Below, piece by piece: positions 1-64,000 of a stretch of 64,000 nt of DNA. The position numbers and the translations under genes are program-made. The DNA is from Propioniciclava soli. Lineage in GTDB: Bacteria; Actinomycetota; Actinomycetes; Propionibacteriales; Propionibacteriaceae. Positions within the stretch are counted from its first letter, which is position 1. The number at the start of each line of letters is the position of its first letter. The stretch is from the NCBI RefSeq assembly GCF_014858005.1, contig NZ_JACYOT010000007.1:1-64000 (forward strand). Reading direction: 5' to 3'. The notes under the pieces are model-generated. The model was not told the origin of the DNA and did not search any database. It saw only the letters and a list, made by a program, of their open reading frames with translations.

Positions 1-80
1 TTCCGACCCCTCATCCACTCTCTTTCGTGAAGAGCCGGATTCTCGGCCCACCAGCCTGTCTGCGCAGCGCTGCCGGGCCA

Positions 81-220
81 GCCTCCCTGCCGTTGGGACC
101 GCCTCCCTGCCGTTGGGACCGCCCCCCTAGCGGCGCAACGGCAGGGCGGTGCGAATCGAGCAGGGGGGCGTGGGCAGGGGCAGGGTGGCGGTGACACGGG
201 CAGGGTGGCGGCGTGCGGTC
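81..220. repeat. 20-bp-phased inverted repeat array 1
   Basis: Seven units lie on an almost exact 20-bp grid. Two perfect 20-bp tandem copies (81-100 and 101-120, core GCCTCCCTGCC) and a diverged third unit (121-140) read forward. Four units in the opposite orientation follow, beginning near 140, 160, 179 and 199, with core GGCAGGGTGGCGG. The orientation switches around 116-135, where CCCTGCCGTTG (105-115) and CAACGGCAGGG (136-146) form a perfect 11-bp inverted repeat. The same consensus recurs in the array at 30081-30494. The rest of 1-264 holds no recognisable gene. The function is unknown. Confidence 0.85.
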
Positions 221-264
221 ACGTCCGCCGGGTGCGACGGGTGAGGGACGAGTACGGTGGGGGC

Positions 265-1257
265 ATGCCAGTGAGCAGGGCCGCCATCATCGGCTGGGGC
301 GACGTCGCCACCGTTCATCGTGAAGCCATCGACGCCATCGCCGGGGTCGAGCTCGTGGGGATGGTCGACACCGATCCGGCACGACGCGAGGCTGCCGAGC
401 GTGACCTCGGCGTCCCCGCCTTCGACACCGTCGATGCGCTCGTGAATGCCGTCGACCCCGACGTCGTGCACGTCACCACGCCGCACGATCAGCACGTGTC
501 CGCCTCGCTGGCGGCGCTGGCGCTGGGCGTCCACGTGGTGCAGGAGAAGCCGATCGCCGCGTCGCTGGCCGATGCTCAGCGCCTCGTCGACGCCGCCCCG
601 GGCGCGCGGGCGAAGATCGGCATCTGCTTCCAGAACCGCTACAACGTGAGCAGTCAGGAGCTGCGCCGGTTGCTCGACTCGGGCGCGCTCGGCGCCGTCC
701 GGGGGGCGTACGCGTCGGTGGTGTGGACGCGCACCGCCGACTACTACGCCGCCAAACCGTGGCGCGGCAGCCGCGCCCGGGCAGGCGGTGGCCTCCTCAT
801 CAACCAGGCCATCCACACTCTCGACCTCGTGCAGTGGTTCCTCGGCGACGTGGTCGACGTCAAGGGACACGTGGCGCAGAACAAGTTCGGCGACGTCATC
901 GAGGTGGAGGACACCGCCGAGATGCTGTTCACCCACGCGAGCGGCGTCCAGAGTTCGGTGTACGCCACCCTCACCGCGCCCCAGCACCGGGCCGTCGAGA
1001 TCGAGCTCGACTGCGAGAACGCCTACGTGAGTCTGCGCAACGGCCTGACCGTCACCTGGGCGGACGGCCGCGTCGAGACCTTCGACGAGCGTCGTGCCAA
1101 TTCCGGGGGGCGCTCGTACTGGGGCGTCTCGCACGAACTCCTGATCCGCGACTTCTACACCCGCGTCGACGATCCGGAACCCTTCTGGATCGGGCCGGCC
1201 GAGGCCATGAAGAGCCTCGAGATGCTCAAGCGCACTTACGAGGTCTCCGGCTTCTGA
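265..1257 (+). CDS. Gfo/Idh/MocA family oxidoreductase
   Basis: Predicted cytoplasmic NAD(P)-dependent sugar or polyol dehydrogenase of about 330 residues, the usual family length. The N-terminal Rossmann segment begins AAIIGWGDVATVH. An EKPIA motif follows near residue 95, where the family lysine of the EKP signature lies, and then the C-terminal GFO_IDH_MocA fold (GGGLLINQAIHTLDL). ATG at 265 was chosen because GGTGGGGG precedes it and a GTG further upstream (205) lies inside the repeat array. The substrate cannot be read from sequence. A related oxidoreductase with an isomerase partner lies 1 kb downstream, which suggests carbohydrate metabolism. Confidence 0.9.
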   Translation: MPVSRAAIIGWGDVATVHREAIDAIAGVELVGMVDTDPARREAAERDLGVPAFDTVDALVNAVDPDVVHVTTPHDQHVSASLAALALGVHVVQEKPIAASLADAQRLVDAAPGARAKIGICFQNRYNVSSQELRRLLDSGALGAVRGAYASVVWTRTADYYAAKPWRGSRARAGGGLLINQAIHTLDLVQWFLGDVVDVKGHVAQNKFGDVIEVEDTAEMLFTHASGVQSSVYATLTAPQHRAVEIELDCENAYVSLRNGLTVTWADGRVETFDERRANSGGRSYWGVSHELLIRDFYTRVDDPEPFWIGPAEAMKSLEMLKRTYEVSGF

Positions 1258-1292
1258 CGCACGCCGGCGCTGCGCGACTGGCGCCTGCGCGG

Positions 1293-2093
1293 TCACTGCA
1301 TCCCGGCCTCCTGCACTTGGCGGAGCGCCGTGAGGGACGCCTCATCGCCCTCGGTCGCCGGCTCCGGCCCGCGGCCCCACAGCCACAGCGCCAGCTGTTC
1401 GGCCGTGCCGGTGGCCGACGCGGCCGGCGCCGCGGCGTCCCGCTCGGCCATGAGCAGAACGCCCGGCTCGTCGTATTCCTTGCCCGACTCACCCGTGCCG
1501 CGCCAGCGGCCACCTTGGACGACCAGCGTGGCGTCGGCGTCCGTCGCCACCAGGGCGACCGGTTTCGCGACCGGGGTGAAGGTGAAACCGGGGAGCGTGC
1601 CCCACCACGCCCACATGACGTCGAAGGCGTGCCGGATCGCACCGAGGGCGACCTCGACACCGATGCGGGTGGGGTCGAGCCCGGCGGCCACCTCGGCGTC
1701 CACGCGGTGCATCGTCGCCTCGAACGCCTGCATGCGGCGCGTCGCGCCGACGCTCTGGTCGCTCCCGAGCCAGAACCAAGCGGGTTCGTCGTCCGCCCGG
1801 CCCGCCAGCGCCTCGGCCAGGGCGTTGGTCTCGGCGGCGAACAGGTCCAGCAGCGCGGCGCGGTCCTCCGGCCGCGCGGGGCCGGCCGCCTCCGCCGCTT
1901 CGACGTCGGCGTCGCTCTGGGCGCCCGTCGTCAGGATGCGCGTCCAGAAGCCGTGCACGTCGGTGAGGTGCCACAGCAGGTCGTCAACGGTCCAACCGGG
2001 GCACGTGGGGACGGGGGAGTCCGGATCGGACTCGGCCACAACGGCGGCGAAGCGGGCCGACTCGTCGGCCAGGACGCGAGCGTGATCGATCAT
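1293..2093 (-). CDS. Maleylpyruvate isomerase-fold, TIGR03086-like protein
   Basis: About 266 residues. The N-terminal four-helix DinB/mycothiol-dependent maleylpyruvate isomerase fold is recognisable from SPVPTCPGWTVDDLLWHL near residues 27-45, with the family CPGW and downstream H motifs. The C-terminal half (VALGAIRHAFDVMWAWWG) matches the usual MDMPI C-terminal domain. Members are actinobacterial, metal-binding and often mycothiol-linked, but the substrate of this one is unknown. The start is ATG at 2093 (MIDHARVL); the longer reading frame upstream has unlike composition. It lies convergent with the oxidoreductase at 265-1257. Confidence 0.8.
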   Translation of the reverse strand: MIDHARVLADESARFAAVVAESDPDSPVPTCPGWTVDDLLWHLTDVHGFWTRILTTGAQSDADVEAAEAAGPARPEDRAALLDLFAAETNALAEALAGRADDEPAWFWLGSDQSVGATRRMQAFEATMHRVDAEVAAGLDPTRIGVEVALGAIRHAFDVMWAWWGTLPGFTFTPVAKPVALVATDADATLVVQGGRWRGTGESGKEYDEPGVLLMAERDAAAPAASATGTAEQLALWLWGRGPEPATEGDEASLTALRQVQEAGMQ

Positions 2094-2241
2094 GGGCCGA
2101 TCCTCGCACCCGGCTCCGACAGTTCGGTGGACCCCGCGTCCGGGTCCCCGAGACAACTGGCGGTCAATCGCCGCCGAGCCCCCTCCGGGCGCTGTCGTGA
2201 CGCACTAGGGTGGACACCGAACCACGAGCAAAGGAGCGGGC

Positions 2242-3405
2242 ATGGGTGACACGGTGCGACTGGGCATCATCGGGCTGGGAGCCGAGGGCGGCATGTACGC
2301 CAAGCTCATCAGCGAGGGCAAGGTGCCCACCATGACGATCGGCGCGATCTGCGACATCTTGCCCGAGAAGAAGCAGGCGGCAGACGACCTGGGGGTGCCG
2401 TTCTTCACCGACTACACCGAGATGGTCGCCTCCGGCGAGGTGGACGCCGTGGTCACCACGGTGCCGCACTACCTCCACCCCGAGATGGGCATCCATGCGT
2501 TGGAGCACGGCGTCCACGCCTTGGTGGAGAAGCCGGTCGGCGTCTACACCAAGCAGGCGCGCGAACTCATCGATTTCGCCGCCAGCAAGCCCGACCTGCA
2601 GTTCGGGGTCTTCTTCAACCAGCGCACCAACCCGCTCTACCAGGACCTGCGCGAGCTCATCAGCTCCGGTGAGCTGGGCAAGCTGCGGCACACGAGCTGG
2701 ACCATCACGACCTGGTGGCGCCCGCAGCCCTACTACGCCCAGTCCGCGTGGCGCGCCACGTGGGGTGGCGAGGGTGGCGGCGTCCTGGTGAACCAGGCAC
2801 CCCACCAGCTCGACCTGTGGCAGTGGGTGTGCGGGGTGCCGAGGTCGGTGTTCGCCAAGGTTGGCTACGGCTTCCGGCGGGACATCGCCGTGGAGGACGA
2901 GGTCAACGCCCTGGTCGACTTCGGTGAGGGGGCCACCGGCTCGTTCATCACCTGCGTGCACGACCTGCCAGGCACCGACCGCCTCGAGATCCTGTGCGAC
3001 CGGGGCAAGGTCGTCGTCGACGACTCGAACACGGTGACGATCACCCGCCTCGTCCAGGACGAGAAGGAGCTCTCGGCGAGCATGGACGTGGACGCCGTTC
3101 GCCGGCTGTTCACCGGGCAGCTCGACCGCGCCGAGCTGATGACCACTGAGACGAAGGACTACGGCTCGGTCTGGGGCGCCCAGCACGCGGAGGTGTTGCG
3201 GAACTTCGCCGCGGCCGTGCGGGGCGAGGAGGAACTGCTCGCGCCCGGCGCGGACGGCATCCACGGCGTCCGTCTCGCGAACGCGATCCACCTGTCGAGC
3301 TGGCTGGGCCGTGAGGTCTCGATCGAGAACTTCGACGAGGACACGTACCTGAGCGAGCTCAACGCGCGGATCACCGCCGAGGGCACCTTCGAGACGAGGA
3401 GCTGA
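2242..3405 (+). CDS. Gfo/Idh/MocA family oxidoreductase
   Basis: 387 residues. Rossmann N-terminus RLGIIGLGAEGGMYAKLI binds NAD(P). The EKPVG motif lies near residue 100, and the substrate domain includes GGGVLVNQAPHQLDLWQW. ATG at 2242 is preceded by AAAGGAGCGGG. It forms an operon with the sugar-phosphate isomerase-like gene 3 bp downstream, a pairing common in inositol, deoxy-sugar and rare-sugar catabolism. That pairing supports a sugar or polyol oxidation role, but no substrate can be named. It resembles 265-1257 in domain order but is clearly a different subgroup. Confidence 0.9.
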   Translation: MGDTVRLGIIGLGAEGGMYAKLISEGKVPTMTIGAICDILPEKKQAADDLGVPFFTDYTEMVASGEVDAVVTTVPHYLHPEMGIHALEHGVHALVEKPVGVYTKQARELIDFAASKPDLQFGVFFNQRTNPLYQDLRELISSGELGKLRHTSWTITTWWRPQPYYAQSAWRATWGGEGGGVLVNQAPHQLDLWQWVCGVPRSVFAKVGYGFRRDIAVEDEVNALVDFGEGATGSFITCVHDLPGTDRLEILCDRGKVVVDDSNTVTITRLVQDEKELSASMDVDAVRRLFTGQLDRAELMTTETKDYGSVWGAQHAEVLRNFAAAVRGEEELLAPGADGIHGVRLANAIHLSSWLGREVSIENFDEDTYLSELNARITAEGTFETRS

Positions 3406-3408
3406 ACC

Positions 3409-4257
3409 ATGGCCACCCTGGGCGTGATGATGATGATGCTCAAGCAGCAGGTCGCGGATGAGGGGATGTTCGCGGTGCTGCAACGCATTGTCGCGATGGA
3501 CCTCACGGCGGTCGAGGTCTCCCAGATTCCGATGGACGCCGCCACCACCGCCGATCTGGAGCGCGGCGTCCGCGAGCTCGGCATCGACGTGGGTGCCCTG
3601 TCGGTCGCGCTCAAGCCGGGTCGCGTGGCGACCGGCGACAACCTCGAGGAGAGCTACGCCAAGATCGTCGACGATTGCGGCCGGCTCGAGACGCGGTTCG
3701 TGCGCATCGGCATGATGCCGTTCGAGGCCATGATGGCCAAGGACGCTGCGGAGGCCTGGGCCGCCGAGTGCCAGAGCGCCGCCGAGCGGCTGGCCGCCGA
3801 CGGCATCACCCTGTGCTACCACAACCACCACGTCGACCTGACCCGGTTCGACGGCGAGCTGCTGTTCGACCTCGTGCGTCGGGTGGCGCCTGCGTTGAAC
3901 TTCGAGGTGGACCTGCACTGGGTGCAGCGCGGCGGCATGGCCCCGTTGGACATGCTCAAGCGCTACTCCGGGGTGTGCAAGATCATCCACGTGAAGGATT
4001 TCCGGGTCACCCCCGTGCCGGCCTCGGCGATGGAGTTCTTGAGCGCCGGGGACTTCGCCGGCTGGCAGAGCGCGTTCAACAACATCGTGCAGTTCGCCGA
4101 GGTGGGCCAGGGCAACATGAACTGGCCCGAGCTGTTGCCGGCTGCCGAGGCCGCCGGCGCGGAGTACTTCTTCATCGAGCAGGACGACACCTACGGCCGC
4201 GACCCGTACGACTGCATCGCCGACTCCCGTCGCTACCTCGCCTCCATCGGCTACTGA
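3409..4257 (+). CDS. Sugar phosphate isomerase/epimerase (AP endonuclease-2 TIM barrel)
   Basis: 282 residues with the xylose-isomerase-like TIM barrel pattern. Metal-ligand segments are visible as LCYHNHHVDL near 138-147, NFEVDLHWVQ near 164-173, KIIHVKDF near 188-195 and the terminal FFIEQDD near 254-260. The protein probably isomerises or epimerises a keto-sugar or inositol derivative. It starts 3 bp after the upstream oxidoreductase stop, so translation is probably coupled. A strong hairpin terminator follows. The substrate is unknown. Confidence 0.88.
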   Translation: MATLGVMMMMLKQQVADEGMFAVLQRIVAMDLTAVEVSQIPMDAATTADLERGVRELGIDVGALSVALKPGRVATGDNLEESYAKIVDDCGRLETRFVRIGMMPFEAMMAKDAAEAWAAECQSAAERLAADGITLCYHNHHVDLTRFDGELLFDLVRRVAPALNFEVDLHWVQRGGMAPLDMLKRYSGVCKIIHVKDFRVTPVPASAMEFLSAGDFAGWQSAFNNIVQFAEVGQGNMNWPELLPAAEAAGAEYFFIEQDDTYGRDPYDCIADSRRYLASIGY

Positions 4258-4290
4258 CCCCGGGCCCGCGGTGGCCGACACCGCTCGCTG

Positions 4291-4322
4291 ATTCCCCACA
4301 TTCATCGAATGTGGGGAATTTG
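4291..4322 (+). terminator. Rho-independent terminator
   Basis: A perfect 13-bp stem, ATTCCCCACATTC paired with GAATGTGGGGAAT, has a 3-nt loop and runs into TTT. It lies 33 bp after the isomerase stop and closes the 2242-4257 operon. The AT content of the stem is unusually high for this genome. Confidence 0.85.
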
Positions 4323-4484
4323 CCTGTTCGGACGCGTTGCGGGCGATGGTGAATTAGTCCCACGCGGCATTTCTCGTGTCCCCTCTGGGGGGCCTTTTCG
4401 CCCCCCTCCGCGCGGCGTAGTGTTCAGTCATCGCCCGGACGGGGCCGTGTGCATGCGGTGATTGAACAGCGCGGGGGGAATGAC

Positions 4485-5516
4485 ATGAATACGTCTGTTG
4501 CGCGTCGTTTTGGTGCGCCCGAAAAGCGCCGCCGCCGGTGGGCCGTGGCCTTGATCTGCGGTCTGCTCGGCCTCGGCCTGGTGCTGGGCGGGTTCTACGC
4601 GTGGCGCACCTGGGCCTCGGTCAGCGCCATCTCGCGCAATCCCGAGCTGTTGCCCCTGGCGGACGCGGGGGGCGCGGCGGCCCCGGCCGGGGCAGCCGAT
4701 GCCGCCGACCCGCCCCGCCCGGCGCCCGACGCGTCCGAACCCGGGTCGCTCACCTACCTGCTCATCGGCAGCGATGCCCGCAACGAGGACGAGCGGGGCC
4801 GCAGCGACGTGTTGATGCTGGCCCACCTGACGCCGGCGCGGGACCGGTTGTACCTCATCTCGTTTCCCCGCGACCTGTGGGTCGACATCCCGGGGTATGG
4901 CGAGGCCAAGATCAACGCTGCCTTCGCGCACGGGGGCGGGGCGCTGGCCGTCCGCACCGTGGAGGGGCTGGTCGGCGTCCGGACCGACCATGTCGTGATG
5001 ATCGACTTCGACGGATTTGCGGGCCTGACCGAAGCGCTCGGTGGGGTGACGGTGGACAACACCATCGCGTCGTCGTCACGGGGGTACTCCTGGCCCGCCG
5101 GCCCCATCACCCTCCGCGGGGACGAGGCCTTGGCCTACGTCCGGCAGCGCTACGAGCTGCCCCACGGCGACCTGGATCGGGCGGCCCGGCAGCGCGCCGT
5201 GGTCACCGCCGCGCTCGACCAGTTGTTCTCCTCCGGGACGTTGGCCAACCCGAGCCGCTTCAACGACGTGGCGGGGCTGCTGGGGCAGTACGTCACCGTG
5301 GATGCCGGGCTGACGAACTCCGAGCTGCTCGCCACGGCCATGAGCCTGCGGTTGGGCGGGGCGACCGACATCGTCAGCCTGCAGGCCCCGGTCTCCGGGC
5401 TGGGGACGTCGGCCGACGGCCAGTCCATCGTGGTGATGGACGAGGCCGGCATGGCCGACCTCGCCCGGGCGATCCAGACCGAGTCGCTGGACGCCTACCT
5501 GGCCGCGCGGGCCTGA
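4485..5516 (+). CDS. LytR-CpsA-Psr (LCP) family cell-wall glycopolymer ligase
   Basis: 343 residues. A basic N-terminus is followed by one membrane segment near residues 21-40 (WAVALICGLLGLGLVLGGFY), then an extracellular LCP domain starting TYLLIGSDARNEDE. Conserved family elements are RSDVLMLAHL, ISFPRDLWVDIPGYGEAKINAAFAHGG in outline, and the later RQRYELPHGDLDRAARQ. LCP proteins transfer undecaprenyl-linked glycopolymers to peptidoglycan outside the membrane. ATG at 4485 follows GGGGGGAA; an upstream GTG at 4449 would add an unlikely 12 residues. A second LCP gene lies at 42786. Confidence 0.92.
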   Translation: MNTSVARRFGAPEKRRRRWAVALICGLLGLGLVLGGFYAWRTWASVSAISRNPELLPLADAGGAAAPAGAADAADPPRPAPDASEPGSLTYLLIGSDARNEDERGRSDVLMLAHLTPARDRLYLISFPRDLWVDIPGYGEAKINAAFAHGGGALAVRTVEGLVGVRTDHVVMIDFDGFAGLTEALGGVTVDNTIASSSRGYSWPAGPITLRGDEALAYVRQRYELPHGDLDRAARQRAVVTAALDQLFSSGTLANPSRFNDVAGLLGQYVTVDAGLTNSELLATAMSLRLGGATDIVSLQAPVSGLGTSADGQSIVVMDEAGMADLARAIQTESLDAYLAARA

Positions 5517-5523
5517 CACCGGA

Positions 5524-6516
5524 TCAGCAACCGCCGGGCCAGGGGCAGTCCTGCGCGAGCGCGTCGTCGAAGAACGGCTGGAGCTCGGCGAGGGCGTCGG
5601 CGTCCAGCGGGTCACCCACGTATTCACCGAAAGTCAGCCCCGTGTAGACGGCGCGGCCCTGACGGACGCTGACGCTCAGCGACCCGCCCGGGGCGTCCGC
5701 CCACGTACCGTCGACCTCCGCCTGCGTCCACCAGCTGAGGCCGATCGCGTCGTCGCCGAGATCGTTCAGCTCGGCGAGCGCCCACTGGTCGCGCCACCCC
5801 GGCGTCTGCTCATCGCGGCTGCACGCCTCGTCGGAGTACTCATACGATCGCACCTGGTCCAGGAAGTCGATGGCCGCCTGCTCGGTGCGGAACACCAGAA
5901 CGGACTCGTCCCAACCCATCCCCGCGGGGCCGCGGGCCTGGATGTGGCGGCCCGCCTCGACCTCGACGAGGGCGCCCGGCGCCTGGTCGCAGAACCGCAC
6001 CACGGGCGACTCCTCCTCCCATGCCGTCACCTCGTCCGTTGCCGGGGTGCCCTCGTGGAGCAGACGGAACCCCCCGAGGTCACCGAAGTCGGCGGGGAAG
6101 ATGCCGTTGTCCGTGTAGTCCGGCCAGGCGGGGGTGGCCGATGCGGGCGGGTCGGCGGGCGGCGTCTGGTCGCCGGCCGGCGTCGTGGCGGACGTCGGCG
6201 ACCCCGGGGTCGGCGTTGTCCCGGGCGACGTGCTCGGGGTGGGCGAGGGCGATGCCGTCGTCGTCGCCGTGGGCGTCGGCGAGACCTCGCTGACCGGGAC
6301 GCCGCGCTGGGTGGTGTTCTCCAGCAGGGAGCCGATGCCGAAGGTGGCACCGCCCAGCAGGACGACGGCGGCCAGGCCGCCCGCGATCGTGCGGTTGCGG
6401 CGCACGGTTCGACCGCGCTGGAGGACGCTGGCGGTGAGACGGTCGGTGTCGGGTTCGGCTCCGTCGTGGGCGTACCACAGCTCGTTGCGAAGTTCGTTCT
6501 CGTTGATGGGGCTCAT
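5524..6516 (-). CDS. Membrane protein partnered with SigE-family sigma factor
   Basis: 330 residues: a cytoplasmic N-terminus of about 40 residues (MSPINENELRNELWYAHD), one membrane helix near 43-65 (TIAGGLAAVVLLGGATFGIG), a Pro/Thr/Ser-rich linker, and an extracellular domain with several cysteines. ATG at 6516 overlaps the sigma-factor stop as ATGA, so the genes are translationally coupled. That arrangement suggests an anti-sigma-like or sensor partner, but no zinc anti-sigma (HxxxCxxC) motif is present, so this role is inference. Its extracellular domain has no clear family assignment. Confidence 0.8.
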   Translation of the reverse strand: MSPINENELRNELWYAHDGAEPDTDRLTASVLQRGRTVRRNRTIAGGLAAVVLLGGATFGIGSLLENTTQRGVPVSEVSPTPTATTTASPSPTPSTSPGTTPTPGSPTSATTPAGDQTPPADPPASATPAWPDYTDNGIFPADFGDLGGFRLLHEGTPATDEVTAWEEESPVVRFCDQAPGALVEVEAGRHIQARGPAGMGWDESVLVFRTEQAAIDFLDQVRSYEYSDEACSRDEQTPGWRDQWALAELNDLGDDAIGLSWWTQAEVDGTWADAPGGSLSVSVRQGRAVYTGLTFGEYVGDPLDADALAELQPFFDDALAQDCPWPGGC

Positions 6517-7037
6517 GACTTGCTCCTGGTGGCTTCGGCGGCGTCGTTCCGGCTGCGGAGCCGGCTGAGCGCGCGGGAACAGGTGGACTTGACGGTGCCG
6601 ACGCTCACGCCGACGTGCTCGGCGACCTCGGCTTCGGAGAGATCCGCGTAGTAGCGCAACACGACGATCGCGCGTTCGCGGGCGCTCAGGTGGGAGAGTT
6701 GGTCGACGATGAAGTCGCGATCCTCGGTGGCCGAGAACGCGGCGGCGGCGTGCGCATCGGGTTGCCAGTCGCCGAGATCGGCGCTCACCGTTTCGTAGCG
6801 CTTGCGGCGCCAACGGTCCGTCGCGAGATTGACCATGATGCGGCGCGTGTAGGCCCAGGCGGTCTGTGGCTCCACACGCCGCCAGTGCAGCCAGGTGCGC
6901 AGGAGTGCGTCCTGGAGCAGGTCATCAGCCCCGTCGCGGCTGCCGGTCAGCAGGTGGGCGACGTGGCGCAGCGACCCGCCATGGGTCGCGACGAACGCGG
7001 AGAACTCCTCCTCGCGCGTCGTGGTGCTGGTTGTCAT
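6513..7037 (-). CDS. SigE-family RNA polymerase sigma-70 factor
   Basis: About 174 residues. Region 2 is visible as GADDLLQDALLRTWLHW followed by AWAYTRRIMVNLATDRWRRKR. Region 4 has SARERAIVVLRYYADLSEAEVAEHV and the helix-turn-helix SVGTVKSTCSRALSRLR. This matches the actinobacterial SigE subfamily of small ECF-like factors. ATG at 7037 is preferred over the GTG two codons earlier; neither has a clear ribosome binding site, which fits a leaderless transcript from the candidate promoter just upstream. The gene overlaps its membrane partner by 4 bp. Confidence 0.9.
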   Translation of the reverse strand: MTTSTTTREEEFSAFVATHGGSLRHVAHLLTGSRDGADDLLQDALLRTWLHWRRVEPQTAWAYTRRIMVNLATDRWRRKRYETVSADLGDWQPDAHAAAAFSATEDRDFIVDQLSHLSARERAIVVLRYYADLSEAEVAEHVGVSVGTVKSTCSRALSRLRSRNDAAEATRSKS

Positions 7038-7045
7038 GCACACAA

Positions 7046-7072
7046 GGACGGCGCGGGTGCGCCGCGGGTTGC
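7046..7072 (-). promoter_or_regulatory. Candidate ECF-type promoter of the sigma operon
   Basis: On the minus strand GCAACC (7072-7067) is followed after 16 nt by CGTCC (7050-7046). That resembles the AAC/CGTC-type elements used by extracytoplasmic sigma factors. A start site about 7 nt downstream would fall almost on the sigma ATG, giving a leaderless, self-activated operon. This is inference from position and pattern. Confidence 0.4.
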
Positions 7073-7217
7073 ACGAATCTTCACAGACGCCCCGCGAGGT
7101 CGACGGCAGGCCACGCCCCCATGCTCGCCGGGCCGACCACGGGTTGGCAACCGGTGGCCTTCGCCCGCCCGGTCACGCACAATGGGAGCGGTCCGACACC
7201 AGAAGGGGTTTCCCGAC

Positions 7218-8585
7218 ATGCCCAAGCACCACGTCGTCATCATCGGCTCCGGCTTCGGTGGTCTCTTCACCGCCAAGGCGCTCCGTTCGGCGGACGTCGA
7301 CGTCACCATCATCTCCAAGAGCCCCGAGCACCTGTTCCAGCCCCTGCTCTACCAGGTGGCGACCGGCATCCTGTCCGAGGGTGCCATCGCGCCCTCGACC
7401 CGCGAGATCCTCAAGCGGCAGAAGAACGTGCGCACCGTGACCGGTCTGGTGACCGACGTCGACGTCGCGAACAAGGTCGTCCACTACCGCTTCCACGACG
7501 CGCCCGGCACGCTCACGTACGACTCGCTGATCGTCGCCGCCGGCGCCGGGCAGTCGTACTTCGGCAACGACCAGTTCGCCACGTTCGCGCCCGGCATGAA
7601 GACGATCGACGACGCCCTCGAGCTCCGCGCCCGCATCTTCTGGGCGTTCGAACACGCCGAGCAGGCCACCGACCCCGAGCAGCGTCGCATGCTGCTGACC
7701 TTCGTGGTCGTCGGTGCCGGGCCCACCGGCGTCGAGATGGCGGGTCAGATCCGCGAGCTGGCCTCCCGCACGCTCGTCGGCCAGTTCCGGCGCATCGATC
7801 CGCGCGAGGCGCGGGTCGTCCTCATCGACGGCGCGCCGCAGGTGTTGCCGCCCTTCGGGCCCTCGCTGGGCGCCAAGACGCAGAAGTCGTTGGAGGAGGC
7901 GGGCGTCGAGGTCATCCTCAACGCCATCGTGACCGGCGTCGATTCGACGTCCGTCACCTACCAGCCGAAGGACGGCGCGCCGGTCACCATTCCGGCCGCT
8001 GCGAAGGTCTGGGCCGCCGGCGTCCAGGGCAACGCCATCGGACGGACCATCGCCGAGCAGGCCGGCGCGGAGGTCGACCGCTCGGGCCGCGTCGTCGTCC
8101 AGCCCGACCTGACCCTGCCCGGGCACCCCGACGTGATGGTGATCGGCGACCTCGCCTCCGTGCCCGGCGTCCCGGGCGTCGCCCAGGGCGCGATCCAGGA
8201 GGGGCAGTACGCCGCCCGCCGCATCGCCAACCAGGTGGCCGGGACGCCGGACGGCGAACCGTTCAAGTATCACGACAAGGGATCCATGGCGACGATCGCC
8301 AAGTACGAGGCGGTCGTGAAGATCGGCCGCATCGAGCTGACCGGCTTCATCGCCTGGGTCATGTGGTTGATCCTGCACCTGTTCTACATCGCGGGCTTCA
8401 AGGGCCGCGTGACCACCCTGCTGCACTGGGCCATCTCGTTCCTCGGCACCGGCCGCACCGAGCGCGTGACCACCAACCAGCAGATGGTCGGACGCCTCGC
8501 GCTCGAGCAGCTCGGCCAGCGCGTCACCGGGCGGCTGCTCAAGGGCGAGAACCCCCGCTCATCGGAGAAGCGCACCACGCGGTGA
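7218..8585 (+). CDS. ndh: Type II NADH dehydrogenase (NAD(P)/FAD oxidoreductase)
   Basis: 455 residues. The FAD Rossmann motif is HVVIIGSGFGGLFTAK at residues 5-20, and the NADH-binding motif FVVVGAGPTGVEMAGQI near 165-180. The second FAD-binding motif DVMVIGDLASVPG is near 306-318, followed by GVAQGAIQEGQYAARR. A hydrophobic C-terminal stretch (FIAWVMWLILHLFYIAGF) gives membrane contact. The enzyme passes electrons from NADH to quinone without pumping protons. ATG at 7218 follows AGAAGGGG; the reading frame is open much further upstream but that part is antisense to the sigma gene. It is monocistronic. Confidence 0.93.
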   Translation: MPKHHVVIIGSGFGGLFTAKALRSADVDVTIISKSPEHLFQPLLYQVATGILSEGAIAPSTREILKRQKNVRTVTGLVTDVDVANKVVHYRFHDAPGTLTYDSLIVAAGAGQSYFGNDQFATFAPGMKTIDDALELRARIFWAFEHAEQATDPEQRRMLLTFVVVGAGPTGVEMAGQIRELASRTLVGQFRRIDPREARVVLIDGAPQVLPPFGPSLGAKTQKSLEEAGVEVILNAIVTGVDSTSVTYQPKDGAPVTIPAAAKVWAAGVQGNAIGRTIAEQAGAEVDRSGRVVVQPDLTLPGHPDVMVIGDLASVPGVPGVAQGAIQEGQYAARRIANQVAGTPDGEPFKYHDKGSMATIAKYEAVVKIGRIELTGFIAWVMWLILHLFYIAGFKGRVTTLLHWAISFLGTGRTERVTTNQQMVGRLALEQLGQRVTGRLLKGENPRSSEKRTTR

Positions 8586-8594
8586 CGCCCCGCC

Positions 8595-8618
8595 CGGCGA
8601 CCCGCGGGCGGGTCGCCG
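8595..8618. terminator. Hairpin between convergent ndh and aldo/keto reductase
   Basis: A perfect 10-bp stem CGGCGACCCG/CGGGTCGCCG with a 4-nt loop lies between two convergent genes. It has no T-tract, so it is only a candidate bidirectional terminator. Confidence 0.5.
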
Positions 8619-8659
8619 AGCCGGGCGTCCGGGTGCGGCGTCAGGCCGTCAGGCCGGGC

Positions 8660-9670
8660 TCACACCGGGCGCTTCTGCGGACCGTTCTGCGCCGTCATCG
8701 CCGGGTCGGACACGACCACGTCGCCGAGCGCCTCGTCGATCGCCCGCATGGCGTCGGCGGGGATCTCGACGCCGGAGGCCTTGACGTTCTCGGTGACCTG
8801 CTCGGGCCGGGAGGCGCCGATGATCGCTGCGGCGAGGTTCTTGTTCTGCAGCACCCAGGCCACGGCCAGCTGCGCCATGGAGAGGTCGAGCCCCTCGGCG
8901 ATCGGCTTGAGTTTCTGCACCCGGCCGAGCACGTCGTCGTTCATGAACCGCTTGATCATGTCGGCGCCGCCCTTGGTGTCGGTGGCGCGCGAGCCCTCCG
9001 GCAGATCCTCGCCCGGCACGTACTTGCCGGTGAGCACCCCCTGCGCGATGGGCGACCACACGATCTGGCTCACCCCCAGCTCCTCGCAGGTGGGCACGAC
9101 CTCGGGCTCGATGACGCGCCACAGCATCGAGTACTGCGGCTGGCTGCTGATGAGCTGGATGCCAAGGTCGCGGGCCAGCTCGTGACCGGCGCGGATCTGG
9201 TCGGCCGTCCACTCGCTGACGCCGATGTAGAGCGCCTTGCCGGCGCGCACGACGTCCGCGAACGCCTGCATGGTTTCCTCCAGCGGCGTCTCGGTGTCGA
9301 ACCGATGCGCCTGGTAGAGGTCGACGTAGTCGGTCTGCAGCCGCTGCAGCGAGCCGTCGATGGACTCCATGATGTGCTTGCGGGACAGGCCGCAGTCGTT
9401 CGGCCCCTTCGGCCCGGTCGGCCAGTAGACCTTCGTGAAGATCTCCAGCGACGCCCGGCGCTCGCCCTTGAGCGCCTCGCCGAGCACCTCCTCGGCGACG
9501 GTGTTGGCGTAGACGTCGGCGGTGTCGAAGCTCGTGATGCCGGCGTCCAGCGCGGCCCGGACGCACGCCGTCGCCGCCTCGTTCTCGACCTGCGAGCCGT
9601 GGGTGAGCCAGTTGCCGTACACGATCTCGGTGATCTTCAGCCCGGAGTTGCCCAGGTAGCGGTACTTCAT
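8660..9670 (-). CDS. Aldo/keto reductase (potassium-channel beta-like subgroup)
   Basis: 336 residues, NADPH-dependent TIM barrel. Visible are YRYLGNSGLKITEIVYG at the N-terminus, ITSFDTADVYANTVAEEVLG (the active-site Asp and Tyr), YVDLYQAHRFD and the C-terminal IIGASRPEQVTENV that binds the cofactor phosphate. ATG at 9670 is set by AAGGAG 6 nt upstream; the GTG at 9676 would overlap that site. It is divergent from the folP-like gene. The physiological carbonyl substrate is not deducible. Confidence 0.9.
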   Translation of the reverse strand: MKYRYLGNSGLKITEIVYGNWLTHGSQVENEAATACVRAALDAGITSFDTADVYANTVAEEVLGEALKGERRASLEIFTKVYWPTGPKGPNDCGLSRKHIMESIDGSLQRLQTDYVDLYQAHRFDTETPLEETMQAFADVVRAGKALYIGVSEWTADQIRAGHELARDLGIQLISSQPQYSMLWRVIEPEVVPTCEELGVSQIVWSPIAQGVLTGKYVPGEDLPEGSRATDTKGGADMIKRFMNDDVLGRVQKLKPIAEGLDLSMAQLAVAWVLQNKNLAAAIIGASRPEQVTENVKASGVEIPADAMRAIDEALGDVVVSDPAMTAQNGPQKRPV

Positions 9671-9833
9671 CGTCACTCCTTGTGGTGGGGAAAGGTTGCT
9701 GTGGACAGATGGGGTGGGGGCAGGTTGACCCCACCATGTCTACCACCGGCGCCTGACAGTGCGCCCCGATGCTCTCGGCCGAGCCCCGCCGCATCCGGAC
9801 AAGCAGGTTTGCCCGATCAGTGACAATCGCGCC

Positions 9834-10751
9834 GTGACCGAGCACGTCTGGCCCGTGAACCTCCCCCGCACGCCTGTGCTCGTGCTGCGGGGGCAGCGTT
9901 TCGACGCCGCTCACCCGGCGGTGATGGCGATCCTCAACCGCACGCCGGACTCGTTCTGGGCGAGTTCCGGCAGCCAGGGGGTGGACGAATCGCTCGCAGC
10001 GCTCGACGCCGCCGTGGCTGCAGGGGCGGATCTGGTGGACGTCGGGGGTGTCCGGGCCGGGCAGGCCGGTGACTGGGTGGACGCCCGGACCGAGATCGGG
10101 CGCATTCAGCCCCTGCTCGCGAAGGCCAGGGAGCGACACCCGGATCTCGTGCTCAGCGTCGACACGTGGCGCAGCGAGGTGCTGGCCGCCGTCGCCGATC
10201 TGGGGATCGACCTCGTGAACGACACGTGGGCGGGCCACGACCCCGATCTGGCGGCGGCCGCAGGCGACCTCGGGGCGGGTTACGTCGTGTCGCACACCGG
10301 GGGGCTGCCGCCGCGGACGGATCCGGTCGCCGTCTCCTACGGCGACGATCCGGACGCCGTCGTCGCGTCCGTCATCACCGGGCTGCGGGAAGGAGCGCGC
10401 CGGGCGATGGACGCCGGCGTTGCACCCGAGGCGGTGCTTGTGGATCCGACCCTGGATTTCGGCAAGACGACCCGCCACTCGTTGCGCGTGCTGCGCGCCA
10501 CCGCACAGATCGCCTCGCTCGGCCACCCGGTGCTCCAGGCCATCTCGCGGAAGGACTTCGTGGGGGAGACCCTTGGCCTGCCCGTGGCCGATCGGCTGGA
10601 GGGGTCGCTGGCGGCGACCGCGGTGGCGGCCTGGCTGGGGGCGACGGTGTTCCGCACCCACGACGTTGCGGCCACTCGGCGCACTCTCGACATGGTCGCG
10701 TCCGTGCGGGGTGACCGACCCCCGGCCCGGGCCGAACGGGGTGAGCCATGA
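9834..10751 (+). CDS. FolP2-like dihydropteroate synthase family protein
   Basis: 305 residues. The pterin-binding fold shows MAILNRTPDSFWAS, GADLVDVGGVRAG, LSVDTWRSEVLAAV, YVVSHTGGLPPRTDPVAVSYGDD, LVDPTLDFGKTTRHSL and a late FRTHDVAATRRTL. The HTGG segment followed by PPRTDP is typical of the actinobacterial FolP2 paralogue, which has been reported to lack ordinary sulfonamide-sensitive DHPS activity in mycobacteria; whether this copy is active is open. GTG at 9834 aligns with the expected start. It overlaps the downstream gene by ATGA. No other folate gene is adjacent. Confidence 0.82.
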   Translation: MTEHVWPVNLPRTPVLVLRGQRFDAAHPAVMAILNRTPDSFWASSGSQGVDESLAALDAAVAAGADLVDVGGVRAGQAGDWVDARTEIGRIQPLLAKARERHPDLVLSVDTWRSEVLAAVADLGIDLVNDTWAGHDPDLAAAAGDLGAGYVVSHTGGLPPRTDPVAVSYGDDPDAVVASVITGLREGARRAMDAGVAPEAVLVDPTLDFGKTTRHSLRVLRATAQIASLGHPVLQAISRKDFVGETLGLPVADRLEGSLAATAVAAWLGATVFRTHDVAATRRTLDMVASVRGDRPPARAERGEP

Positions 10752-11131
10752 GCGGCCCGAGCGGGTTCGAGAGCTGGATCGACCGCCAGATCCGGGAAGC
10801 GATGGAACGTGGCGCGTTCGATCACCTGCCCGGTGCGGGCAAGCCCCTGCACCTTGACGACGACCCCGACTGGTGGGTCAAGAACAAGATGCGCGCCGAG
10901 AACCTCGAACCGGTGCTGACCGGGCCGGCCGCGCTGCGCCGCGAGGTGGCCGACATCCAGAGCGCGCTCGCCGACGCCCGTACCGAGGTGGAGGCCCGCG
11001 AGCGCTGCGAGGACCTCAACGGTCGTATTCGTGCGTACTACGCCGCCCCCCAGCGCGGCCGGCAGCTGGTGGTGCGGCTGGTCGACGTGGACGCCGAGGT
11101 GGCGCGCTGGCGCCAGAGGCGGTCCGGCTGA
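10748..11131 (+). CDS. DnaJC28-domain (DUF1992) protein
   Basis: 127 residues. The signature WIDRQIREAMERGAFDHLPG then GKPLHLDDDPDWWVKNKM is the conserved domain found in human DNAJC28 and in bacterial DUF1992 proteins. The bacterial members lack a J domain, as this one does. Coiled, charged helices make up the rest. The molecular role is unknown. ATG overlaps the FolP2-like stop as ATGA, so the two are translationally coupled. Confidence 0.85.
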   Translation: MSGPSGFESWIDRQIREAMERGAFDHLPGAGKPLHLDDDPDWWVKNKMRAENLEPVLTGPAALRREVADIQSALADARTEVEARERCEDLNGRIRAYYAAPQRGRQLVVRLVDVDAEVARWRQRRSG

Positions 11132-11216
11132 GCGCCGGCGGGTGGCCCGGCGAGCCGCCTGCCACTGCGGTCGGATGGTTGAAGGTGCAACTTCAGACCC
11201 AGGTCGCAGCAACCAG

Positions 11217-11247
11217 CTGGCTGGTAAATGGTTTCCAGAACTAAAAT
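11217..11247 (+). promoter_or_regulatory. Candidate promoter giving a leaderless transcript
   Basis: TAAAAT (11242-11247) ends 6 nt before the GTG start at 11254, with TGGCTG (11217-11222) 19 nt upstream as a weak -35. If used, transcription would begin at the start codon. No ribosome binding site is present, which fits. Confidence 0.45.
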
Positions 11248-11253
11248 TGCTCG

Positions 11254-12198
11254 GTGAGCACGACCACTTCCCCACGCCCAACCCTGGAGCTGTCACCCAC
11301 CGCCATCACGGCCGGTGCCCTCTCGTCCGTCACCGCCTCCGTCCTCGGCTCGACCCTCGGCACGGCGGGCACGCTCGCCGGTGCCGCCATCGGATCGGTG
11401 GTGGGTGCCGTCGCGACCGCGCTCTACTCCTTCGGCATCCGGCGGACGCACTACTCCGTTTCTTCCATCTCCGACCGCTTCCGCGGTGACTCTCCCGACG
11501 CGGGTGTCGCCGACGTCGCACCGGCCGGCACCACCGACGCCGACATGGAGGCAGCGCACTTCCAAGGGGATGTGCCGGACGCCGTCCTGTTCACCGGTCT
11601 CAGCTCCGGGGTGCACCCGGACGCCCCCGCTCTCGACGGTGTCGCGCCCGGGCTGGTCCCGACCGGTCCCGATGGCGCGGTCGGCGAGCCCGCCGGCATC
11701 GGCCCGACGGCCACACGCGGCGGATCGGAGGAGCGAACGGGTGCGGATACAGGCGTGGCCCCGGGTGCGGAAGCGACCGCCGCCGGTACCAGCCGACGCT
11801 CGGGGCTGCGCTGGGCGGCGGCGGGGGCGCTCGCGTCCGCCGGTGTGGCGTTCGTCGTGGGCCTGGGGGTGATCACGGGCGTCGAGGCCAGCACGGGCCG
11901 AGCGCTCTCCGGCGGCGAGGGCACGACGGTGGGCAACGTGACGACGGTCGAGAGGGCCGAGACCTCCGACGCTGCGACCGGGGCGTCCGATGCGTCGACG
12001 CCGGCGCCCACCGCCACGCCGACCGAGCCGACACCCGCCGCCACGGCCACGCCGACCGCCACGCCGTCACCGACGGCCCCCACTCCGACGGCAACCCCCG
12101 TTCCGACCGCGACACCCGCGGCGGCCGGGTCGACGCCGTCGGCCGTGAGCATGGCGACCAACGAGGCCGTCCCCACCCCCGCCACGCCTGCGCAGTGA
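11254..12198 (+). CDS. Hypothetical membrane protein with Thr/Pro-rich tail
   Basis: 314 residues, no recognised family. An N-terminal segment rich in Ala, Gly, Thr and Ser (residues 15-60: AITAGALSSVTASVLGSTLG) is amphipathic-hydrophobic and of the kind that inserts in or coats membranes. A middle acidic region follows, then one clear membrane helix (WAAAGALASAGVAFVVGLGV, near 188-207) and a C-terminal tail of degenerate TPTPT/ATPTATP repeats that probably lies outside the cell. GTG start without a ribosome binding site. It is flanked by small membrane proteins. The function is unknown. Confidence 0.72.
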   Translation: MSTTTSPRPTLELSPTAITAGALSSVTASVLGSTLGTAGTLAGAAIGSVVGAVATALYSFGIRRTHYSVSSISDRFRGDSPDAGVADVAPAGTTDADMEAAHFQGDVPDAVLFTGLSSGVHPDAPALDGVAPGLVPTGPDGAVGEPAGIGPTATRGGSEERTGADTGVAPGAEATAAGTSRRSGLRWAAAGALASAGVAFVVGLGVITGVEASTGRALSGGEGTTVGNVTTVERAETSDAATGASDASTPAPTATPTEPTPAATATPTATPSPTAPTPTATPVPTATPAAAGSTPSAVSMATNEAVPTPATPAQ

Positions 12199-12208
12199 CC
12201 GTCGCCGG

Positions 12209-12610
12209 TCAGGCCCGCGCCGGGGCGTCCGCGTCCGGCAGGGTGTGGCGGTAGGTCCACGAGGTGAGGGCGGTGCCCAGCATCACGATCAGCACCCCGA
12301 CGAAGATGTGGAGCGACACCTGGTGGGTCTCACCGAGCGCGACCTGGATGCCCACGGCTGCGGCCAGCGCCACGGCGAGGGTGAGGTTCACCGGCCCGGC
12401 GGAGCGTCGGAGCGCCACGTACACCAGCGCGTTGGCCACGCACACCGCGAGGGTCACCCAGGCACCCCAGACGTGGTAGGGGCGGAACTGCGCCTGCCCA
12501 CCCAGGAACGCCGAAGCCCACCCGGCCTGGCCGAGGAGGCAACTCAGGGCCACCGTGACGCCCGAGCGCAGCGCGATGAGGTGGGGGTGGGGCAGACGCG
12601 GCATCGGCAT
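12209..12610 (-). CDS. Small four-helix membrane protein
   Basis: About 133 residues with four predicted membrane helices: VTVALSCLLGQAGWASAFLG, WGAWVTLAVCVANALVYVAL, LTLAVALAAAVGIQVALG and SLHIFVGVLIVMLGTALTSW. The short polar C-terminus is cytoplasmic or external depending on topology. ATG at 12610 was chosen, with GATGGGG upstream on the coding strand. The family is unknown; no catalytic or binding motif is visible. It lies convergent with the Thr/Pro-rich protein gene. Confidence 0.65.
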   Translation of the reverse strand: MPMPRLPHPHLIALRSGVTVALSCLLGQAGWASAFLGGQAQFRPYHVWGAWVTLAVCVANALVYVALRRSAGPVNLTLAVALAAAVGIQVALGETHQVSLHIFVGVLIVMLGTALTSWTYRHTLPDADAPARA

Positions 12611-12657
12611 CACCCCATCGTGGCAGATGCCTGGTCGCCCGGGCAGTGGGCGTTAGC

Positions 12658-13296
12658 ATGGGCGCCGTGACCCCCGCGACCGACGCCTCCGCCACGGCAC
12701 CCACCAGCCGGACCACCCCGGACGCCCCCGGGCGCCGTCGGTTCTCGCCGGCCCGGGCGGGTTACGCCCTGCTGGCGCTGCTGGCGCACGCGGCCGTCGG
12801 GCTGGCGTGGCTGGTGACGGCCTTGGCTGTGATGGGGTCCTTGGGCGTGCTGCGGCGGATCGCCATGAATTCCGAGTTCGCCTGGGACACGGGGCGGTTG
12901 CCACAGCCGTGGGTCATCGTGGTGGGGATCGTCGCGATCCTCGTCAGTCACCTGTTCTTGCGGTGGGCGATGCGCGGGGCCGGCGGCGGTCACGCCGCCT
13001 GGGGGCCGTCCGTCATCGCCTGGTGCGGGGCCTTCCTCGGCGTCGCCCTGGGTGCCTATTTCTGGATTCCGCCCGTGGTGGTGGGGGAGCAGGTGGGGCC
13101 GGCCTCGGGCGAGTCGACGCCGTGGGGCATCCTCGGCTGGGTGGCGCACTACGCGCGCCTCGCGTTGCCGGCGGCGGTGGGCCTCGTGACGCTGGTGTTG
13201 CTCCTGGTCAGCCGCAATTCTCCGCTGGTGGTGCTGTGGCGTTGGTGGCGCTCGCGCCCGCGGCGTCCGTTCGGCCGACGCGCCGAGCGAGCCTGA
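12658..13296 (+). CDS. Hypothetical integral membrane protein
   Basis: 212 residues. A Thr/Ala/Pro-rich N-terminus is followed by four hydrophobic helices near residues 35-60, 85-105, 120-142 and 165-190, and a very basic C-terminus (SRPRRPFGRRAER), which places the tail in the cytoplasm. No family could be assigned. ATG at 12658 sits just after GTTAGC. It is divergent from the 12209-12610 gene, separated by 47 bp that must hold both promoters. Confidence 0.7.
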   Translation: MGAVTPATDASATAPTSRTTPDAPGRRRFSPARAGYALLALLAHAAVGLAWLVTALAVMGSLGVLRRIAMNSEFAWDTGRLPQPWVIVVGIVAILVSHLFLRWAMRGAGGGHAAWGPSVIAWCGAFLGVALGAYFWIPPVVVGEQVGPASGESTPWGILGWVAHYARLALPAAVGLVTLVLLLVSRNSPLVVLWRWWRSRPRRPFGRRAERA

Positions 13297-13434
13297 GCGC
13301 GCGCGGGCCCGCACCGCCCGCCGGCGAACGGATCCCGAGGGCTTTCCCGCCTGTACACAAGGCGTTCACCCCGGCATGATCGGCTGCAGGGACGCCCCCG
13401 ACCCGCGACGCCGCATCACTCATCCGGAGGAACC

Positions 13435-16002
13435 ATGAACCGCACCCGACGCGCCGTGGCCCTGGCCGCGACGCTCGGCCTGCTCGGCGCCGGCAGCATC
13501 GCCGGCTCGGCCCAGGCCGCGACACCCGTCGACGCCATCAGCGAGGGCCTCACGCCCGTCACGCTGCTCAACTTCAACGACTTCCACGGCCGCATCGACG
13601 ACGGCCTCGCCCTGACGGGCGTACTCGGCAAGAACTTCGCCTGCACGATCCAGACGGCACGGGCCACGTACGGCGCCGAGCAGACGGTGCTGCTCTCCGC
13701 CGGTGACAACGTCGGGGCGTCGTCGTTCGCCTCCAACATTCTCGGCGACCTGCCGACGCTGGAGTACCTCAACGCGCTGGGCGTCACCGCCTCCGCCGTC
13801 GGCAACCACGAGTTCGACCGCGGCTTCCCCTGGTTGCAGGGTGAGGCGATCCCGGCCGCCGGGTTCCAGTATCTGGGCGCGAACGTCTACGAGCGGGGCA
13901 CGACCACCCCGGCGCTCGAGGAGTACCGCCTCACCGAGGTGAACGGGGTGATGCTCGGCATCATCGGTGCGGTCACCGACGAGACGCCGTCGTTGGTCGG
14001 GCCCGACGGCATTTCATCGATCGAGTTCGGCGACCCGGTCGCAGCCGTCAACCGGGTGGCCGCCCAACTCTCCGACGGCAACGCGCTGAACGGCGAGGCC
14101 GACGTCCTCATCGCCGAGTACCACGACGGTGCCGCCGTGGCGACGAGCCTAGGCGCAGCGGAGGACGCCACCGAGATCTTCGACCGCATCGTCAACGACA
14201 CCTCCCCCGCGGTCGACGTCGTCTTCAACGGCCACACCCACCTCGCCTACCAGTGGGACGGCCCGGTGGAGTCCGGCACGCGCGTCATCAGCCAGTCGGC
14301 CAGCTACGGCGCGCGGCTCGGCGTCGTCCAGCTCGGCTACAACGCCGAGACCGGCGAGGTGGAGGAGTACATCGCCAGCCAGCTCGCGACCGCGCCCGTC
14401 ACGCCCGCCTGCGAGGCCGACCCGACCTATGCGGCGGCTGCCGAGATCGTCGACGAGGCCGTGGCCAACGCCAAGGAGATCGGCACGCAACCGGTGGCCG
14501 AGATCAGCGCCGACATCACCACGGCCTACGGCGACGCCCAGGTCGTCCAGGGTGTCTACTGGGGCACGACGCGCGATGATCGCCTCCGCGAGAGCGCGTT
14601 GGGCAACCTGGCTGCCAACGCGTGGGCGTGGGCGGCCAACCAACCCGGCCGGACTGGCGCCGACATCGGCATCATGAACCCGGGCGGCCTGCGGGCCGAT
14701 CTCTTGTTCGATCCTTCCGACGCCGAGGGCGACGGGGTGGTCACCTACGCCGAGGCTGCCGCGGTGAACCCCTTCGCCAACACGCTGCAGAGCATCGACG
14801 TCACGGGTGCCGTGTTCCGCCAGGTGCTCGAGCAGCAGTGGCAGCCGGCGGCGTCGTCGCGTCCGTTCCTCAAGCTCGGGCTCTCGGACAACGTGCGTTA
14901 CACGTACGACCCGGACGCCGCCGCAGGCAGCCGCATCCTCGATGTGTGGGTCGACGGCGCGCCGCTGGACGAGGCGGCCACCTACACCGTGGCGGCGGGC
15001 AGCTTCCTGATCGGCGGCGGGGACAACTTCACCGCGCTGCAGCAGGGGACGCAGGTGCGTGACCTCGGCCTGATCGACATGGATGCGTTCATCAACTACC
15101 TGGCGGCGCAGGACGTGGTGGAGCCGTCGTTCGAGAAGAACGGCGTGGCCGTCACCGACGGCGCCCTGCCGGTCGCGCGCGGCGAGCAGGCCACGGTGCG
15201 CGTCGATGGGGTCGACCTGACCAGCCTCGGCGCCCCGGCCAACACGGAGTTCGACGTGGTGGTCGACGGCTTCACCATCGGGACAGCCGCCATCACGACC
15301 GCGCGGACGCCCGGCGTCCCGACGCGCGACGGGGCGGCCACCGTCACCCTGACGGTCAACCCGGCGTACGTGGCCGACACCGTGCAGCTCGTCGCCAAGC
15401 CATCGGGGACGGTCGTGACCCTGCCGCTGGCGGCGCTGCCCACGGCGTCGTTCTCCGACGTGACGCCGGCCACGCAGTTCCACGACGAGATCGCGTGGCT
15501 GGGCGGGGCCGGGATCGCGCAGGGCTGGCCCGACGGCACGTTCCGCCCGGTGACGGCGATCCATCGTGACGCCATGGCGGCCTTCCTGTACCGCCTCGCC
15601 GGGAGCCCCGAGTTCCCCGTCCCGGCCGAATCGCCGTTCAGTGACGTGCCGACAACCCACCAGTTCTACAAGGAGATCGCGTGGCTGTCGCAGCGCGAGA
15701 TCGCCAACGGCTGGAGCGACGGCACCTTCCGCCCCGACCTGTCGATCGGCCGGGACGCCATGGCGGCCTTCCTCCACCGCGCCGCGGGCAGCCCCGCCTA
15801 CACGCCGCCGGCGACCTCGCCGTTCAGCGACGTGACGGTCGACTCGGAGTTCTACACCGAGATCGCCTGGCTGCACTCGACGGGGATCACGACCGGTTGG
15901 CCGGACGGCACCTTCCGCCCGACCGATCCGGTGAACCGTGACGCGATGGCGGCGTTCCTCCACCGCTACGTCGCCGAGTTCGGGGTGCCCGAGCTGGGCT
16001 GA
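13435..16002 (+). CDS. Secreted bifunctional metallophosphatase/5'-nucleotidase with SLH-like repeats
   Basis: 855 residues. A signal peptide (AVALAATLGLLGAGSIAGSAQAA) precedes a calcineurin-like phosphoesterase domain with LLNFNDFHGRID (D/H metal ligands), LLSAGDNVGASSF, AVGNHEFDRG and VVFNGHTHLAYQ. The 5'-nucleotidase C-terminal domain follows (ESALGNLAANAWAWAA, GGDNFTALQQ). The tail has three SLH-like repeats, each SDV...FY.EIAWL...G.PDGTFRP...RDAMAAFLHR. It likely hydrolyses extracellular nucleotides at the cell surface. The same repeats end the amidase at 23126, suggesting a common attachment system. ATG follows GGAGGAACC. Confidence 0.93.
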   Translation: MNRTRRAVALAATLGLLGAGSIAGSAQAATPVDAISEGLTPVTLLNFNDFHGRIDDGLALTGVLGKNFACTIQTARATYGAEQTVLLSAGDNVGASSFASNILGDLPTLEYLNALGVTASAVGNHEFDRGFPWLQGEAIPAAGFQYLGANVYERGTTTPALEEYRLTEVNGVMLGIIGAVTDETPSLVGPDGISSIEFGDPVAAVNRVAAQLSDGNALNGEADVLIAEYHDGAAVATSLGAAEDATEIFDRIVNDTSPAVDVVFNGHTHLAYQWDGPVESGTRVISQSASYGARLGVVQLGYNAETGEVEEYIASQLATAPVTPACEADPTYAAAAEIVDEAVANAKEIGTQPVAEISADITTAYGDAQVVQGVYWGTTRDDRLRESALGNLAANAWAWAANQPGRTGADIGIMNPGGLRADLLFDPSDAEGDGVVTYAEAAAVNPFANTLQSIDVTGAVFRQVLEQQWQPAASSRPFLKLGLSDNVRYTYDPDAAAGSRILDVWVDGAPLDEAATYTVAAGSFLIGGGDNFTALQQGTQVRDLGLIDMDAFINYLAAQDVVEPSFEKNGVAVTDGALPVARGEQATVRVDGVDLTSLGAPANTEFDVVVDGFTIGTAAITTARTPGVPTRDGAATVTLTVNPAYVADTVQLVAKPSGTVVTLPLAALPTASFSDVTPATQFHDEIAWLGGAGIAQGWPDGTFRPVTAIHRDAMAAFLYRLAGSPEFPVPAESPFSDVPTTHQFYKEIAWLSQREIANGWSDGTFRPDLSIGRDAMAAFLHRAAGSPAYTPPATSPFSDVTVDSEFYTEIAWLHSTGITTGWPDGTFRPTDPVNRDAMAAFLHRYVAEFGVPELG

Positions 16003-16031
16003 CGTCCATCCTCGCCTCCGGGCGACACGCC

Positions 16032-16064
16032 GCGGGGCGCCTGGTCACCTGACCGGCGCCCCGC
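16032..16064 (+). terminator. Hairpin after the 5'-nucleotidase gene
   Basis: GCGGGGCGCC pairs perfectly with GGCGCCCCGC; inside, GGTC pairs with GACC, giving a long stem with one bulge. No T-run follows, only TTCGCT. Confidence 0.65.
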
Positions 16065-16091
16065 TTCGCTGCGTGTGACAAGGTGGGATGC

Positions 16092-17078
16092 ATGGAAACG
16101 CGACGGATGGAACGGCTCGGGCTCGAGACCTCGGTCATCGGCATGGGTTGCTGGCAGATCGGAGGCAGCTGGGGTGAGGTCGGGCAGGACGACGCGCTCG
16201 CCACGCTGCACGCGGCGGCGGACGCCGGTGTCACCTTCTTCGACACTGCGGACGTCTACGGTGACGGCCGGAGCGAACAGCTGGTGGGCCGGTTCGTGAA
16301 GCAGCGGCCGGCGGGGTCGGTTGTCGTTGCCACGAAGATGGGGCGGCGCGCCGATCCGCACGAGGCGTCCGCGTACACCCTGGACGCCTTCCGCCGCTGG
16401 ATCGACCGCAGCCGGGAGAACCTCGACGTGGCGGCGCTCGACCTGGTGCAGCTGCACTGCCCGCCCTCGGAGGTGTTCGCCTCACCGCAGGTGTTCGAGG
16501 CGCTCGAGACCCTCGTCGCGGAGGGCCGAATCCGCGCCTACGGCGTCTCGGTCGAGCGGTGCGACGAGGCACTGACCGCCCTGGAGCACCCCGGCCTGGC
16601 GAGCATCCAGATCATCGTCAACGCCTTTCGCCACAAGCCGCTCGAGCGGGTGCTGCCCGCCGCGGCGGAGGCGGGCGTCGGCGTCATCGCCCGCGTGCCG
16701 CTGGCCTCGGGCCTGCTGAGCGGACGCTACGACGCCGACACCACGTTCGCCGCGGACGACCACCGCAGCTTCAACCGCCACGGAGAACAATTCGACCGGG
16801 GCGAGACGTTCTCCGGCGTGCCCTACGACGTCGGCGTCGCCGCCGCCCAGGAGTTCTCGGCGTTGGCGCCCGAGGGCGTCACCCCGGCGCAGTTCGCGCT
16901 GCGCTGGCTGGTGGACACCCCCGGTGTCAGCGTGGTCATCCCGGGGGCGCGCAACCCTGAGCAGGCGCGGGCCAACGCCGCGGCCGGCTCGCTGGCCCCG
17001 GTCACCGACGCGCAGCGCGCCGCCGTGGCTGCGCTGTACGAGGAGCGGATCGCCGAGCACGTGCACGCGTCCTGGTGA
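16092..17078 (+). CDS. Aldo/keto reductase
   Basis: 328 residues. The NADP-dependent TIM barrel is recognised from MERLGLETSVIGMGCWQIGG, VTFFDTADVYGDGRSEQLVG (Asp and Tyr of the catalytic tetrad), VVVATKMGRRA (Lys), LVQLHCPP (the catalytic His position) and VSVVIPGARNPEQARANA near the end. ATG at 16092 follows AAGGTGGGA. It ends 6 bp from the convergent GNAT gene. It is the second of three aldo/keto reductases in the window, each from a different subgroup. Confidence 0.9.
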   Translation: METRRMERLGLETSVIGMGCWQIGGSWGEVGQDDALATLHAAADAGVTFFDTADVYGDGRSEQLVGRFVKQRPAGSVVVATKMGRRADPHEASAYTLDAFRRWIDRSRENLDVAALDLVQLHCPPSEVFASPQVFEALETLVAEGRIRAYGVSVERCDEALTALEHPGLASIQIIVNAFRHKPLERVLPAAAEAGVGVIARVPLASGLLSGRYDADTTFAADDHRSFNRHGEQFDRGETFSGVPYDVGVAAAQEFSALAPEGVTPAQFALRWLVDTPGVSVVIPGARNPEQARANAAAGSLAPVTDAQRAAVAALYEERIAEHVHASW

Positions 17079-17084
17079 GGCGGA

Positions 17085-18176
17085 TCAGCGTCGCCGCCAA
17101 GCGCCCTCCAGGCCCGTGGGGGCGAAACCGAGGGCGTCGTTGATCGCCAGCATGTGGGCGTTCTCCGCCGCGTTCCAGGTGTGGACGCGCAGGGCGTGCG
17201 GGTTGGCCCGTCTGAGCCGCAGCAGGTTCGCGGCCTTCACCAGCATGCCGAGGCGGTGGCCGCGGTGGTCGGGGTGCACCAGCGTGCCCTCCTGCCAGAC
17301 CCCGGCCGGGTTGTGCCCGGGCCACTCCACCAGGGTGAACGCGACCAGCTCGCCACTGCCGCGGTGGCGGGCCGCCGAGGTCACCCACCCCCGCTCACGC
17401 GCCAGCATCCGCTGCTCAGCCGAGCGCAGACGGGCGACATCCCAAGCCTGCGCCTCGCCCAGCTCCTCGGCCAACGGGACATCGGTGCTCATGCGGCCCT
17501 CCAAGAGGGCGCGCCCTTCGGCGAACGCATCGGGGGCCGGGCCGTCCCAGCCCACCAGCTCGTAGTCGTCCCCGGACGCCACGCGGGCCACCTCGGCGTG
17601 CCGCTGTGCCTGGGTGAGGGTGGCCTCGTCGAGGGTGAGGGTGGAGGGGCGCTCAACCTGTTCGAGGGTGAAGCCGTGACGGAGCAGGAAGGCGTTGGAG
17701 GGTCGGCGCGGGTCGACCGCCCCCGTTCCGGAGGAGGCAGCGACGCCGTCGTCACCGTCGGGGCCGAGCCCTGGTTCGAAGGCCCAGGCCAGCAGCGTGG
17801 TGCGTCCCTGGGCGGCCAGGGCGGCGGCGGCGGTGTTCAACAGCGCCGTCCCCACCCCGCGGCGTCGCGCTGCCCGGGTCACCGTGAGGTCCAGGCTGGC
17901 GGTGTCCGGGTCCTCCCGCAGGGGCTGATCGGCACCCACGTACCCCAGCACCGGGTCGCCGACCTCCCCCGCACCGTCCAGCGCCACCCACACGTCCTGG
18001 CTCCAGTAGGGCGACCCGCGCAGGCTGAGGACGCGGGCGGCGACGCTGTCGTTGAAGTCGTCGTGCCCGTAGAGCTCACGGCAGGTCGCGCCGTCGAGCG
18101 CGGCCATTGCCTCCACCCACGGATGGGCGGTGTCGTCACCCGGCGCGGGCGTGGGGACCGGCTTGATGGTGACCAT
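17085..18176 (-). CDS. GNAT N-acetyltransferase with two GNAT domains
   Basis: 363 residues. The first GNAT domain has the acetyl-CoA loop LTVTRAARRRGVGTALLNTA near residues 95-114. The second has TLVHPDHRGHRLGMLVKAANL near 300-320 and ends NAAENAHMLAINDALGFAPTG, both typical. Tandem GNAT proteins of this size include mycothiol synthase-like and related acetyltransferases in actinobacteria, but this protein lacks enough landmarks to call MshD. ATG at 18176. The gene lies downstream of the sirtuin gene on the same strand, 70 bp apart, which could mean joint control of acylation; that is inference. Confidence 0.85.
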   Translation of the reverse strand: MVTIKPVPTPAPGDDTAHPWVEAMAALDGATCRELYGHDDFNDSVAARVLSLRGSPYWSQDVWVALDGAGEVGDPVLGYVGADQPLREDPDTASLDLTVTRAARRRGVGTALLNTAAAALAAQGRTTLLAWAFEPGLGPDGDDGVAASSGTGAVDPRRPSNAFLLRHGFTLEQVERPSTLTLDEATLTQAQRHAEVARVASGDDYELVGWDGPAPDAFAEGRALLEGRMSTDVPLAEELGEAQAWDVARLRSAEQRMLARERGWVTSAARHRGSGELVAFTLVEWPGHNPAGVWQEGTLVHPDHRGHRLGMLVKAANLLRLRRANPHALRVHTWNAAENAHMLAINDALGFAPTGLEGAWRRR

Positions 18177-18246
18177 GGTGGGACCTTTCGGGCGCTGGGC
18201 AGCCTTTCAGGATGGCGGACCGCGCGGTGGGGCGCAAGCGGGCGGG

Positions 18247-19098
18247 TCAGGCGCCGACGGCGTCCGGGGCCGTCAGCGCCGCACGCACCGCGGTGAGGGT
18301 CTCGGAGGTGCCCGCATCGACCGTGAGGGCGGCCAGTTCGTCGGCACGGGTGGCGCCGTGGTTGACGATCACCACCGGCATGCCCGCCTTGGCGGCGTGG
18401 CGCGCGAAGCGCAGGCCCGACATCACGGTGAGCGACGACCCGGCGACCAGCAGCACCTCGGCGGCATCGACCCACGCGTAGGAGCGGGCCACCCGATCGC
18501 GCGGCACGTTCTCCCCGAAGAACACGACGTCCGGCTTGAGCACCCCGCCGCAACGCAGGCACGGCACCACCACGAAGTCGACCGGGTCGGCAATGTCGGC
18601 GTCGCCGTCGGGGCGCAGCTCGGCGTTGCCGGCCGGAATCTGTCCGGTGACCTGCGGGTTCGCGGCCTCCAGCCGCTCCTGGAGCGTGCGCCGCGGCGTC
18701 AGCTCACCACAGCCCAGGCATGCGACGCGCTCGATGAGGCCGTGGAGGTCGACCACGTCGGTCGAGCCGGCCGCAGTGTGCAGGCCGTCGACGTTCTGCG
18801 TGATGATCGGGACGCCCAGCGCCGCCAACGCCGTGTGCCCCGGGTTGGGCGGCGCGGCGCCGAAGCTGCGGTAGCCCTGCATCGACCGGGCCCAGTAGCG
18901 ACGCCGGGCGTCGGCGTGCCGGATGAACTCGCCGTACTGGATGGGACGGGTCGGGCGCGCATCCGGGCCCCGGTAGTCGGGAATGCCCGAGTCGGTGCTC
19001 AGCCCTGCGCCGGTCAGCGCCACCCAGCGCCGCCCGGCCAGCAGGTCGACGATGCCCGCAACCTGGCCCGCAGTGGGGTGGGGCTTGGGCGAGGGCAC
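18247..19098 (-). CDS. Sirtuin-family NAD-dependent protein deacylase
   Basis: 283 residues. The NAD-binding signature VALTGAGLSTDSGIPDYRG lies near 26-44, then TQNVDGLH with the NVD triad, and the catalytic DLHG. The zinc site is formed by CLGC and CLRC pairs. VVFFGENVP and LLVAGSSLTV complete the family pattern. It removes acyl groups from lysines using NAD+. GTG at 19098 was chosen because the frame upstream is low-complexity and overlaps the divergent promoter region. No ATG is available nearby, and the ribosome binding site is weak. Confidence 0.9.
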   Translation of the reverse strand: MPSPKPHPTAGQVAGIVDLLAGRRWVALTGAGLSTDSGIPDYRGPDARPTRPIQYGEFIRHADARRRYWARSMQGYRSFGAAPPNPGHTALAALGVPIITQNVDGLHTAAGSTDVVDLHGLIERVACLGCGELTPRRTLQERLEAANPQVTGQIPAGNAELRPDGDADIADPVDFVVVPCLRCGGVLKPDVVFFGENVPRDRVARSYAWVDAAEVLLVAGSSLTVMSGLRFARHAAKAGMPVVIVNHGATRADELAALTVDAGTSETLTAVRAALTAPDAVGA

Positions 19099-19260
19099 GG
19101 AGCCGAGCCTACCGACCCCCGCTCTCCGCCAGCAGCCTGATCGCGCTCGCCGCGTGGCTGGGGCTGACCTGATCTGTGGCGTCGTACCGGTACAGTTCCA
19201 TCGAGCGCCGCCTGGTGAATTGGGCCGCTTCTGTCGTGACGCGTCGAAGGAGGGACGGCC

Positions 19261-20721
19261 ATGCCCGACACCACGCCCCAGAGCGCGCTGCTCGGCGCCC
19301 TCGCGGCCGCGCTGATCGGCGCGTTTGCGGCGCACTTCCTGGCCCCCGATCCACGCCTCGGCCCCACCGAAACCGGTGACCCGGCGTTGGCGGCCGATCT
19401 CGCTGCCGTGGTCGGGGAGGGCCGCGGGATGTCCTCGGTTGCCGTGGCCCGCGTCGAGGGTGACGCGGTGCGTTACGCCGCAGCGGGTGACACCACCGGC
19501 TCAGCGGCGGACGGCTCGCCGGAGGATGGCCGCGACGCCCTGTTCGAACTCGGCTCGGTCACGAAGACCTTCACCGGGCACCTGCTCGCCGACGGGGTGG
19601 CGCGCGGTGAACTGGAGCTGGACGCGCCTCTCGCCACCTATCTGCCCGAGCTCGCCGACACCCCGGCGGGGGCGGCGACCCTGGAGCAGTTGGCGAGCCA
19701 CACGAGCGGCCTGCCGCGCGTGCCCGGCGAGCTGGTGCGTTTCCGCGGGGCGCTGGGGACGGGCGACCCCTACCGCGACTGGGCGGTGGACCGCGTGGTC
19801 GACGCCGCACGGACTGCCCCGACCACCGCCGTCGGCGAGGAGAACTACTCCAACTTCGGCGTCGCGCTGCTGGGCATCGCCGAGGCGCGCGCCGCCGGCG
19901 TCCCCACCTGGTCGCAGCTCGCGGAGGAGCGGCTGTTCCAGCCGCTCGGGATGGACGACACGACCGTCGTGGAGGCCGGGGAGCCGGAGCCGGACGGGCT
20001 CGTCTGGCCGCGGACGGCGAACGGGCGGGCGGTGCAGCCGTGGACTGGCGACGGCTTCGCCGCCGCCGGGAGCGCCACGCGCACCACGACGGGCGACCTG
20101 GCGCGGTTCGCCACGGCGGTGCTCGACGGCACCGTGCCGGGCGCCGGGGCCGTCGAGCCCGTCGTGACCGGACCCGATCACGGGCGCGGGCTCGGCTGGA
20201 GCGTCGACACGAGCCAGACCCCCGCCCTCCTCAGCCACGGCGGCGCCACCGGCGGCACCTCCACCCACCTCGTGCTCCAGCCGGACGCCGACCGCGCGGT
20301 CGTCGTGCTGGCCGCCACCGACGCGGACGTGGGCCCGATCGCCCGCCATCTGCTGCTCGACCCCACCCAGAGCGTGCACTTCGGGCCCAACGCGGCGGGG
20401 GTGGCCAGCGTGCTGGCCGCGATTCTGGTGCTGCTGCTCGTCCTTCTCAGCCTCAACCAGCTCCCGAGCCGGGTGGGCGCCCTGGCGGCGGTCGTCATGG
20501 CAGCCGCGGCGGGCGTCGCCCTGACGCTGCTGGGGCCCTGGCAGTGGGCCCTGCGCTGGGCGATCGGTTTTCTCCTGGGGGCCCTGGTGGGGGCGGCCTG
20601 GCTCGCGGTGCTGCGGGCCCCGTCCGCGCCGTGGCTGCCGCAGCGGCGGCCCTACCAGCCCGTGGTGGCCCTCGCCCTGGCCGCGGCGGGCAGCGCCATG
20701 CTGGGCTGGCTGCTCGTCTAG
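19261..20721 (+). CDS. Membrane-anchored beta-lactamase-family serine hydrolase
   Basis: 486 residues. An N-terminal signal anchor (residues 8-27) leads to a class C beta-lactamase/penicillin-binding-like domain with nucleophile motif SVTK at 99-102, YSN at 196-198 and a C-terminal HGG. Three or four membrane helices follow from about residue 380 (VLAAILVLLLVLLSL, AVVMAAAAGVALTLL, AIGFLLGALVGAAWLAVL, ALALAAAGSAMLGWLLV), so the catalytic domain faces outward. Members hydrolyse D-amino-acid peptides, esters or lactams; the substrate here is unknown. ATG follows GAAGGAGGGACGGCC. Confidence 0.87.
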   Translation: MPDTTPQSALLGALAAALIGAFAAHFLAPDPRLGPTETGDPALAADLAAVVGEGRGMSSVAVARVEGDAVRYAAAGDTTGSAADGSPEDGRDALFELGSVTKTFTGHLLADGVARGELELDAPLATYLPELADTPAGAATLEQLASHTSGLPRVPGELVRFRGALGTGDPYRDWAVDRVVDAARTAPTTAVGEENYSNFGVALLGIAEARAAGVPTWSQLAEERLFQPLGMDDTTVVEAGEPEPDGLVWPRTANGRAVQPWTGDGFAAAGSATRTTTGDLARFATAVLDGTVPGAGAVEPVVTGPDHGRGLGWSVDTSQTPALLSHGGATGGTSTHLVLQPDADRAVVVLAATDADVGPIARHLLLDPTQSVHFGPNAAGVASVLAAILVLLLVLLSLNQLPSRVGALAAVVMAAAAGVALTLLGPWQWALRWAIGFLLGALVGAAWLAVLRAPSAPWLPQRRPYQPVVALALAAAGSAMLGWLLV

Positions 20722-20776
20722 CGCTTGGGGACGCTCCGGTCGCCGGCCCGCGGGCCCGGCATGCCAAGATGGCCCC

Positions 20777-21814
20777 ATGCGTGCGCTGGCGAAGATGCGG
20801 CCCGGGGCGGGGCTCGAGCTGGTCGAGCGGCCCGAGCCGGAGGCGGGGGACTGGGAGGTGAAGGTCCGCGTCCAGCGGGCCGGCCTCTGCGGCACGGACC
20901 TCCACCTGCAGCAGTGGGACGACTGGGCGGCGTCCCAGATGAACCTGCCGCAGACGATCGGCCACGAGTTCTACGGCGAGATCGTGGCGGTCGGCCGCGA
21001 GGTCAAGGAGCTCGTGCCGGGCGACAAGGTCTCCGGCGAGGGGCACATCGTCTGCGGTTACTGCCGCAACTGCCGCGCCGGACGCCGCCACCAGTGCGTC
21101 CGCACGGTCGGGCTCGGCGTGAACACCGACGGCGCGTTCGCCGACTACGTGGTGCTGCCGGTCGAGAACGTGTGGAAGCACCCCGACTGGGTCGATCCCG
21201 AGCTCGGCGCGTTGTTTGACCCGCTCGGCAACGCCACCCACACCACCCTGCAGTGGCCCCTGGTGGGGGAGGACGTCTTGGTCACGGGTGCGGGGCCCAT
21301 CGGCGTCATGGCCACGGCGATCGCCAAGCACGCCGGGGCACGCCACGTCGTCGTCACCGACCTCTCGCCGGAACGTCTCGCGCTCGCCGAGCGCGCCGGG
21401 GCCGATCTGACGGTCAACCCCCGCACCACCCGGCTGCGGGAGGCCCAGGCCCAGCTCGGCATGCGGGAGGGGTTCGACGTCGGCCTGGAGATGTCCGGCG
21501 CGCCGGCCGCGGTGGCCGAGATGATCGACAACATGAACCACGGCGGCAAGATCGCCATGCTGGGGCTGCCGGCGTCCGGCTACGCGGTCAACTGGGGCCG
21601 CATCATCACGCACATGCTCACCGTGAAGGGCATCTACGGCCGCGAGATGTTCGAGACCTGGTACCTGATGACGTCCATCCTGTCGACGTCGCCCCAGCTG
21701 AAGGACGCCGTCCGCTCGGTCGTCACCCACCGCTTCGCCGCAGAGGACTGGGAGGACGCCTTCGCCACGGCCCGCTCGGGCCAGTGCGGCAAGGTGATCC
21801 TCGACTGGAGCTGA
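20777..21814 (+). CDS. tdh: L-threonine 3-dehydrogenase
   Basis: 345 residues, zinc medium-chain dehydrogenase. Catalytic zinc ligands lie in GLCGTDLH and GHEFYGEI; the structural zinc cysteines in CGYCRNCRAGRRHQC. The NAD Rossmann motif is VTGAGPIGVMATAIAKHAGA. The late NWGRIITHMLTVKGIYGREMFETW segment is characteristic of Tdh. It oxidises L-threonine to 2-amino-3-oxobutyrate, which the downstream Kbl cleaves. The two genes are 48 bp apart and form an operon for threonine breakdown to glycine and acetyl-CoA. Confidence 0.95.
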   Translation: MRALAKMRPGAGLELVERPEPEAGDWEVKVRVQRAGLCGTDLHLQQWDDWAASQMNLPQTIGHEFYGEIVAVGREVKELVPGDKVSGEGHIVCGYCRNCRAGRRHQCVRTVGLGVNTDGAFADYVVLPVENVWKHPDWVDPELGALFDPLGNATHTTLQWPLVGEDVLVTGAGPIGVMATAIAKHAGARHVVVTDLSPERLALAERAGADLTVNPRTTRLREAQAQLGMREGFDVGLEMSGAPAAVAEMIDNMNHGGKIAMLGLPASGYAVNWGRIITHMLTVKGIYGREMFETWYLMTSILSTSPQLKDAVRSVVTHRFAAEDWEDAFATARSGQCGKVILDWS

Positions 21815-21862
21815 CCCGCCGACCCCCGCCCCGGCCCCGGGGAATCCCTGTGAGAGGAAATC

Positions 21863-23122
21863 ATGACCGACGCATTCGCAGCCCACGTCCGCGCCACGCT
21901 CGACGAGATCGACGCCGCCGGGCTCACCAAGCGCGAGCGAGTGATCACCACTCCGCAGGGCGGGCAGATCGGCGTCAGCACGGCGGATGACCGGGTGCTG
22001 AACTTCTGCGCCAACAACTATCTCGGCTTGGCCGACGAGCCGTCCGTGGTCGCCGCCGCGCGGGAGGGCCTGGACGCCTGGGGCTTCGGCATGGCGTCGG
22101 TGCGGTTCATCTGCGGAACGCAGGCGCCCCACCGCGCCTTGGAGAACCGGCTCAGCGCGTTCCTCGGCACCGACGACACGATCCTGTTCTCGAGCTGCTT
22201 CGACGCCAACGCCGGCGTCTTCGAGGCGCTGTTCTCGGCGGAGGACGCGATCATCTCCGACGAGCTGAACCACGCCTCCCTCATCGACGGCATCCGGCTG
22301 TGCAAGGCGCAGCGGTTCCGGTACCGCAACGCCGACATGGCTGACCTGGCGGCCCAGCTGGAGGCGGCGGCGTCCGCCCGCTTCCGCATCGTCGTGACCG
22401 ACGGCGTCTTCTCGATGGACGGCGCCTACGCCCCGCTGCGCGAGATCTGCGACCTCGCCGATGCCCATGACGCGCTCGTGCTGATGGACGACTCCCATGC
22501 CGTCGGGTTCGTCGGCGAGGGCGGTCGTGGGACGCCGGAGCTGTTCGGCGTCGCCGACCGGGTCGACCTGCTGACCGGCACGCTCGGCAAGGCGCTCGGC
22601 GGGGCGTCCGGGGGGTACGTGAGCGGCCGGGCGGACGTGGTCGAGCTGCTGCGTCAACGCGCCCGGCCCTACCTGTTCAGCAACTCGGTCGCCCCGAGCG
22701 TGGTGGCGGGCTCGTTGGCGGCCCTCGACCTGGTGGACGCCTCCGCCGACGCCCGCGCGCGCCTGCGGGAGAACACCGAGCTGTTCCGCTCGCTGATGAC
22801 CGAGGCGGGTTTCGACCTGGACCCGTTCACCGCCGGTCCGCAGGGGGCCCCGGCCGCCGGGCGGGTGATCCCCACCGACGTGCCGCCGCACCCGATCACT
22901 CCGGTGATGTTCCCCGGGGATGACGGGGCGCGGCTGGCGGGCCGGGTCGCGGAGCACATGCTGGCCCACGGGGTCTACGTGATCCCGTTCAGCTTCCCCG
23001 TCGTGCCCCGCGGCAGGGCGCGGATCCGCGTCCAGTTGTCGGCGGCGCACACGGGCGACGACGTCCGCGCCTGTGTGGACGCGTTCGTCGCCGCCCGTGC
23101 GGCGTCCCGGGAGACGGAGTAA
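21863..23122 (+). CDS. kbl: Glycine C-acetyltransferase (2-amino-3-ketobutyrate CoA ligase)
   Basis: 419 residues, alpha-oxoamine synthase family, PLP-dependent. Visible landmarks are [28 protein letters not shown], the [18 protein letters not shown] segment, and the PLP lysine in [15 protein letters not shown]. It uses CoA to split 2-amino-3-oxobutyrate into glycine and acetyl-CoA, completing the Tdh pathway. ATG at 21863 follows GTGAGAGGAAATC. It is convergent with the amidase gene, with only 3 bp between stops. The length is about 20 residues over the enterobacterial enzyme. Confidence 0.95.
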
Positions 23123-23125
23123 GCC

Positions 23126-24808
23126 TCAGCCCTGCGGCCGCGGCGTGCCGAGCTTGCTCACCGACCGGTTCATGAACGCGGCCATGGCGTCACGGCGCAC
23201 GGGCTCGGTCGGGCGGAAGGAGCCGTCCGGGTAGCCCGTGGCGATGCCGCGCTGGGTCAACCAGGCGATCTCACGGTAGAACTGGGTCGAGCGGGCGACG
23301 TCCTTGTACGTGGCGGTCCCGGTGGTGGAGGGCCGGTTGTACATGCGGTAGAGGTAGGCGGCCATCGCGTCCCGGTTCGTCGTGGCGTAGGGGCGGAAGG
23401 TGCCGTCGGGGTAGCCCTCCGCGACGCGGGTCGCGGCCAGCCAGGCGATCTCCTTGTAGTACGTGTGTGAGGTGGGCACGTCGGAGAACGGGGAGGTGGC
23501 CGGGGGCGTGTAGGCCGGCGAGCCGGCCATGCGGTAGAGGAAGGCGGCCATGGCCTCGCGCGTCACCGGTTCCCACGGGCGGTAGGTGCCGTCCGACCAG
23601 CCGGTGGAGATGCCGGTGGTCGCCATCCAGCGGATCTCCGGCTCGAACTGCAGCCCGATCGGCACGTCGCGGAAGCGCGGGTAGCGGGTGGTGTTCATCA
23701 GCGTCTGGACGCGGGAGCGGATCGTGCCCATCCGGGAGTAGACGTACCGCCCCGGGCAGGAGGTGGCGTTCTCGTCGCGGTGGCCCGAGATGGCGGGCAG
23801 GAAGGTCGAACCGCCGTCCTGGCCGCCCGAACCCCACGTGCTGCCGTAGGGGTTGACGTTGTGCATCTGGAGCTTCCAGGCGATGACCTGGTTCATCGTC
23901 TCGATCATGGCCGACGACGGCGTGGCCGTCTCGTAGTTGCCCATGAGCGAGATGCCGAAGACGCGGCGGTTGGTGACCCCCCAGGCGTGGCCGCCGGCGA
24001 TGGGCTGGTTGACGCCGCCGCCGCGCCCCTCCCAGGCGCGGCCGAACTTGTCGACCAGCACGTTGTAGGCCGTGTCGTTCCAGCCGCGCCCGTTGACGTG
24101 GAAGGCCTGGATCGAGCGCAGGATCGCGGGCACCTGCGCGGAGGTGTAGCTGTTCGTGCCGGCGGTGTGGTGGATCATCGCGCCGGTGACCTCGCCGCGG
24201 GAGTAGCCGTAGCGGACGAGCGACTCGTCGGCGCCCCAGGCGGCCCTGCTCAGGATGCGCGGGTTGTCCCACGCGTACGAGGAGGCAGTGGCGGACGCCG
24301 TGGCGTCCGCGGCGGTGACCACCGAGGAGTACACCTGCAGCTCGGCGCCGACCGGCTCGCCGTCGGCCGACACCACGATCGCCTCGACCTCGTCCTTCGA
24401 CGAGATGATGACCGGCTCGCTGCTGACCGTGCCGCTCTGACCGTCGTCGGTGGGGTCGATCTGGATCTGCTCCCAGGCCTCGGGCTGGCCGTCCGCGGTG
24501 CTGCGTACCCACAGCGAGGCGGGGTCGGCGTCCGCGGGCAGGATGAGCGCGGCAACCGCAACCTCGTCGGTGAGGGGCTGACTGGCCGTCTCCACGGCCA
24601 GGTCGGAGGTCGTCTCGAGCTCGGACGCCACCTCCTCCGGCAGGTCGGACAGCTCGGACAGCTCGGCGGAGGGCAGCTCGGCCAGAGCCACCTCCGTGCT
24701 GCCCACCTCGGGCGCAGGGGTGGTCACCGGCGGTGCGGCGAGCGCCGTCGGCGCTCCCACGAGGGTGAGCGCGAGGGCGAGCACGGGGATGTGGGTACGG
24801 AAGGGCAT
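23126..24808 (-). CDS. Secreted peptidoglycan-recognition/N-acetylmuramoyl-L-alanine amidase with SLH-like repeats
   Basis: 560 residues. A signal peptide (VLALALTLVGAPTALA) is followed by a Glu/Leu-rich region and then the PGRP/amidase_2 domain: RAAWGADESLVRYG, the zinc His in AMIHHTAGTN, NDTAYNVLVDKFGRAWEGR, ISLMGNYE, and GHRDENATSCPG with the second His and the Cys. Three SLH-like repeats end the protein (FRDVPIG..., FSDVPTSHTYYKEIAWL, YKDVARSTQFYREIAWL). It should cleave the amide bond between muramic acid and L-alanine in the wall. Upstream lies the TTAAGGAAAGGTTG motif also found before the wall lytic gene at 40985. Confidence 0.93.
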   Translation of the reverse strand: MPFRTHIPVLALALTLVGAPTALAAPPVTTPAPEVGSTEVALAELPSAELSELSDLPEEVASELETTSDLAVETASQPLTDEVAVAALILPADADPASLWVRSTADGQPEAWEQIQIDPTDDGQSGTVSSEPVIISSKDEVEAIVVSADGEPVGAELQVYSSVVTAADATASATASSYAWDNPRILSRAAWGADESLVRYGYSRGEVTGAMIHHTAGTNSYTSAQVPAILRSIQAFHVNGRGWNDTAYNVLVDKFGRAWEGRGGGVNQPIAGGHAWGVTNRRVFGISLMGNYETATPSSAMIETMNQVIAWKLQMHNVNPYGSTWGSGGQDGGSTFLPAISGHRDENATSCPGRYVYSRMGTIRSRVQTLMNTTRYPRFRDVPIGLQFEPEIRWMATTGISTGWSDGTYRPWEPVTREAMAAFLYRMAGSPAYTPPATSPFSDVPTSHTYYKEIAWLAATRVAEGYPDGTFRPYATTNRDAMAAYLYRMYNRPSTTGTATYKDVARSTQFYREIAWLTQRGIATGYPDGSFRPTEPVRRDAMAAFMNRSVSKLGTPRPQG

Positions 24809-24903
24809 CGGTCAGCTCCCGGACGGTTGGGGGATCCGCGGAATTACGGCACGCCCACTATGGCTCATCATCCGGCTTGGTTGAACCCGATTCTCGGCCA
24901 ATC

Positions 24904-24917
24904 TTAAGGAAAGGTTG
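24904..24917. promoter_or_regulatory. Motif TTAAGGAAAGGTTG upstream of amidase
   Basis: It lies 96 bp upstream of the amidase ATG, just beyond a possible promoter (TTCAAC, 17 nt, CATAGT on the minus strand). A near-identical 13-mer lies upstream of the other wall lytic gene at 41696-41708, so it may bind a shared regulator of wall turnover. Confidence 0.4.
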
Positions 24918-25021
24918 AGACTTCACTTTCAAGCCTCGGGGAATTCATGGTGACGGGTCATCGGGCCTTGTCGCGACGCCTTCGGGGAGCAGTGTGGGGG
25001 TCGGGTGGCGCGGCGCCAGCT

Positions 25022-25170
25022 CACGTGACGCACCGTGTCGCCACGTGGCGCACGTCAATCCACGTGGCGCACCCCGACACCACGTGGCGCAGCGCGGCTC
25101 ACAAGGCGGCCCGTGCACGGCCCGCCGGGTGAGCTCCCCTGCGCCACGTGCATGTCAGCTGCGCCACGTC
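25022..25170. repeat. 20-bp-phased inverted repeat array 2
   Basis: Four forward copies of CACGTGGCGCA (first one CACGTGACGCA) start at 25022, 25042, 25061 and 25081, i.e. every 19-20 bp. Two inverted copies, CTGCGCCACGTG and CTGCGCCACGTC, start at 25139 and 25159, again 20 bp apart. The intervening 8-9 bp are not conserved. The array lies between the divergent amidase and aldo/keto reductase genes. The rest of 24809-25276 holds the amidase promoter region and no gene. The core differs from arrays 1 and 3, but the geometry is the same. The function is unknown. Confidence 0.8.
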
Positions 25171-25276
25171 GCCCGTCCGCCTCCAACGGTGGCGGAGGAT
25201 CGGGCCACGTTCTGGGCTCCTGCGATGGTGGCGGGCGGCGTTCTAGGCTGGGGTCACCGAGCGAGGGGAGCGGACG

Positions 25277-26257
25277 ATGGAGTACGCGAAGTTGGGCAAC
25301 ACGGGTCTGGACGTGTCTCGGATCTGTTTGGGCACGATGGGGTTCGGGGACCCGGAGAAGTGGATCCACTCGTGGGTGCTCCGCGAGGACGACGCCCGCC
25401 CCGTGGTGAAGCACGCCGTCGAGCAGGGGATCAACTTCTTCGACACCGCCAACGTCTATTCCCTCGGCACGAGCGAGGAGATCCTCGGCCGGGCCCTGGC
25501 CGACTACGCCGATCGCGACGAGATCGTCATCGCCACCAAGCTGCACGGCCGCATGCACGAGGGGCCGAACGGTGCGGGCCTCTCCCGCAAGGCCGTGTTG
25601 AGCCAGATCGACGCCAGCCTGCGCCGCCTCGGCACCGACTACGTCGACCTCTACATCATCCACCGCTGGGATCCGGAGACCCCGATCGAGGAGACCATGG
25701 CGGCGCTCGACGACGTCGTCCGCTGCGGCAAGGCCCGCTACCTGGGGGCGTCCGCGATGTGGGCGTGGCAGTTCGCGTCCGCCCTGGCCGCCGCCGACCT
25801 CAATGGCTGGACGCCCTTCGTCTCGATGCAGAACCACTACAACCTCCTCTACCGCGAGGAGGAGCGCGAGATGCTGCCGCTGTGCCGCTCCCGCGGCATC
25901 GCGTCGACGCCGTACAGCCCGCTTGCGTCCGGACGCCTCACGCGCGACCCCGGCACGAGTACCGAGCGGTCGGAGTCGGACGCCGTGCAGCGCAGCAAGT
26001 ACGACGCCACCGCCGAGAAGGACGGCGAGATCATCGCCATGGTTGCCGAGATCGCCGCGGCGCGCGGCGTGGAGCGGGCCCAGGTGGCGCTCGCGTGGCT
26101 GCTCGCGAAGGATCCGGTCGTGGCCCCCGTCGTCGGCGCGACCAAGCTGTCCCACCTCGACACGGCGATCGGCGCCCTCGACGTCGAGCTGACCGAGGAC
26201 GAGATGGCGGCCCTGGAGGAGCCGTACGTGCCGCACCCCGTCGTCGGCCACCAGTGA
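25277..26257 (+). CDS. Aldo/keto reductase
   Basis: 326 residues. Landmarks: MEYAKLGNTGLDVSRICLGT, INFFDTANVYSLGTSEEILG (catalytic Asp and Tyr), IVIATKLHGRM (Lys), YVDLYIIHRWD (His) and a late VVGATKLSHLDTAIGAL for the cofactor phosphate. The YajO/ion-channel-beta-like type is likely. ATG at 25277 follows GAGGGGAGCGG. It overlaps the downstream esterase by GTGA, so both are made from one message. The substrate is unknown. Confidence 0.9.
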   Translation: MEYAKLGNTGLDVSRICLGTMGFGDPEKWIHSWVLREDDARPVVKHAVEQGINFFDTANVYSLGTSEEILGRALADYADRDEIVIATKLHGRMHEGPNGAGLSRKAVLSQIDASLRRLGTDYVDLYIIHRWDPETPIEETMAALDDVVRCGKARYLGASAMWAWQFASALAAADLNGWTPFVSMQNHYNLLYREEEREMLPLCRSRGIASTPYSPLASGRLTRDPGTSTERSESDAVQRSKYDATAEKDGEIIAMVAEIAAARGVERAQVALAWLLAKDPVVAPVVGATKLSHLDTAIGALDVELTEDEMAALEEPYVPHPVVGHQ

Positions 26258-32763: not shown

Positions 32764-35388
32764 TCAGCTGCCTTGGTCGTCGTCGGTAGGCACGTCGGCC
32801 ACCGGGGCGGCGGGCTTGCCCGAGGGCGTGCCGTCGGCGCTGATCTGTCCGGTCGGGCCCTCCGCCACCGGGGCCGGACGGTCGGCGCCGCGCCGGATGC
32901 GGTCCAGCACCTCGCCGAACCGGCCCCGCAGGTAGGGGATGCCCCAGCGGTCCATCTGCAGACCGCCGCCGCGACCCCACAGGTTGCCGGGCACGGGATC
33001 GGGCACCCTGGTCGGGCGGGCTTCGAGCACGACGATCGACCACGGTTCGACCGTGTACTCGCCCGTGACGTGGAGGGCGTCCTCCTGCGACCAGCAGTTG
33101 AACTCGGACTCCGCCCACGGCGCCGTGTCGATGATGCGGTACCAGTCGTGCTGGGTGTCCTCGTCCTCGGTCCACTCCGCCAGGTCGAACCGGGCGGGCT
33201 GGTCGTACATGTTGATGAGCACCCAGAAGTCGTCACCGTTCGTCGCGCCGGAGTCGATGGCGACGGCGATCTGACGGTCGCCCGGCGAGGGCGGATCGTT
33301 CAGGTCGGTGCTGAAATACACGTAGGCGACGTTCTCGCCACCCCGCTCGGTGTCGCCCCAGGTCCGTTGCCGGAACGTCTCCTGCGACTGCCGCAGGTGC
33401 GCCACGAAGCGCGCGAACACCAGCAGCGGGTTGACGCCCTCGGGGGCGTCCGTGATGCCCATGGCGTGGTTGTAGCCGGTCAGCTCGGGGTCACGCGGGT
33501 CGACCGGGACGCGCATCGGCGCGTTCGAGGCGGCCTGGGCCCAGTTGTTCCAGATCCCGACCGTGTTGAGCGACCACGGGTTGTTGTTGCCGTTCTGCGA
33601 GCGGCCGTACTCGTCGCCCGAGACCACCATGGGGACGCCGCGCGCCAGCAACGTCAGGAGCCAGAAGTTGCGCCACCGCGTCCGGCGCAGGGCCAGGTCG
33701 CCGCCCGAATCCCACGACAGGTTGTTGTCCGAGCCACCGTCGGAGGGCCCGAACGGGAACGGCTGGTCATTGTTCTTCTCGTTGTAGGCCACCAGGTCGA
33801 ACATGGTGAAACCGTCGTGCGCGGTGACGAAGTTGACCGACTTCTGCGGGCCGTCGTTGCTGTTGAAGTGCAGGTAGTCGCCGTTGAAGAACGCCATGAA
33901 GTCGTCGGTGTTGGCGTCGCCCTTGCAGTAGGCGCGCATCGCGTCGCGGAACCGCCCGTTCCACTCGCCCCAACCGGAGGGGAAGTTGCCGACCTCGTAA
34001 CCCCACAGGTCCCACGCCTCCGCGATGACCTCGAACTCGTTCTCGGCGGCGAGCCGGGCGACGTCGTCCAACAGCGGGTGGTTGGAAAAGAAGCGGCGTT
34101 GGGCCACCCAGTCCTCGGCCTGCGCGGACTCGGGGCGGCGTCCGAGGACGGGCGCGAGGTCGAACCGGAAGCCGTCCACGCCCATGGTGTCGTGCCAGTG
34201 CACCAGCGAGTCGAGCACGAGGTTGCAGGTGATCGTGGAGCTGAAGTTCATCTGGTTGGACGTGCCGGTCGCGCCGTCGATGAGGCCGCCGTCCGAGGTC
34301 AACACGTAGTACTCGGTGGTGGCGAAGCCCCCCAGCGTGGTGAAGCCGGCGGCGTCCAGCTCGCCGTTCCAGTTGCCACCCTCGGCGGAGTGGTTGTACA
34401 CCACGTCGAGGAACACCTCGATCCCCGCCTCGTGGAAGGCCAGCACCATCTGCTTGAACTCGCGGGTGGGGCCGCCCAAGGACTTGTCGTGGGCGTAGTC
34501 GCGGTTGGGCGCGAAGAAGGCCAGGGTCTGGTAGCCCCAGTGGTTGGTGGTGCCGTTCTGGTCGCCCACCTGGTCGGAGTCGGTCTCGTGGACGGGCAGC
34601 AGCTCGATGACCGTGAGCCCGAGCGCCTTGAGGTAGGGCGCCATGAGGGCCGCGCCGGCGTAGGTGCCGCGCAGCTCGTCGGGGATGTTGGGCAGGCCGG
34701 CAAACCCGGGCACGCCGGCCAGGAGGTCACCGAGCTTGGCCGAGCTGGGGTGCATCGTCAGGTTCTTGACGTGCGCCTCGTAGATCGCGTTGTCCTCCTC
34801 CGGGTGGCGGGGGTGGACGCCGATGCTGGTGTCATCCTCGATCACCACGCCCTTCGGCGCGTAGCGCGCCGTGTCCACCTCGCGTCCCGGGCGGCCCCGC
34901 CATTCCACCGGGCCCGAACCGAACACGCCGCGGTCGCCGCCGGCCTCCTCGACCCGGGCGCTCATGGTGTTGTGCGTGACCTCGCGCGCGTAGGGGTCGA
35001 ACAGCACCTTGTTGGGGTTGAAGTGGTTCAGCTCCTCGTCCCGGTCGGAGACGAAACCGGCGGTGGAGCCGGGGGTCCAGGCCTCGTCGAAGGTCCAGTT
35101 CTCACCCCAGACGCGGAAGCCGTAGAGGGTGCCGTGCCGGGCGCCGTCCACCTCCGCGCGCCAGAGGCCGTCCGCCCCCTGGCCCATGGCGAACGTCGCG
35201 TGGGCGTCCGCACCCACGGCCTCGGGGTAGAACTCCAGCTGCACGCGGGTGGCGCGCGGTGCGGCGACGGCGAACGTCGTGGTGCCCTCGCTGCGGCGCA
35301 GGAGGGCGCCGAGGGGCCACTCGGCCTCGCTCCAGCGGGATTCTTGGACGGCACGGGGTGCAGGGCTCACGTCGGCCCAGAGTGCCAT
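32764..35388 (-). CDS. glgX: Glycogen debranching enzyme (isoamylase type)
   Basis: 874 residues. The N-terminal CBM48 (RRSEGTTTFAVAAPRATRVQL) precedes a GH13_11 catalytic barrel. Landmarks: IYEAHVKNLTMH, VIELLPVHETD, FLDVVYNHSAEG, the nucleophile Asp in DGFRFDLAPVLGR near 408, the acid Glu in VIAEAWDLWGYEVG near 456 and VTAHDGFTMFDLV near 521. It removes alpha-1,6 branches from glycogen limit dextrins in the cytoplasm. The length exceeds the common 700 residues because of an insert near 110-190 and an acidic C-terminal tail. ATG at 35388. No other glycogen gene is adjacent. Confidence 0.92.
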   Translation of the reverse strand: MALWADVSPAPRAVQESRWSEAEWPLGALLRRSEGTTTFAVAAPRATRVQLEFYPEAVGADAHATFAMGQGADGLWRAEVDGARHGTLYGFRVWGENWTFDEAWTPGSTAGFVSDRDEELNHFNPNKVLFDPYAREVTHNTMSARVEEAGGDRGVFGSGPVEWRGRPGREVDTARYAPKGVVIEDDTSIGVHPRHPEEDNAIYEAHVKNLTMHPSSAKLGDLLAGVPGFAGLPNIPDELRGTYAGAALMAPYLKALGLTVIELLPVHETDSDQVGDQNGTTNHWGYQTLAFFAPNRDYAHDKSLGGPTREFKQMVLAFHEAGIEVFLDVVYNHSAEGGNWNGELDAAGFTTLGGFATTEYYVLTSDGGLIDGATGTSNQMNFSSTITCNLVLDSLVHWHDTMGVDGFRFDLAPVLGRRPESAQAEDWVAQRRFFSNHPLLDDVARLAAENEFEVIAEAWDLWGYEVGNFPSGWGEWNGRFRDAMRAYCKGDANTDDFMAFFNGDYLHFNSNDGPQKSVNFVTAHDGFTMFDLVAYNEKNNDQPFPFGPSDGGSDNNLSWDSGGDLALRRTRWRNFWLLTLLARGVPMVVSGDEYGRSQNGNNNPWSLNTVGIWNNWAQAASNAPMRVPVDPRDPELTGYNHAMGITDAPEGVNPLLVFARFVAHLRQSQETFRQRTWGDTERGGENVAYVYFSTDLNDPPSPGDRQIAVAIDSGATNGDDFWVLINMYDQPARFDLAEWTEDEDTQHDWYRIIDTAPWAESEFNCWSQEDALHVTGEYTVEPWSIVVLEARPTRVPDPVPGNLWGRGGGLQMDRWGIPYLRGRFGEVLDRIRRGADRPAPVAEGPTGQISADGTPSGKPAAPVADVPTDDDQGS

Positions 35389-35430
35389 GTTCGACCAAGT
35401 CAGGCCAAGACGGCCCGCCGGGCGGAACGG

Positions 35431-36321
35431 TCACACCAGGGGCACGCGGTGGGTCCGCAGGTGGTCGAGCTCGGCGGAGAGGTTCGCCGTGGCGGCGTCC
35501 GCCCAGGCCTGGGCGGACGCCGAGCGGTAGAGCGGGTCGAGGGCCAACAGTCCTTGCAGGACGGCCGTGCGGCCCGCCACGAACGTCGGTTCGGCCACGG
35601 CGGCGTACTCCTGCCGCACGTCGCGCGCGTACACGTGGTAGCGGGCGGTGGGCAACGCGAGGACGGAGAGGTCGGCGTCCACGAGCGCGGCGCCGCGGAC
35701 ATCGCCGGGGTCGGGGTCGTGGGTCGCTGTGAGCAGCACCAGCCGTTGCACCTCGGCCACGTCGGCCACGGGCAGGTGCGGCGCCAGCAATGCGCCGGCC
35801 AACGCGGCGGAAGCCCGCTCGTCCTCGCCGGCCCTTCCCTCGTACACGGCGTCGTGGAACCAGGCGGCCAGCCGCACCCGGGGGTCGGTCGCGCCGAGGG
35901 CGTCCAGCGCGTGTAGGCACTGGGCCAGGTGACGCACGTCGTGGTAGCGCCGGTGGGGCTCGCCCCAACGGGTGAGCAGCGCGTCGCGGACGCCCGCCGT
36001 CGCAGGTGGGTCGGCGTCCCAGTGGCGACGGGCGGACGCCGCCGCCGCGGCCCGGCGGGGGCCCTTCTGGGCGGGCCGGACGCGCAGCCCGCCGGCGACC
36101 AGGCGGCGCAGGAGCTCGCGGGAGTCGACCGGGGTGGCGCCGGCGTCCACCAGGGCGGCGTGGCGCTCGGCGGGGGCGTCGTAGTGGTCGTGGTCGAAGG
36201 CGCCCGGGTGGAGCCCCGCCCGGCGGGCGAACAGGTGCAGCTCAGGCAGCGAGGCGTCCGACACGACGTGGCAGAACAGCGTGCCGTGCGCCGGCCAGCG
36301 GGGCGGGTCGATCCAGATCAC
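35431..36321 (-). CDS. DUF4031-HD domain protein
   Basis: 296 residues. The N-terminal 90 residues match DUF4031 (VIWIDPPRWPAHGTLFCHVVSD). The C-terminal part is an HD-superfamily domain: RYHDVRHLAQCLHAL and AWFHDAVYEG supply the metal-binding H...HD, followed by a later D. HD proteins of this kind hydrolyse phosphate esters, but the substrate is unknown. GTG at 36321 starts exactly at the DUF4031 consensus. It lies 17 bp downstream of the rhomboid gene on the same strand and 42 bp upstream of glgX, so the three may be cotranscribed. Confidence 0.85.
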   Translation of the reverse strand: MIWIDPPRWPAHGTLFCHVVSDASLPELHLFARRAGLHPGAFDHDHYDAPAERHAALVDAGATPVDSRELLRRLVAGGLRVRPAQKGPRRAAAAASARRHWDADPPATAGVRDALLTRWGEPHRRYHDVRHLAQCLHALDALGATDPRVRLAAWFHDAVYEGRAGEDERASAALAGALLAPHLPVADVAEVQRLVLLTATHDPDPGDVRGAALVDADLSVLALPTARYHVYARDVRQEYAAVAEPTFVAGRTAVLQGLLALDPLYRSASAQAWADAATANLSAELDHLRTHRVPLV

Positions 36322-36337
36322 GGGGAGTCCGGGCCGC

Positions 36338-37471
36338 TCAGGCCAGCGTGAGCTGCCACACGAGCGTGGCGGCACCCAGCAGCACGCCCAGGCCGGCGAG
36401 CGCCCCGATCTGGAGCCGCTCGCGGCCGCGGCCCCGCAACGCGATCAGCAGCAGCGCGACCACCGCGCCACCCACGAACCCGCCGAGGTGACCCTGCCAC
36501 GAGATCCAGGAAGCGCCGAAGACGGTGATCGCCACGTTGAGACCGAGCCACATCAGCAGGCTGCGGACGTCGCCGCCCGCCCGGACGGCCAGCACCAGCA
36601 GCGCGCCGAGCAGGCCGAAGATGGCCCCGGACGCCCCCGCCGTCTGCGAGAGCGGATCGGAGAGGAACAGCACGAACACCGAGCCGCTCAGCGCTGCCAG
36701 GAGATACAGCGCGAGGAACCGGCCGCGACCCAGCGCCCGCTCCAGGCTCGGGCCGAGGAACCACAGCGCCAGCATGTTGAAGGCGATGTGCATCAGGTCC
36801 ACGTGCACGAAGGCGCTGGTGAGCAGCTGCCACCACGCGCCGCCGGAGACGCCCGGCACGTAGGTGGCGCCCGAGGCCGCGCATGCCGCCCGGTCGAACC
36901 CCGGGTAGTAACTGTTGCCCGCCAGGCAGATGCTGGTCGGAGAGAGCGACAGGGTGCTGAACAGGGGGCTCCGGACGCCGCCGGTGAGGAATCCGACGAC
37001 CCAGACCAGCACGTTGACCCCGATGAGCACGATGCTCGTGCGCGTCGGATCGGCCGAGCGGCGTCCGCCGTAGGGCAGCGTCGCCTGCCGCGTCTCGGCG
37101 GTGCCGCGGGCCACGCACTCGGGGCACTGGTGCCCCACGGGGGCCTCCACCATGCAGGCACCGCAGATCGGACGCCCACACCGCCGGCAGCCGACTCCGG
37201 CCGGGACGCCGGGGTGGCGGTAACAGGAGACGACGTTCATCCCGGCCTGCTGGGGCGCCAACGGGTACGGCTGGGGCGGGTACGGCTGCGCCGGCGGGTA
37301 GGGCTGCGCCTGCGGGTAGGGCGGCTGCGGCGCGCCCGGGGGGTAGGGCTGCTGGGGCTGCGGAGCGTGACCGGGGGTGGGCGGCGGCGTGGCGGAGTTG
37401 GGGAAGGAGGGCTGCGCGGCGCCGGCGTCCGGCGCGAGCCACTCGTCGGGTCGCTGGTTCGGGTCGGTCAC
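36338..37471 (-). CDS. Rhomboid family intramembrane serine protease with zinc-ribbon N-terminus
   Basis: 377 residues. A Pro/Tyr/Gln-rich N-terminus of about 75 residues contains many QPYPP repeats. A B-box-like zinc site follows (CYRHPGVPAGVGCRRCGRP then CGACMV and CPEC). The six-helix rhomboid core has the nucleophile in GASGAIFGLLGAL and the catalytic His in QGHLGGFVGG. It cleaves transmembrane segments of membrane proteins. GTG at 37471 was chosen because AGGAGG lies 8 nt upstream. It is divergent from the glutamate-type ABC operon. Confidence 0.9.
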   Translation of the reverse strand: MTDPNQRPDEWLAPDAGAAQPSFPNSATPPPTPGHAPQPQQPYPPGAPQPPYPQAQPYPPAQPYPPQPYPLAPQQAGMNVVSCYRHPGVPAGVGCRRCGRPICGACMVEAPVGHQCPECVARGTAETRQATLPYGGRRSADPTRTSIVLIGVNVLVWVVGFLTGGVRSPLFSTLSLSPTSICLAGNSYYPGFDRAACAASGATYVPGVSGGAWWQLLTSAFVHVDLMHIAFNMLALWFLGPSLERALGRGRFLALYLLAALSGSVFVLFLSDPLSQTAGASGAIFGLLGALLVLAVRAGGDVRSLLMWLGLNVAITVFGASWISWQGHLGGFVGGAVVALLLIALRGRGRERLQIGALAGLGVLLGAATLVWQLTLA

Positions 37472-37543
37472 GAGAACCACCTCCTGCCCGCCAGCTTAGA
37501 AGGGGCGTCCCACCGACCACGGGGGAGCCGGCGGGCGGCTGCC

Positions 37544-37574
37544 ACCAGAAAGTAGCTGCAACCAGAAAGTAACC
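37544..37574 (+). promoter_or_regulatory. Direct repeats ACCAGAAAGTARC upstream of amino-acid ABC operon
   Basis: ACCAGAAAGTAGC at 37544 and ACCAGAAAGTAAC at 37561 are 17 bp apart, 46-76 bp before the ATG of the ABC operon. The 11-mer AGAAAGTAACC also occurs upstream of the PTS leader (29940-29950). They could be regulator sites. Confidence 0.4.
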
Positions 37575-37619
37575 GTTCCGCGACCTCACCGTGCACCCGG
37601 CCTCGCTAGGGTGCCGCCC

Positions 37620-38378
37620 ATGACCGACTCGCCTGCCGCTGCCCAGCCGGTCGTGGAGATGGAGCACGTCGACAAGTTCTTCGGCGATCTCCACGTGCTC
37701 AACGACATCAACCTCACCGTCCGTGCCGGTGAGGTGGTCGTCGTGATCGGACCCTCGGGCTCGGGCAAGTCGACGCTGTGCCGCACGATCAACCGGCTCG
37801 AGGGCATCAACTCCGGCACGATCAAGGTGGCGGGTGAGGTGCTGCCCGAGGAGGGCAGGGAGCTCGCCCGGCTACGGTCGCGGGTGGGCATGGTGTTCCA
37901 GTCGTTCAACCTGTTCGCCCACAAGACCGTGCTGGAGAACGTGACCCTCGGGCCGGTGAAGGTCAAGAAGTCCGGCACCGAGGACGCGAAGAAGCGCGGC
38001 ATGGAGCTGTTGGAGCGCGTCGGGGTGGCGAACCAGGCCGCGAAGTACCCCGCCCAGCTCTCCGGGGGGCAGCAGCAGCGTGTCGCCATCGCCCGGGCCC
38101 TGGCGATGGACCCGATGGTCATGCTGTTCGACGAGCCCACCTCGGCGCTCGACCCCGAGATGGTCAACGAGGTGCTGGACGTCATGGTCGGCCTGGCCCA
38201 GCGCGGCATGACCATGATCGTCGTCACCCACGAGATGGGGTTCGCCCGCAAGGCCGCCGACCGGGTCGTGTTCATGTCCGACGGGCAGATCGTCGAGGAG
38301 GCCGACCCCGAATCGTTCTTCACCCGCCCGCAATCGACCCGTGCCCGGGACTTCCTGAGCAAGATCCTCACCCATTGA
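37620..38378 (+). CDS. gluA: Polar amino acid (glutamate-type) ABC transporter ATP-binding protein
   Basis: 252 residues. Walker [11 protein letters not shown]-loop [13 protein letters not shown], signature [15 protein letters not shown], Walker [15 protein letters not shown] and VTHEMGFA are all intact. The subgroup is the polar amino acid uptake type. It heads a four-gene operon (ATPase, lipoprotein, two permeases) in the same order as corynebacterial gluABCD. ATG at 37620 follows a short leader with TAGGGT as a possible -10. Confidence 0.92.
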
Positions 38379-38459
38379 CGCCCGGCGTCCCCCAGCCCCG
38401 GACGCCGCCGGCGTCCGGCCCCGCACTCCCGACGACACACCCCTGAGAGAGGACCGACC

Positions 38460-39320
38460 ATGACCCGATCCACCACCTGGGCACTGGCCGCCAGCGCGGC
38501 CGCCTTCGCCCTGACCCTGTCGGCCTGTGGCGGCAGCGCGGCCGCACCCGGCACGGACACGACGGCCGGGGGCGACGCGGCCCCGTCCGGCCCGATCCGC
38601 ATCGGCATCAAGTACGACCAGCCCGGGCTGGGCCTGCAGGAGGGCACGAACTTCACCGGTTTCGACGTCGAGGTCGCCACGTACGTCGCCGGGGAGCTGG
38701 GCTACCCCGAGGACCAGATCGAGTTCATCCAGGCGCCCTCGCCGCAGCGCGAGACCATGCTGGAGGGCGACCAGGTCGACCTGATCTTCGCCACGTACTC
38801 GATCACCGACACCCGCAAGGAGCGCATCAGCTTCGCCGGGCCGTACTTCATTGCGGGCCAAGACCTGCTGGTGCGCGCCGACGACACCTCCATCACCGGC
38901 CCGGAGACCCTCACCGGCAAGCGGCTGTGCTCGGTCGCGGGCTCCACCCCGGCGGAGAACGTCAAGAAGGAGCACCCGGACGTCGAGCTGATCGAGTACG
39001 ACACCTACTCGCTGTGCGTCTCCGCGCTGGACTCCGGGGCCGTGGACGCCCTCACCACCGACAACGTCATTCTCGCCGGCTACGCGGCGCAGCCGCAGTG
39101 GGAGGGCAAGTTCCGCGTCGTCGGCAACCCGTTCAGCACCGAGCGCTACGGCGTCGGCGTGCCGAAGGGGGAGACCGAGCGGTGCGAGGCCGTCAACGCC
39201 GCGCTGGAGAAGATGATCGAGGACGGGGCGTGGCAGACCGCCCTGGACGAGACCGTCGGACGCTCCGGGTTCGAGCCGGACGACCGCAACCCGCCCAGCG
39301 TGGACGAGGACTGCGCCTGA
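38460..39320 (+). CDS. gluB: Glutamate-type ABC transporter substrate-binding lipoprotein
   Basis: 286 residues. The lipobox FALTLSACGG places the lipidated Cys near residue 23. The mature periplasmic-binding-like fold has IRIGIKYDQPGLGLQEG, FTGFDVEVATYVAGELGY, the EFIQAPSPQRETML segment and LIFATYSITDTRKERISF. A C-terminal pair of cysteines may form a disulfide. It captures glutamate or a related amino acid outside the membrane and delivers it to the two permeases downstream. ATG follows GAGAGAGGACCGACC. Confidence 0.92.
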   Translation: MTRSTTWALAASAAAFALTLSACGGSAAAPGTDTTAGGDAAPSGPIRIGIKYDQPGLGLQEGTNFTGFDVEVATYVAGELGYPEDQIEFIQAPSPQRETMLEGDQVDLIFATYSITDTRKERISFAGPYFIAGQDLLVRADDTSITGPETLTGKRLCSVAGSTPAENVKKEHPDVELIEYDTYSLCVSALDSGAVDALTTDNVILAGYAAQPQWEGKFRVVGNPFSTERYGVGVPKGETERCEAVNAALEKMIEDGAWQTALDETVGRSGFEPDDRNPPSVDEDCA

Positions 39321-39415
39321 CCCTCGGTTCGGCCGACCGGCCGCCCCGCCCCTCGAGACCGGGTGCGGCCGGTTCGGTCCCTTCCACCCCCGGTTCGCGA
39401 TAGGAGGCGACGCCC

Positions 39416-40102
39416 GTGGAGCGCCTGATGCAGATGCTCAGCGACTACAACGTGCTGGCGGCGTTCTGGACGACCATCCAGCTCACGGTCTACGGTGCCA
39501 TCGGGGCGCTGGTGCTCGGCACGATCGTGGCCGTCATGCGGGTGTCGCCGGTGGCGGTGTTCAGCAGGGCTGCGGCCCTGTGGACCAACGTCATCCTCTA
39601 TACGCCGCTCACGCTGATCGCGTTCTTCTTCGCGTTCGGAGTGCTCATCAAGATGAACATCCGGCTGCTCCCCGAGCCGCCGGCGACCCTGCTCGACCAG
39701 CACTTTGCGATGGGGGTGGTCGCCATCGCGGTGTACCACTCCTCGCTGGTCGCCGAGGCGCTGCGCTCGGGCATCAACACGGTGCCGCTCGGCCAGGCCG
39801 AGGCGGCGCGCGCCCTCGGGCTGGGCTTCGGGCAATCGCTGCGCGAGGTGATCCTGCCGCAGGCGTTCCGCGGCGCCATCGCGCCGCTGGGCAGCACGCT
39901 CATCGCCCTGTGCAAGAACACCACCGTCGTCGCCACCATCTCGGTGACCGAGGCGGCGGCCCTGATGAAGTCGATGATCGAGTTCTACTCCGACCTGATC
40001 GTGCCGATCTTCGTGATCATGGTGACCGGCTTCGTCATCCTCACCCTGCCGCTCGGCATGTTCTTCACCTGGTGGTCCAAGCGGGCGGCGGTGCTGCGAT
40101 GA
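39416..40102 (+). CDS. gluC: Glutamate-type ABC transporter permease
   Basis: 228 residues, about five helices. The conserved EAA loop reads EAARALGLGFGQSLREVILPQAFR, with variations, near 121-144. The start FWTTIQLTVYGAIGALVLG is the HisM-type permease domain signature. It starts with GTG at 39416 after GATAGGAGGCG. It overlaps the second permease by ATGA. Together they form the membrane channel for the ATPase at 37620. Confidence 0.9.
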   Translation: MERLMQMLSDYNVLAAFWTTIQLTVYGAIGALVLGTIVAVMRVSPVAVFSRAAALWTNVILYTPLTLIAFFFAFGVLIKMNIRLLPEPPATLLDQHFAMGVVAIAVYHSSLVAEALRSGINTVPLGQAEAARALGLGFGQSLREVILPQAFRGAIAPLGSTLIALCKNTTVVATISVTEAAALMKSMIEFYSDLIVPIFVIMVTGFVILTLPLGMFFTWWSKRAAVLR

Positions 40103-40977
40103 GCGCCCAGAACCTGCTGTTCGACCTCCCCGGCCCCCGGGCCCGGGCGCGGCACCGCGTGCTGGCCGTCGTCGGCGTCCTGCTGATCGCCGCCCTCGTG
40201 GCCGGCGCCGTCTACCTGCTCCGCAACGAGCTGCGGTGGGCGATGTGGCGTCCGTTCATCGACCCCGTGACCTGGACCGCCTACCTCCTGCCCGGCCTGC
40301 AGGCCACGCTCACCGCCGCGGCGATCTCGGTCGTGACCTCGCTCGTGGTCGGCCTGCTGCTCGGGGTGGGACGCCTCGCCGCGCAGCCGGTGGTGCGCGC
40401 GGCGTCCGGCGTGCTCGTGGAGTTCTTCCGCGCCGTGCCCGTGCTGATGATGATGGTGTTCGCGTACTACGCCTTCATCTACTCCGGCGTGCTGCGCGGC
40501 CAGGCGGCCTCGTTGGCCGGCGTCGTCGTCGGGCTGACGCTGTACAACGGCGCCGTGATCGCCGAGCTGGTGCGCTCCGGCGTCCACGCGCTGCCGAAGG
40601 GGCAGACCGAGGCCGGCCTGGCCGTCGGGCTCACGCCCGGCCAGACGCTGCGCTCGATCCTGCTGCCGCAGGCGATCCGGGCGATGCTGCCGGCCCTGGT
40701 CAGCCAGCTGATCGTGGTGTTGAAGGACACCGCGCTCGGCTACCTGATCGTCTACGCCGAGCTGCTGCAGCGCTCACAGAACCTGGCGGCGAACTACGGC
40801 AACATCATCGTGGCGTTCTTCGTCGCCGGCGTGATCTTCGTGCTCATCAACTGGGCGCTGGCCACGCTGGCCCACCGGCTCGAGGCCTGGCTCTCGACGC
40901 GCCAGGCCGGGCACGTGCTGCACGTGGCCGAAGGTGGCGCTGTGCTGACGGGCGACGAGACCCCCGCCGTGCGCTGA
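40099..40977 (+). CDS. gluD: Glutamate-type ABC transporter permease
   Basis: 292 residues. A cytoplasmic N-terminus of about 20 residues and a first helix near 22-45 are followed by the HisM-type core (YLLPGLQATLTAAAISVVTS) and an EAA loop with TEAGLAVGLTPGQTLRSIL. The C-terminal 35 residues are polar. ATG at 40099 overlaps the upstream permease stop. It ends 7 bp from the convergent wall lytic gene, and no terminator hairpin is obvious. Confidence 0.9.
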   Translation: MSAQNLLFDLPGPRARARHRVLAVVGVLLIAALVAGAVYLLRNELRWAMWRPFIDPVTWTAYLLPGLQATLTAAAISVVTSLVVGLLLGVGRLAAQPVVRAASGVLVEFFRAVPVLMMMVFAYYAFIYSGVLRGQAASLAGVVVGLTLYNGAVIAELVRSGVHALPKGQTEAGLAVGLTPGQTLRSILLPQAIRAMLPALVSQLIVVLKDTALGYLIVYAELLQRSQNLAANYGNIIVAFFVAGVIFVLINWALATLAHRLEAWLSTRQAGHVLHVAEGGAVLTGDETPAVR

Positions 40978-40984
40978 GCGGGTC

Positions 40985-41659
40985 TCAGTACCAGCCGTTG
41001 GCCTGCTTGAACGACCACGCGCTGCAGGGGGTGCCGAAGCGCTCCTTGACGTACTTCAGACCCCACTTGATCTGGGTGGCCGGGTTGGTCTCCCAGTCCG
41101 CACCCTCGCTGGCCATCTTGCTGCCGGGCAGGGCCTGCGGGATGCCGTAGGCGCTGGAGGTCGGGTTGTCGGCGAAGGTGTCCCACATCGACTCGCGCAT
41201 GATGATGTTGTTGTAGCAGGTGAACTGGTCCTCACCCCAGCCGTAGGAGTTGGCCGCGATCTGGCGGGCGATCTCCTTCGGCTCCGTCGTCTCGGGGGTG
41301 TAACCCTGCGTCGCGATGAACGCCGCCCGCTCCGCGGCCTGGCGGTCGATCTCGGCCTGGCGCTCGGCCTCGATCGCGGCCTCGCGATCGGCGATGGCCT
41401 GCGCGGTGGCGGTGAGCTGGGCGCTGCGCGCGTCGGCGGCCGCGGCCGGGTCGGTGCGGTCGCTGCTGCGGGACGCGAGCTCTCCGGCCAGTCGGCTGTC
41501 CACCAGCTCGGACGCCGTCGCGTCCGCCTGAGCGGTCGTCGCCACGGCGGGCACCGGGTTGGTCGCACCCGCCGGGGCCGCGGTGAGGGTGGTGATGCCG
41601 CCCAGGGCGACGCACACGGCGCCGGTCGAGAGCAACAGGGTCTGGATTCCACGCTTCAC
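40985..41659 (-). CDS. Secreted transglycosylase-like wall lytic protein
   Basis: 224 residues. A signal peptide (LLLSTGAVCVALGGITTLTA) leads to an Ala/Glu-rich coiled-coil (residues 70-115, ADREAAIEAERQAEIDRQAA). The C-terminal lytic-transglycosylase-like segment is YGWGEDQFTCYNNIIMRESM with the catalytic Glu in RES, then NPTSSAYGIPQALPGSKM and QIKWGLKYVKERFGTPCSAW. It resembles aggregation-promoting-factor proteins. The only in-frame start is GTG at 41659, with GGAGG directly against it, an unusually short spacing. Confidence 0.87.
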   Translation of the reverse strand: MKRGIQTLLLSTGAVCVALGGITTLTAAPAGATNPVPAVATTAQADATASELVDSRLAGELASRSSDRTDPAAAADARSAQLTATAQAIADREAAIEAERQAEIDRQAAERAAFIATQGYTPETTEPKEIARQIAANSYGWGEDQFTCYNNIIMRESMWDTFADNPTSSAYGIPQALPGSKMASEGADWETNPATQIKWGLKYVKERFGTPCSAWSFKQANGWY

Positions 41660-41695
41660 ACCTCCAGAGTGGCAGGTGAGAGTCCTCAGGAAAAA

Positions 41696-41708
41696 TTAAG
41701 GAAGGTTG
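41696..41708. promoter_or_regulatory. Motif TTAAGGAAGGTTG upstream of wall lytic gene
   Basis: It lies 37 bp upstream of the GTG start, in the gap shared with the divergent asparaginase gene. It matches the amidase upstream motif (24904-24917) apart from one missing A. Confidence 0.4.
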
Positions 41709-41749
41709 TTGCCGCCGCACGGGTGGGGCCGAGGTGCCACAATCTGCCC

Positions 41750-42697
41750 GTGAGTCTGCGCGAGGCGCCCGTGGTGGCGGAAGTGGTCCGGAACGGTTTC
41801 GTCGAGTCGGTGCACCACGGCATCGCGGTGGTGACGGACGCCGACGGTGCGGTGATCCGGGCCGTGGGCAACCCCGCGACGACCGTGCTGCCCCGCTCGT
41901 CGCTCAAGCCGGGGCAGGCCCTCGGCATGCTGCGGGCCGGCGCCCCGTTGGCCGGGGAGCACCTGGCGCTCGCGTGCGCGTCCCACTCCGGCGAGCCGGC
42001 GCACCTGGCCGGCGTCGAGGCGATGCTGGCGGCGTCCGGCCTGGGGGTGGCCGACCTGCAGAACACCCCCGACCTGCCTCTGGGCGAGGCGAGCCGGGCC
42101 GCGTGGCTGGTGGCCGGGCGCGGCAAGGAGTCGCTGGCCCAGAACTGCTCGGGCAAACACGCCGGCATGCTCGCGGCCTGCGTGGCGGCGGGGTGGCCGA
42201 CGGCCGACTACCTCGGGGTGGCGCACCCCGTGCAGCGCCTCATCGTCACCACGGTCGAGGACCTGACCGGCGAGAAGGTCTCGGTCACAGCCGTGGACGG
42301 CTGCGGGGCGCCGCTGCACGGGTTCGCGTTCGCGGGGTTGGCGAGGGCGTTCGGGCGTCTCGCTGCGGCGACGGGCGGCCCGGAGCGGCAGGTGGCGGAC
42401 GCGATGCGCGCGCACCCCGCCTTCGTGGGCGGCGACGGACGCCCGGACACCGAGCTGATGCGGGCGGCGCCCGGCGTGATCGCCAAGGAGGGTGCCGAGG
42501 GCGTCTTCGCCGTGGGGTTGCCGGACGGACGCGGCGTGGCCGTGAAGGTCGGGGACGGGTTCCGGGCCGGACGCACCGTGGCGGCCGCCGTGCTGCGGAG
42601 CCTCGGCGAGGACGCGTCGGCCTGCGACGCGCTCGGCCTCGTGCCCGTGCTGGGGCACGGCGAGCGGGTCGGCGAGGTGCGCGCCGTCGGGTTCTGA
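41750..42697 (+). CDS. Asparaginase (L-asparaginase II family)
   Basis: 315 residues. Landmarks of the family: VVRNGFVESVHHGIAVV, SSLKPGQALGMLRAG, CASHSGEPAHLAGVEAML, NCSGKHAGMLAACVAAGWP and DGCGAPLHGFAFAGLARAF. The family is unlike the classical AnsA/AnsB enzymes and resembles the thermolabile Rhizobium etli type. It should release ammonia and aspartate from asparagine. GTG at 41750 is placed where homologous proteins begin; a longer frame from 41669 overlaps the divergent promoter region. The gene sits next to the amino acid ABC operon. Confidence 0.87.
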   Translation: MSLREAPVVAEVVRNGFVESVHHGIAVVTDADGAVIRAVGNPATTVLPRSSLKPGQALGMLRAGAPLAGEHLALACASHSGEPAHLAGVEAMLAASGLGVADLQNTPDLPLGEASRAAWLVAGRGKESLAQNCSGKHAGMLAACVAAGWPTADYLGVAHPVQRLIVTTVEDLTGEKVSVTAVDGCGAPLHGFAFAGLARAFGRLAAATGGPERQVADAMRAHPAFVGGDGRPDTELMRAAPGVIAKEGAEGVFAVGLPDGRGVAVKVGDGFRAGRTVAAAVLRSLGEDASACDALGLVPVLGHGERVGEVRAVGF

Positions 42698-42785
42698 GCC
42701 GGGTGCCCCCGCGGTCGGGCGGCACGGACGTGAATTCCGACCGCGGTTCGATGGTGAGGGCGGGTGGGGCCCGTACGGTGGACGG

Positions 42786-44246
42786 GTGACGCGAAACGAC
42801 GACGAGGACTGGCTCTACCGCCGCGGCCGCTATGCCGACGGCGACGCCGAGGCGACCCGCCGGCGCGACGACGGCGGCCGCGACCGGGCTCCGTCGCAGC
42901 GCGCGTCCTTCGATGGGGGGCGCAACCCCACTGCGCAGGATCCCTATGCTCAGGATCCCTTTGCGCAGGACCCGTACGGCCTGAACTCGGACTCACCGCC
43001 CGTGCGCGCCCCGAGGCCATACGCGCCGAACGCGTACGAGCAGGAGGTCGACGCGCCGGCCGTTCTCGGCGACGGGCGGGGGAGGGCCCCGCAAGCGGGG
43101 CGCAGCGGCGACACCCGGTACGGAACACCGACGCCCGTGGCGCACCACGGCTCGCGGGGCACCGCCGGGCCGGCCGGGCGACCGACCGGCGCGGGTGGGC
43201 GTCCACCCGGCATCCCGGGTCGCCCGCCGGGCCCGCCGCAGGGTTCGCGTCCGATGGCGACCGGCGGCTCGATGACCGCGGCGGCGTCGCGGGGCCGCGT
43301 GCGCCGGGGGAGTCGGCGACGCGTGGGGGTGACGATCGTGGCCGTCGTGCTCGCCTACCTCCTGGGCATCCCGCTGGTGACGTGGCCGTTCATGCCGCGC
43401 GTGGATGCGACTCCCGAGGGGGAACGGCCGGCCTCCCAGCCGGGGCAGGTGTTCGTGCTGGCCGGGTCGGACTCGCGGGCCGGCCTCAGCGAGGAGGAGC
43501 AGAACCGCCTCGGCACGGGCAACGATGCCGGGCAGCGGACCGACACGATCATGATGCTGTACCTGCCGCGCGACGGCCGGGCGGCGCTCATCTCAGTGCC
43601 GCGCGACAGCTTCGTGACCATCCCCGGGCACGGCAAGAACAAGATCAACGCGGCCTACTCCCTGGGAGGGCCCGAACTGCTCGTGGCGACGATCGAGCAG
43701 AGCACCGGCGTGCAGGTCGATGGGTACGCGGAGATCGGCTTCGGTGGCTTCGTGAACGCCGTGGACGCCGTGGGCGGCATCGAGATGTGCCCGGCCGAGG
43801 CCATCAACGACCGGGACTCGAACCTCGACATCCCCGCCGGCTGCCAGCAGATGGACGGGGTGACGGCGCTCGGTTACGTGCGCATGCGCAAGGCCGATCC
43901 GCGCGGCGACCTCGGCCGCGCCGAACGGCAGCGCGAGATGCTCGGTGCCCTGGCGAAGAAGACCGTGTCGCCCGCCACCGTGCTGCTGCCCTGGCGCTGG
44001 TGGGGGGTCAACCGGGCGCTGTCGCAGTCGGTCACGGTCGGCCGCGACACCGGCATCGGCCAACTCGCTGGGTTGCGGACCGCCGCCGTCCGCATCGCCG
44101 GCGGCGACGGCGTCCAACTGTCGGTTCCGGTGGGGAATGCCAACGCGCACACGTCCGCGGGGTCGAGCGTGTTGTGGGACGAGGCGCGCGCCAAGGAGAT
44201 GTTCGCCGCCATGCAGGCCGGGCAGTCCGTGGAGTCGTTCGCCTGA
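42786..44246 (+). CDS. LytR-CpsA-Psr (LCP) family protein with long cytoplasmic N-terminus
   Basis: 486 residues. A disordered, charged cytoplasmic N-terminus of about 175 residues includes the repeat AQDPYAQDPFAQDPYG. One membrane helix near 182-202 (VTIVAVVLAYLLGIPLVTW) follows, then the LCP domain: VFVLAGSDSRAGLSEEE, QRTDTIMMLYLPRDGRAALI, VPRDSFVTIPGHGKNKINAA and GYVRMRKADPRGDLGRAERQ. The conserved Arg and Asp of the family are kept. It should attach glycopolymers to peptidoglycan. GTG start at 42786. It is the second LCP protein here. Confidence 0.92.
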   Translation: MTRNDDEDWLYRRGRYADGDAEATRRRDDGGRDRAPSQRASFDGGRNPTAQDPYAQDPFAQDPYGLNSDSPPVRAPRPYAPNAYEQEVDAPAVLGDGRGRAPQAGRSGDTRYGTPTPVAHHGSRGTAGPAGRPTGAGGRPPGIPGRPPGPPQGSRPMATGGSMTAAASRGRVRRGSRRRVGVTIVAVVLAYLLGIPLVTWPFMPRVDATPEGERPASQPGQVFVLAGSDSRAGLSEEEQNRLGTGNDAGQRTDTIMMLYLPRDGRAALISVPRDSFVTIPGHGKNKINAAYSLGGPELLVATIEQSTGVQVDGYAEIGFGGFVNAVDAVGGIEMCPAEAINDRDSNLDIPAGCQQMDGVTALGYVRMRKADPRGDLGRAERQREMLGALAKKTVSPATVLLPWRWWGVNRALSQSVTVGRDTGIGQLAGLRTAAVRIAGGDGVQLSVPVGNANAHTSAGSSVLWDEARAKEMFAAMQAGQSVESFA

Positions 44247-44286
44247 CCCGCAAGGCCGCGCTGCTCTCGTGGCTTGGGGCCAGACC

Positions 44287-45315
44287 TCAGGCGCCGGCGT
44301 CCCGGGGCGGCGCTGGGGGCGATGAGGGCTTGGGGGGCATCGGAGCCGTGGAGCAGCGCTCGGCGAGGTGGGTCACGATGGGTTCCCGCGTCGGCGCGTC
44401 CCGATCGGTCAGCAGGGAGAGCACCGCCTCGGCCGTGCGGCGTCCGAGGTCGCGGTGGTCGATCCAGACCGACGTGAGCGCCGGGACGACGAGGTCGCAC
44501 AGGGGCGCGTTGTCGTGCCCGACGACCGAGAGCTCGGCCGGCACGGCCACCCCCGCCAGCGCCGCCGCCCCGATCAGCGCGGCGGCCACATCGTCGTCGT
44601 AGGCCACGACGCCCGTGGCGCCGGCGTCCGTCACCTCGGCCAGGGCCGCCACCGCCTCCGTCGCCGACGCCGGGGTGTCCACCACCACCAGCTCGCCGCA
44701 GCCGGCGTCGCGGGCCTCCTGCTGCGCCGCCGTCGCACGAAGCCCGGCCAGGCCGGCCAGCCGCGGGTCGCCGGGCCGTGCGAACGCCAGCCGGCGGTGG
44801 CCGAGCCCGGTCAGGTGACGCACCTGGTGGCGCGTTCCCTCGACCAACCCGTAGGCCGCCTCGTCGACCGCGGCCGTCGGTGCGACCACCCGGGTGATGG
44901 TCAGGGTGGCCAACGCGCGCGACTCCTCCTCGGAGAGCGGGACGGGCTGGACGACCGCGTCCGGGTCGACCACCTCCCACAGCGGCCGCACGGCGGGTGC
45001 TGCGGTGATGGTCTCGGTGACGACGGCGTAGCCCGCCTCACCGAGCAGGCGGGTGAACTCGGCCAGGTGGAGCCGCATCGCGTGGCCCATCGGCCAGTCC
45101 GGGAGGCGGTAGAGCACCACGTGGCTGGCGCCGCGGGCCAGGGTTTGCGCGCCCCGGTGGGGCCGGTAGCCCAGGCGCTCCGCGGTGGCCCGCACCCGGT
45201 CCTGCACATCGGGTGAGATCGACTGGCCCGGCGTCCGGTTCAAGACGAAGCCGACGGTGGCCCGGGAGACGCCGACCTCGTCGGCGATGTCGCGGGCGGT
45301 GATGCGGCGAGCCAT
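44287..45315 (-). CDS. LacI family transcriptional regulator
   Basis: 342 residues. The N-terminal helix-turn-helix TARDIADEVGVSRATVGFVLN and hinge helix are followed by a periplasmic-binding-type effector domain. AYDDDVAAALIGAAALAGV and SVVGHDNAPLCDLVVPALTS are usual. ATG at 45315 has AAAGGACC upstream. It is divergent from the GH78 gene, whose upstream region carries two 16-bp palindromes, so it is the obvious candidate repressor of the rhamnosidase-transporter operon. CAACCGGTTG just upstream of its own start suggests autoregulation. Confidence 0.88.
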   Translation of the reverse strand: MARRITARDIADEVGVSRATVGFVLNRTPGQSISPDVQDRVRATAERLGYRPHRGAQTLARGASHVVLYRLPDWPMGHAMRLHLAEFTRLLGEAGYAVVTETITAAPAVRPLWEVVDPDAVVQPVPLSEEESRALATLTITRVVAPTAAVDEAAYGLVEGTRHQVRHLTGLGHRRLAFARPGDPRLAGLAGLRATAAQQEARDAGCGELVVVDTPASATEAVAALAEVTDAGATGVVAYDDDVAAALIGAAALAGVAVPAELSVVGHDNAPLCDLVVPALTSVWIDHRDLGRRTAEAVLSLLTDRDAPTREPIVTHLAERCSTAPMPPKPSSPPAPPRDAGA

Positions 45316-45339
45316 GGGGGTCCTTTCACGCGGGGTGTG

Positions 45340-45349
45340 CAACCGGTTG
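45340..45349. promoter_or_regulatory. Palindrome CAACCGGTTG, candidate LacI-type operator
   Basis: A perfect 10-bp palindrome with central CG, 25 bp upstream of the LacI ATG. AACCGGTT is a common LacI/GalR half-site pair, so autoregulation is plausible. Confidence 0.5.
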
Positions 45350-45380
45350 GCCGCTCCCGCCCCCCATTCTGCCTTCGCCC

Positions 45381-45439
45381 ACTTGCACGCGCTAGTTTGC
45401 CGTGTTACCTTTTCATCGATTCAACTAGCACGCTCTAGT
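45381..45439 (+). promoter_or_regulatory. Two LacI-type operators before rhamnosidase
   Basis: ACTTGCACGCGCTAGT (45381-45396) and ACTAGCACGCTCTAGT (45424-45439) agree at 14 of 16 positions. Each has a central CG and dyad symmetry, and their centres are 43 bp apart, about four helical turns. The second ends 13 bp before the ATG. This fits looping or tandem repression by the divergent LacI protein. Confidence 0.65.
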
Positions 45440-45451
45440 GAGGAAGTCCCG

Positions 45452-47941
45452 ATGATGTGGCACGCATCCTTTGTTGCTCCGGCCGGCACGTCTGCCCCGG
45501 ATGACCCCGCGGCATGGTTCCGCCTCGCCTTCGTGGTGGACGAGGCCCCGATCCGCGCCACCCTGGCCGTCACCGCTCTCGGTGTGGTCGAACCCTGGCT
45601 CAACGGCGCCCGGGTCGGTGACGAGGTGCTCGCCCCCGGCTGGACGTCCTACCGCCACCGGATCGTCGTCAGCACCCATGACGTGACCGATCGCATCCAC
45701 ACCGGTGAGAACGTGCTGGGCGCCGTCGTCGGCCAGGGCTGGGCGCGCGGACGCCTCGCCGACTGGGATGCCCCCGGCAGCAAGTTCAACCTGTTCGCCG
45801 ACCGCGCCGCGGTGTTCGCCGAGCTGGAGCTCACCTACGCCGACCGCACGGTGCGCGTCCTCTCCGACGACTTCCGCGTCACCCGCGAGGGCCCTCTCCT
45901 CGCCGACAGCATCTACGACGGTGAGGTCTACGACGCGAGGCGCGAGCTGACCGGTTGGTGCGAACCAGGGTACGAGGACGGAACCTGGGCCCCGGCCGAG
46001 CGCGTCCCCGTGGACCTCGGCCGGCTCGTGCCCCGCACGTTCGAACCGATCCGCGTGGTCGAGAACCTGGCACCCGTGGCGATCACCACCTCGCCGTCCG
46101 GGCGCACGGTCGTCGACGTCGGGCAGAACATCTCCGGGTGGGTGCGGCTGCGGGTCGAGGGCCCGCGGGGCACCACGATCACGCTGCGGCACGCGGAGGT
46201 GCTCGAGCACGGCGAGCCCGCCTACGCTCCGCTGCGCTCGGCCCGCGCCACCGACAGCTACACGCTGCGCGGCGGCGGGGTGGAGGAGTGGGAGCCCCGG
46301 TTCACCTACCACGGCTTCCGCTACGTGGAGGTGGAGGGCTGGCCGGGTGAGCTGGCGGCGTCCGACCTGACCGCCCGCGTCGTCCACAGCGACATGCCGC
46401 GCCTCGGCCACTTCACGTCGTCCAGCGATCTCCTCAACCGCTTCCACAGCAACGTGGTGTGGAGCATGCGCGACAACTTCGTCGGCCTGCCCACCGACTG
46501 CCCTCAGCGCGACGAACGCCTGGGCTGGACCGGCGACATCCACGCCTTCGCCCCCACCGCCGCGTTCTTGTACGACGTCCGCGGTGTCCTCGGCTCGTGG
46601 CTGGACGACCTCGCCGCCGAGCAGGCCGACCGCGGCTTCGTCCCGTGGGTCGTGCCGGACTGCTTCGCCTACGACTCCTCGCCCACGGCCCTGTGGAGCG
46701 ACGTCGCGGTCGGCCTGCCCTGGGCCCTTTACCGCGCCTACGGCGACCCGGCCATCCTGGAGCGCCAGTACGACTCGATGGTGGCGTTCATCCGCCAGGT
46801 CGAGGGGCTGCTGGACGCCGACGGCCTGTGGTCGTCCGGCTTCCAGTTCGGCGACTGGCTCGACCCGGACGCCCCCGCCGACCGGCCGACCGAGGGCAAG
46901 ACCGACCCGCATCTGGTCGCCCAGGCGTTCTTCGCCCGCATGACGCGGATCATGGCCGACACCGCCGGCGTCCTGGGGCGCGACGCGGACGCCGCGACGT
47001 TCACGGCACTGGCCGAGCGCGTCCGGGCGGCGTTCCGCGCCGAGTACGTGACGGCGCACGGCCGGCTGGTGAACGAGTCGGCCACGGCGTACGCGCTGGC
47101 GTTGAGCTTCGAGCTGCTGGACGCCGACCAGGTCGAGCGGGCGGGACGCCACCTGGCGCAGATCGTGGCGAAGGACGGCTTCCGCATCGCCACCGGTTTC
47201 GCCGGGACGCCGTTGGTGATGGACGCCCTCACCCGCGCCGGGCAGGTGGACACCGCCTATCGCATGCTGCTGTCGACCCAGAGCCCGTCGCTGCTGCACC
47301 CCGTGACGCTCGGGGCCACCACGATCTGGGAGCGCTGGGATTCCCTGCTGCCCGACGGCACGGTCAACCCGTCCGGGATGACCTCGTTCAACCACTACGC
47401 GCTCGGCGCGGTGGCCGACTGGCTGCACCGCATTGTCGCCGGGCTGGCGCCGGGGGAGGCCGGTTACCGGACGCTCGACGTCGCGCCGCAGCCCGGGCCG
47501 GGGCTCGACCACGCCTCGGCGCGGCTCGAGACGCCGCACGGTCCGGCGTCCGCCGGTTGGCGGCGCGAGGGCGACACCGTGACCGTTGACGTGCTCGTCC
47601 CGGAGGGCTGCACCGCGCGCGTCGTGCTGCCCGACCACCCGGAGGGCGTCGTGCTGGACGTCGGTGCTGGCGAGCACAGCTGGACCTACGCGATCCCGGT
47701 GGTGTCCGCCGTCGAGCTGTCGATGGATTCCACCCTGGCCGACGTCGGCGCCGATCCCGATGCCTGGGGGCGCGTCCGCGCCGCGCTGGACACCTACCTG
47801 CCCGGCATCCCCATCGACCCGACCGACCCGCAGGCCGGGTCGGTCACGCTCGCGGGGCTGCTCGGCTTCATCCCCGGTGTGCCCGCCGGGCTCGAGGACG
47901 CCCTCCGCGCCGCCGTCGCCGGCGACGAAACCAGCTCCTGA
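45452..47941 (+). CDS. Alpha-L-rhamnosidase (GH78)
   Basis: 829 residues, no signal peptide. Beta-rich N-terminal domains (ATLAVTALGVVEPWLNGARV, then VVDVGQNISGWVRLRV) precede the (alpha/alpha)6 barrel. The catalytic acid region is LPTDCPQRDERLGWTGD, with ALWSDVAVGLPWALYRAYG, ATTIWERWDSLLPDG and FNHYALGAVADW following. It releases terminal L-rhamnose from glycosides. The last 80 residues are an extra acidic tail beyond the usual C-terminal domain. ATG at 45452 follows GAGGAAG. The MFS-type transporter gene follows 91 bp later, so import of rhamnosides and cytoplasmic cleavage is likely. Confidence 0.92.
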   Translation: MMWHASFVAPAGTSAPDDPAAWFRLAFVVDEAPIRATLAVTALGVVEPWLNGARVGDEVLAPGWTSYRHRIVVSTHDVTDRIHTGENVLGAVVGQGWARGRLADWDAPGSKFNLFADRAAVFAELELTYADRTVRVLSDDFRVTREGPLLADSIYDGEVYDARRELTGWCEPGYEDGTWAPAERVPVDLGRLVPRTFEPIRVVENLAPVAITTSPSGRTVVDVGQNISGWVRLRVEGPRGTTITLRHAEVLEHGEPAYAPLRSARATDSYTLRGGGVEEWEPRFTYHGFRYVEVEGWPGELAASDLTARVVHSDMPRLGHFTSSSDLLNRFHSNVVWSMRDNFVGLPTDCPQRDERLGWTGDIHAFAPTAAFLYDVRGVLGSWLDDLAAEQADRGFVPWVVPDCFAYDSSPTALWSDVAVGLPWALYRAYGDPAILERQYDSMVAFIRQVEGLLDADGLWSSGFQFGDWLDPDAPADRPTEGKTDPHLVAQAFFARMTRIMADTAGVLGRDADAATFTALAERVRAAFRAEYVTAHGRLVNESATAYALALSFELLDADQVERAGRHLAQIVAKDGFRIATGFAGTPLVMDALTRAGQVDTAYRMLLSTQSPSLLHPVTLGATTIWERWDSLLPDGTVNPSGMTSFNHYALGAVADWLHRIVAGLAPGEAGYRTLDVAPQPGPGLDHASARLETPHGPASAGWRREGDTVTVDVLVPEGCTARVVLPDHPEGVVLDVGAGEHSWTYAIPVVSAVELSMDSTLADVGADPDAWGRVRAALDTYLPGIPIDPTDPQAGSVTLAGLLGFIPGVPAGLEDALRAAVAGDETSS

Positions 47942-48032
47942 CCCGACCGCTCCCCACCCCGAACCACCGCGGCGGTCCGCGCCGCCCGACCCATCCGCAC
48001 GGCGTCCACGCCGCATCACGAGAGGAACCTCA

Positions 48033-49448
48033 ATGAAGAAGATCCGTTCCACCACCGACAGCCTGGGCGTCGAGAAATCCGTGCGGCCGGGCAACTACCT
48101 GGCCGACGCCTTCGCTCAGGTGGCCATGAACTCGATCACCGGCCTTGTCGGCCTGCTCGTGTTCGTCTACACCGACAAGGTGGGCATGGCGGCCGGCACC
48201 GCGGGCCTGGCGATCTTCCTCGCCAAGATCGTCGACGCGTTCACCGACCTCGTCATGGGCCCGCTGGTCGACCGGACCAACACCCGCTGGGGCAAGGCCC
48301 GGCCCTGGTTCCTGTGGATGGCCCTGCCTGCGGCCGTGGTGGTTCCGCTGCTGTTCACCGTGCCGAGCGGCGCCTCGGACGGCACTCAGCTCGCCTGGGC
48401 GCTGGGCACGAACATCTTGGCCACCGGGGTGGTGGCGACCGCGCTCGGCATCCCCTACGCCGTGCTGATGGTGTACGCCACGAAGAGCTCCCAGGAGCGG
48501 GGGTCCAGGGGGCTGTTCCGCGCCATCGCGGGTTTCCTGGCAGGGGCGGTGCTGTCCATCTTCGCCGTGCCGTTGTCCAACATGCTCGGCGGTGACCAGG
48601 CGGCCTGGCAGAAGCTGGGCATCGCCTTCGGTGTGATCGCGGGGCTGGCGTCCCTCATCGTCTTCCTCGGCACCCGCGAGCGCAACGAGGTGGCCGCCGA
48701 GTCGTCGACGGAGGCGGCGCCCCCGGTCCGGGAGGGCCTGTTGTTCCTGCTGCGCAACCCCTACTGGGTGAAGCTGCTGATTTTCGGTCTGCTCGCCAAC
48801 ATGGTGTGGGGTCTCGGCGGCGCGTCGGGTGTCTACTGGGCCAAGTGGGTGATGGGGGATGAGAACATCGTCGCCCTGCTCGGCACCGTCGGGCTGCTGC
48901 CCTACGTTGTCGGCTTCGCCGCCATCGGCCCGCTCAACAAGCGGTTCGGCCTCACCAATGTGCTGCGCTGGAGCCTGGTGCTCACGGTCGTGTCGTTCGT
49001 GATCCGTTCGCTCGCGCCCGCCAACCTGACCGTCGTGCTCGTCGGCGGCGCGCTCGGTGGGCTCGGTGGCATCGCCATGATGGTGAACACCATCGTGCTG
49101 GTGTCGCTCATCGCGGAATGGAACGAGCTGAAGTTCGGCCACAACCTCGCCGGCCTGAATGCCAGCGCCAGCAACTTCGGTGGCAAGATCGGCGCCGGCG
49201 TGGGCGCGGCGATGATCGGCTGGATCCTGGCGGCCACCGCCTACGACCCGTCCCTGCCCGCGCAGGAGACCCCGGCCTACCTGGGCATCCTTGCGTTCTC
49301 GATGTGGATCCCCGGACTGCTGGCGCTGATCCAGTGGCTGCTGCTGTGGCGCTTCGACCTGGAGAAGATCTACCCGGGCGTCATTGCCGAGCTGGAGGAG
49401 CGTCGTGCGGCAGCCCGGGCGGACGCCGCCGCCGTCGCAGCGGAGTGA
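48033..49448 (+). CDS. GPH-family (glycoside-pentoside-hexuronide) sugar:cation symporter
   Basis: 471 residues with twelve predicted membrane helices. The family signatures NYLADAFAQVAMNSITGLVG, AKIVDAFTDLVMGPLVDRTN and WGKARPWFLWMALPA are clear. The charged C-terminus (RRAAARADAAAVAAE) is cytoplasmic. It follows the GH78 gene on the same strand and probably imports rhamnosides or oligosaccharides with Na+ or H+. ATG at 48033 follows GAGAGGAACC. The phased repeat array 4 lies directly downstream. Confidence 0.9.
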   Translation: MKKIRSTTDSLGVEKSVRPGNYLADAFAQVAMNSITGLVGLLVFVYTDKVGMAAGTAGLAIFLAKIVDAFTDLVMGPLVDRTNTRWGKARPWFLWMALPAAVVVPLLFTVPSGASDGTQLAWALGTNILATGVVATALGIPYAVLMVYATKSSQERGSRGLFRAIAGFLAGAVLSIFAVPLSNMLGGDQAAWQKLGIAFGVIAGLASLIVFLGTRERNEVAAESSTEAAPPVREGLLFLLRNPYWVKLLIFGLLANMVWGLGGASGVYWAKWVMGDENIVALLGTVGLLPYVVGFAAIGPLNKRFGLTNVLRWSLVLTVVSFVIRSLAPANLTVVLVGGALGGLGGIAMMVNTIVLVSLIAEWNELKFGHNLAGLNASASNFGGKIGAGVGAAMIGWILAATAYDPSLPAQETPAYLGILAFSMWIPGLLALIQWLLLWRFDLEKIYPGVIAELEERRAAARADAAAVAAE

Positions 49449-49532
49449 CGCCGCCCCGGCACTGGTGAGGAGCGAGGACGCCCGGCCGTCACCGGGTGGG
49501 ACCGGCCAACGGGCGTCTCGCGCGGGGTACAC

Positions 49533-49659
49533 CTCGCTCCCCTGGGGCCGCGGGGCTCCCTTGTCGTAGCGCTGCTCCCCGGCTTGGGACACTTCGCTCC
49601 CCGAGCATGGCGATGCTCTCGCAGCACAAAGGGCAGCGCTACGGGCGGGGAGCGAAGTG
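49533..49659. repeat. Phased inverted repeat array 4
   Basis: GCTCCCC-type units recur at 19-22 bp: CTCCCC at 49537, CTCCCT at 49556, CTCCCC at 49575 and 49597, and a weak one at 49616. Inverted units follow, including GGGGAGCGAAGTG (49647-49659), the exact complement of CACTTCGCTCCCC (49590-49602). GTAGCGCTG (49566-49574) and CAGCGCTAC (49634-49642) are also inverted copies. The array lies between convergent genes in a 248-bp gap that otherwise holds nothing recognisable. The spacing is less strict than in arrays 1-3. Confidence 0.65.
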
Positions 49660-49696
49660 GGGTTCAAGCGGTCACCTGCGGCTGACGACGGCGTCC

Positions 49697-50734
49697 TCAC
49701 CCCAGGACGTCGGCCAGGTCATAGGCCGGGGCGCGCTCGATCTGGTCGAGCAGGCAGGATTCCGGGTCGCGGTCGGGACGCCAGCGCCGGAAGGTCACTG
49801 CGTGGCGGAACCGGGCTCCCTCAAGCTGGTCGAAGGCGACCTCGACCACCAGCTCGGGGCGCAGCGGAACGAAGTCACGGACGCCGGCGCGGGTCAGCTG
49901 CGCCGGTGCGGGCGCGGCGTCCGCCTCGGATCCGGTGAGCACCAGGGGGGCGAGGGCGTCCACCAACTGGGCGCGCGCGGCGTCCGGCAACGCGCCGATG
50001 CCGCCCACCGGCACGAGCACCCCGGAGGTGTACAGCCCGAGGTGCAACGAGCCGACCCCGTGGCCCGACCGTGAGCGGCCGTAACCGATCACGACCGCCT
50101 CAGCCGTGCGCTCGTGCTTGACCTTCAGCATCGTTCGACGGCCCGGGGCGTACGGAGAGGCGGTCGGCTTGGCGACCACCCCGTCCAGCCCGGCGCCCTC
50201 GAATCGCTCGAACCAGGCCCGGGCCTCGGCCGCGTCGTTCGTCGTGCGGCTCAGGTGGACGCCGGCGTCCGCCATCCCGCCCACCACCTGGGCCAGCGCG
50301 TCGCGGCGGGTGGCCTGGGGCAGGCTGGTGAGGTCGACGTCGGCCAGCGCCAGGAGGTCGAAGCAGACGAGCTCGGCGGGGGTCAGCGCGGCCCGCTCGA
50401 CCACCCGCTTCCGGGCGGGGTGGATGCGCAGGCTGAGGGCCTCCCAGTCGAGACGCTCCGCCCCCGTCGCACCTGTGCGGACGATCAGCTCGGCGTCCAG
50501 CACCACCTGCGGCGGCAGGTGGCGACGCGCGGCGTCCGCCACGTCGGGGAAATACTCGGTGAGGCGTTTGCGGCTGCGGCTCCACAGGTCGACGTGGTCG
50601 CCGTCGCGGGCGACGATGCAACGGAAGCCGTCCCACTTGGGCTCGTACGCGAATTCTCCGGGGCGGCCCTCCGGGATGTTCGGCACCGACCGCGCCAGCA
50701 TCGGCTCGATCGGCAGGGCGAGGGGGAGGGCCAT
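49697..50734 (-). CDS. ATP-dependent DNA ligase (LigC/LigD ligase-domain type)
   Basis: 345 residues. The adenylated lysine is K33 in YEPKWDGFRCIV; the other nucleotidyltransferase motifs are VLDAELIVR, ELVCFDLLAL, GLDGVVAKP and RTMLKVKHERTAEAVVIG. An OB-fold C-terminal domain follows (VVEVAFDQLEGARFRH). It has no LigD polymerase or nuclease domain, so it resembles stand-alone LigC, which acts in repair. ATG at 50734 overlaps the TGA of the LacI gene by one base (TGATG). Coupling a DNA ligase to a sugar regulator is unusual. Confidence 0.88.
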   Translation of the reverse strand: MALPLALPIEPMLARSVPNIPEGRPGEFAYEPKWDGFRCIVARDGDHVDLWSRSRKRLTEYFPDVADAARRHLPPQVVLDAELIVRTGATGAERLDWEALSLRIHPARKRVVERAALTPAELVCFDLLALADVDLTSLPQATRRDALAQVVGGMADAGVHLSRTTNDAAEARAWFERFEGAGLDGVVAKPTASPYAPGRRTMLKVKHERTAEAVVIGYGRSRSGHGVGSLHLGLYTSGVLVPVGGIGALPDAARAQLVDALAPLVLTGSEADAAPAPAQLTRAGVRDFVPLRPELVVEVAFDQLEGARFRHAVTFRRWRPDRDPESCLLDQIERAPAYDLADVLG

Positions 50735-51747
50735 CAGGAGATGGGGGCGTCGGCGTCCGTGGATCGCCGGACGACCAGGGTGGGCGTCAGCACGACGTGT
50801 TCGCGGGGGCGCTCCGGATCGTCGGACTCGGCCAACAACAACTCCATGGCGCGCGTGCCGATCTCGTGGCTGGGCTGCGCGATGGACGTGAGCGGCACGG
50901 CGGCGCCGGCCGCGAAGTCGATGTCGTCGTACCCCACGAGCGCCATGTCCTGCGGCACGCGGACGCCGGCGCCGAGCAGCGCCTGCAGCAGGCCGAGGGC
51001 AACGAGGTCGTTGGCGGCGAACAGGGCGGTGGGGCGTTCGGCGGCAGGCCGGTCCAAGAGGCGGAGCCCCGCCTCGCGTCCACACCGCAGGTGCAATGAG
51101 CTGACCTCGAGGTGCTCCAGGCGCACGCCGCGCTCACCCGCGGCGCGGCAGGCGCCTTCGAGCCGGTCGGCCACCTGGGGGAGGGAGGACGGCCCACCGA
51201 CGAAGCCGACGTGGGTGTGGCCGAGGTCGGCGAGATGGGTGAGGGCGAGCTGGCCGCCGAGCACGTCGTCGACCGAGACCGACGAGAAGCGTCCGCCGGT
51301 GTGGTCGCGGTCAACCAGCACGCCGGCGATGCCCAGCTGGCGCATGCGGGTCAGGCGCCCGGTGACGTCGCCCACCGGGCTGACGAGAATGCCGCGGACG
51401 CGCTGTTGCTCGAACAGCTCGAGGTAGTGATCCTCGCGGGAGGGATCCTCGGCCGAACTGCCGGTGAGGATCGAGATGGCGTGCTCACCGGCATACTGCT
51501 CGGCGCCCTCGGCGATGTCGGTGAAGAAGGGGTTGGCGGGGTTCAGCACCAGCAGACCGACCGTGCGGCTCAGGCCGGCGCGCAACTGCCGGGCGGCCTC
51601 GTTGCGCACGAACCCGAGCTCGGCGATGGCGTCCAGCACCTTGACGCGCGTGGCTTCGGCGACCTTCTCGGGGCGGTTGAGGACATTCGACACCGTGCCC
51701 ACGGACAACCCGGCGTGCGCGGCCACGTCCTTCACGCTGACAGCCAC
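50734..51747 (-). CDS. LacI family transcriptional regulator (candidate rhamnose repressor)
   Basis: 337 residues. The helix-turn-helix SVKDVAAHAGLSVGTVSNVLN and hinge QLRAG precede an effector domain with GLLVLNPANPFFTDIAEGAE, ALFAANDLVALGLLQALL and VGYDDIDFAAGAAVPLTS. GTG at 51747 has GGGAGG 6 nt upstream. A LacI-type operator with palindrome TGAATCGTTTCA lies in front of rhaM, 1.9 kb away on the other strand, so this protein may control rhamnose use. It overlaps the DNA ligase gene. Confidence 0.88.
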   Translation of the reverse strand: MAVSVKDVAAHAGLSVGTVSNVLNRPEKVAEATRVKVLDAIAELGFVRNEAARQLRAGLSRTVGLLVLNPANPFFTDIAEGAEQYAGEHAISILTGSSAEDPSREDHYLELFEQQRVRGILVSPVGDVTGRLTRMRQLGIAGVLVDRDHTGGRFSSVSVDDVLGGQLALTHLADLGHTHVGFVGGPSSLPQVADRLEGACRAAGERGVRLEHLEVSSLHLRCGREAGLRLLDRPAAERPTALFAANDLVALGLLQALLGAGVRVPQDMALVGYDDIDFAAGAAVPLTSIAQPSHEIGTRAMELLLAESDDPERPREHVVLTPTLVVRRSTDADAPIS

Positions 51748-51962
51748 GAAGCCTCCCTTGAACCGATCCAGCTGGGGTGAGCGTACCTGACGCGGGGGTG
51801 CGGGTGGCGCGTGACCAGGGGGGCGCCGACACGCTGCCTCCGGTCCCGAACTCCGGTTCGGAGCTGGAGTTTGAGACCGAAGTGAGCGTGTCGCGGCACC
51901 CCTGGGCGGCGGGGTGCATCATGTGGGCGGTGCGGTGCGCACCGTCGAGAGGGGAGGGACGC

Positions 51963-53546
51963 GTGGAGGCCCTGCAGATCGTGGTGGCGCTGGGCGTGGC
52001 CCTGCTGGTCGGGAGCGTGGTGGCGCGGCGCACCGGCATCGCCTCCCCGATCACGCTCGTCGTGGCCGGGTTGGCGCTGGCGTTGGTGCCCCAGCTGCGC
52101 GGCATCGAGTTGCCGGCCGAGGCCGTCCTGGTGCTCTTCCTGCCCATCTTGTTGTTCTGGGAGGCGCTGACCTCGTCGGGACGCCTGCTGCGCCGGTTCT
52201 TCCGTGGCATCCTGCTCTCCGGAATCCTGCTCGTCGTCGTGACCGCCGCCGCCATCGCCTGGGTGGCGCACCTGCTGGGCCTGCCCTGGGAGACGGCCTG
52301 GATCATCGGCGCCGCCCTTGCACCCACGGACGCCACCGCCGTCGCCGCCCTCGGCCGCGACCTGCCGAGCCGGACGGCCGGCGTCCTGAAGTCGGAGTCC
52401 CTGATCAACGACGGCACCGCGCTGGTGCTCTACGCCCTGGCCCTGTCGCTGACGACGCACGAGGAAGCGATCACGCCCGGGCACGTGACGGTGCTGTTCT
52501 CCGTCTCGTTCTTCGGCGGCCTGGCCGTGGGGCTGGCGGGTGGGTGGCTGCTGTTCCAGATCCGCCGTCGGCTCACCGATCCGCTGCTCAACGCCGTGTT
52601 CATCGTGCTGACGCCGTTCATCCTCTATCTGGTGGCCGAGGAGATGGGGGCCTCCGGGGTCCTGGCCGTGGTCGCCTGTGGTTTGCTCTGGGTGCGGATG
52701 TCGCCCCTCGTGGTGAACGCCCAATCGCGCCAGCACGCGACACCGTTCTTCACCCTGACCACCTTTCTGCTCAACGGCGCTCTGTTCGTGCTGATCGGGC
52801 TGGAATTGCCCATCGCCGTGGGGGGACTCTCCGCAGCCAGCATCGGCACCGGCATGCTGGTGACGGTGGCGGTGTACGTCGCCATGACAGCAGTGCGGTT
52901 CGCCTTCCTCGTGACGAGCGCCTACCTCATCCGGTTCCTCGACCGACGTCCCCACCAGCGGACGCTGCGCACCACCAATCGCGCCCGTGTGGTCAGCACG
53001 GTGGCCGGGTTCCGCGGCGCGGTGTCGCTGGCCGTCGCCCTGTCGGTGCCGCTGGCGGCCGACGGTGTGGGCGTCTGGCCCCACCGCGACATGATCGTGT
53101 TCGTGGTGGCGGGCGTCGTGGTCACCTCGATCGTGCTCCAGGGTCTGGCCCTGCCCGCGGTGGTGCGGTGGGCCCGGTTGCCACAGGACACCTCCGCCGA
53201 GGACGAGCTCGCCCTTGCCCGACGCGTCGCCAGCCGTGAGGCGTTCGACGCGTTGCCGTCCCTGGCCCGGGAGCTGGGCATCGCGTCCGAGGTCATCGAC
53301 GACGTCACCGCCGAGATCCGCACCCATCTCGAGCAGATCGACCCCGAGGACGAGGAGTTTCGCACCCGGGTCGCCGACGCGCACAGCCAGTACCGGGCCT
53401 TGCGCGTGGCGGTGATCGGGCACAAGCGCGCCACGGTCGTCCGGCTGCGCAACGAGGGCACGATCGACGACGCCGTGCTGAGACAGGTGCAGGCGAGCCT
53501 CGATCTGGAGGAGGTGCGCCTCACCGGCTCCGGCGCGGTGGAGTGA
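51963..53546 (+). CDS. Na+/H+ antiporter (CPA1 family)
   Basis: 527 residues. About twelve membrane helices fill the first 400 residues. Family residues include ALAPTDATAVAALGRDLPS and KSESLINDGTALVLYALAL, which carry the ion-binding Asp and Asn-Asp, and VVSTVAGFRGAVSLAVAL. A cytoplasmic regulatory C-terminus of about 120 residues follows. It exchanges Na+ for H+ across the membrane. GTG at 51963 follows GGGGAGGGACGC; the frame further upstream is intergenic. It lies just before the rhamnose promoter. Confidence 0.9.
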   Translation: MEALQIVVALGVALLVGSVVARRTGIASPITLVVAGLALALVPQLRGIELPAEAVLVLFLPILLFWEALTSSGRLLRRFFRGILLSGILLVVVTAAAIAWVAHLLGLPWETAWIIGAALAPTDATAVAALGRDLPSRTAGVLKSESLINDGTALVLYALALSLTTHEEAITPGHVTVLFSVSFFGGLAVGLAGGWLLFQIRRRLTDPLLNAVFIVLTPFILYLVAEEMGASGVLAVVACGLLWVRMSPLVVNAQSRQHATPFFTLTTFLLNGALFVLIGLELPIAVGGLSAASIGTGMLVTVAVYVAMTAVRFAFLVTSAYLIRFLDRRPHQRTLRTTNRARVVSTVAGFRGAVSLAVALSVPLAADGVGVWPHRDMIVFVVAGVVVTSIVLQGLALPAVVRWARLPQDTSAEDELALARRVASREAFDALPSLARELGIASEVIDDVTAEIRTHLEQIDPEDEEFRTRVADAHSQYRALRVAVIGHKRATVVRLRNEGTIDDAVLRQVQASLDLEEVRLTGSGAVE

Positions 53547-53566
53547 CCGCCACGATGGGCGGACGG

Positions 53567-53615
53567 TTGACACCGGGAGGCGCATCGCCTAGGCTGCCCA
53601 TGAATCGTTTCATGG
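53567..53615 (+). promoter_or_regulatory. Rhamnose operon promoter with LacI-type operator
   Basis: TTGACA (53567-53572), a 17-nt spacer and TAGGCT (53590-53595) make a near-consensus promoter with a start site near 53602. The 18-bp palindrome CCATGAATCGTTTCATGG (53598-53615, 8 of 9 paired positions, central CG) covers that start. A LacI-family repressor bound there would block transcription of rhaM-rhaI-rhaB. Confidence 0.75.
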
Positions 53616-53656
53616 AATGAACCATCGGAATGAGCCACGACGCCAAAGGGGGACGA

Positions 53657-54052
53657 ATGGCCCGCATCTGCTTCCGCTCCCAGGTCAACCCCGCGCTGCT
53701 CGACGCCTACAAGGACGCCCACGCGGCGGTCTGGCCCGCCATGCTCGAAGCCCTGCGCGACACCGGCTGGCGCGACTACTCCCTCTTCCTCGACGACGAC
53801 GGCCTGTTGATTGGCGTCGTCGAGGTGGACGACAGCCTGGACGCGGCGCAGCGCCGGATGGCTGCCACGGAGGTCAACGCCGCCTGGCAGGCAGAGATGG
53901 GCGCCCTCTTCGCCGATGCCGACGCGCCTCCCGACGAGGGGTTCGTCACCCTGTCTGAGGTGTTCAACCTCGACGCACAACTCACCGCCGCCGGTCTGCC
54001 GACCCACGCCAACTACCCGCCCGCCACCACGTCGACCAGGACAGGAGCCTGA
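53657..54052 (+). CDS. rhaM: L-rhamnose mutarotase
   Basis: 131 residues. Family pattern: MARICFRSQVNPALLDAYKD, AHAAVWPAMLEALRDTGWRD, YSLFLDDDGLLIGVVEVDD. It interconverts alpha and beta anomers of L-rhamnose. ATG at 53657 follows AAAGGGGGACGA and is the first gene after the promoter. It ends 1 bp before the isomerase ATG. The conserved His and Tyr of the family (AHAAVWPAM and the YSLF strand) are present. The C-terminal 25 residues are polar and extend past the usual 104-residue length. Confidence 0.9.
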   Translation: MARICFRSQVNPALLDAYKDAHAAVWPAMLEALRDTGWRDYSLFLDDDGLLIGVVEVDDSLDAAQRRMAATEVNAAWQAEMGALFADADAPPDEGFVTLSEVFNLDAQLTAAGLPTHANYPPATTSTRTGA

Positions 54053-54053
54053 C

Positions 54054-55220
54054 ATGACTTTCACGACCGACCAGCTCGCCCAGCTCGAGAAGCTCGCCAT
54101 CGAGGTCCCGTCGTGGGCCTACGGCAACTCCGGCACCCGCTTCCGCGTGTTCGGCACGCCGGGCACGCCGCGCGACCCGTGGGAGAAGATCGCGGACGCC
54201 GCCAAGGTGCACGAGCTGACCGGGCTCGCCCCGGCCGTCGCCCTGCACATCCCGTGGGACAAGGTCGACGACTATGACGCGCTGAAGCAGCACGCCGCCG
54301 ACCTCGGCGTGAAGATCGGCACGATCAACTCGAACACGTTCCAGGATGACGAGTACAAGTTCGGCTCGCTCGCCAACTCGGACGCCGGCGTCCGGCGCCG
54401 CGCGATCGACCACCACCTCGACTGCATCGAGGTGATGAAGGCGACCGGCTCGACCGACCTGAAGATCTGGCTGGCGGACGGCACCAACTACCCGGGCCAG
54501 GACGACCTGCGAGCCCGCCAGGACCACATGGCCGAGGCGCTCGCCGAGATCTACGCCCAGCTCGGTGACGACCAACGCCTCGTGCTGGAGTACAAGTTCT
54601 TCGAGCCGGCGTTCTACCACACCGATGTGCCGGACTGGGGCACCTCGCTCGTCCAGTGCCTGGCGCTGGGTGACAAGGCGCGGGTCTGCCTCGACACCGG
54701 CCACCACGCGCCGGGCACGAACATCGAGTTCATCGTCATGCAGCTCCTGCGGCTCGGACGCCTCGGCAGCTTCGACTTCAACAGCCGGTTCTACGCCGAC
54801 GACGACCTGATCGTGGGTTCGGCGGATCCGTTCCAGCTCTTCCGCATCATGTACGAGTGCGTGCGCGGTGGTGCGCTGGACGCCGACTCCGGCGTCGTGT
54901 TCATGCTCGACCAGTGCCACAACCTCGAGCTCAAGGTGCCCGGCCAGATCCGCTCGGTGCTCAACGTGCAGGAGATGCTCGCCCGGGCGCTGCTCGTCGA
55001 CCGCGAGGCACTCGGCCAGGCGCAGCAGGACCACGACGTGCTGGCCGCGCACGGCGTCTTCATGGACGCCTTCTCCACCGATGTGCGGGCCGACCTGGCC
55101 GCGTGGCGGGAGTCGAAGGGCCTGTCGGCCGACCCGATGGCGGCCTACGCGGCGTCCGGTTACCAGGAGAAGATCACGGCCGAGCGCGTCGGCGGCACGC
55201 AGGCGGGCTGGGGCGCCTGA
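54054..55220 (+). CDS. rhaI: L-rhamnose isomerase (RhaI type)
   Basis: 388 residues. TIM-barrel isomerase of the Pseudomonas stutzeri/actinobacterial RhaI type. Metal-binding segments: LEYKFFEPAFYHTDVPDWG, LDTGHHAPGTNIEFIV and FDFNSRFYADDDLIVGSADP. It converts L-rhamnose to L-rhamnulose. ATG at 54054 follows GACAGGAGCCTGAC and lies 1 bp after the rhaM stop. Spacing to rhaB is 26 bp. It acts between the mutarotase and the kinase of the same operon. Confidence 0.92.
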   Translation: MTFTTDQLAQLEKLAIEVPSWAYGNSGTRFRVFGTPGTPRDPWEKIADAAKVHELTGLAPAVALHIPWDKVDDYDALKQHAADLGVKIGTINSNTFQDDEYKFGSLANSDAGVRRRAIDHHLDCIEVMKATGSTDLKIWLADGTNYPGQDDLRARQDHMAEALAEIYAQLGDDQRLVLEYKFFEPAFYHTDVPDWGTSLVQCLALGDKARVCLDTGHHAPGTNIEFIVMQLLRLGRLGSFDFNSRFYADDDLIVGSADPFQLFRIMYECVRGGALDADSGVVFMLDQCHNLELKVPGQIRSVLNVQEMLARALLVDREALGQAQQDHDVLAAHGVFMDAFSTDVRADLAAWRESKGLSADPMAAYAASGYQEKITAERVGGTQAGWGA

Positions 55221-55246
55221 GGCAGCCCTCGCGGACGGGAGACACC

Positions 55247-56716
55247 ATGACGCACCACGCCTTCGCGGCGGCTGATCTCGGCGCCTCCAGCGGGCGGGTG
55301 ATCCTGGGCCGGTTGGAGGACGGCCAGATCACCCTGGAGGAGATGCACCGCTTCGAGAACGGGCCGGTCCGCTCGCGCGACGGCGCGCTCCATTGGGCGT
55401 TCGACGAGCTCGCGGCGGCCGTGCGGGAGGGGTTTGCCCGAGCGCTGGCGGCCGAGCCGGAGCTGGCGAGCGTCGGCATCGACACGTGGGGCGTCGACTA
55501 CGGCCGCCTGGACGCCGAGGGGCGCCTGCTCGAGCAGCCGTGGTGCTACCGCGACGGGCGCACCGACGGCGTCCCCGAGCGGTTCTTCGCCGACTTCCCG
55601 GCCGATCGCCTCTACGCCGAGACCGGCGCCCAGGTGCAGCAGTTCAACACGGTGTTCCAGCTGGCCGCTTCGGGTGCTGAGGGCTGGGATGAGACCGAGA
55701 CGTTGCTGTTCATCCCCGATTTGCTGAATTATGGGCTGACCAGTGTGGCCGCGTCGGAGGTCACCTTCGCCTCCACGGCGGCGGTGCTCGACGTGGCGGC
55801 CCGGCAGTGGTCCGAAGCGGTGTTGGCGCACCTCGAGTCCCGCTACGGGGTGCCCGCCAGCCGCGTCCTGCCGGCGCTCGTGGAACCGGGGACGGTGCTG
55901 GGCCCCACGGCCGATGGGGTGCTGGCCCGGCCGGTGCCGGTGGTGGCGGTCGGGTCGCACGACACAGCGTCCGCGGTCGTGTCCGTGCCCGCCACGACCG
56001 AGCGGTTCGCCTACATCAGCTCGGGCACATGGTCGCTGGTGGGTCTGGAGCTGGCCGCACCCGTGCTGACGCCGGAGAGCGCGGCGGCGAATTTCACCAA
56101 CGAGCTCGGCGTCGACGGCACGGTGCGCTACCTCAAGAACGTCATGGGCCTGTGGGTGCTCCAGGAGTGCGCCCGCACCTGGCGCGAGGCCGACATCGAG
56201 ATCAGCTGGGCCGAGCTCGTCGACCTGGCGGCGGACGCCCCTGCGCTCGCCTGCGTCGTCGACATCGATGACCCCCGGTTGCTCAAGCCGGGCAACATGC
56301 TCGGACGCCTCACCCAGCTCGCCCGCGAGACCGGCCAGTCGCTGCGGCCCGACCCGGGGGCGGTGGCGCGGTGCATCCTGGATTCGCTGGCGCTGGCCTA
56401 TCGGGACGCGATCCGGTCGGCCTGCGCGCTGTCGGGCCACGCGGTCGACGTCGTGCACATCGTCGGGGGCGGATCGCAGAACCAGCTGCTGTGCCAGCTC
56501 ACCGCCGAGGCGACCGGCCTGCCCGTCGTCGCGGGCCCGGCGGAGGGCACCGCGCTGGGCAACCTGCTGGTGCAGGCGCGGGCCGTCGGCGCCATCGAGG
56601 GCGGGCTGGACGCCCTGCGCCGCGTGGCGATCGCGTCCTCGGACGTGCGGCGCTATCGGCCCGGCGTCCTGCCGATCCCCGCGCACCGCTGGGACGAGGC
56701 CCGCAGCCGTTTCTGA
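55247..56716 (+). CDS. rhaB: Rhamnulokinase
   Basis: 489 residues, FGGY kinase. AAADLGASSGRVILGRL is the first ATP-phosphate motif; SVGIDTWGVDYGRLDAEG and VAVGSHDTASAVVSVP are also typical, and AYISSGTWSLVG marks the RhaB subgroup. IVGGGSQNQLLCQLTAEATG and GPAEGTALGNLLVQA complete the C-terminal half. It phosphorylates L-rhamnulose at C1. ATG at 55247 follows GACGGGAGACACC. No rhamnulose-1-phosphate aldolase follows directly; the nearest candidate is at 62288. Confidence 0.93.
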   Translation: MTHHAFAAADLGASSGRVILGRLEDGQITLEEMHRFENGPVRSRDGALHWAFDELAAAVREGFARALAAEPELASVGIDTWGVDYGRLDAEGRLLEQPWCYRDGRTDGVPERFFADFPADRLYAETGAQVQQFNTVFQLAASGAEGWDETETLLFIPDLLNYGLTSVAASEVTFASTAAVLDVAARQWSEAVLAHLESRYGVPASRVLPALVEPGTVLGPTADGVLARPVPVVAVGSHDTASAVVSVPATTERFAYISSGTWSLVGLELAAPVLTPESAAANFTNELGVDGTVRYLKNVMGLWVLQECARTWREADIEISWAELVDLAADAPALACVVDIDDPRLLKPGNMLGRLTQLARETGQSLRPDPGAVARCILDSLALAYRDAIRSACALSGHAVDVVHIVGGGSQNQLLCQLTAEATGLPVVAGPAEGTALGNLLVQARAVGAIEGGLDALRRVAIASSDVRRYRPGVLPIPAHRWDEARSRF

Positions 56717-56743
56717 CCGGCGCTCGTTGGTCGGTGCCGGCGG

Positions 56744-58006
56744 TCACGGCGCCGGGACGGTGACCTCCCGGTCGCGTTTGGCGACCCGGCCGCCGCGTTT
56801 GAACGACACCCACGAGCGGACGGAGTCGGCGCTCAGACAGAGCAGGACGAGGACGCCCACCGAGCTGGTGAGCACCGAATCCAGGTTGGCGCGGGCGACG
56901 CTGACATCGATGAGGTCGCTCACCGTGGTGACCGCGATCAAACTCATCACGATGAGCTTCGCCCAGCGGCGGCGCAACAGGATGAGCGTGCAGAGGCCGA
57001 GGAGCAGCAGCATGAAGGCGACGGCCGCGAGGTTGACGGCGAGTTCGATCTCGTCGTCGGCGGCCAGGGTGCGTCCGGCGCCGGTCACCCACCACCAGAC
57101 TCCGAACCAGACGGTCTGACCGAGCAGGAGGGTCAGTGCCACGATCAGGGGCAGGGGTGGGACGCCGTGGCTGCGGGCGGGTCGGTGGGCGGGGAGGCGG
57201 GTCGGCTCCTCGCGGCGGGTCTCGGCGCCGTGGACGTTGAGGATGGGGAGGTCACCGTCGGTGCGGATGCGGTCGCCGCCGCCGTTGCGGGCGTGGTAGG
57301 AGGTCGAGAAGTCTTGGATGACGTCGATTCCCACCTCCGGGTCGGCGTAGCGCACTGAATTGACGATGTAGTCGCGCTCCAGGTCGATGTTCTCGTCGAT
57401 CTTGTGCGTGAACTGGCCGGTGAACATCGACAGCCCGACCGACCGGTCGAAGGTGCCGGCCGCGAGCCACTCGACGCCCCGCCCGCCCGGCAGGAGCCAG
57501 CCCGGCGGCGTCCGCCAGAACCGGACGTGGTGGCGCTGGGAAACGGTGTTGTCCACCTCCTGCTGGTAGGCGAAGGCATGGCGCTCGCCGAACAAGAACA
57601 GGCTCGACACCGGCGCTTCGGGATAGGAGCGCCGCAGCAGGGCGGACGCGATCATGCCCCCCGCGGACCGGACGGTGATCTCGTCGGCCAGCACCCAGCC
57701 GGCGCCCTGCAGGGCCGCGTGGATGTCGCGCTCGTCGCCGTTGAGGGCGAGGTTGATGGGGTCGCCGAGCAGGCCGTCGCCAGTGCGGGTGCGGCCGATG
57801 AAGTACTCGGGGACGTACAGCAGGGTGAAGAACTGGTGCAGGCGGGGCAGGGCGAGATAGGTCAACAATGCCCAGAACACGACGAGGTAGAGCAGCCGCG
57901 ACCACGACAGCGAGATGCCCTGCACGAGCAGGACCGCTGCGAACCACAGGGTGAGCACCATGGCGACGGCAATGAAGAACGAGTCGACCACCCGGTGCAC
58001 GGACAC
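56744..58006 (-). CDS. Membrane protein with LssY C-terminal domain
   Basis: 420 residues. Two N-terminal helices (FFIAVAMVLTLWFAAVLLV and LLYLVVFWALLTYLAL) lead to the LssY_C domain, recognised by GDPINLALNGDERDIHAAL, ALLRRSYPEAPVSSLFLFGE and QRHHVRFWRTPPG. Two to four further helices come near the C-terminus (LPLIVALTLLLGQTVWFGVW, AAVAFMLLLLGLCTLILL). LssY domains occur in membrane-associated proteins linked to lipid phosphatases or secretion, but no function is established. GTG start at 58006. Confidence 0.8.
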   Translation of the reverse strand: MSVHRVVDSFFIAVAMVLTLWFAAVLLVQGISLSWSRLLYLVVFWALLTYLALPRLHQFFTLLYVPEYFIGRTRTGDGLLGDPINLALNGDERDIHAALQGAGWVLADEITVRSAGGMIASALLRRSYPEAPVSSLFLFGERHAFAYQQEVDNTVSQRHHVRFWRTPPGWLLPGGRGVEWLAAGTFDRSVGLSMFTGQFTHKIDENIDLERDYIVNSVRYADPEVGIDVIQDFSTSYHARNGGGDRIRTDGDLPILNVHGAETRREEPTRLPAHRPARSHGVPPLPLIVALTLLLGQTVWFGVWWWVTGAGRTLAADDEIELAVNLAAVAFMLLLLGLCTLILLRRRWAKLIVMSLIAVTTVSDLIDVSVARANLDSVLTSSVGVLVLLCLSADSVRSWVSFKRGGRVAKRDREVTVPAP

Positions 58007-58254
58007 GCGACGCTCCGCTCACCTTCTGCGGCGCCACCTCGCCGTAGGACGGTGGGCGGGCGGGAACGGGGTACCGGGCGACCACGCGTCCATCATGCCG
58101 GATCCCTGGGGGCCGGACGCCGGGGCGGCCTTGTGTTCGCTGCGGGTGAGGCGCGGGGGGAACCCCCGCCGTCCCCGCGAGACGCGCCCTGTTTAGTGGG
58201 GAATGGGGACGGGTGATCGAAAAGTTGTCCACAGATCCTAGTGATCTCCCTGTG

Positions 58255-59688
58255 ATGGAAGGAAAAGTGTCGGCGGCTGCTTGTAGCGTTCTCGGTATGG
58301 AACAGGAGGAGTGCGCGGGGTTGGGCGACGCCGAGCTGGTGTCGCTGATCGGGGGTGCGGTGGACGCGCTGACCGCGGACCGGCTGCGCCTTCGTTCGGA
58401 CGCCGAGCAGCTGGTCCTGCTGCTGGACGGGTTGCGTCTGGCCGGGCGGTTGCAGGGCTGGATCGCCAGGTTGGCGGCCCAGGTGGAGGAGGATTCGGTC
58501 GCCTGGCGCGAGCACGGCACGTCTGCGTCGACGTGGTTGATGGACGCCGCTCGGCTGACGCGCGCCGAGGCGGCGCGACTCATCGGCAGCGGGCAGCGGC
58601 TGGCGCGGTTCGTCGAGGTCGGGGCAGCCGTGGGGTCGGGCACGGTGTCGCCCGGTCAAGCCGAGGCCATCACCGCCGTGTTGGAGGCGCTGCCGGAGGA
58701 CATGCCGTGCGCGCTGGTGGATGAGGCGCAGGAGATGATGATCGGCTTCGCGGCGACCCACAACGCGACCGAGCTGCGCCGGCTGTCCGGGCGCTTGCTG
58801 GAGCTGCTGGCACCGGAGATCTGTGAGGAGCGGGAGGCTGCCAGGCTCGAACGCGAGCACGCGATGGCGATGCGTGCCCGGCACCTGACCTTCACCGACG
58901 ACCATCGGGGGTCGGTGCTGATCAAGGGTTCGCTGCCGGTGGGGCAGGCAGAGCCGCTGGTGGCGATGGTGGACGCCTGGGCCGAGGCGCAACGCCGCGG
59001 GCTGGAGGCGCTCGATCCGGCCGCGACGCCGGTGTCGCCGGCCATGCGCCGGGCGGACGGTCTGATCGCGATGGTGGACGCCCTCGCGCGGACGCAGCTG
59101 TCACCTAAGCACGGCGGAGACAGGCCGCGGGTGGTCGTCACCCTGACCTGGGAGGATCTGCGCCGCGCCGCCGGCATGGCGACGGATGGCGGACCACTGC
59201 CGGGGCAGGTTGCGGCATGCGGCGTCCGCCCGCTGCGGGGGAGGCTGGTGGGCTCGGGCGTGCCCATCGACGCCGGCACCCTGCGGCGCTGGTTGTGCGA
59301 CTGTGAGGTGCTCCCCGTCGTGCTCGGCGGCCGCTCGGAGGTGCTCGACCAGGGCCGCGCCAAGCGGCTCGTGACCGACGAGCAGCGGGTGGCGCTGGCG
59401 GTGCGCGACGGTGGCTGTGTCTTCCCCGGTTGTCCGGCTGCGCCGCAGGCGTGTCACGCGCACCACATCGTGCCCTGGTGGGCCGGGGGTCCGACCGACC
59501 TGTCGAACCTCGTCCTCGTGTGCCCCCATCACCACGCCACCGTCGAGCCGAGCCATGATCCCGACGCAGACCGGTGGCAGGTGCGCCTGCCCGAACACGG
59601 CCCGGCCGAGGTGATTCCCCCGCGACGCGTCGACCCCACCGGCCGCCCGCGACGGCACGCCCGGTTCCTCACCCCGCTGCGGACGTGA
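58255..59688 (+). CDS. DUF222 and HNH-endonuclease-domain protein
   Basis: About 477 residues. The N-terminal 270 residues are helical DUF222, a family common and multicopy in actinobacteria. The C-terminal HNH motif is CVFPGCPAAPQACHAHHIVP with WWAGGPTDLSNLVLVCPHHH, including two zinc-binding Cys. It probably cuts DNA, though the target is unknown. Start choice is uncertain: ATG at 58255 and 58297 and GTG at 58267 (with GGAAGG) are in frame; none has a perfect ribosome binding site. It is divergent from the LssY gene across about 250 bp without other features. Confidence 0.85.
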   Translation: MEGKVSAAACSVLGMEQEECAGLGDAELVSLIGGAVDALTADRLRLRSDAEQLVLLLDGLRLAGRLQGWIARLAAQVEEDSVAWREHGTSASTWLMDAARLTRAEAARLIGSGQRLARFVEVGAAVGSGTVSPGQAEAITAVLEALPEDMPCALVDEAQEMMIGFAATHNATELRRLSGRLLELLAPEICEEREAARLEREHAMAMRARHLTFTDDHRGSVLIKGSLPVGQAEPLVAMVDAWAEAQRRGLEALDPAATPVSPAMRRADGLIAMVDALARTQLSPKHGGDRPRVVVTLTWEDLRRAAGMATDGGPLPGQVAACGVRPLRGRLVGSGVPIDAGTLRRWLCDCEVLPVVLGGRSEVLDQGRAKRLVTDEQRVALAVRDGGCVFPGCPAAPQACHAHHIVPWWAGGPTDLSNLVLVCPHHHATVEPSHDPDADRWQVRLPEHGPAEVIPPRRVDPTGRPRRHARFLTPLRT

Positions 59689-59744
59689 GGGGCACCCCAG
59701 CGTGCCGCACGGGTGTGGGTGAGGGACAGCTTGGCCTGGGCGTT

Positions 59745-60140
59745 TCAGGTGTCGAGGGCCAGGGCTCGCCGCACGAGGGGCACGAGTTCGGGTACGGCGA
59801 GGTCCAGGTGCTCGACCTCCGCCAAGGTAAACCAGCCGATCTGGTCGTGCTCGTGGGGGGCCATGTTCATCGGCTCGCCCGACCAGGCGCGCGCCACGAA
59901 GGCGTGCGTCTCGGTGCCGGGCACGTCGACCGGCACGCGGAGAAGTTCCAGCTGGGTGGCCACCACGCCCACCTCCTCGGTCAGCTCCCGGCGGGCGGCG
60001 TCGGAGGGGTCCTCACCCTCCTCGAGGTGGCCGCCGGGGAGGTCCCACACGTCGGGGTACCAGCGCCGGTCGGGGTGGCGGTGAACCAGCAGGGCGGTGT
60101 CGTCGCGGACGAGGACGCAGAACGCGACGCGGTGATCCAT
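59745..60140 (-). CDS. NUDIX hydrolase
   Basis: 131 residues. The Nudix box reads GGHLEEGEDPSDAARRELTE followed by EVGV, with the metal-binding glutamates of REL-EE intact. FCVLVRDDTALLVHRHPD and WYPDVWDLPGG are typical N-terminal strands. It hydrolyses a nucleoside diphosphate linked to another group; the substrate is unknown. ATG at 60140. It is divergent from the DeoR gene and convergent with the DUF222-HNH gene. Confidence 0.88.
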   Translation of the reverse strand: MDHRVAFCVLVRDDTALLVHRHPDRRWYPDVWDLPGGHLEEGEDPSDAARRELTEEVGVVATQLELLRVPVDVPGTETHAFVARAWSGEPMNMAPHEHDQIGWFTLAEVEHLDLAVPELVPLVRRALALDT

Positions 60141-60269
60141 GGGGCCATCCTCGCCGGGGGAGGGTTCGGCGACAAGCGATGCAGAGGAGGGTCTCGACCG
60201 GGCCGGGAAGCTGTGATAGATTTTGTGACAAGAACAACATCTCACACGCGCTGGTGGGGAGAGGGTGGC

Positions 60270-61019
60270 ATGTCCGTCGGATCGCTGGGAGCGCAGGTGC
60301 GTCGCGGGCGCATCCGCGACCTGCTTGCGTCCGGGGGCTCGCTCGATCTGAGCTGGGCCGCCGATGAGCTCGGCGTCAGCGAGATGACCATCCGGCGTGA
60401 CCTGCTGGAGTTGGAGCGTCAAGGGCTGGCGCGCCGCGTCCGCGGGGGAGCCGTGGCCGTGGCGCCGGAACTGTTCGAACGCCGCGCCGCCCAACACCAC
60501 ACGGCCAAGCTGCGGATCGCCACGAAGCTGCGCACCCTGCTGCCGGCCCAAGGCGTGGTCGCGATGGACTCCTCCTCCACCGTCCACCGCTTCGCCCTCG
60601 AGATCGCCGCCCCCGAGATCACCGTCCTCACCCCCGGGATCGAGACGTTCCAGGCTCTGCGCGGACGGGTGGGACGCGCGTTGCTCACCGGCGGGGAGTG
60701 GGAGGAGGCCACCGGGTCGTTCATCGGCCCGCTTGCCGTGCGCGCGGTCGACGCCCTGCACGCGGACGTCACGTTCCTGTCCGCCTCGGGCCTCGATCCC
60801 GAGCGCGGCGCGCTTGAGTCCACTCTGGAGAACGCCGAGGTCAAGCGCGCCCTGCGCCGCTCCAGCGCCACTGTCGTGCTGGCCGCGGACGCCTCCAAGC
60901 TCGGCCAACCCGCCGCCGCCCTCGCCCTGACGCTGGCCGAGATCGACGTCCTCGTCACCGACCTCGACCCGGCCGACCCGGTCCTCGACCCCTACCGCGC
61001 CCATCTGGACCTGCTGTGA
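60270..61019 (+). CDS. DeoR/GlpR family transcriptional regulator
   Basis: 249 residues. The DeoR helix-turn-helix is LSWAADELGVSEMTIRRDLLEL with RRVRGGAVAV after it. The sensor domain has VVAMDSSSTVHRFALEI, ALLTGGEWEEATGSFIGPLA and VVLAADASKLGQPAAAL, where sugar phosphates usually bind. ATG at 60270 follows GGGGAGAGGGTGGC. Downstream lie the PHP-domain and aldolase genes it probably controls. TGTGA at 60212 and 60224 and TCACA at 60242 in its upstream region are possible operator parts. Confidence 0.88.
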   Translation: MSVGSLGAQVRRGRIRDLLASGGSLDLSWAADELGVSEMTIRRDLLELERQGLARRVRGGAVAVAPELFERRAAQHHTAKLRIATKLRTLLPAQGVVAMDSSSTVHRFALEIAAPEITVLTPGIETFQALRGRVGRALLTGGEWEEATGSFIGPLAVRAVDALHADVTFLSASGLDPERGALESTLENAEVKRALRRSSATVVLAADASKLGQPAAALALTLAEIDVLVTDLDPADPVLDPYRAHLDLL

Positions 61020-61039
61020 CCCCGGCCAAAGAACTGCCA

Positions 61040-61084
61040 CTCACCGAGCAATCACTCAACGAACAGTCACTCAACGAATCAGTC
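61040..61084 (+). repeat. Three 15-bp tandem repeats before the PHP gene
   Basis: CTCACCGAGCAATCA, CTCAACGAACAGTCA and CTCAACGAATCAGTC follow one another. They are in frame with the PHP protein and encode LTEQS-LNEQS-LNESV if GTG at 61016 is used as its start. That GTG overlaps the DeoR stop as GTGA. Confidence 0.7.
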
Positions 61085-61099
61085 ACCGAAGAAGGAGCC

Positions 61100-62275
61100 A
61101 TGAGCGACCTCCCCGTCGTCAACACCCATGTCCACGTCCCGCCCAACTTCTCCGCGTTCGGCACGCCGACGGAGGTGATCGAGGCCGCCGTCGCCCAGGG
61201 CGTCCGGGCGCTGGGCATCTCGAACTTCTACGACCAGCAGGTCTACGCCCGCTTCGACGCCGAGGCCCGCGAGGCCGGCATCGTGCCCCTGTTCGGTCTC
61301 GAGTTCATCACCCTCGACCCGGCGTTGGAGGCCGACGGCGTCCGCGTGAACGACCCGGCCAACCCGGGTCGCATCTACTTCTGCGGCAAGGGCATCAGCC
61401 CCTTCAAGGACAAGTCGGACGCCGCTGAGGCCACCGCCACCGAGATCCGCTCCGGCAACGACGCCCGCGCCGAGGCCATGGTCAGCCAGCTCACCGAGCA
61501 CTTCACCCAGCACGGCGTCCCCACCGAGCTGGACGCCGCCACCGTCGCGGCGGCTGTCGCCGAACGTGGCGACGTGCCCCCGGAGTGGGTCTCCCTGCAG
61601 GAGCGTCACGTCGCGCGCGCCTACCAGGAGGTCATCGCCGATCTGCCCGAGGCCGAGCAGGCCGACGCGGTGGCCCGCGTCTACGGCGCACCCGCCAAGG
61701 CCCACCCCGGTGACGCCGTCGCCACGCAGGGCGAGATCCGCAGCCGCCTCATCAAGGCCGGCACGCCGGGCTTCGTGCCCGAGGTGCCGCTGTCGTTCGA
61801 GGACGCCTACGCCTACGTCCTGGCCATGGACGGCATCCCCACCTACCCGATCCTGGCCGACGGTGCCCCCGAGCTGAGCCCCTTCGAGTGGCCGCCGGCC
61901 ACGCTGGCGTCCCACCTCGTCGAGCGCGGCGTCTACGCCGCCGAACTCATCCCGGCCCGCAACCGCAGCGAGGTGGTCACCGCCTACGTCGAGGAGCTGA
62001 CCGCCCACGGCATCATCGTCATGGGCGGCACCGAGCACAACACGCTCGACCGCATTTCGCTCGACCCGGCCTGCGCCGACGGACCCCTGCCGGACGCCGC
62101 CCGCGCCGCCTTCTTCGAGGCGACCTGCGTCGTCGCCGCCCACCAGCACTTGGTGGCGCAGGGGGAACCCGGCTACGTGGACGCCACCGGCGGCATCGCC
62201 ACCGGCACGGCCGCCGACGCCGCAGCACGCCGCGCCGAACTCGCCGAGCTGGGTGCCCAGCTCATCGGACGCTGA
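61100..62275 (+). CDS. PHP-domain protein, probable metal-dependent hydrolase
   Basis: 391 residues. The PHP (polymerase and histidinol phosphatase) motif is seen as NTHVHVPPNF near residues 9-18, LFGLEFITLD near 70 and ELIPARNRSEVV with the late MGGTEHNTL. These supply the His, Glu and Asp metal ligands of the barrel. It may be a phosphoesterase for a sugar phosphate. ATG at 61100 has AAGGAG close upstream. GTG at 61016 is an alternative that adds 28 residues. It is followed by the aldolase/dehydrogenase fusion 12 bp later. Confidence 0.75.
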   Translation: MSDLPVVNTHVHVPPNFSAFGTPTEVIEAAVAQGVRALGISNFYDQQVYARFDAEAREAGIVPLFGLEFITLDPALEADGVRVNDPANPGRIYFCGKGISPFKDKSDAAEATATEIRSGNDARAEAMVSQLTEHFTQHGVPTELDAATVAAAVAERGDVPPEWVSLQERHVARAYQEVIADLPEAEQADAVARVYGAPAKAHPGDAVATQGEIRSRLIKAGTPGFVPEVPLSFEDAYAYVLAMDGIPTYPILADGAPELSPFEWPPATLASHLVERGVYAAELIPARNRSEVVTAYVEELTAHGIIVMGGTEHNTLDRISLDPACADGPLPDAARAAFFEATCVVAAHQHLVAQGEPGYVDATGGIATGTAADAAARRAELAELGAQLIGR

Positions 62276-62287
62276 AGGGAATCCGCC

Positions 62288-64000
62288 ATGACGCAGACCA
62301 CCGACACCACTCCCACTGACACCACTCACCCCGACATCACCCGCGCCCACCGTGATCACCGGCTGACCGCCGAGCTCATCGAGCTCTCGAACCGCTTCGG
62401 CGCCGACCCGGCCTACGTGCGGGCCGGTGGGGGCAACAGCTCGGTGAAGATCGACGGCATCCTCCACATCAAGCCCTCCGGCACCCCGCTCGCCACCCTG
62501 ACAGCCGACGACCTGGTGCCGCTGCGCAACGACGTCCTGCTCCAGGCGCTCGCCTCGGACGAGGAGGTGGAGGGCGACCCCGTCCGCGCCGCCGCCCAGA
62601 AGGCCCAGGTCGGCAACCCGACGCGGCGCCCCTCGGTGGAGATCCTGTTCCACGCCCTCATCGACGATCCGCTGGTGCTGCACCTCCACCCGGTCACGGC
62701 CAACGCCCTCACCTGCAACGAGGACGGGGAGTCGCTGGCCGCGGAGCTGTTGGGTGACGATGCCGTCTGGGTGCCCTACATCGATCCCGGGGTGCCGCTG
62801 GCCGTTGGGGTCCAGGAGGCGCGCGCGGCCTACACACAACGCATGGGCAACAAGCCGCCGAAGGTGACCCTGCTGGGCAACCACGGCATCATCGTCGCGG
62901 GCGCCAGCGCCGCGGACATCACGGCCGAGACCAAGCGCGTCACCGCGCTCATCGCCGGTGCCATCGACGCCGCCGACCCCGTGCCCGCGGCGCCCGAGCA
63001 GGACGCGGCCCGGACGGCGTCCGTCATCAACGCCGTGGCCCCGCGCCTGCGCGGCCTGCTCGGCTCGGACGCCGGCCCGGCCGTGGTCACCGCCGACACG
63101 TCCGACCTCGCCCGCTCGATCACGGCCGAGGACGCGATCGTGACCGGGGGTCCGATGATCCCCGACCAGATCGTCTACGCCGGCTCGTTCCCGCTCGTCG
63201 TCGACCTGCCGGACCCCGAGGCTGCGGCCGACACCCTCGCGACCGCCCTGGCGGCCCATCGCGCCGAACACGGCCGCGACCCCGTCGTCACGGTGCTGCC
63301 GGGCATCGGCGTGCTCGGCGCCGGAACCGACCTGGCCAAGGCTGACAACGCCCTGCGCGTGTACCTCGACCACGCGGTCGTCGCCCGCGACGCCGACCGC
63401 ATCGGCCGCGTCCGGGCCATGGACGCCCGCGAGCGCCGCTTCATCGAGACCTGGGAGGCCGAGGCCTACCGTCAGGCCCAGGCCGCCCAGGGCGCGGTCG
63501 GACGCCTCGCGGGCCGGGTCGCCCTGGTCACCGGCGCCGCCCAGGGCTTCGGCCTCGGCATCACCGAGGCGCTGCTGGCCGAGGGGGCGTCCGTCCTGCT
63601 CGCCGACCTCAACATCGAGCTGGCGACCGCCAACGCCGAGCGATTGGCGTCCGAGCACGGCGCGGGGCGGGCCCGCGCGGTCGCGATGAACGTGGCCGAC
63701 GCCGACTCCTGCGAGGCGGCGGTCGCCAAGGCCGTCCAGATCTACGGCGGCATCGACCTGCTCGTGTCGAACGCCGGCATCGTGCGCTCCGAGGGCGTCA
63801 TGAGCCAGCCGGTGGCCGACTTCGATCTGGTCACCAACGTCAACTACCGCGGTTACTTCCTGTGCGTGCGGGCCGTGGCGCCCGTCATGGCGGCCCAGCG
63901 CGGGGCCGATCCGTCGCGCTGGCTCGACATCGTCGAGGTCAACAGCAAGTCGGGCCTGGAGGGTTCGAAGCGCAACTTCGCCTATGCCGGCAGCAAGTTC
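62288..64000 (+). CDS. Bifunctional class II aldolase/short-chain dehydrogenase (partial)
   Basis: 571 residues are in the window; the gene continues past the right edge. Residues about 20-400 are a class II aldolase domain: YVRAGGGNSSVKIDG, HIKPSGTPLATLTADDL, the zinc ligands in LVLHLHPVTANAL and LLGNHGIIVAGAS. From about 405 an SDR domain follows with VALVTGAAQGFGLGITEALL and SNAGIVRS. The catalytic Ser lies in EVNSKSGLEG and the YxxxK motif in AYAGSKF, exactly at the end. Fusions of this kind include rhamnulose-1-phosphate aldolase/lactaldehyde dehydrogenase. ATG at 62288 follows GAAGGGAATCCGCC. Confidence 0.88.
   Translation, partial: MTQTTDTTPTDTTHPDITRAHRDHRLTAELIELSNRFGADPAYVRAGGGNSSVKIDGILHIKPSGTPLATLTADDLVPLRNDVLLQALASDEEVEGDPVRAAAQKAQVGNPTRRPSVEILFHALIDDPLVLHLHPVTANALTCNEDGESLAAELLGDDAVWVPYIDPGVPLAVGVQEARAAYTQRMGNKPPKVTLLGNHGIIVAGASAADITAETKRVTALIAGAIDAADPVPAAPEQDAARTASVINAVAPRLRGLLGSDAGPAVVTADTSDLARSITAEDAIVTGGPMIPDQIVYAGSFPLVVDLPDPEAAADTLATALAAHRAEHGRDPVVTVLPGIGVLGAGTDLAKADNALRVYLDHAVVARDADRIGRVRAMDARERRFIETWEAEAYRQAQAAQGAVGRLAGRVALVTGAAQGFGLGITEALLAEGASVLLADLNIELATANAERLASEHGAGRARAVAMNVADADSCEAAVAKAVQIYGGIDLLVSNAGIVRSEGVMSQPVADFDLVTNVNYRGYFLCVRAVAPVMAAQRGADPSRWLDIVEVNSKSGLEGSKRNFAYAGSKF

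Follow-up and report, generated by a model that had tools for sequence, protein, structure and literature searches.

Results

The array at the left end of the window (the whole 64,000-nucleotide stretch of DNA analysed here, which is the start of contig C63) is, with a probability that we put at roughly 0.7, a solo copy of a cis-element found on each side of a gene that encodes a predicted AbiEi-nuclease fusion protein. Arrays of the same geometry, a dyad with an 8-bp centre followed outward by a step of 19 bp and then steps of 20 bp, are found next to homologs of that gene throughout the order. The half-site is mostly common to the two flanks of one gene and varies from gene to gene, and solo arrays match gene flanks of the genome in which they lie.

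Arrays in the window

Array 1 was initially described as seven units, three followed by four inverted, on a strict 20-bp pitch around an 11-bp inverted repeat. The number and orientation of the units are confirmed: they start at positions 79-, 99-, 119-, 140+, 159+, 179+ and 199+, with steps of 20, 20, 21 (over the dyad), 19, 20 and 20 bp, and their 13-bp half-site is GGCAGGGnGGCGG. The 20-bp pitch holds beyond the centre but not for the centre-adjacent step, which is usually 19 bp, and the inverted centre is more exactly a dyad of two half-sites 8 bp apart. The unit at 119-131 carries the variant half-site CCCTAGC, and the sequence between the central half-sites is GGCGCAAC, compared with GTTGCAAC in most arrays. 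Note that array 1 may be cut on its left side, because the window begins at the contig start. The recurrence of the same consensus at 30081-30494, also part of the original prediction, corresponds to a second array of slightly larger extent (array 2; Table 1). Over the window as a whole, GGCAGGGTGGCGG is found 43 times with ≤2 mismatches, as compared to 11.1 (sd 3.4) in shuffled sequences.

Table 1. Positions of the arrays and of their parts in the window.
Feature	Position	Strand	Description
Array 1	79-211		three minus and four plus 13-bp units around a dyad
Array 1, left arm	79-131	-	units 79-91, 99-111, 119-131
Array 1, centre	132-139		GGCGCAAC; genome consensus GTTGCAAC
Array 1, right arm	140-211	+	units 140-152, 159-171, 179-191, 199-211
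Array 2	30080-30517		same family as array 1, with an internal duplication; match to model R1 at C63:30267-30336
Array 2, centre	30297-30304		GTCGCAAC within CCCTGCCGTCGCAACGGCAGGG
Second-family array	25022-25169		CCACGTGGCGCA units; centre CGTGCACG at about 25112-25119

The second-family array shares 58 of 72 positions with the flank of L385, a further homolog of the nuclease gene that this genome carries on contig C64; the next best match is 43. The window also displays two other features. At 29850-29900, upstream of a rhamnosidase-like gene (28527-29618), the minus strand has a strong hairpin with a T run after it that resembles a leader terminator, and at 15470-15966 there is a 186-bp tandem repeat of 2.7 copies within a long ORF (13435-16002).

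The array family in the host genome

The original prediction staked the observation on the presence of further arrays in the genome, and it stands. In the host genome (G000; 3.80 Mb in 65 contigs), a sequence-only model composed of the centre and one unit per side and built from 31 arrays (R1) detects 33 arrays at E ≤ 1.6e-8, about one per 115 kb, with partial arrays at contig ends; array 1 is matched at C63:100-170 with E = 1.6e-12. Of these 33 arrays, 31 stand away from the nuclease gene. The count is a lower bound, because arrays probably break the assembly. Several contigs begin or end inside arrays (C4, C15, C54 ends, C63 start), and both ends of C54 carry the same sequence in inverted orientation.

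The regular spacing and the orientation switch, which had been proposed as points to verify, both proved general. Over the whole genome, unit pairs at exactly 20 bp (≤3 mismatches) number 136, against 0 for the reversed pattern, and among 377 units the spacing between same-orientation neighbours is mostly 20 bp (204 cases), followed by 19 bp (38 cases). Every array read runs from minus units to plus units, left to right. The centre is composed of two inverted half-sites with 8 bp between them (CCACCnCCCTGCC-GTTGCAAC-GGCAGGGnGGTGG); the next unit outward usually starts 19 bp away and the further ones every 20 bp. Pooled over the 377 units, the core is again that of array 1, with position 8 free and a weak AAC before the core that mirrors the centre, and the units are better conserved than the spacers. 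Half-sites at the centre are of two types, GGCAGGG and GCTRGGG, found in 13 AA, 14 AB and 2 BB combinations (13.8, 12.4 and 2.8 expected), two centres being unassigned. The two halves of the centre thus combine as expected if each were chosen independently.

Units and larger blocks are also duplicated inside arrays, as for a 63-bp block at C5. At about 182-183 kb of C63 (L092, 1926-3186), a peptidase S51-like gene stands between two arrays that share a near-identical outer flank, a case of local array duplication.

All the multi-unit arrays examined lie between genes, while the four isolated exact matches that were checked lie inside genes. For the gene context, genes were called with our own codon-usage script rather than with an annotation pipeline. 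The counts omit contig-edge arrays (array 1, C4 and the C54 end; the C15 and C54 starts are unclassified) and take the two arrays of L067 as one, and L084 was reclassed from divergent to tandem owing to a tRNA gene. The 31 regions with genes on both sides comprise 12 convergent, 15 tandem and 4 divergent cases, compared to 22, 81 and 30, respectively, among 133 background gaps. Convergent sites are enriched, whether the comparison is made with background gaps (12/31 vs. 22/133, P = 0.012) or by intergenic length (P = 4e-7). For divergent regions, the deficit is not significant against gaps (4/31 vs. 30/133, P = 0.33) but becomes so once intergenic length is taken as the basis (P = 0.0008).

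The elements flank a predicted AbiEi-nuclease gene across the order

The partner gene in G000 is located at C8:116878-117825, on a different contig from the window, and encodes a 316-aa product (P0006). By locus comparison, this two-array locus (C8:116.5-118.1 kb) is orthologous to a two-array locus of G002, a genome of the same genus, and in both the nuclease gene has one array per side. The homolog in G194 has two arrays on one side and the one in G001 has an element beside it. In the second G000 homolog (L385, 4992-5705), the match to P0006 starts only at residue 76; the start of the gene seems to be in a different frame, so that the gene may be broken, and two arrays still adjoin it.

Homologs are found in 312 of the 391 genomes searched in the order. 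The gene lies between pnp and dapB in several genera, as would be expected of a gene that is inherited and does not jump often. To measure the association, we used 100 homolog loci, chosen from the best matches listed and all from one order, together with up to 5 kb of sequence to either side, and a motif-free detector based on geometry only (a dyad with half-sites at 19 bp). Zones within 450 bp of the gene (near) were compared to equal-sized zones 1-4.5 kb away (far): 101 of 197 near zones exceed the threshold, against 7 of 762 far zones, with similar frequencies upstream (50/98) and downstream (51/99). When any geometry is allowed, 74 of 100 loci are positive near the gene and 2 of 97 far from it; a step of 19 bp is the best by far (56 loci near vs. 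1 far at the best setting). Restricting the comparison to noncoding DNA gives 93 of 186 gene flanks against 6 of 321 other stretches (P = 4e-41), a P value that overstates the significance, as the loci come partly from closely related genomes and are not independent.

At the threshold used, the elements are on both sides in 44 loci, on one side in 15 and on neither in 41; no element was detected near the gene with any geometry in 26 of the 100 loci, nor at four distant named homologs (three from Tsukamurella, one from Collinsella). The upstream element is mostly about 100-300 bp ahead of the gene and the downstream one, where found, 23-347 bp past the gene match. Half-site identity averages 10.7/13 between the two sides of one gene and 6.0/13 across loci. 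The relative orientation of the flanks is direct in 10, inverted in 10 and undecided in 24 of the 44 two-sided loci. At four loci (L391, L357, L358 and L349), the upstream and downstream elements are nearly identical, spacers included (up to 77/80), as if the flanks had been homogenised. Array similarity tracks protein similarity (Mantel P ≤ 0.016), most strongly in the middle domain. The winged-helix sequence is unsupported as a predictor of the half-site, its partial correlation being near 0, and this also argues against the helix simply reading the half-site.

A predicted two-domain protein

P0006 matches AbiEi_4. One of 103 homologs (L409) was dropped before the protein alignment because its open frame is too short, and a further alignment took 59 of the remaining 102, mostly element-bearing ones. 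PADLOC AbiEi models match all 59 homologs and Pfam AbiEi_4 matches 41 of them at E ≤ 0.01; for their C-terminus, we found neither a Pfam family match nor, with a profile, a PDB match by sequence. In the 102 homologs, E202, Q220, D235, E246, D248, E270 and R273 are invariant and K252 is present in 99%, a set that we take to be PD-(D/E)XK-like.

Structural information comes from a distant homolog (31%; L143, 2919-4480, JAIUNK010000003.1) in an actinobacterial MAG. Inverted 20-bp repeats that differ in sequence from the present ones lie immediately upstream of this homolog. Its single-sequence model has a mean pLDDT of 46.9, with mostly 70-88 in the C-terminal domain. A structure search with this domain places I-Bth0305I and Vsr first at a borderline Z of 8.3 each, followed by other nucleases, with a Foldseek E of 0.16. 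The model is suggestive of a PD-(D/E)XK fold, similar to Vsr and homing endonucleases, for the C-terminal domain of this AbiEi-type winged-helix protein. No homolog was found in the phage records and viral contigs searched, and plasmid records contain four distant homologs, with no array seen beside them.

Arrays in relatives and solo copies

With the exact motif, 56 relatives display background only (0-2 matches each). The first impression of species specificity was overturned by profiles: over 198 genomes of the family, R1 finds diverged arrays in G002 and in G123, from another genus, and single centres elsewhere, and a cross-genus profile (R2) over 391 genomes of the order adds G122, G168 and a further match in G194. 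Across 22 aligned sequences the geometry is identical and gap-free and the half-site differs: GCGnGGGAAGTGG/GGTAGGGAAGTGG in G002, GGTAGGGACGTG in G123 and GGTAGCAACGTG in G168.

A pattern scan returned 75 stretches in named genomes and 11 in viral contigs, six of these 86 being inspected in part. Only L143, among the 75, also holds a homolog of the nuclease gene, a post hoc and hence weak association. The genome of Bacillus fonticola CS13 (NZ_CP052135.1; L112, L176) has, at several places, long tandem arrays in which a 20-bp unit, ATGCTCAGACTCAGGGAGGA, is repeated in one direction only; these look unrelated to the present arrays.

We compared 12 solo elements from five genomes to a library of gene flanks, and 11 of them have their best match within their own genome, for example with 65/72 in G122 and 61/72 in G168. 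The exception, from G009, scores 49 with its own flank and 50 with a sister-species flank. Array 1 matches its own-genome flank at 43/72, with 40 for the next genome, the weakest among the G000 solo matches.

Conservation does not follow RNA pairing

Hairpins in RNA or DNA, for example two-way terminators in which the C-rich left arm pairs with the G-rich right arm in transcripts of either strand, would account for the inverted layout, the palindromic centre and the closeness to gene 3' ends. R2 also yields single centres in another family that are near-perfect palindromes, one of them followed by T residues. Using 31 of the 33 R1 arrays (C34:445672 and C63:226669 left out), we found no covariation between arms relative to arm shuffling: core pairs amount to 163/217 for 166.5 expected (P = 0.75), and neither the spacer (P = 0.39) nor the outer unit (P = 0.82) departs from expectation. 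Native RNAs fold no more stably than arm-swapped ones on either strand (P 0.53-0.87 over four arm lengths), and Rfam has no match in the window at the gathering score and only sub-threshold matches in nine loci. Since the arms do not covary and swapped arms fold equally well, an RNA hairpin is not the conserved feature, and the structured RNA that the original prediction offered as one option is not supported. The independent combination of half-site types also stands against pairing, and a hairpin has no need of an exact pitch; overall, hairpins are a very improbable explanation of the arrays. The half-sites would rather be conserved singly, like sites read by a protein. A G-quadruplex, suggested by the G runs, was set aside as conservation is higher in CAGGG than in the outer G pairs.

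Discussion

Our preferred reading of array 1 as a solo copy of the gene-flanking element has a mechanistic part that we regard as likely and another that is more tentative. The first is that the predicted protein would bind the half-sites, as a pair across the dyad and then in further copies arranged head to tail outward. A protein array on regular sites, the other option raised originally, agrees with the strict pitch, the independent half-sites and the linked gene for a predicted DNA-binding protein. The second, drawn from the analogy with REPs and RAYTs, is that the nuclease may help to copy the element into new intergenic sites, solo arrays being non-autonomous copies; this part is weaker and we propose it as a possibility short of even odds. 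On this view, arrays would be seen in intergenic DNA and at gene 3' ends because copies are tolerated there. An active nuclease might be expected to cut the 31 arrays that stand away from its gene, which counts against such a model.

Alternatively, the arrays could be sites that serve the host, bound by the AbiEi-nuclease protein as operators, as transcription barriers from one gene to the next or as chromosome-organising sites, and spread by their usefulness alone. Their intergenic location with over-representation between convergent genes, the better conservation of units than of spacers, and the position of the upstream element, where an autoregulatory operator would be, are all consistent with this explanation. 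Autoregulation alone is insufficient, however, because the downstream element, for which it has no need, is as frequent as the upstream one and because 31 copies lie away from the gene. Moreover, two array sites were examined and neither has an array at the orthologous gene in congeners with readable downstream sequence, and the few flanking genes identified, some of them named from their sequence, have unrelated functions. We thus consider host-serving sites unlikely. Least credible of all is tandem growth by slippage around palindromes with no cognate protein, which would fit the local duplications inside arrays such as the 63-bp block, but 33 separate arrays use the same half-site, and their architecture is tied to one gene family across the order.

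Taking array 1 as a copy of the gene-flanking element, we can ask what wider class it may represent. With slightly less than even odds, the arrays would belong to a new repeat class driven by AbiEi-nuclease fusion genes, in which every gene is bracketed by dyad arrays of its own. The half-site would diverge quickly from one species or homolog to the next, whereas solo copies and flanks would keep matching the gene present in the same genome, and in some genomes the arrays would multiply intergenically. Family libraries give these genes the AbiEi label only, and the arrays offer a testable DNA target and role. We found no account of the gene-array link in the open-access literature searched, outside which lie most subscription papers and all preprints.

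Comparison with known systems

CRISPR arrays, rightly deemed unlikely in the original prediction, share with the present ones regularly spaced repeats. Here, the units are of 13 bp, the gaps are 7-bp spacers, many of which are repeated within one array instead of being unique, and the orientation switches.

The closest likeness is with REP/RAYT systems, for which Nunvar 2010 (PMC2817692) describes a gene flanked by its own repeats, extragenic copies elsewhere and species-specific repeats. Similarly, a predicted nuclease gene has its own repeats on both sides in 44 of 100 loci, with the same half-site in most, and flank-type copies are dispersed in the same genome (31 of the 33 arrays of G000 lie away from the gene). 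Membership is nevertheless rejected: the Y1 (HUH) transposase family PF01797 has no match in G000 and 13 relatives (0/14), for 5 positives among 14 control genomes. In addition, the half-sites are not individually palindromic and are arrayed at a 19/20-bp pitch, the flanks have no fixed orientation, and the palindrome is not kept by complementary changes in the G000 arrays.

The AbiE type IV toxin-antitoxin systems share the AbiEi-like N-terminal region and the inverted repeats at their own promoter. PMC7319586 reports that proteins of the AbiEi type bind inverted repeats in the promoters of their own genes, two of 23 bp for AbiEi and four for Rv2827c. The present genes differ by the nuclease-like C-terminal domain, the additional downstream element and the solo copies throughout the genome, and a toxin gene would have little space, given the element that follows the stop codon. 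With Vsr and Vsr-like homing endonucleases (I-Bth0305I), the likeness lies in the predicted fold of the C-terminal domain; this domain is here fused to an AbiEi-like part, and homologs are absent from the phage records searched.

Because defining REP/RAYT features fail and features absent from AbiE are added, we rate the system as new in kind, its parts being known folds. If the repeat class proposed above is real, it would be a second independent solution to the REP/RAYT role, with a restriction-fold nuclease replacing the HUH enzyme. If the nuclease does spread its own arrays, these would form a second resident repeat family in bacteria besides REP/RAYT, relying on a different enzyme, and would provide a natural case in which a DNA-binding protein and the sites it binds change in concert in many lineages.
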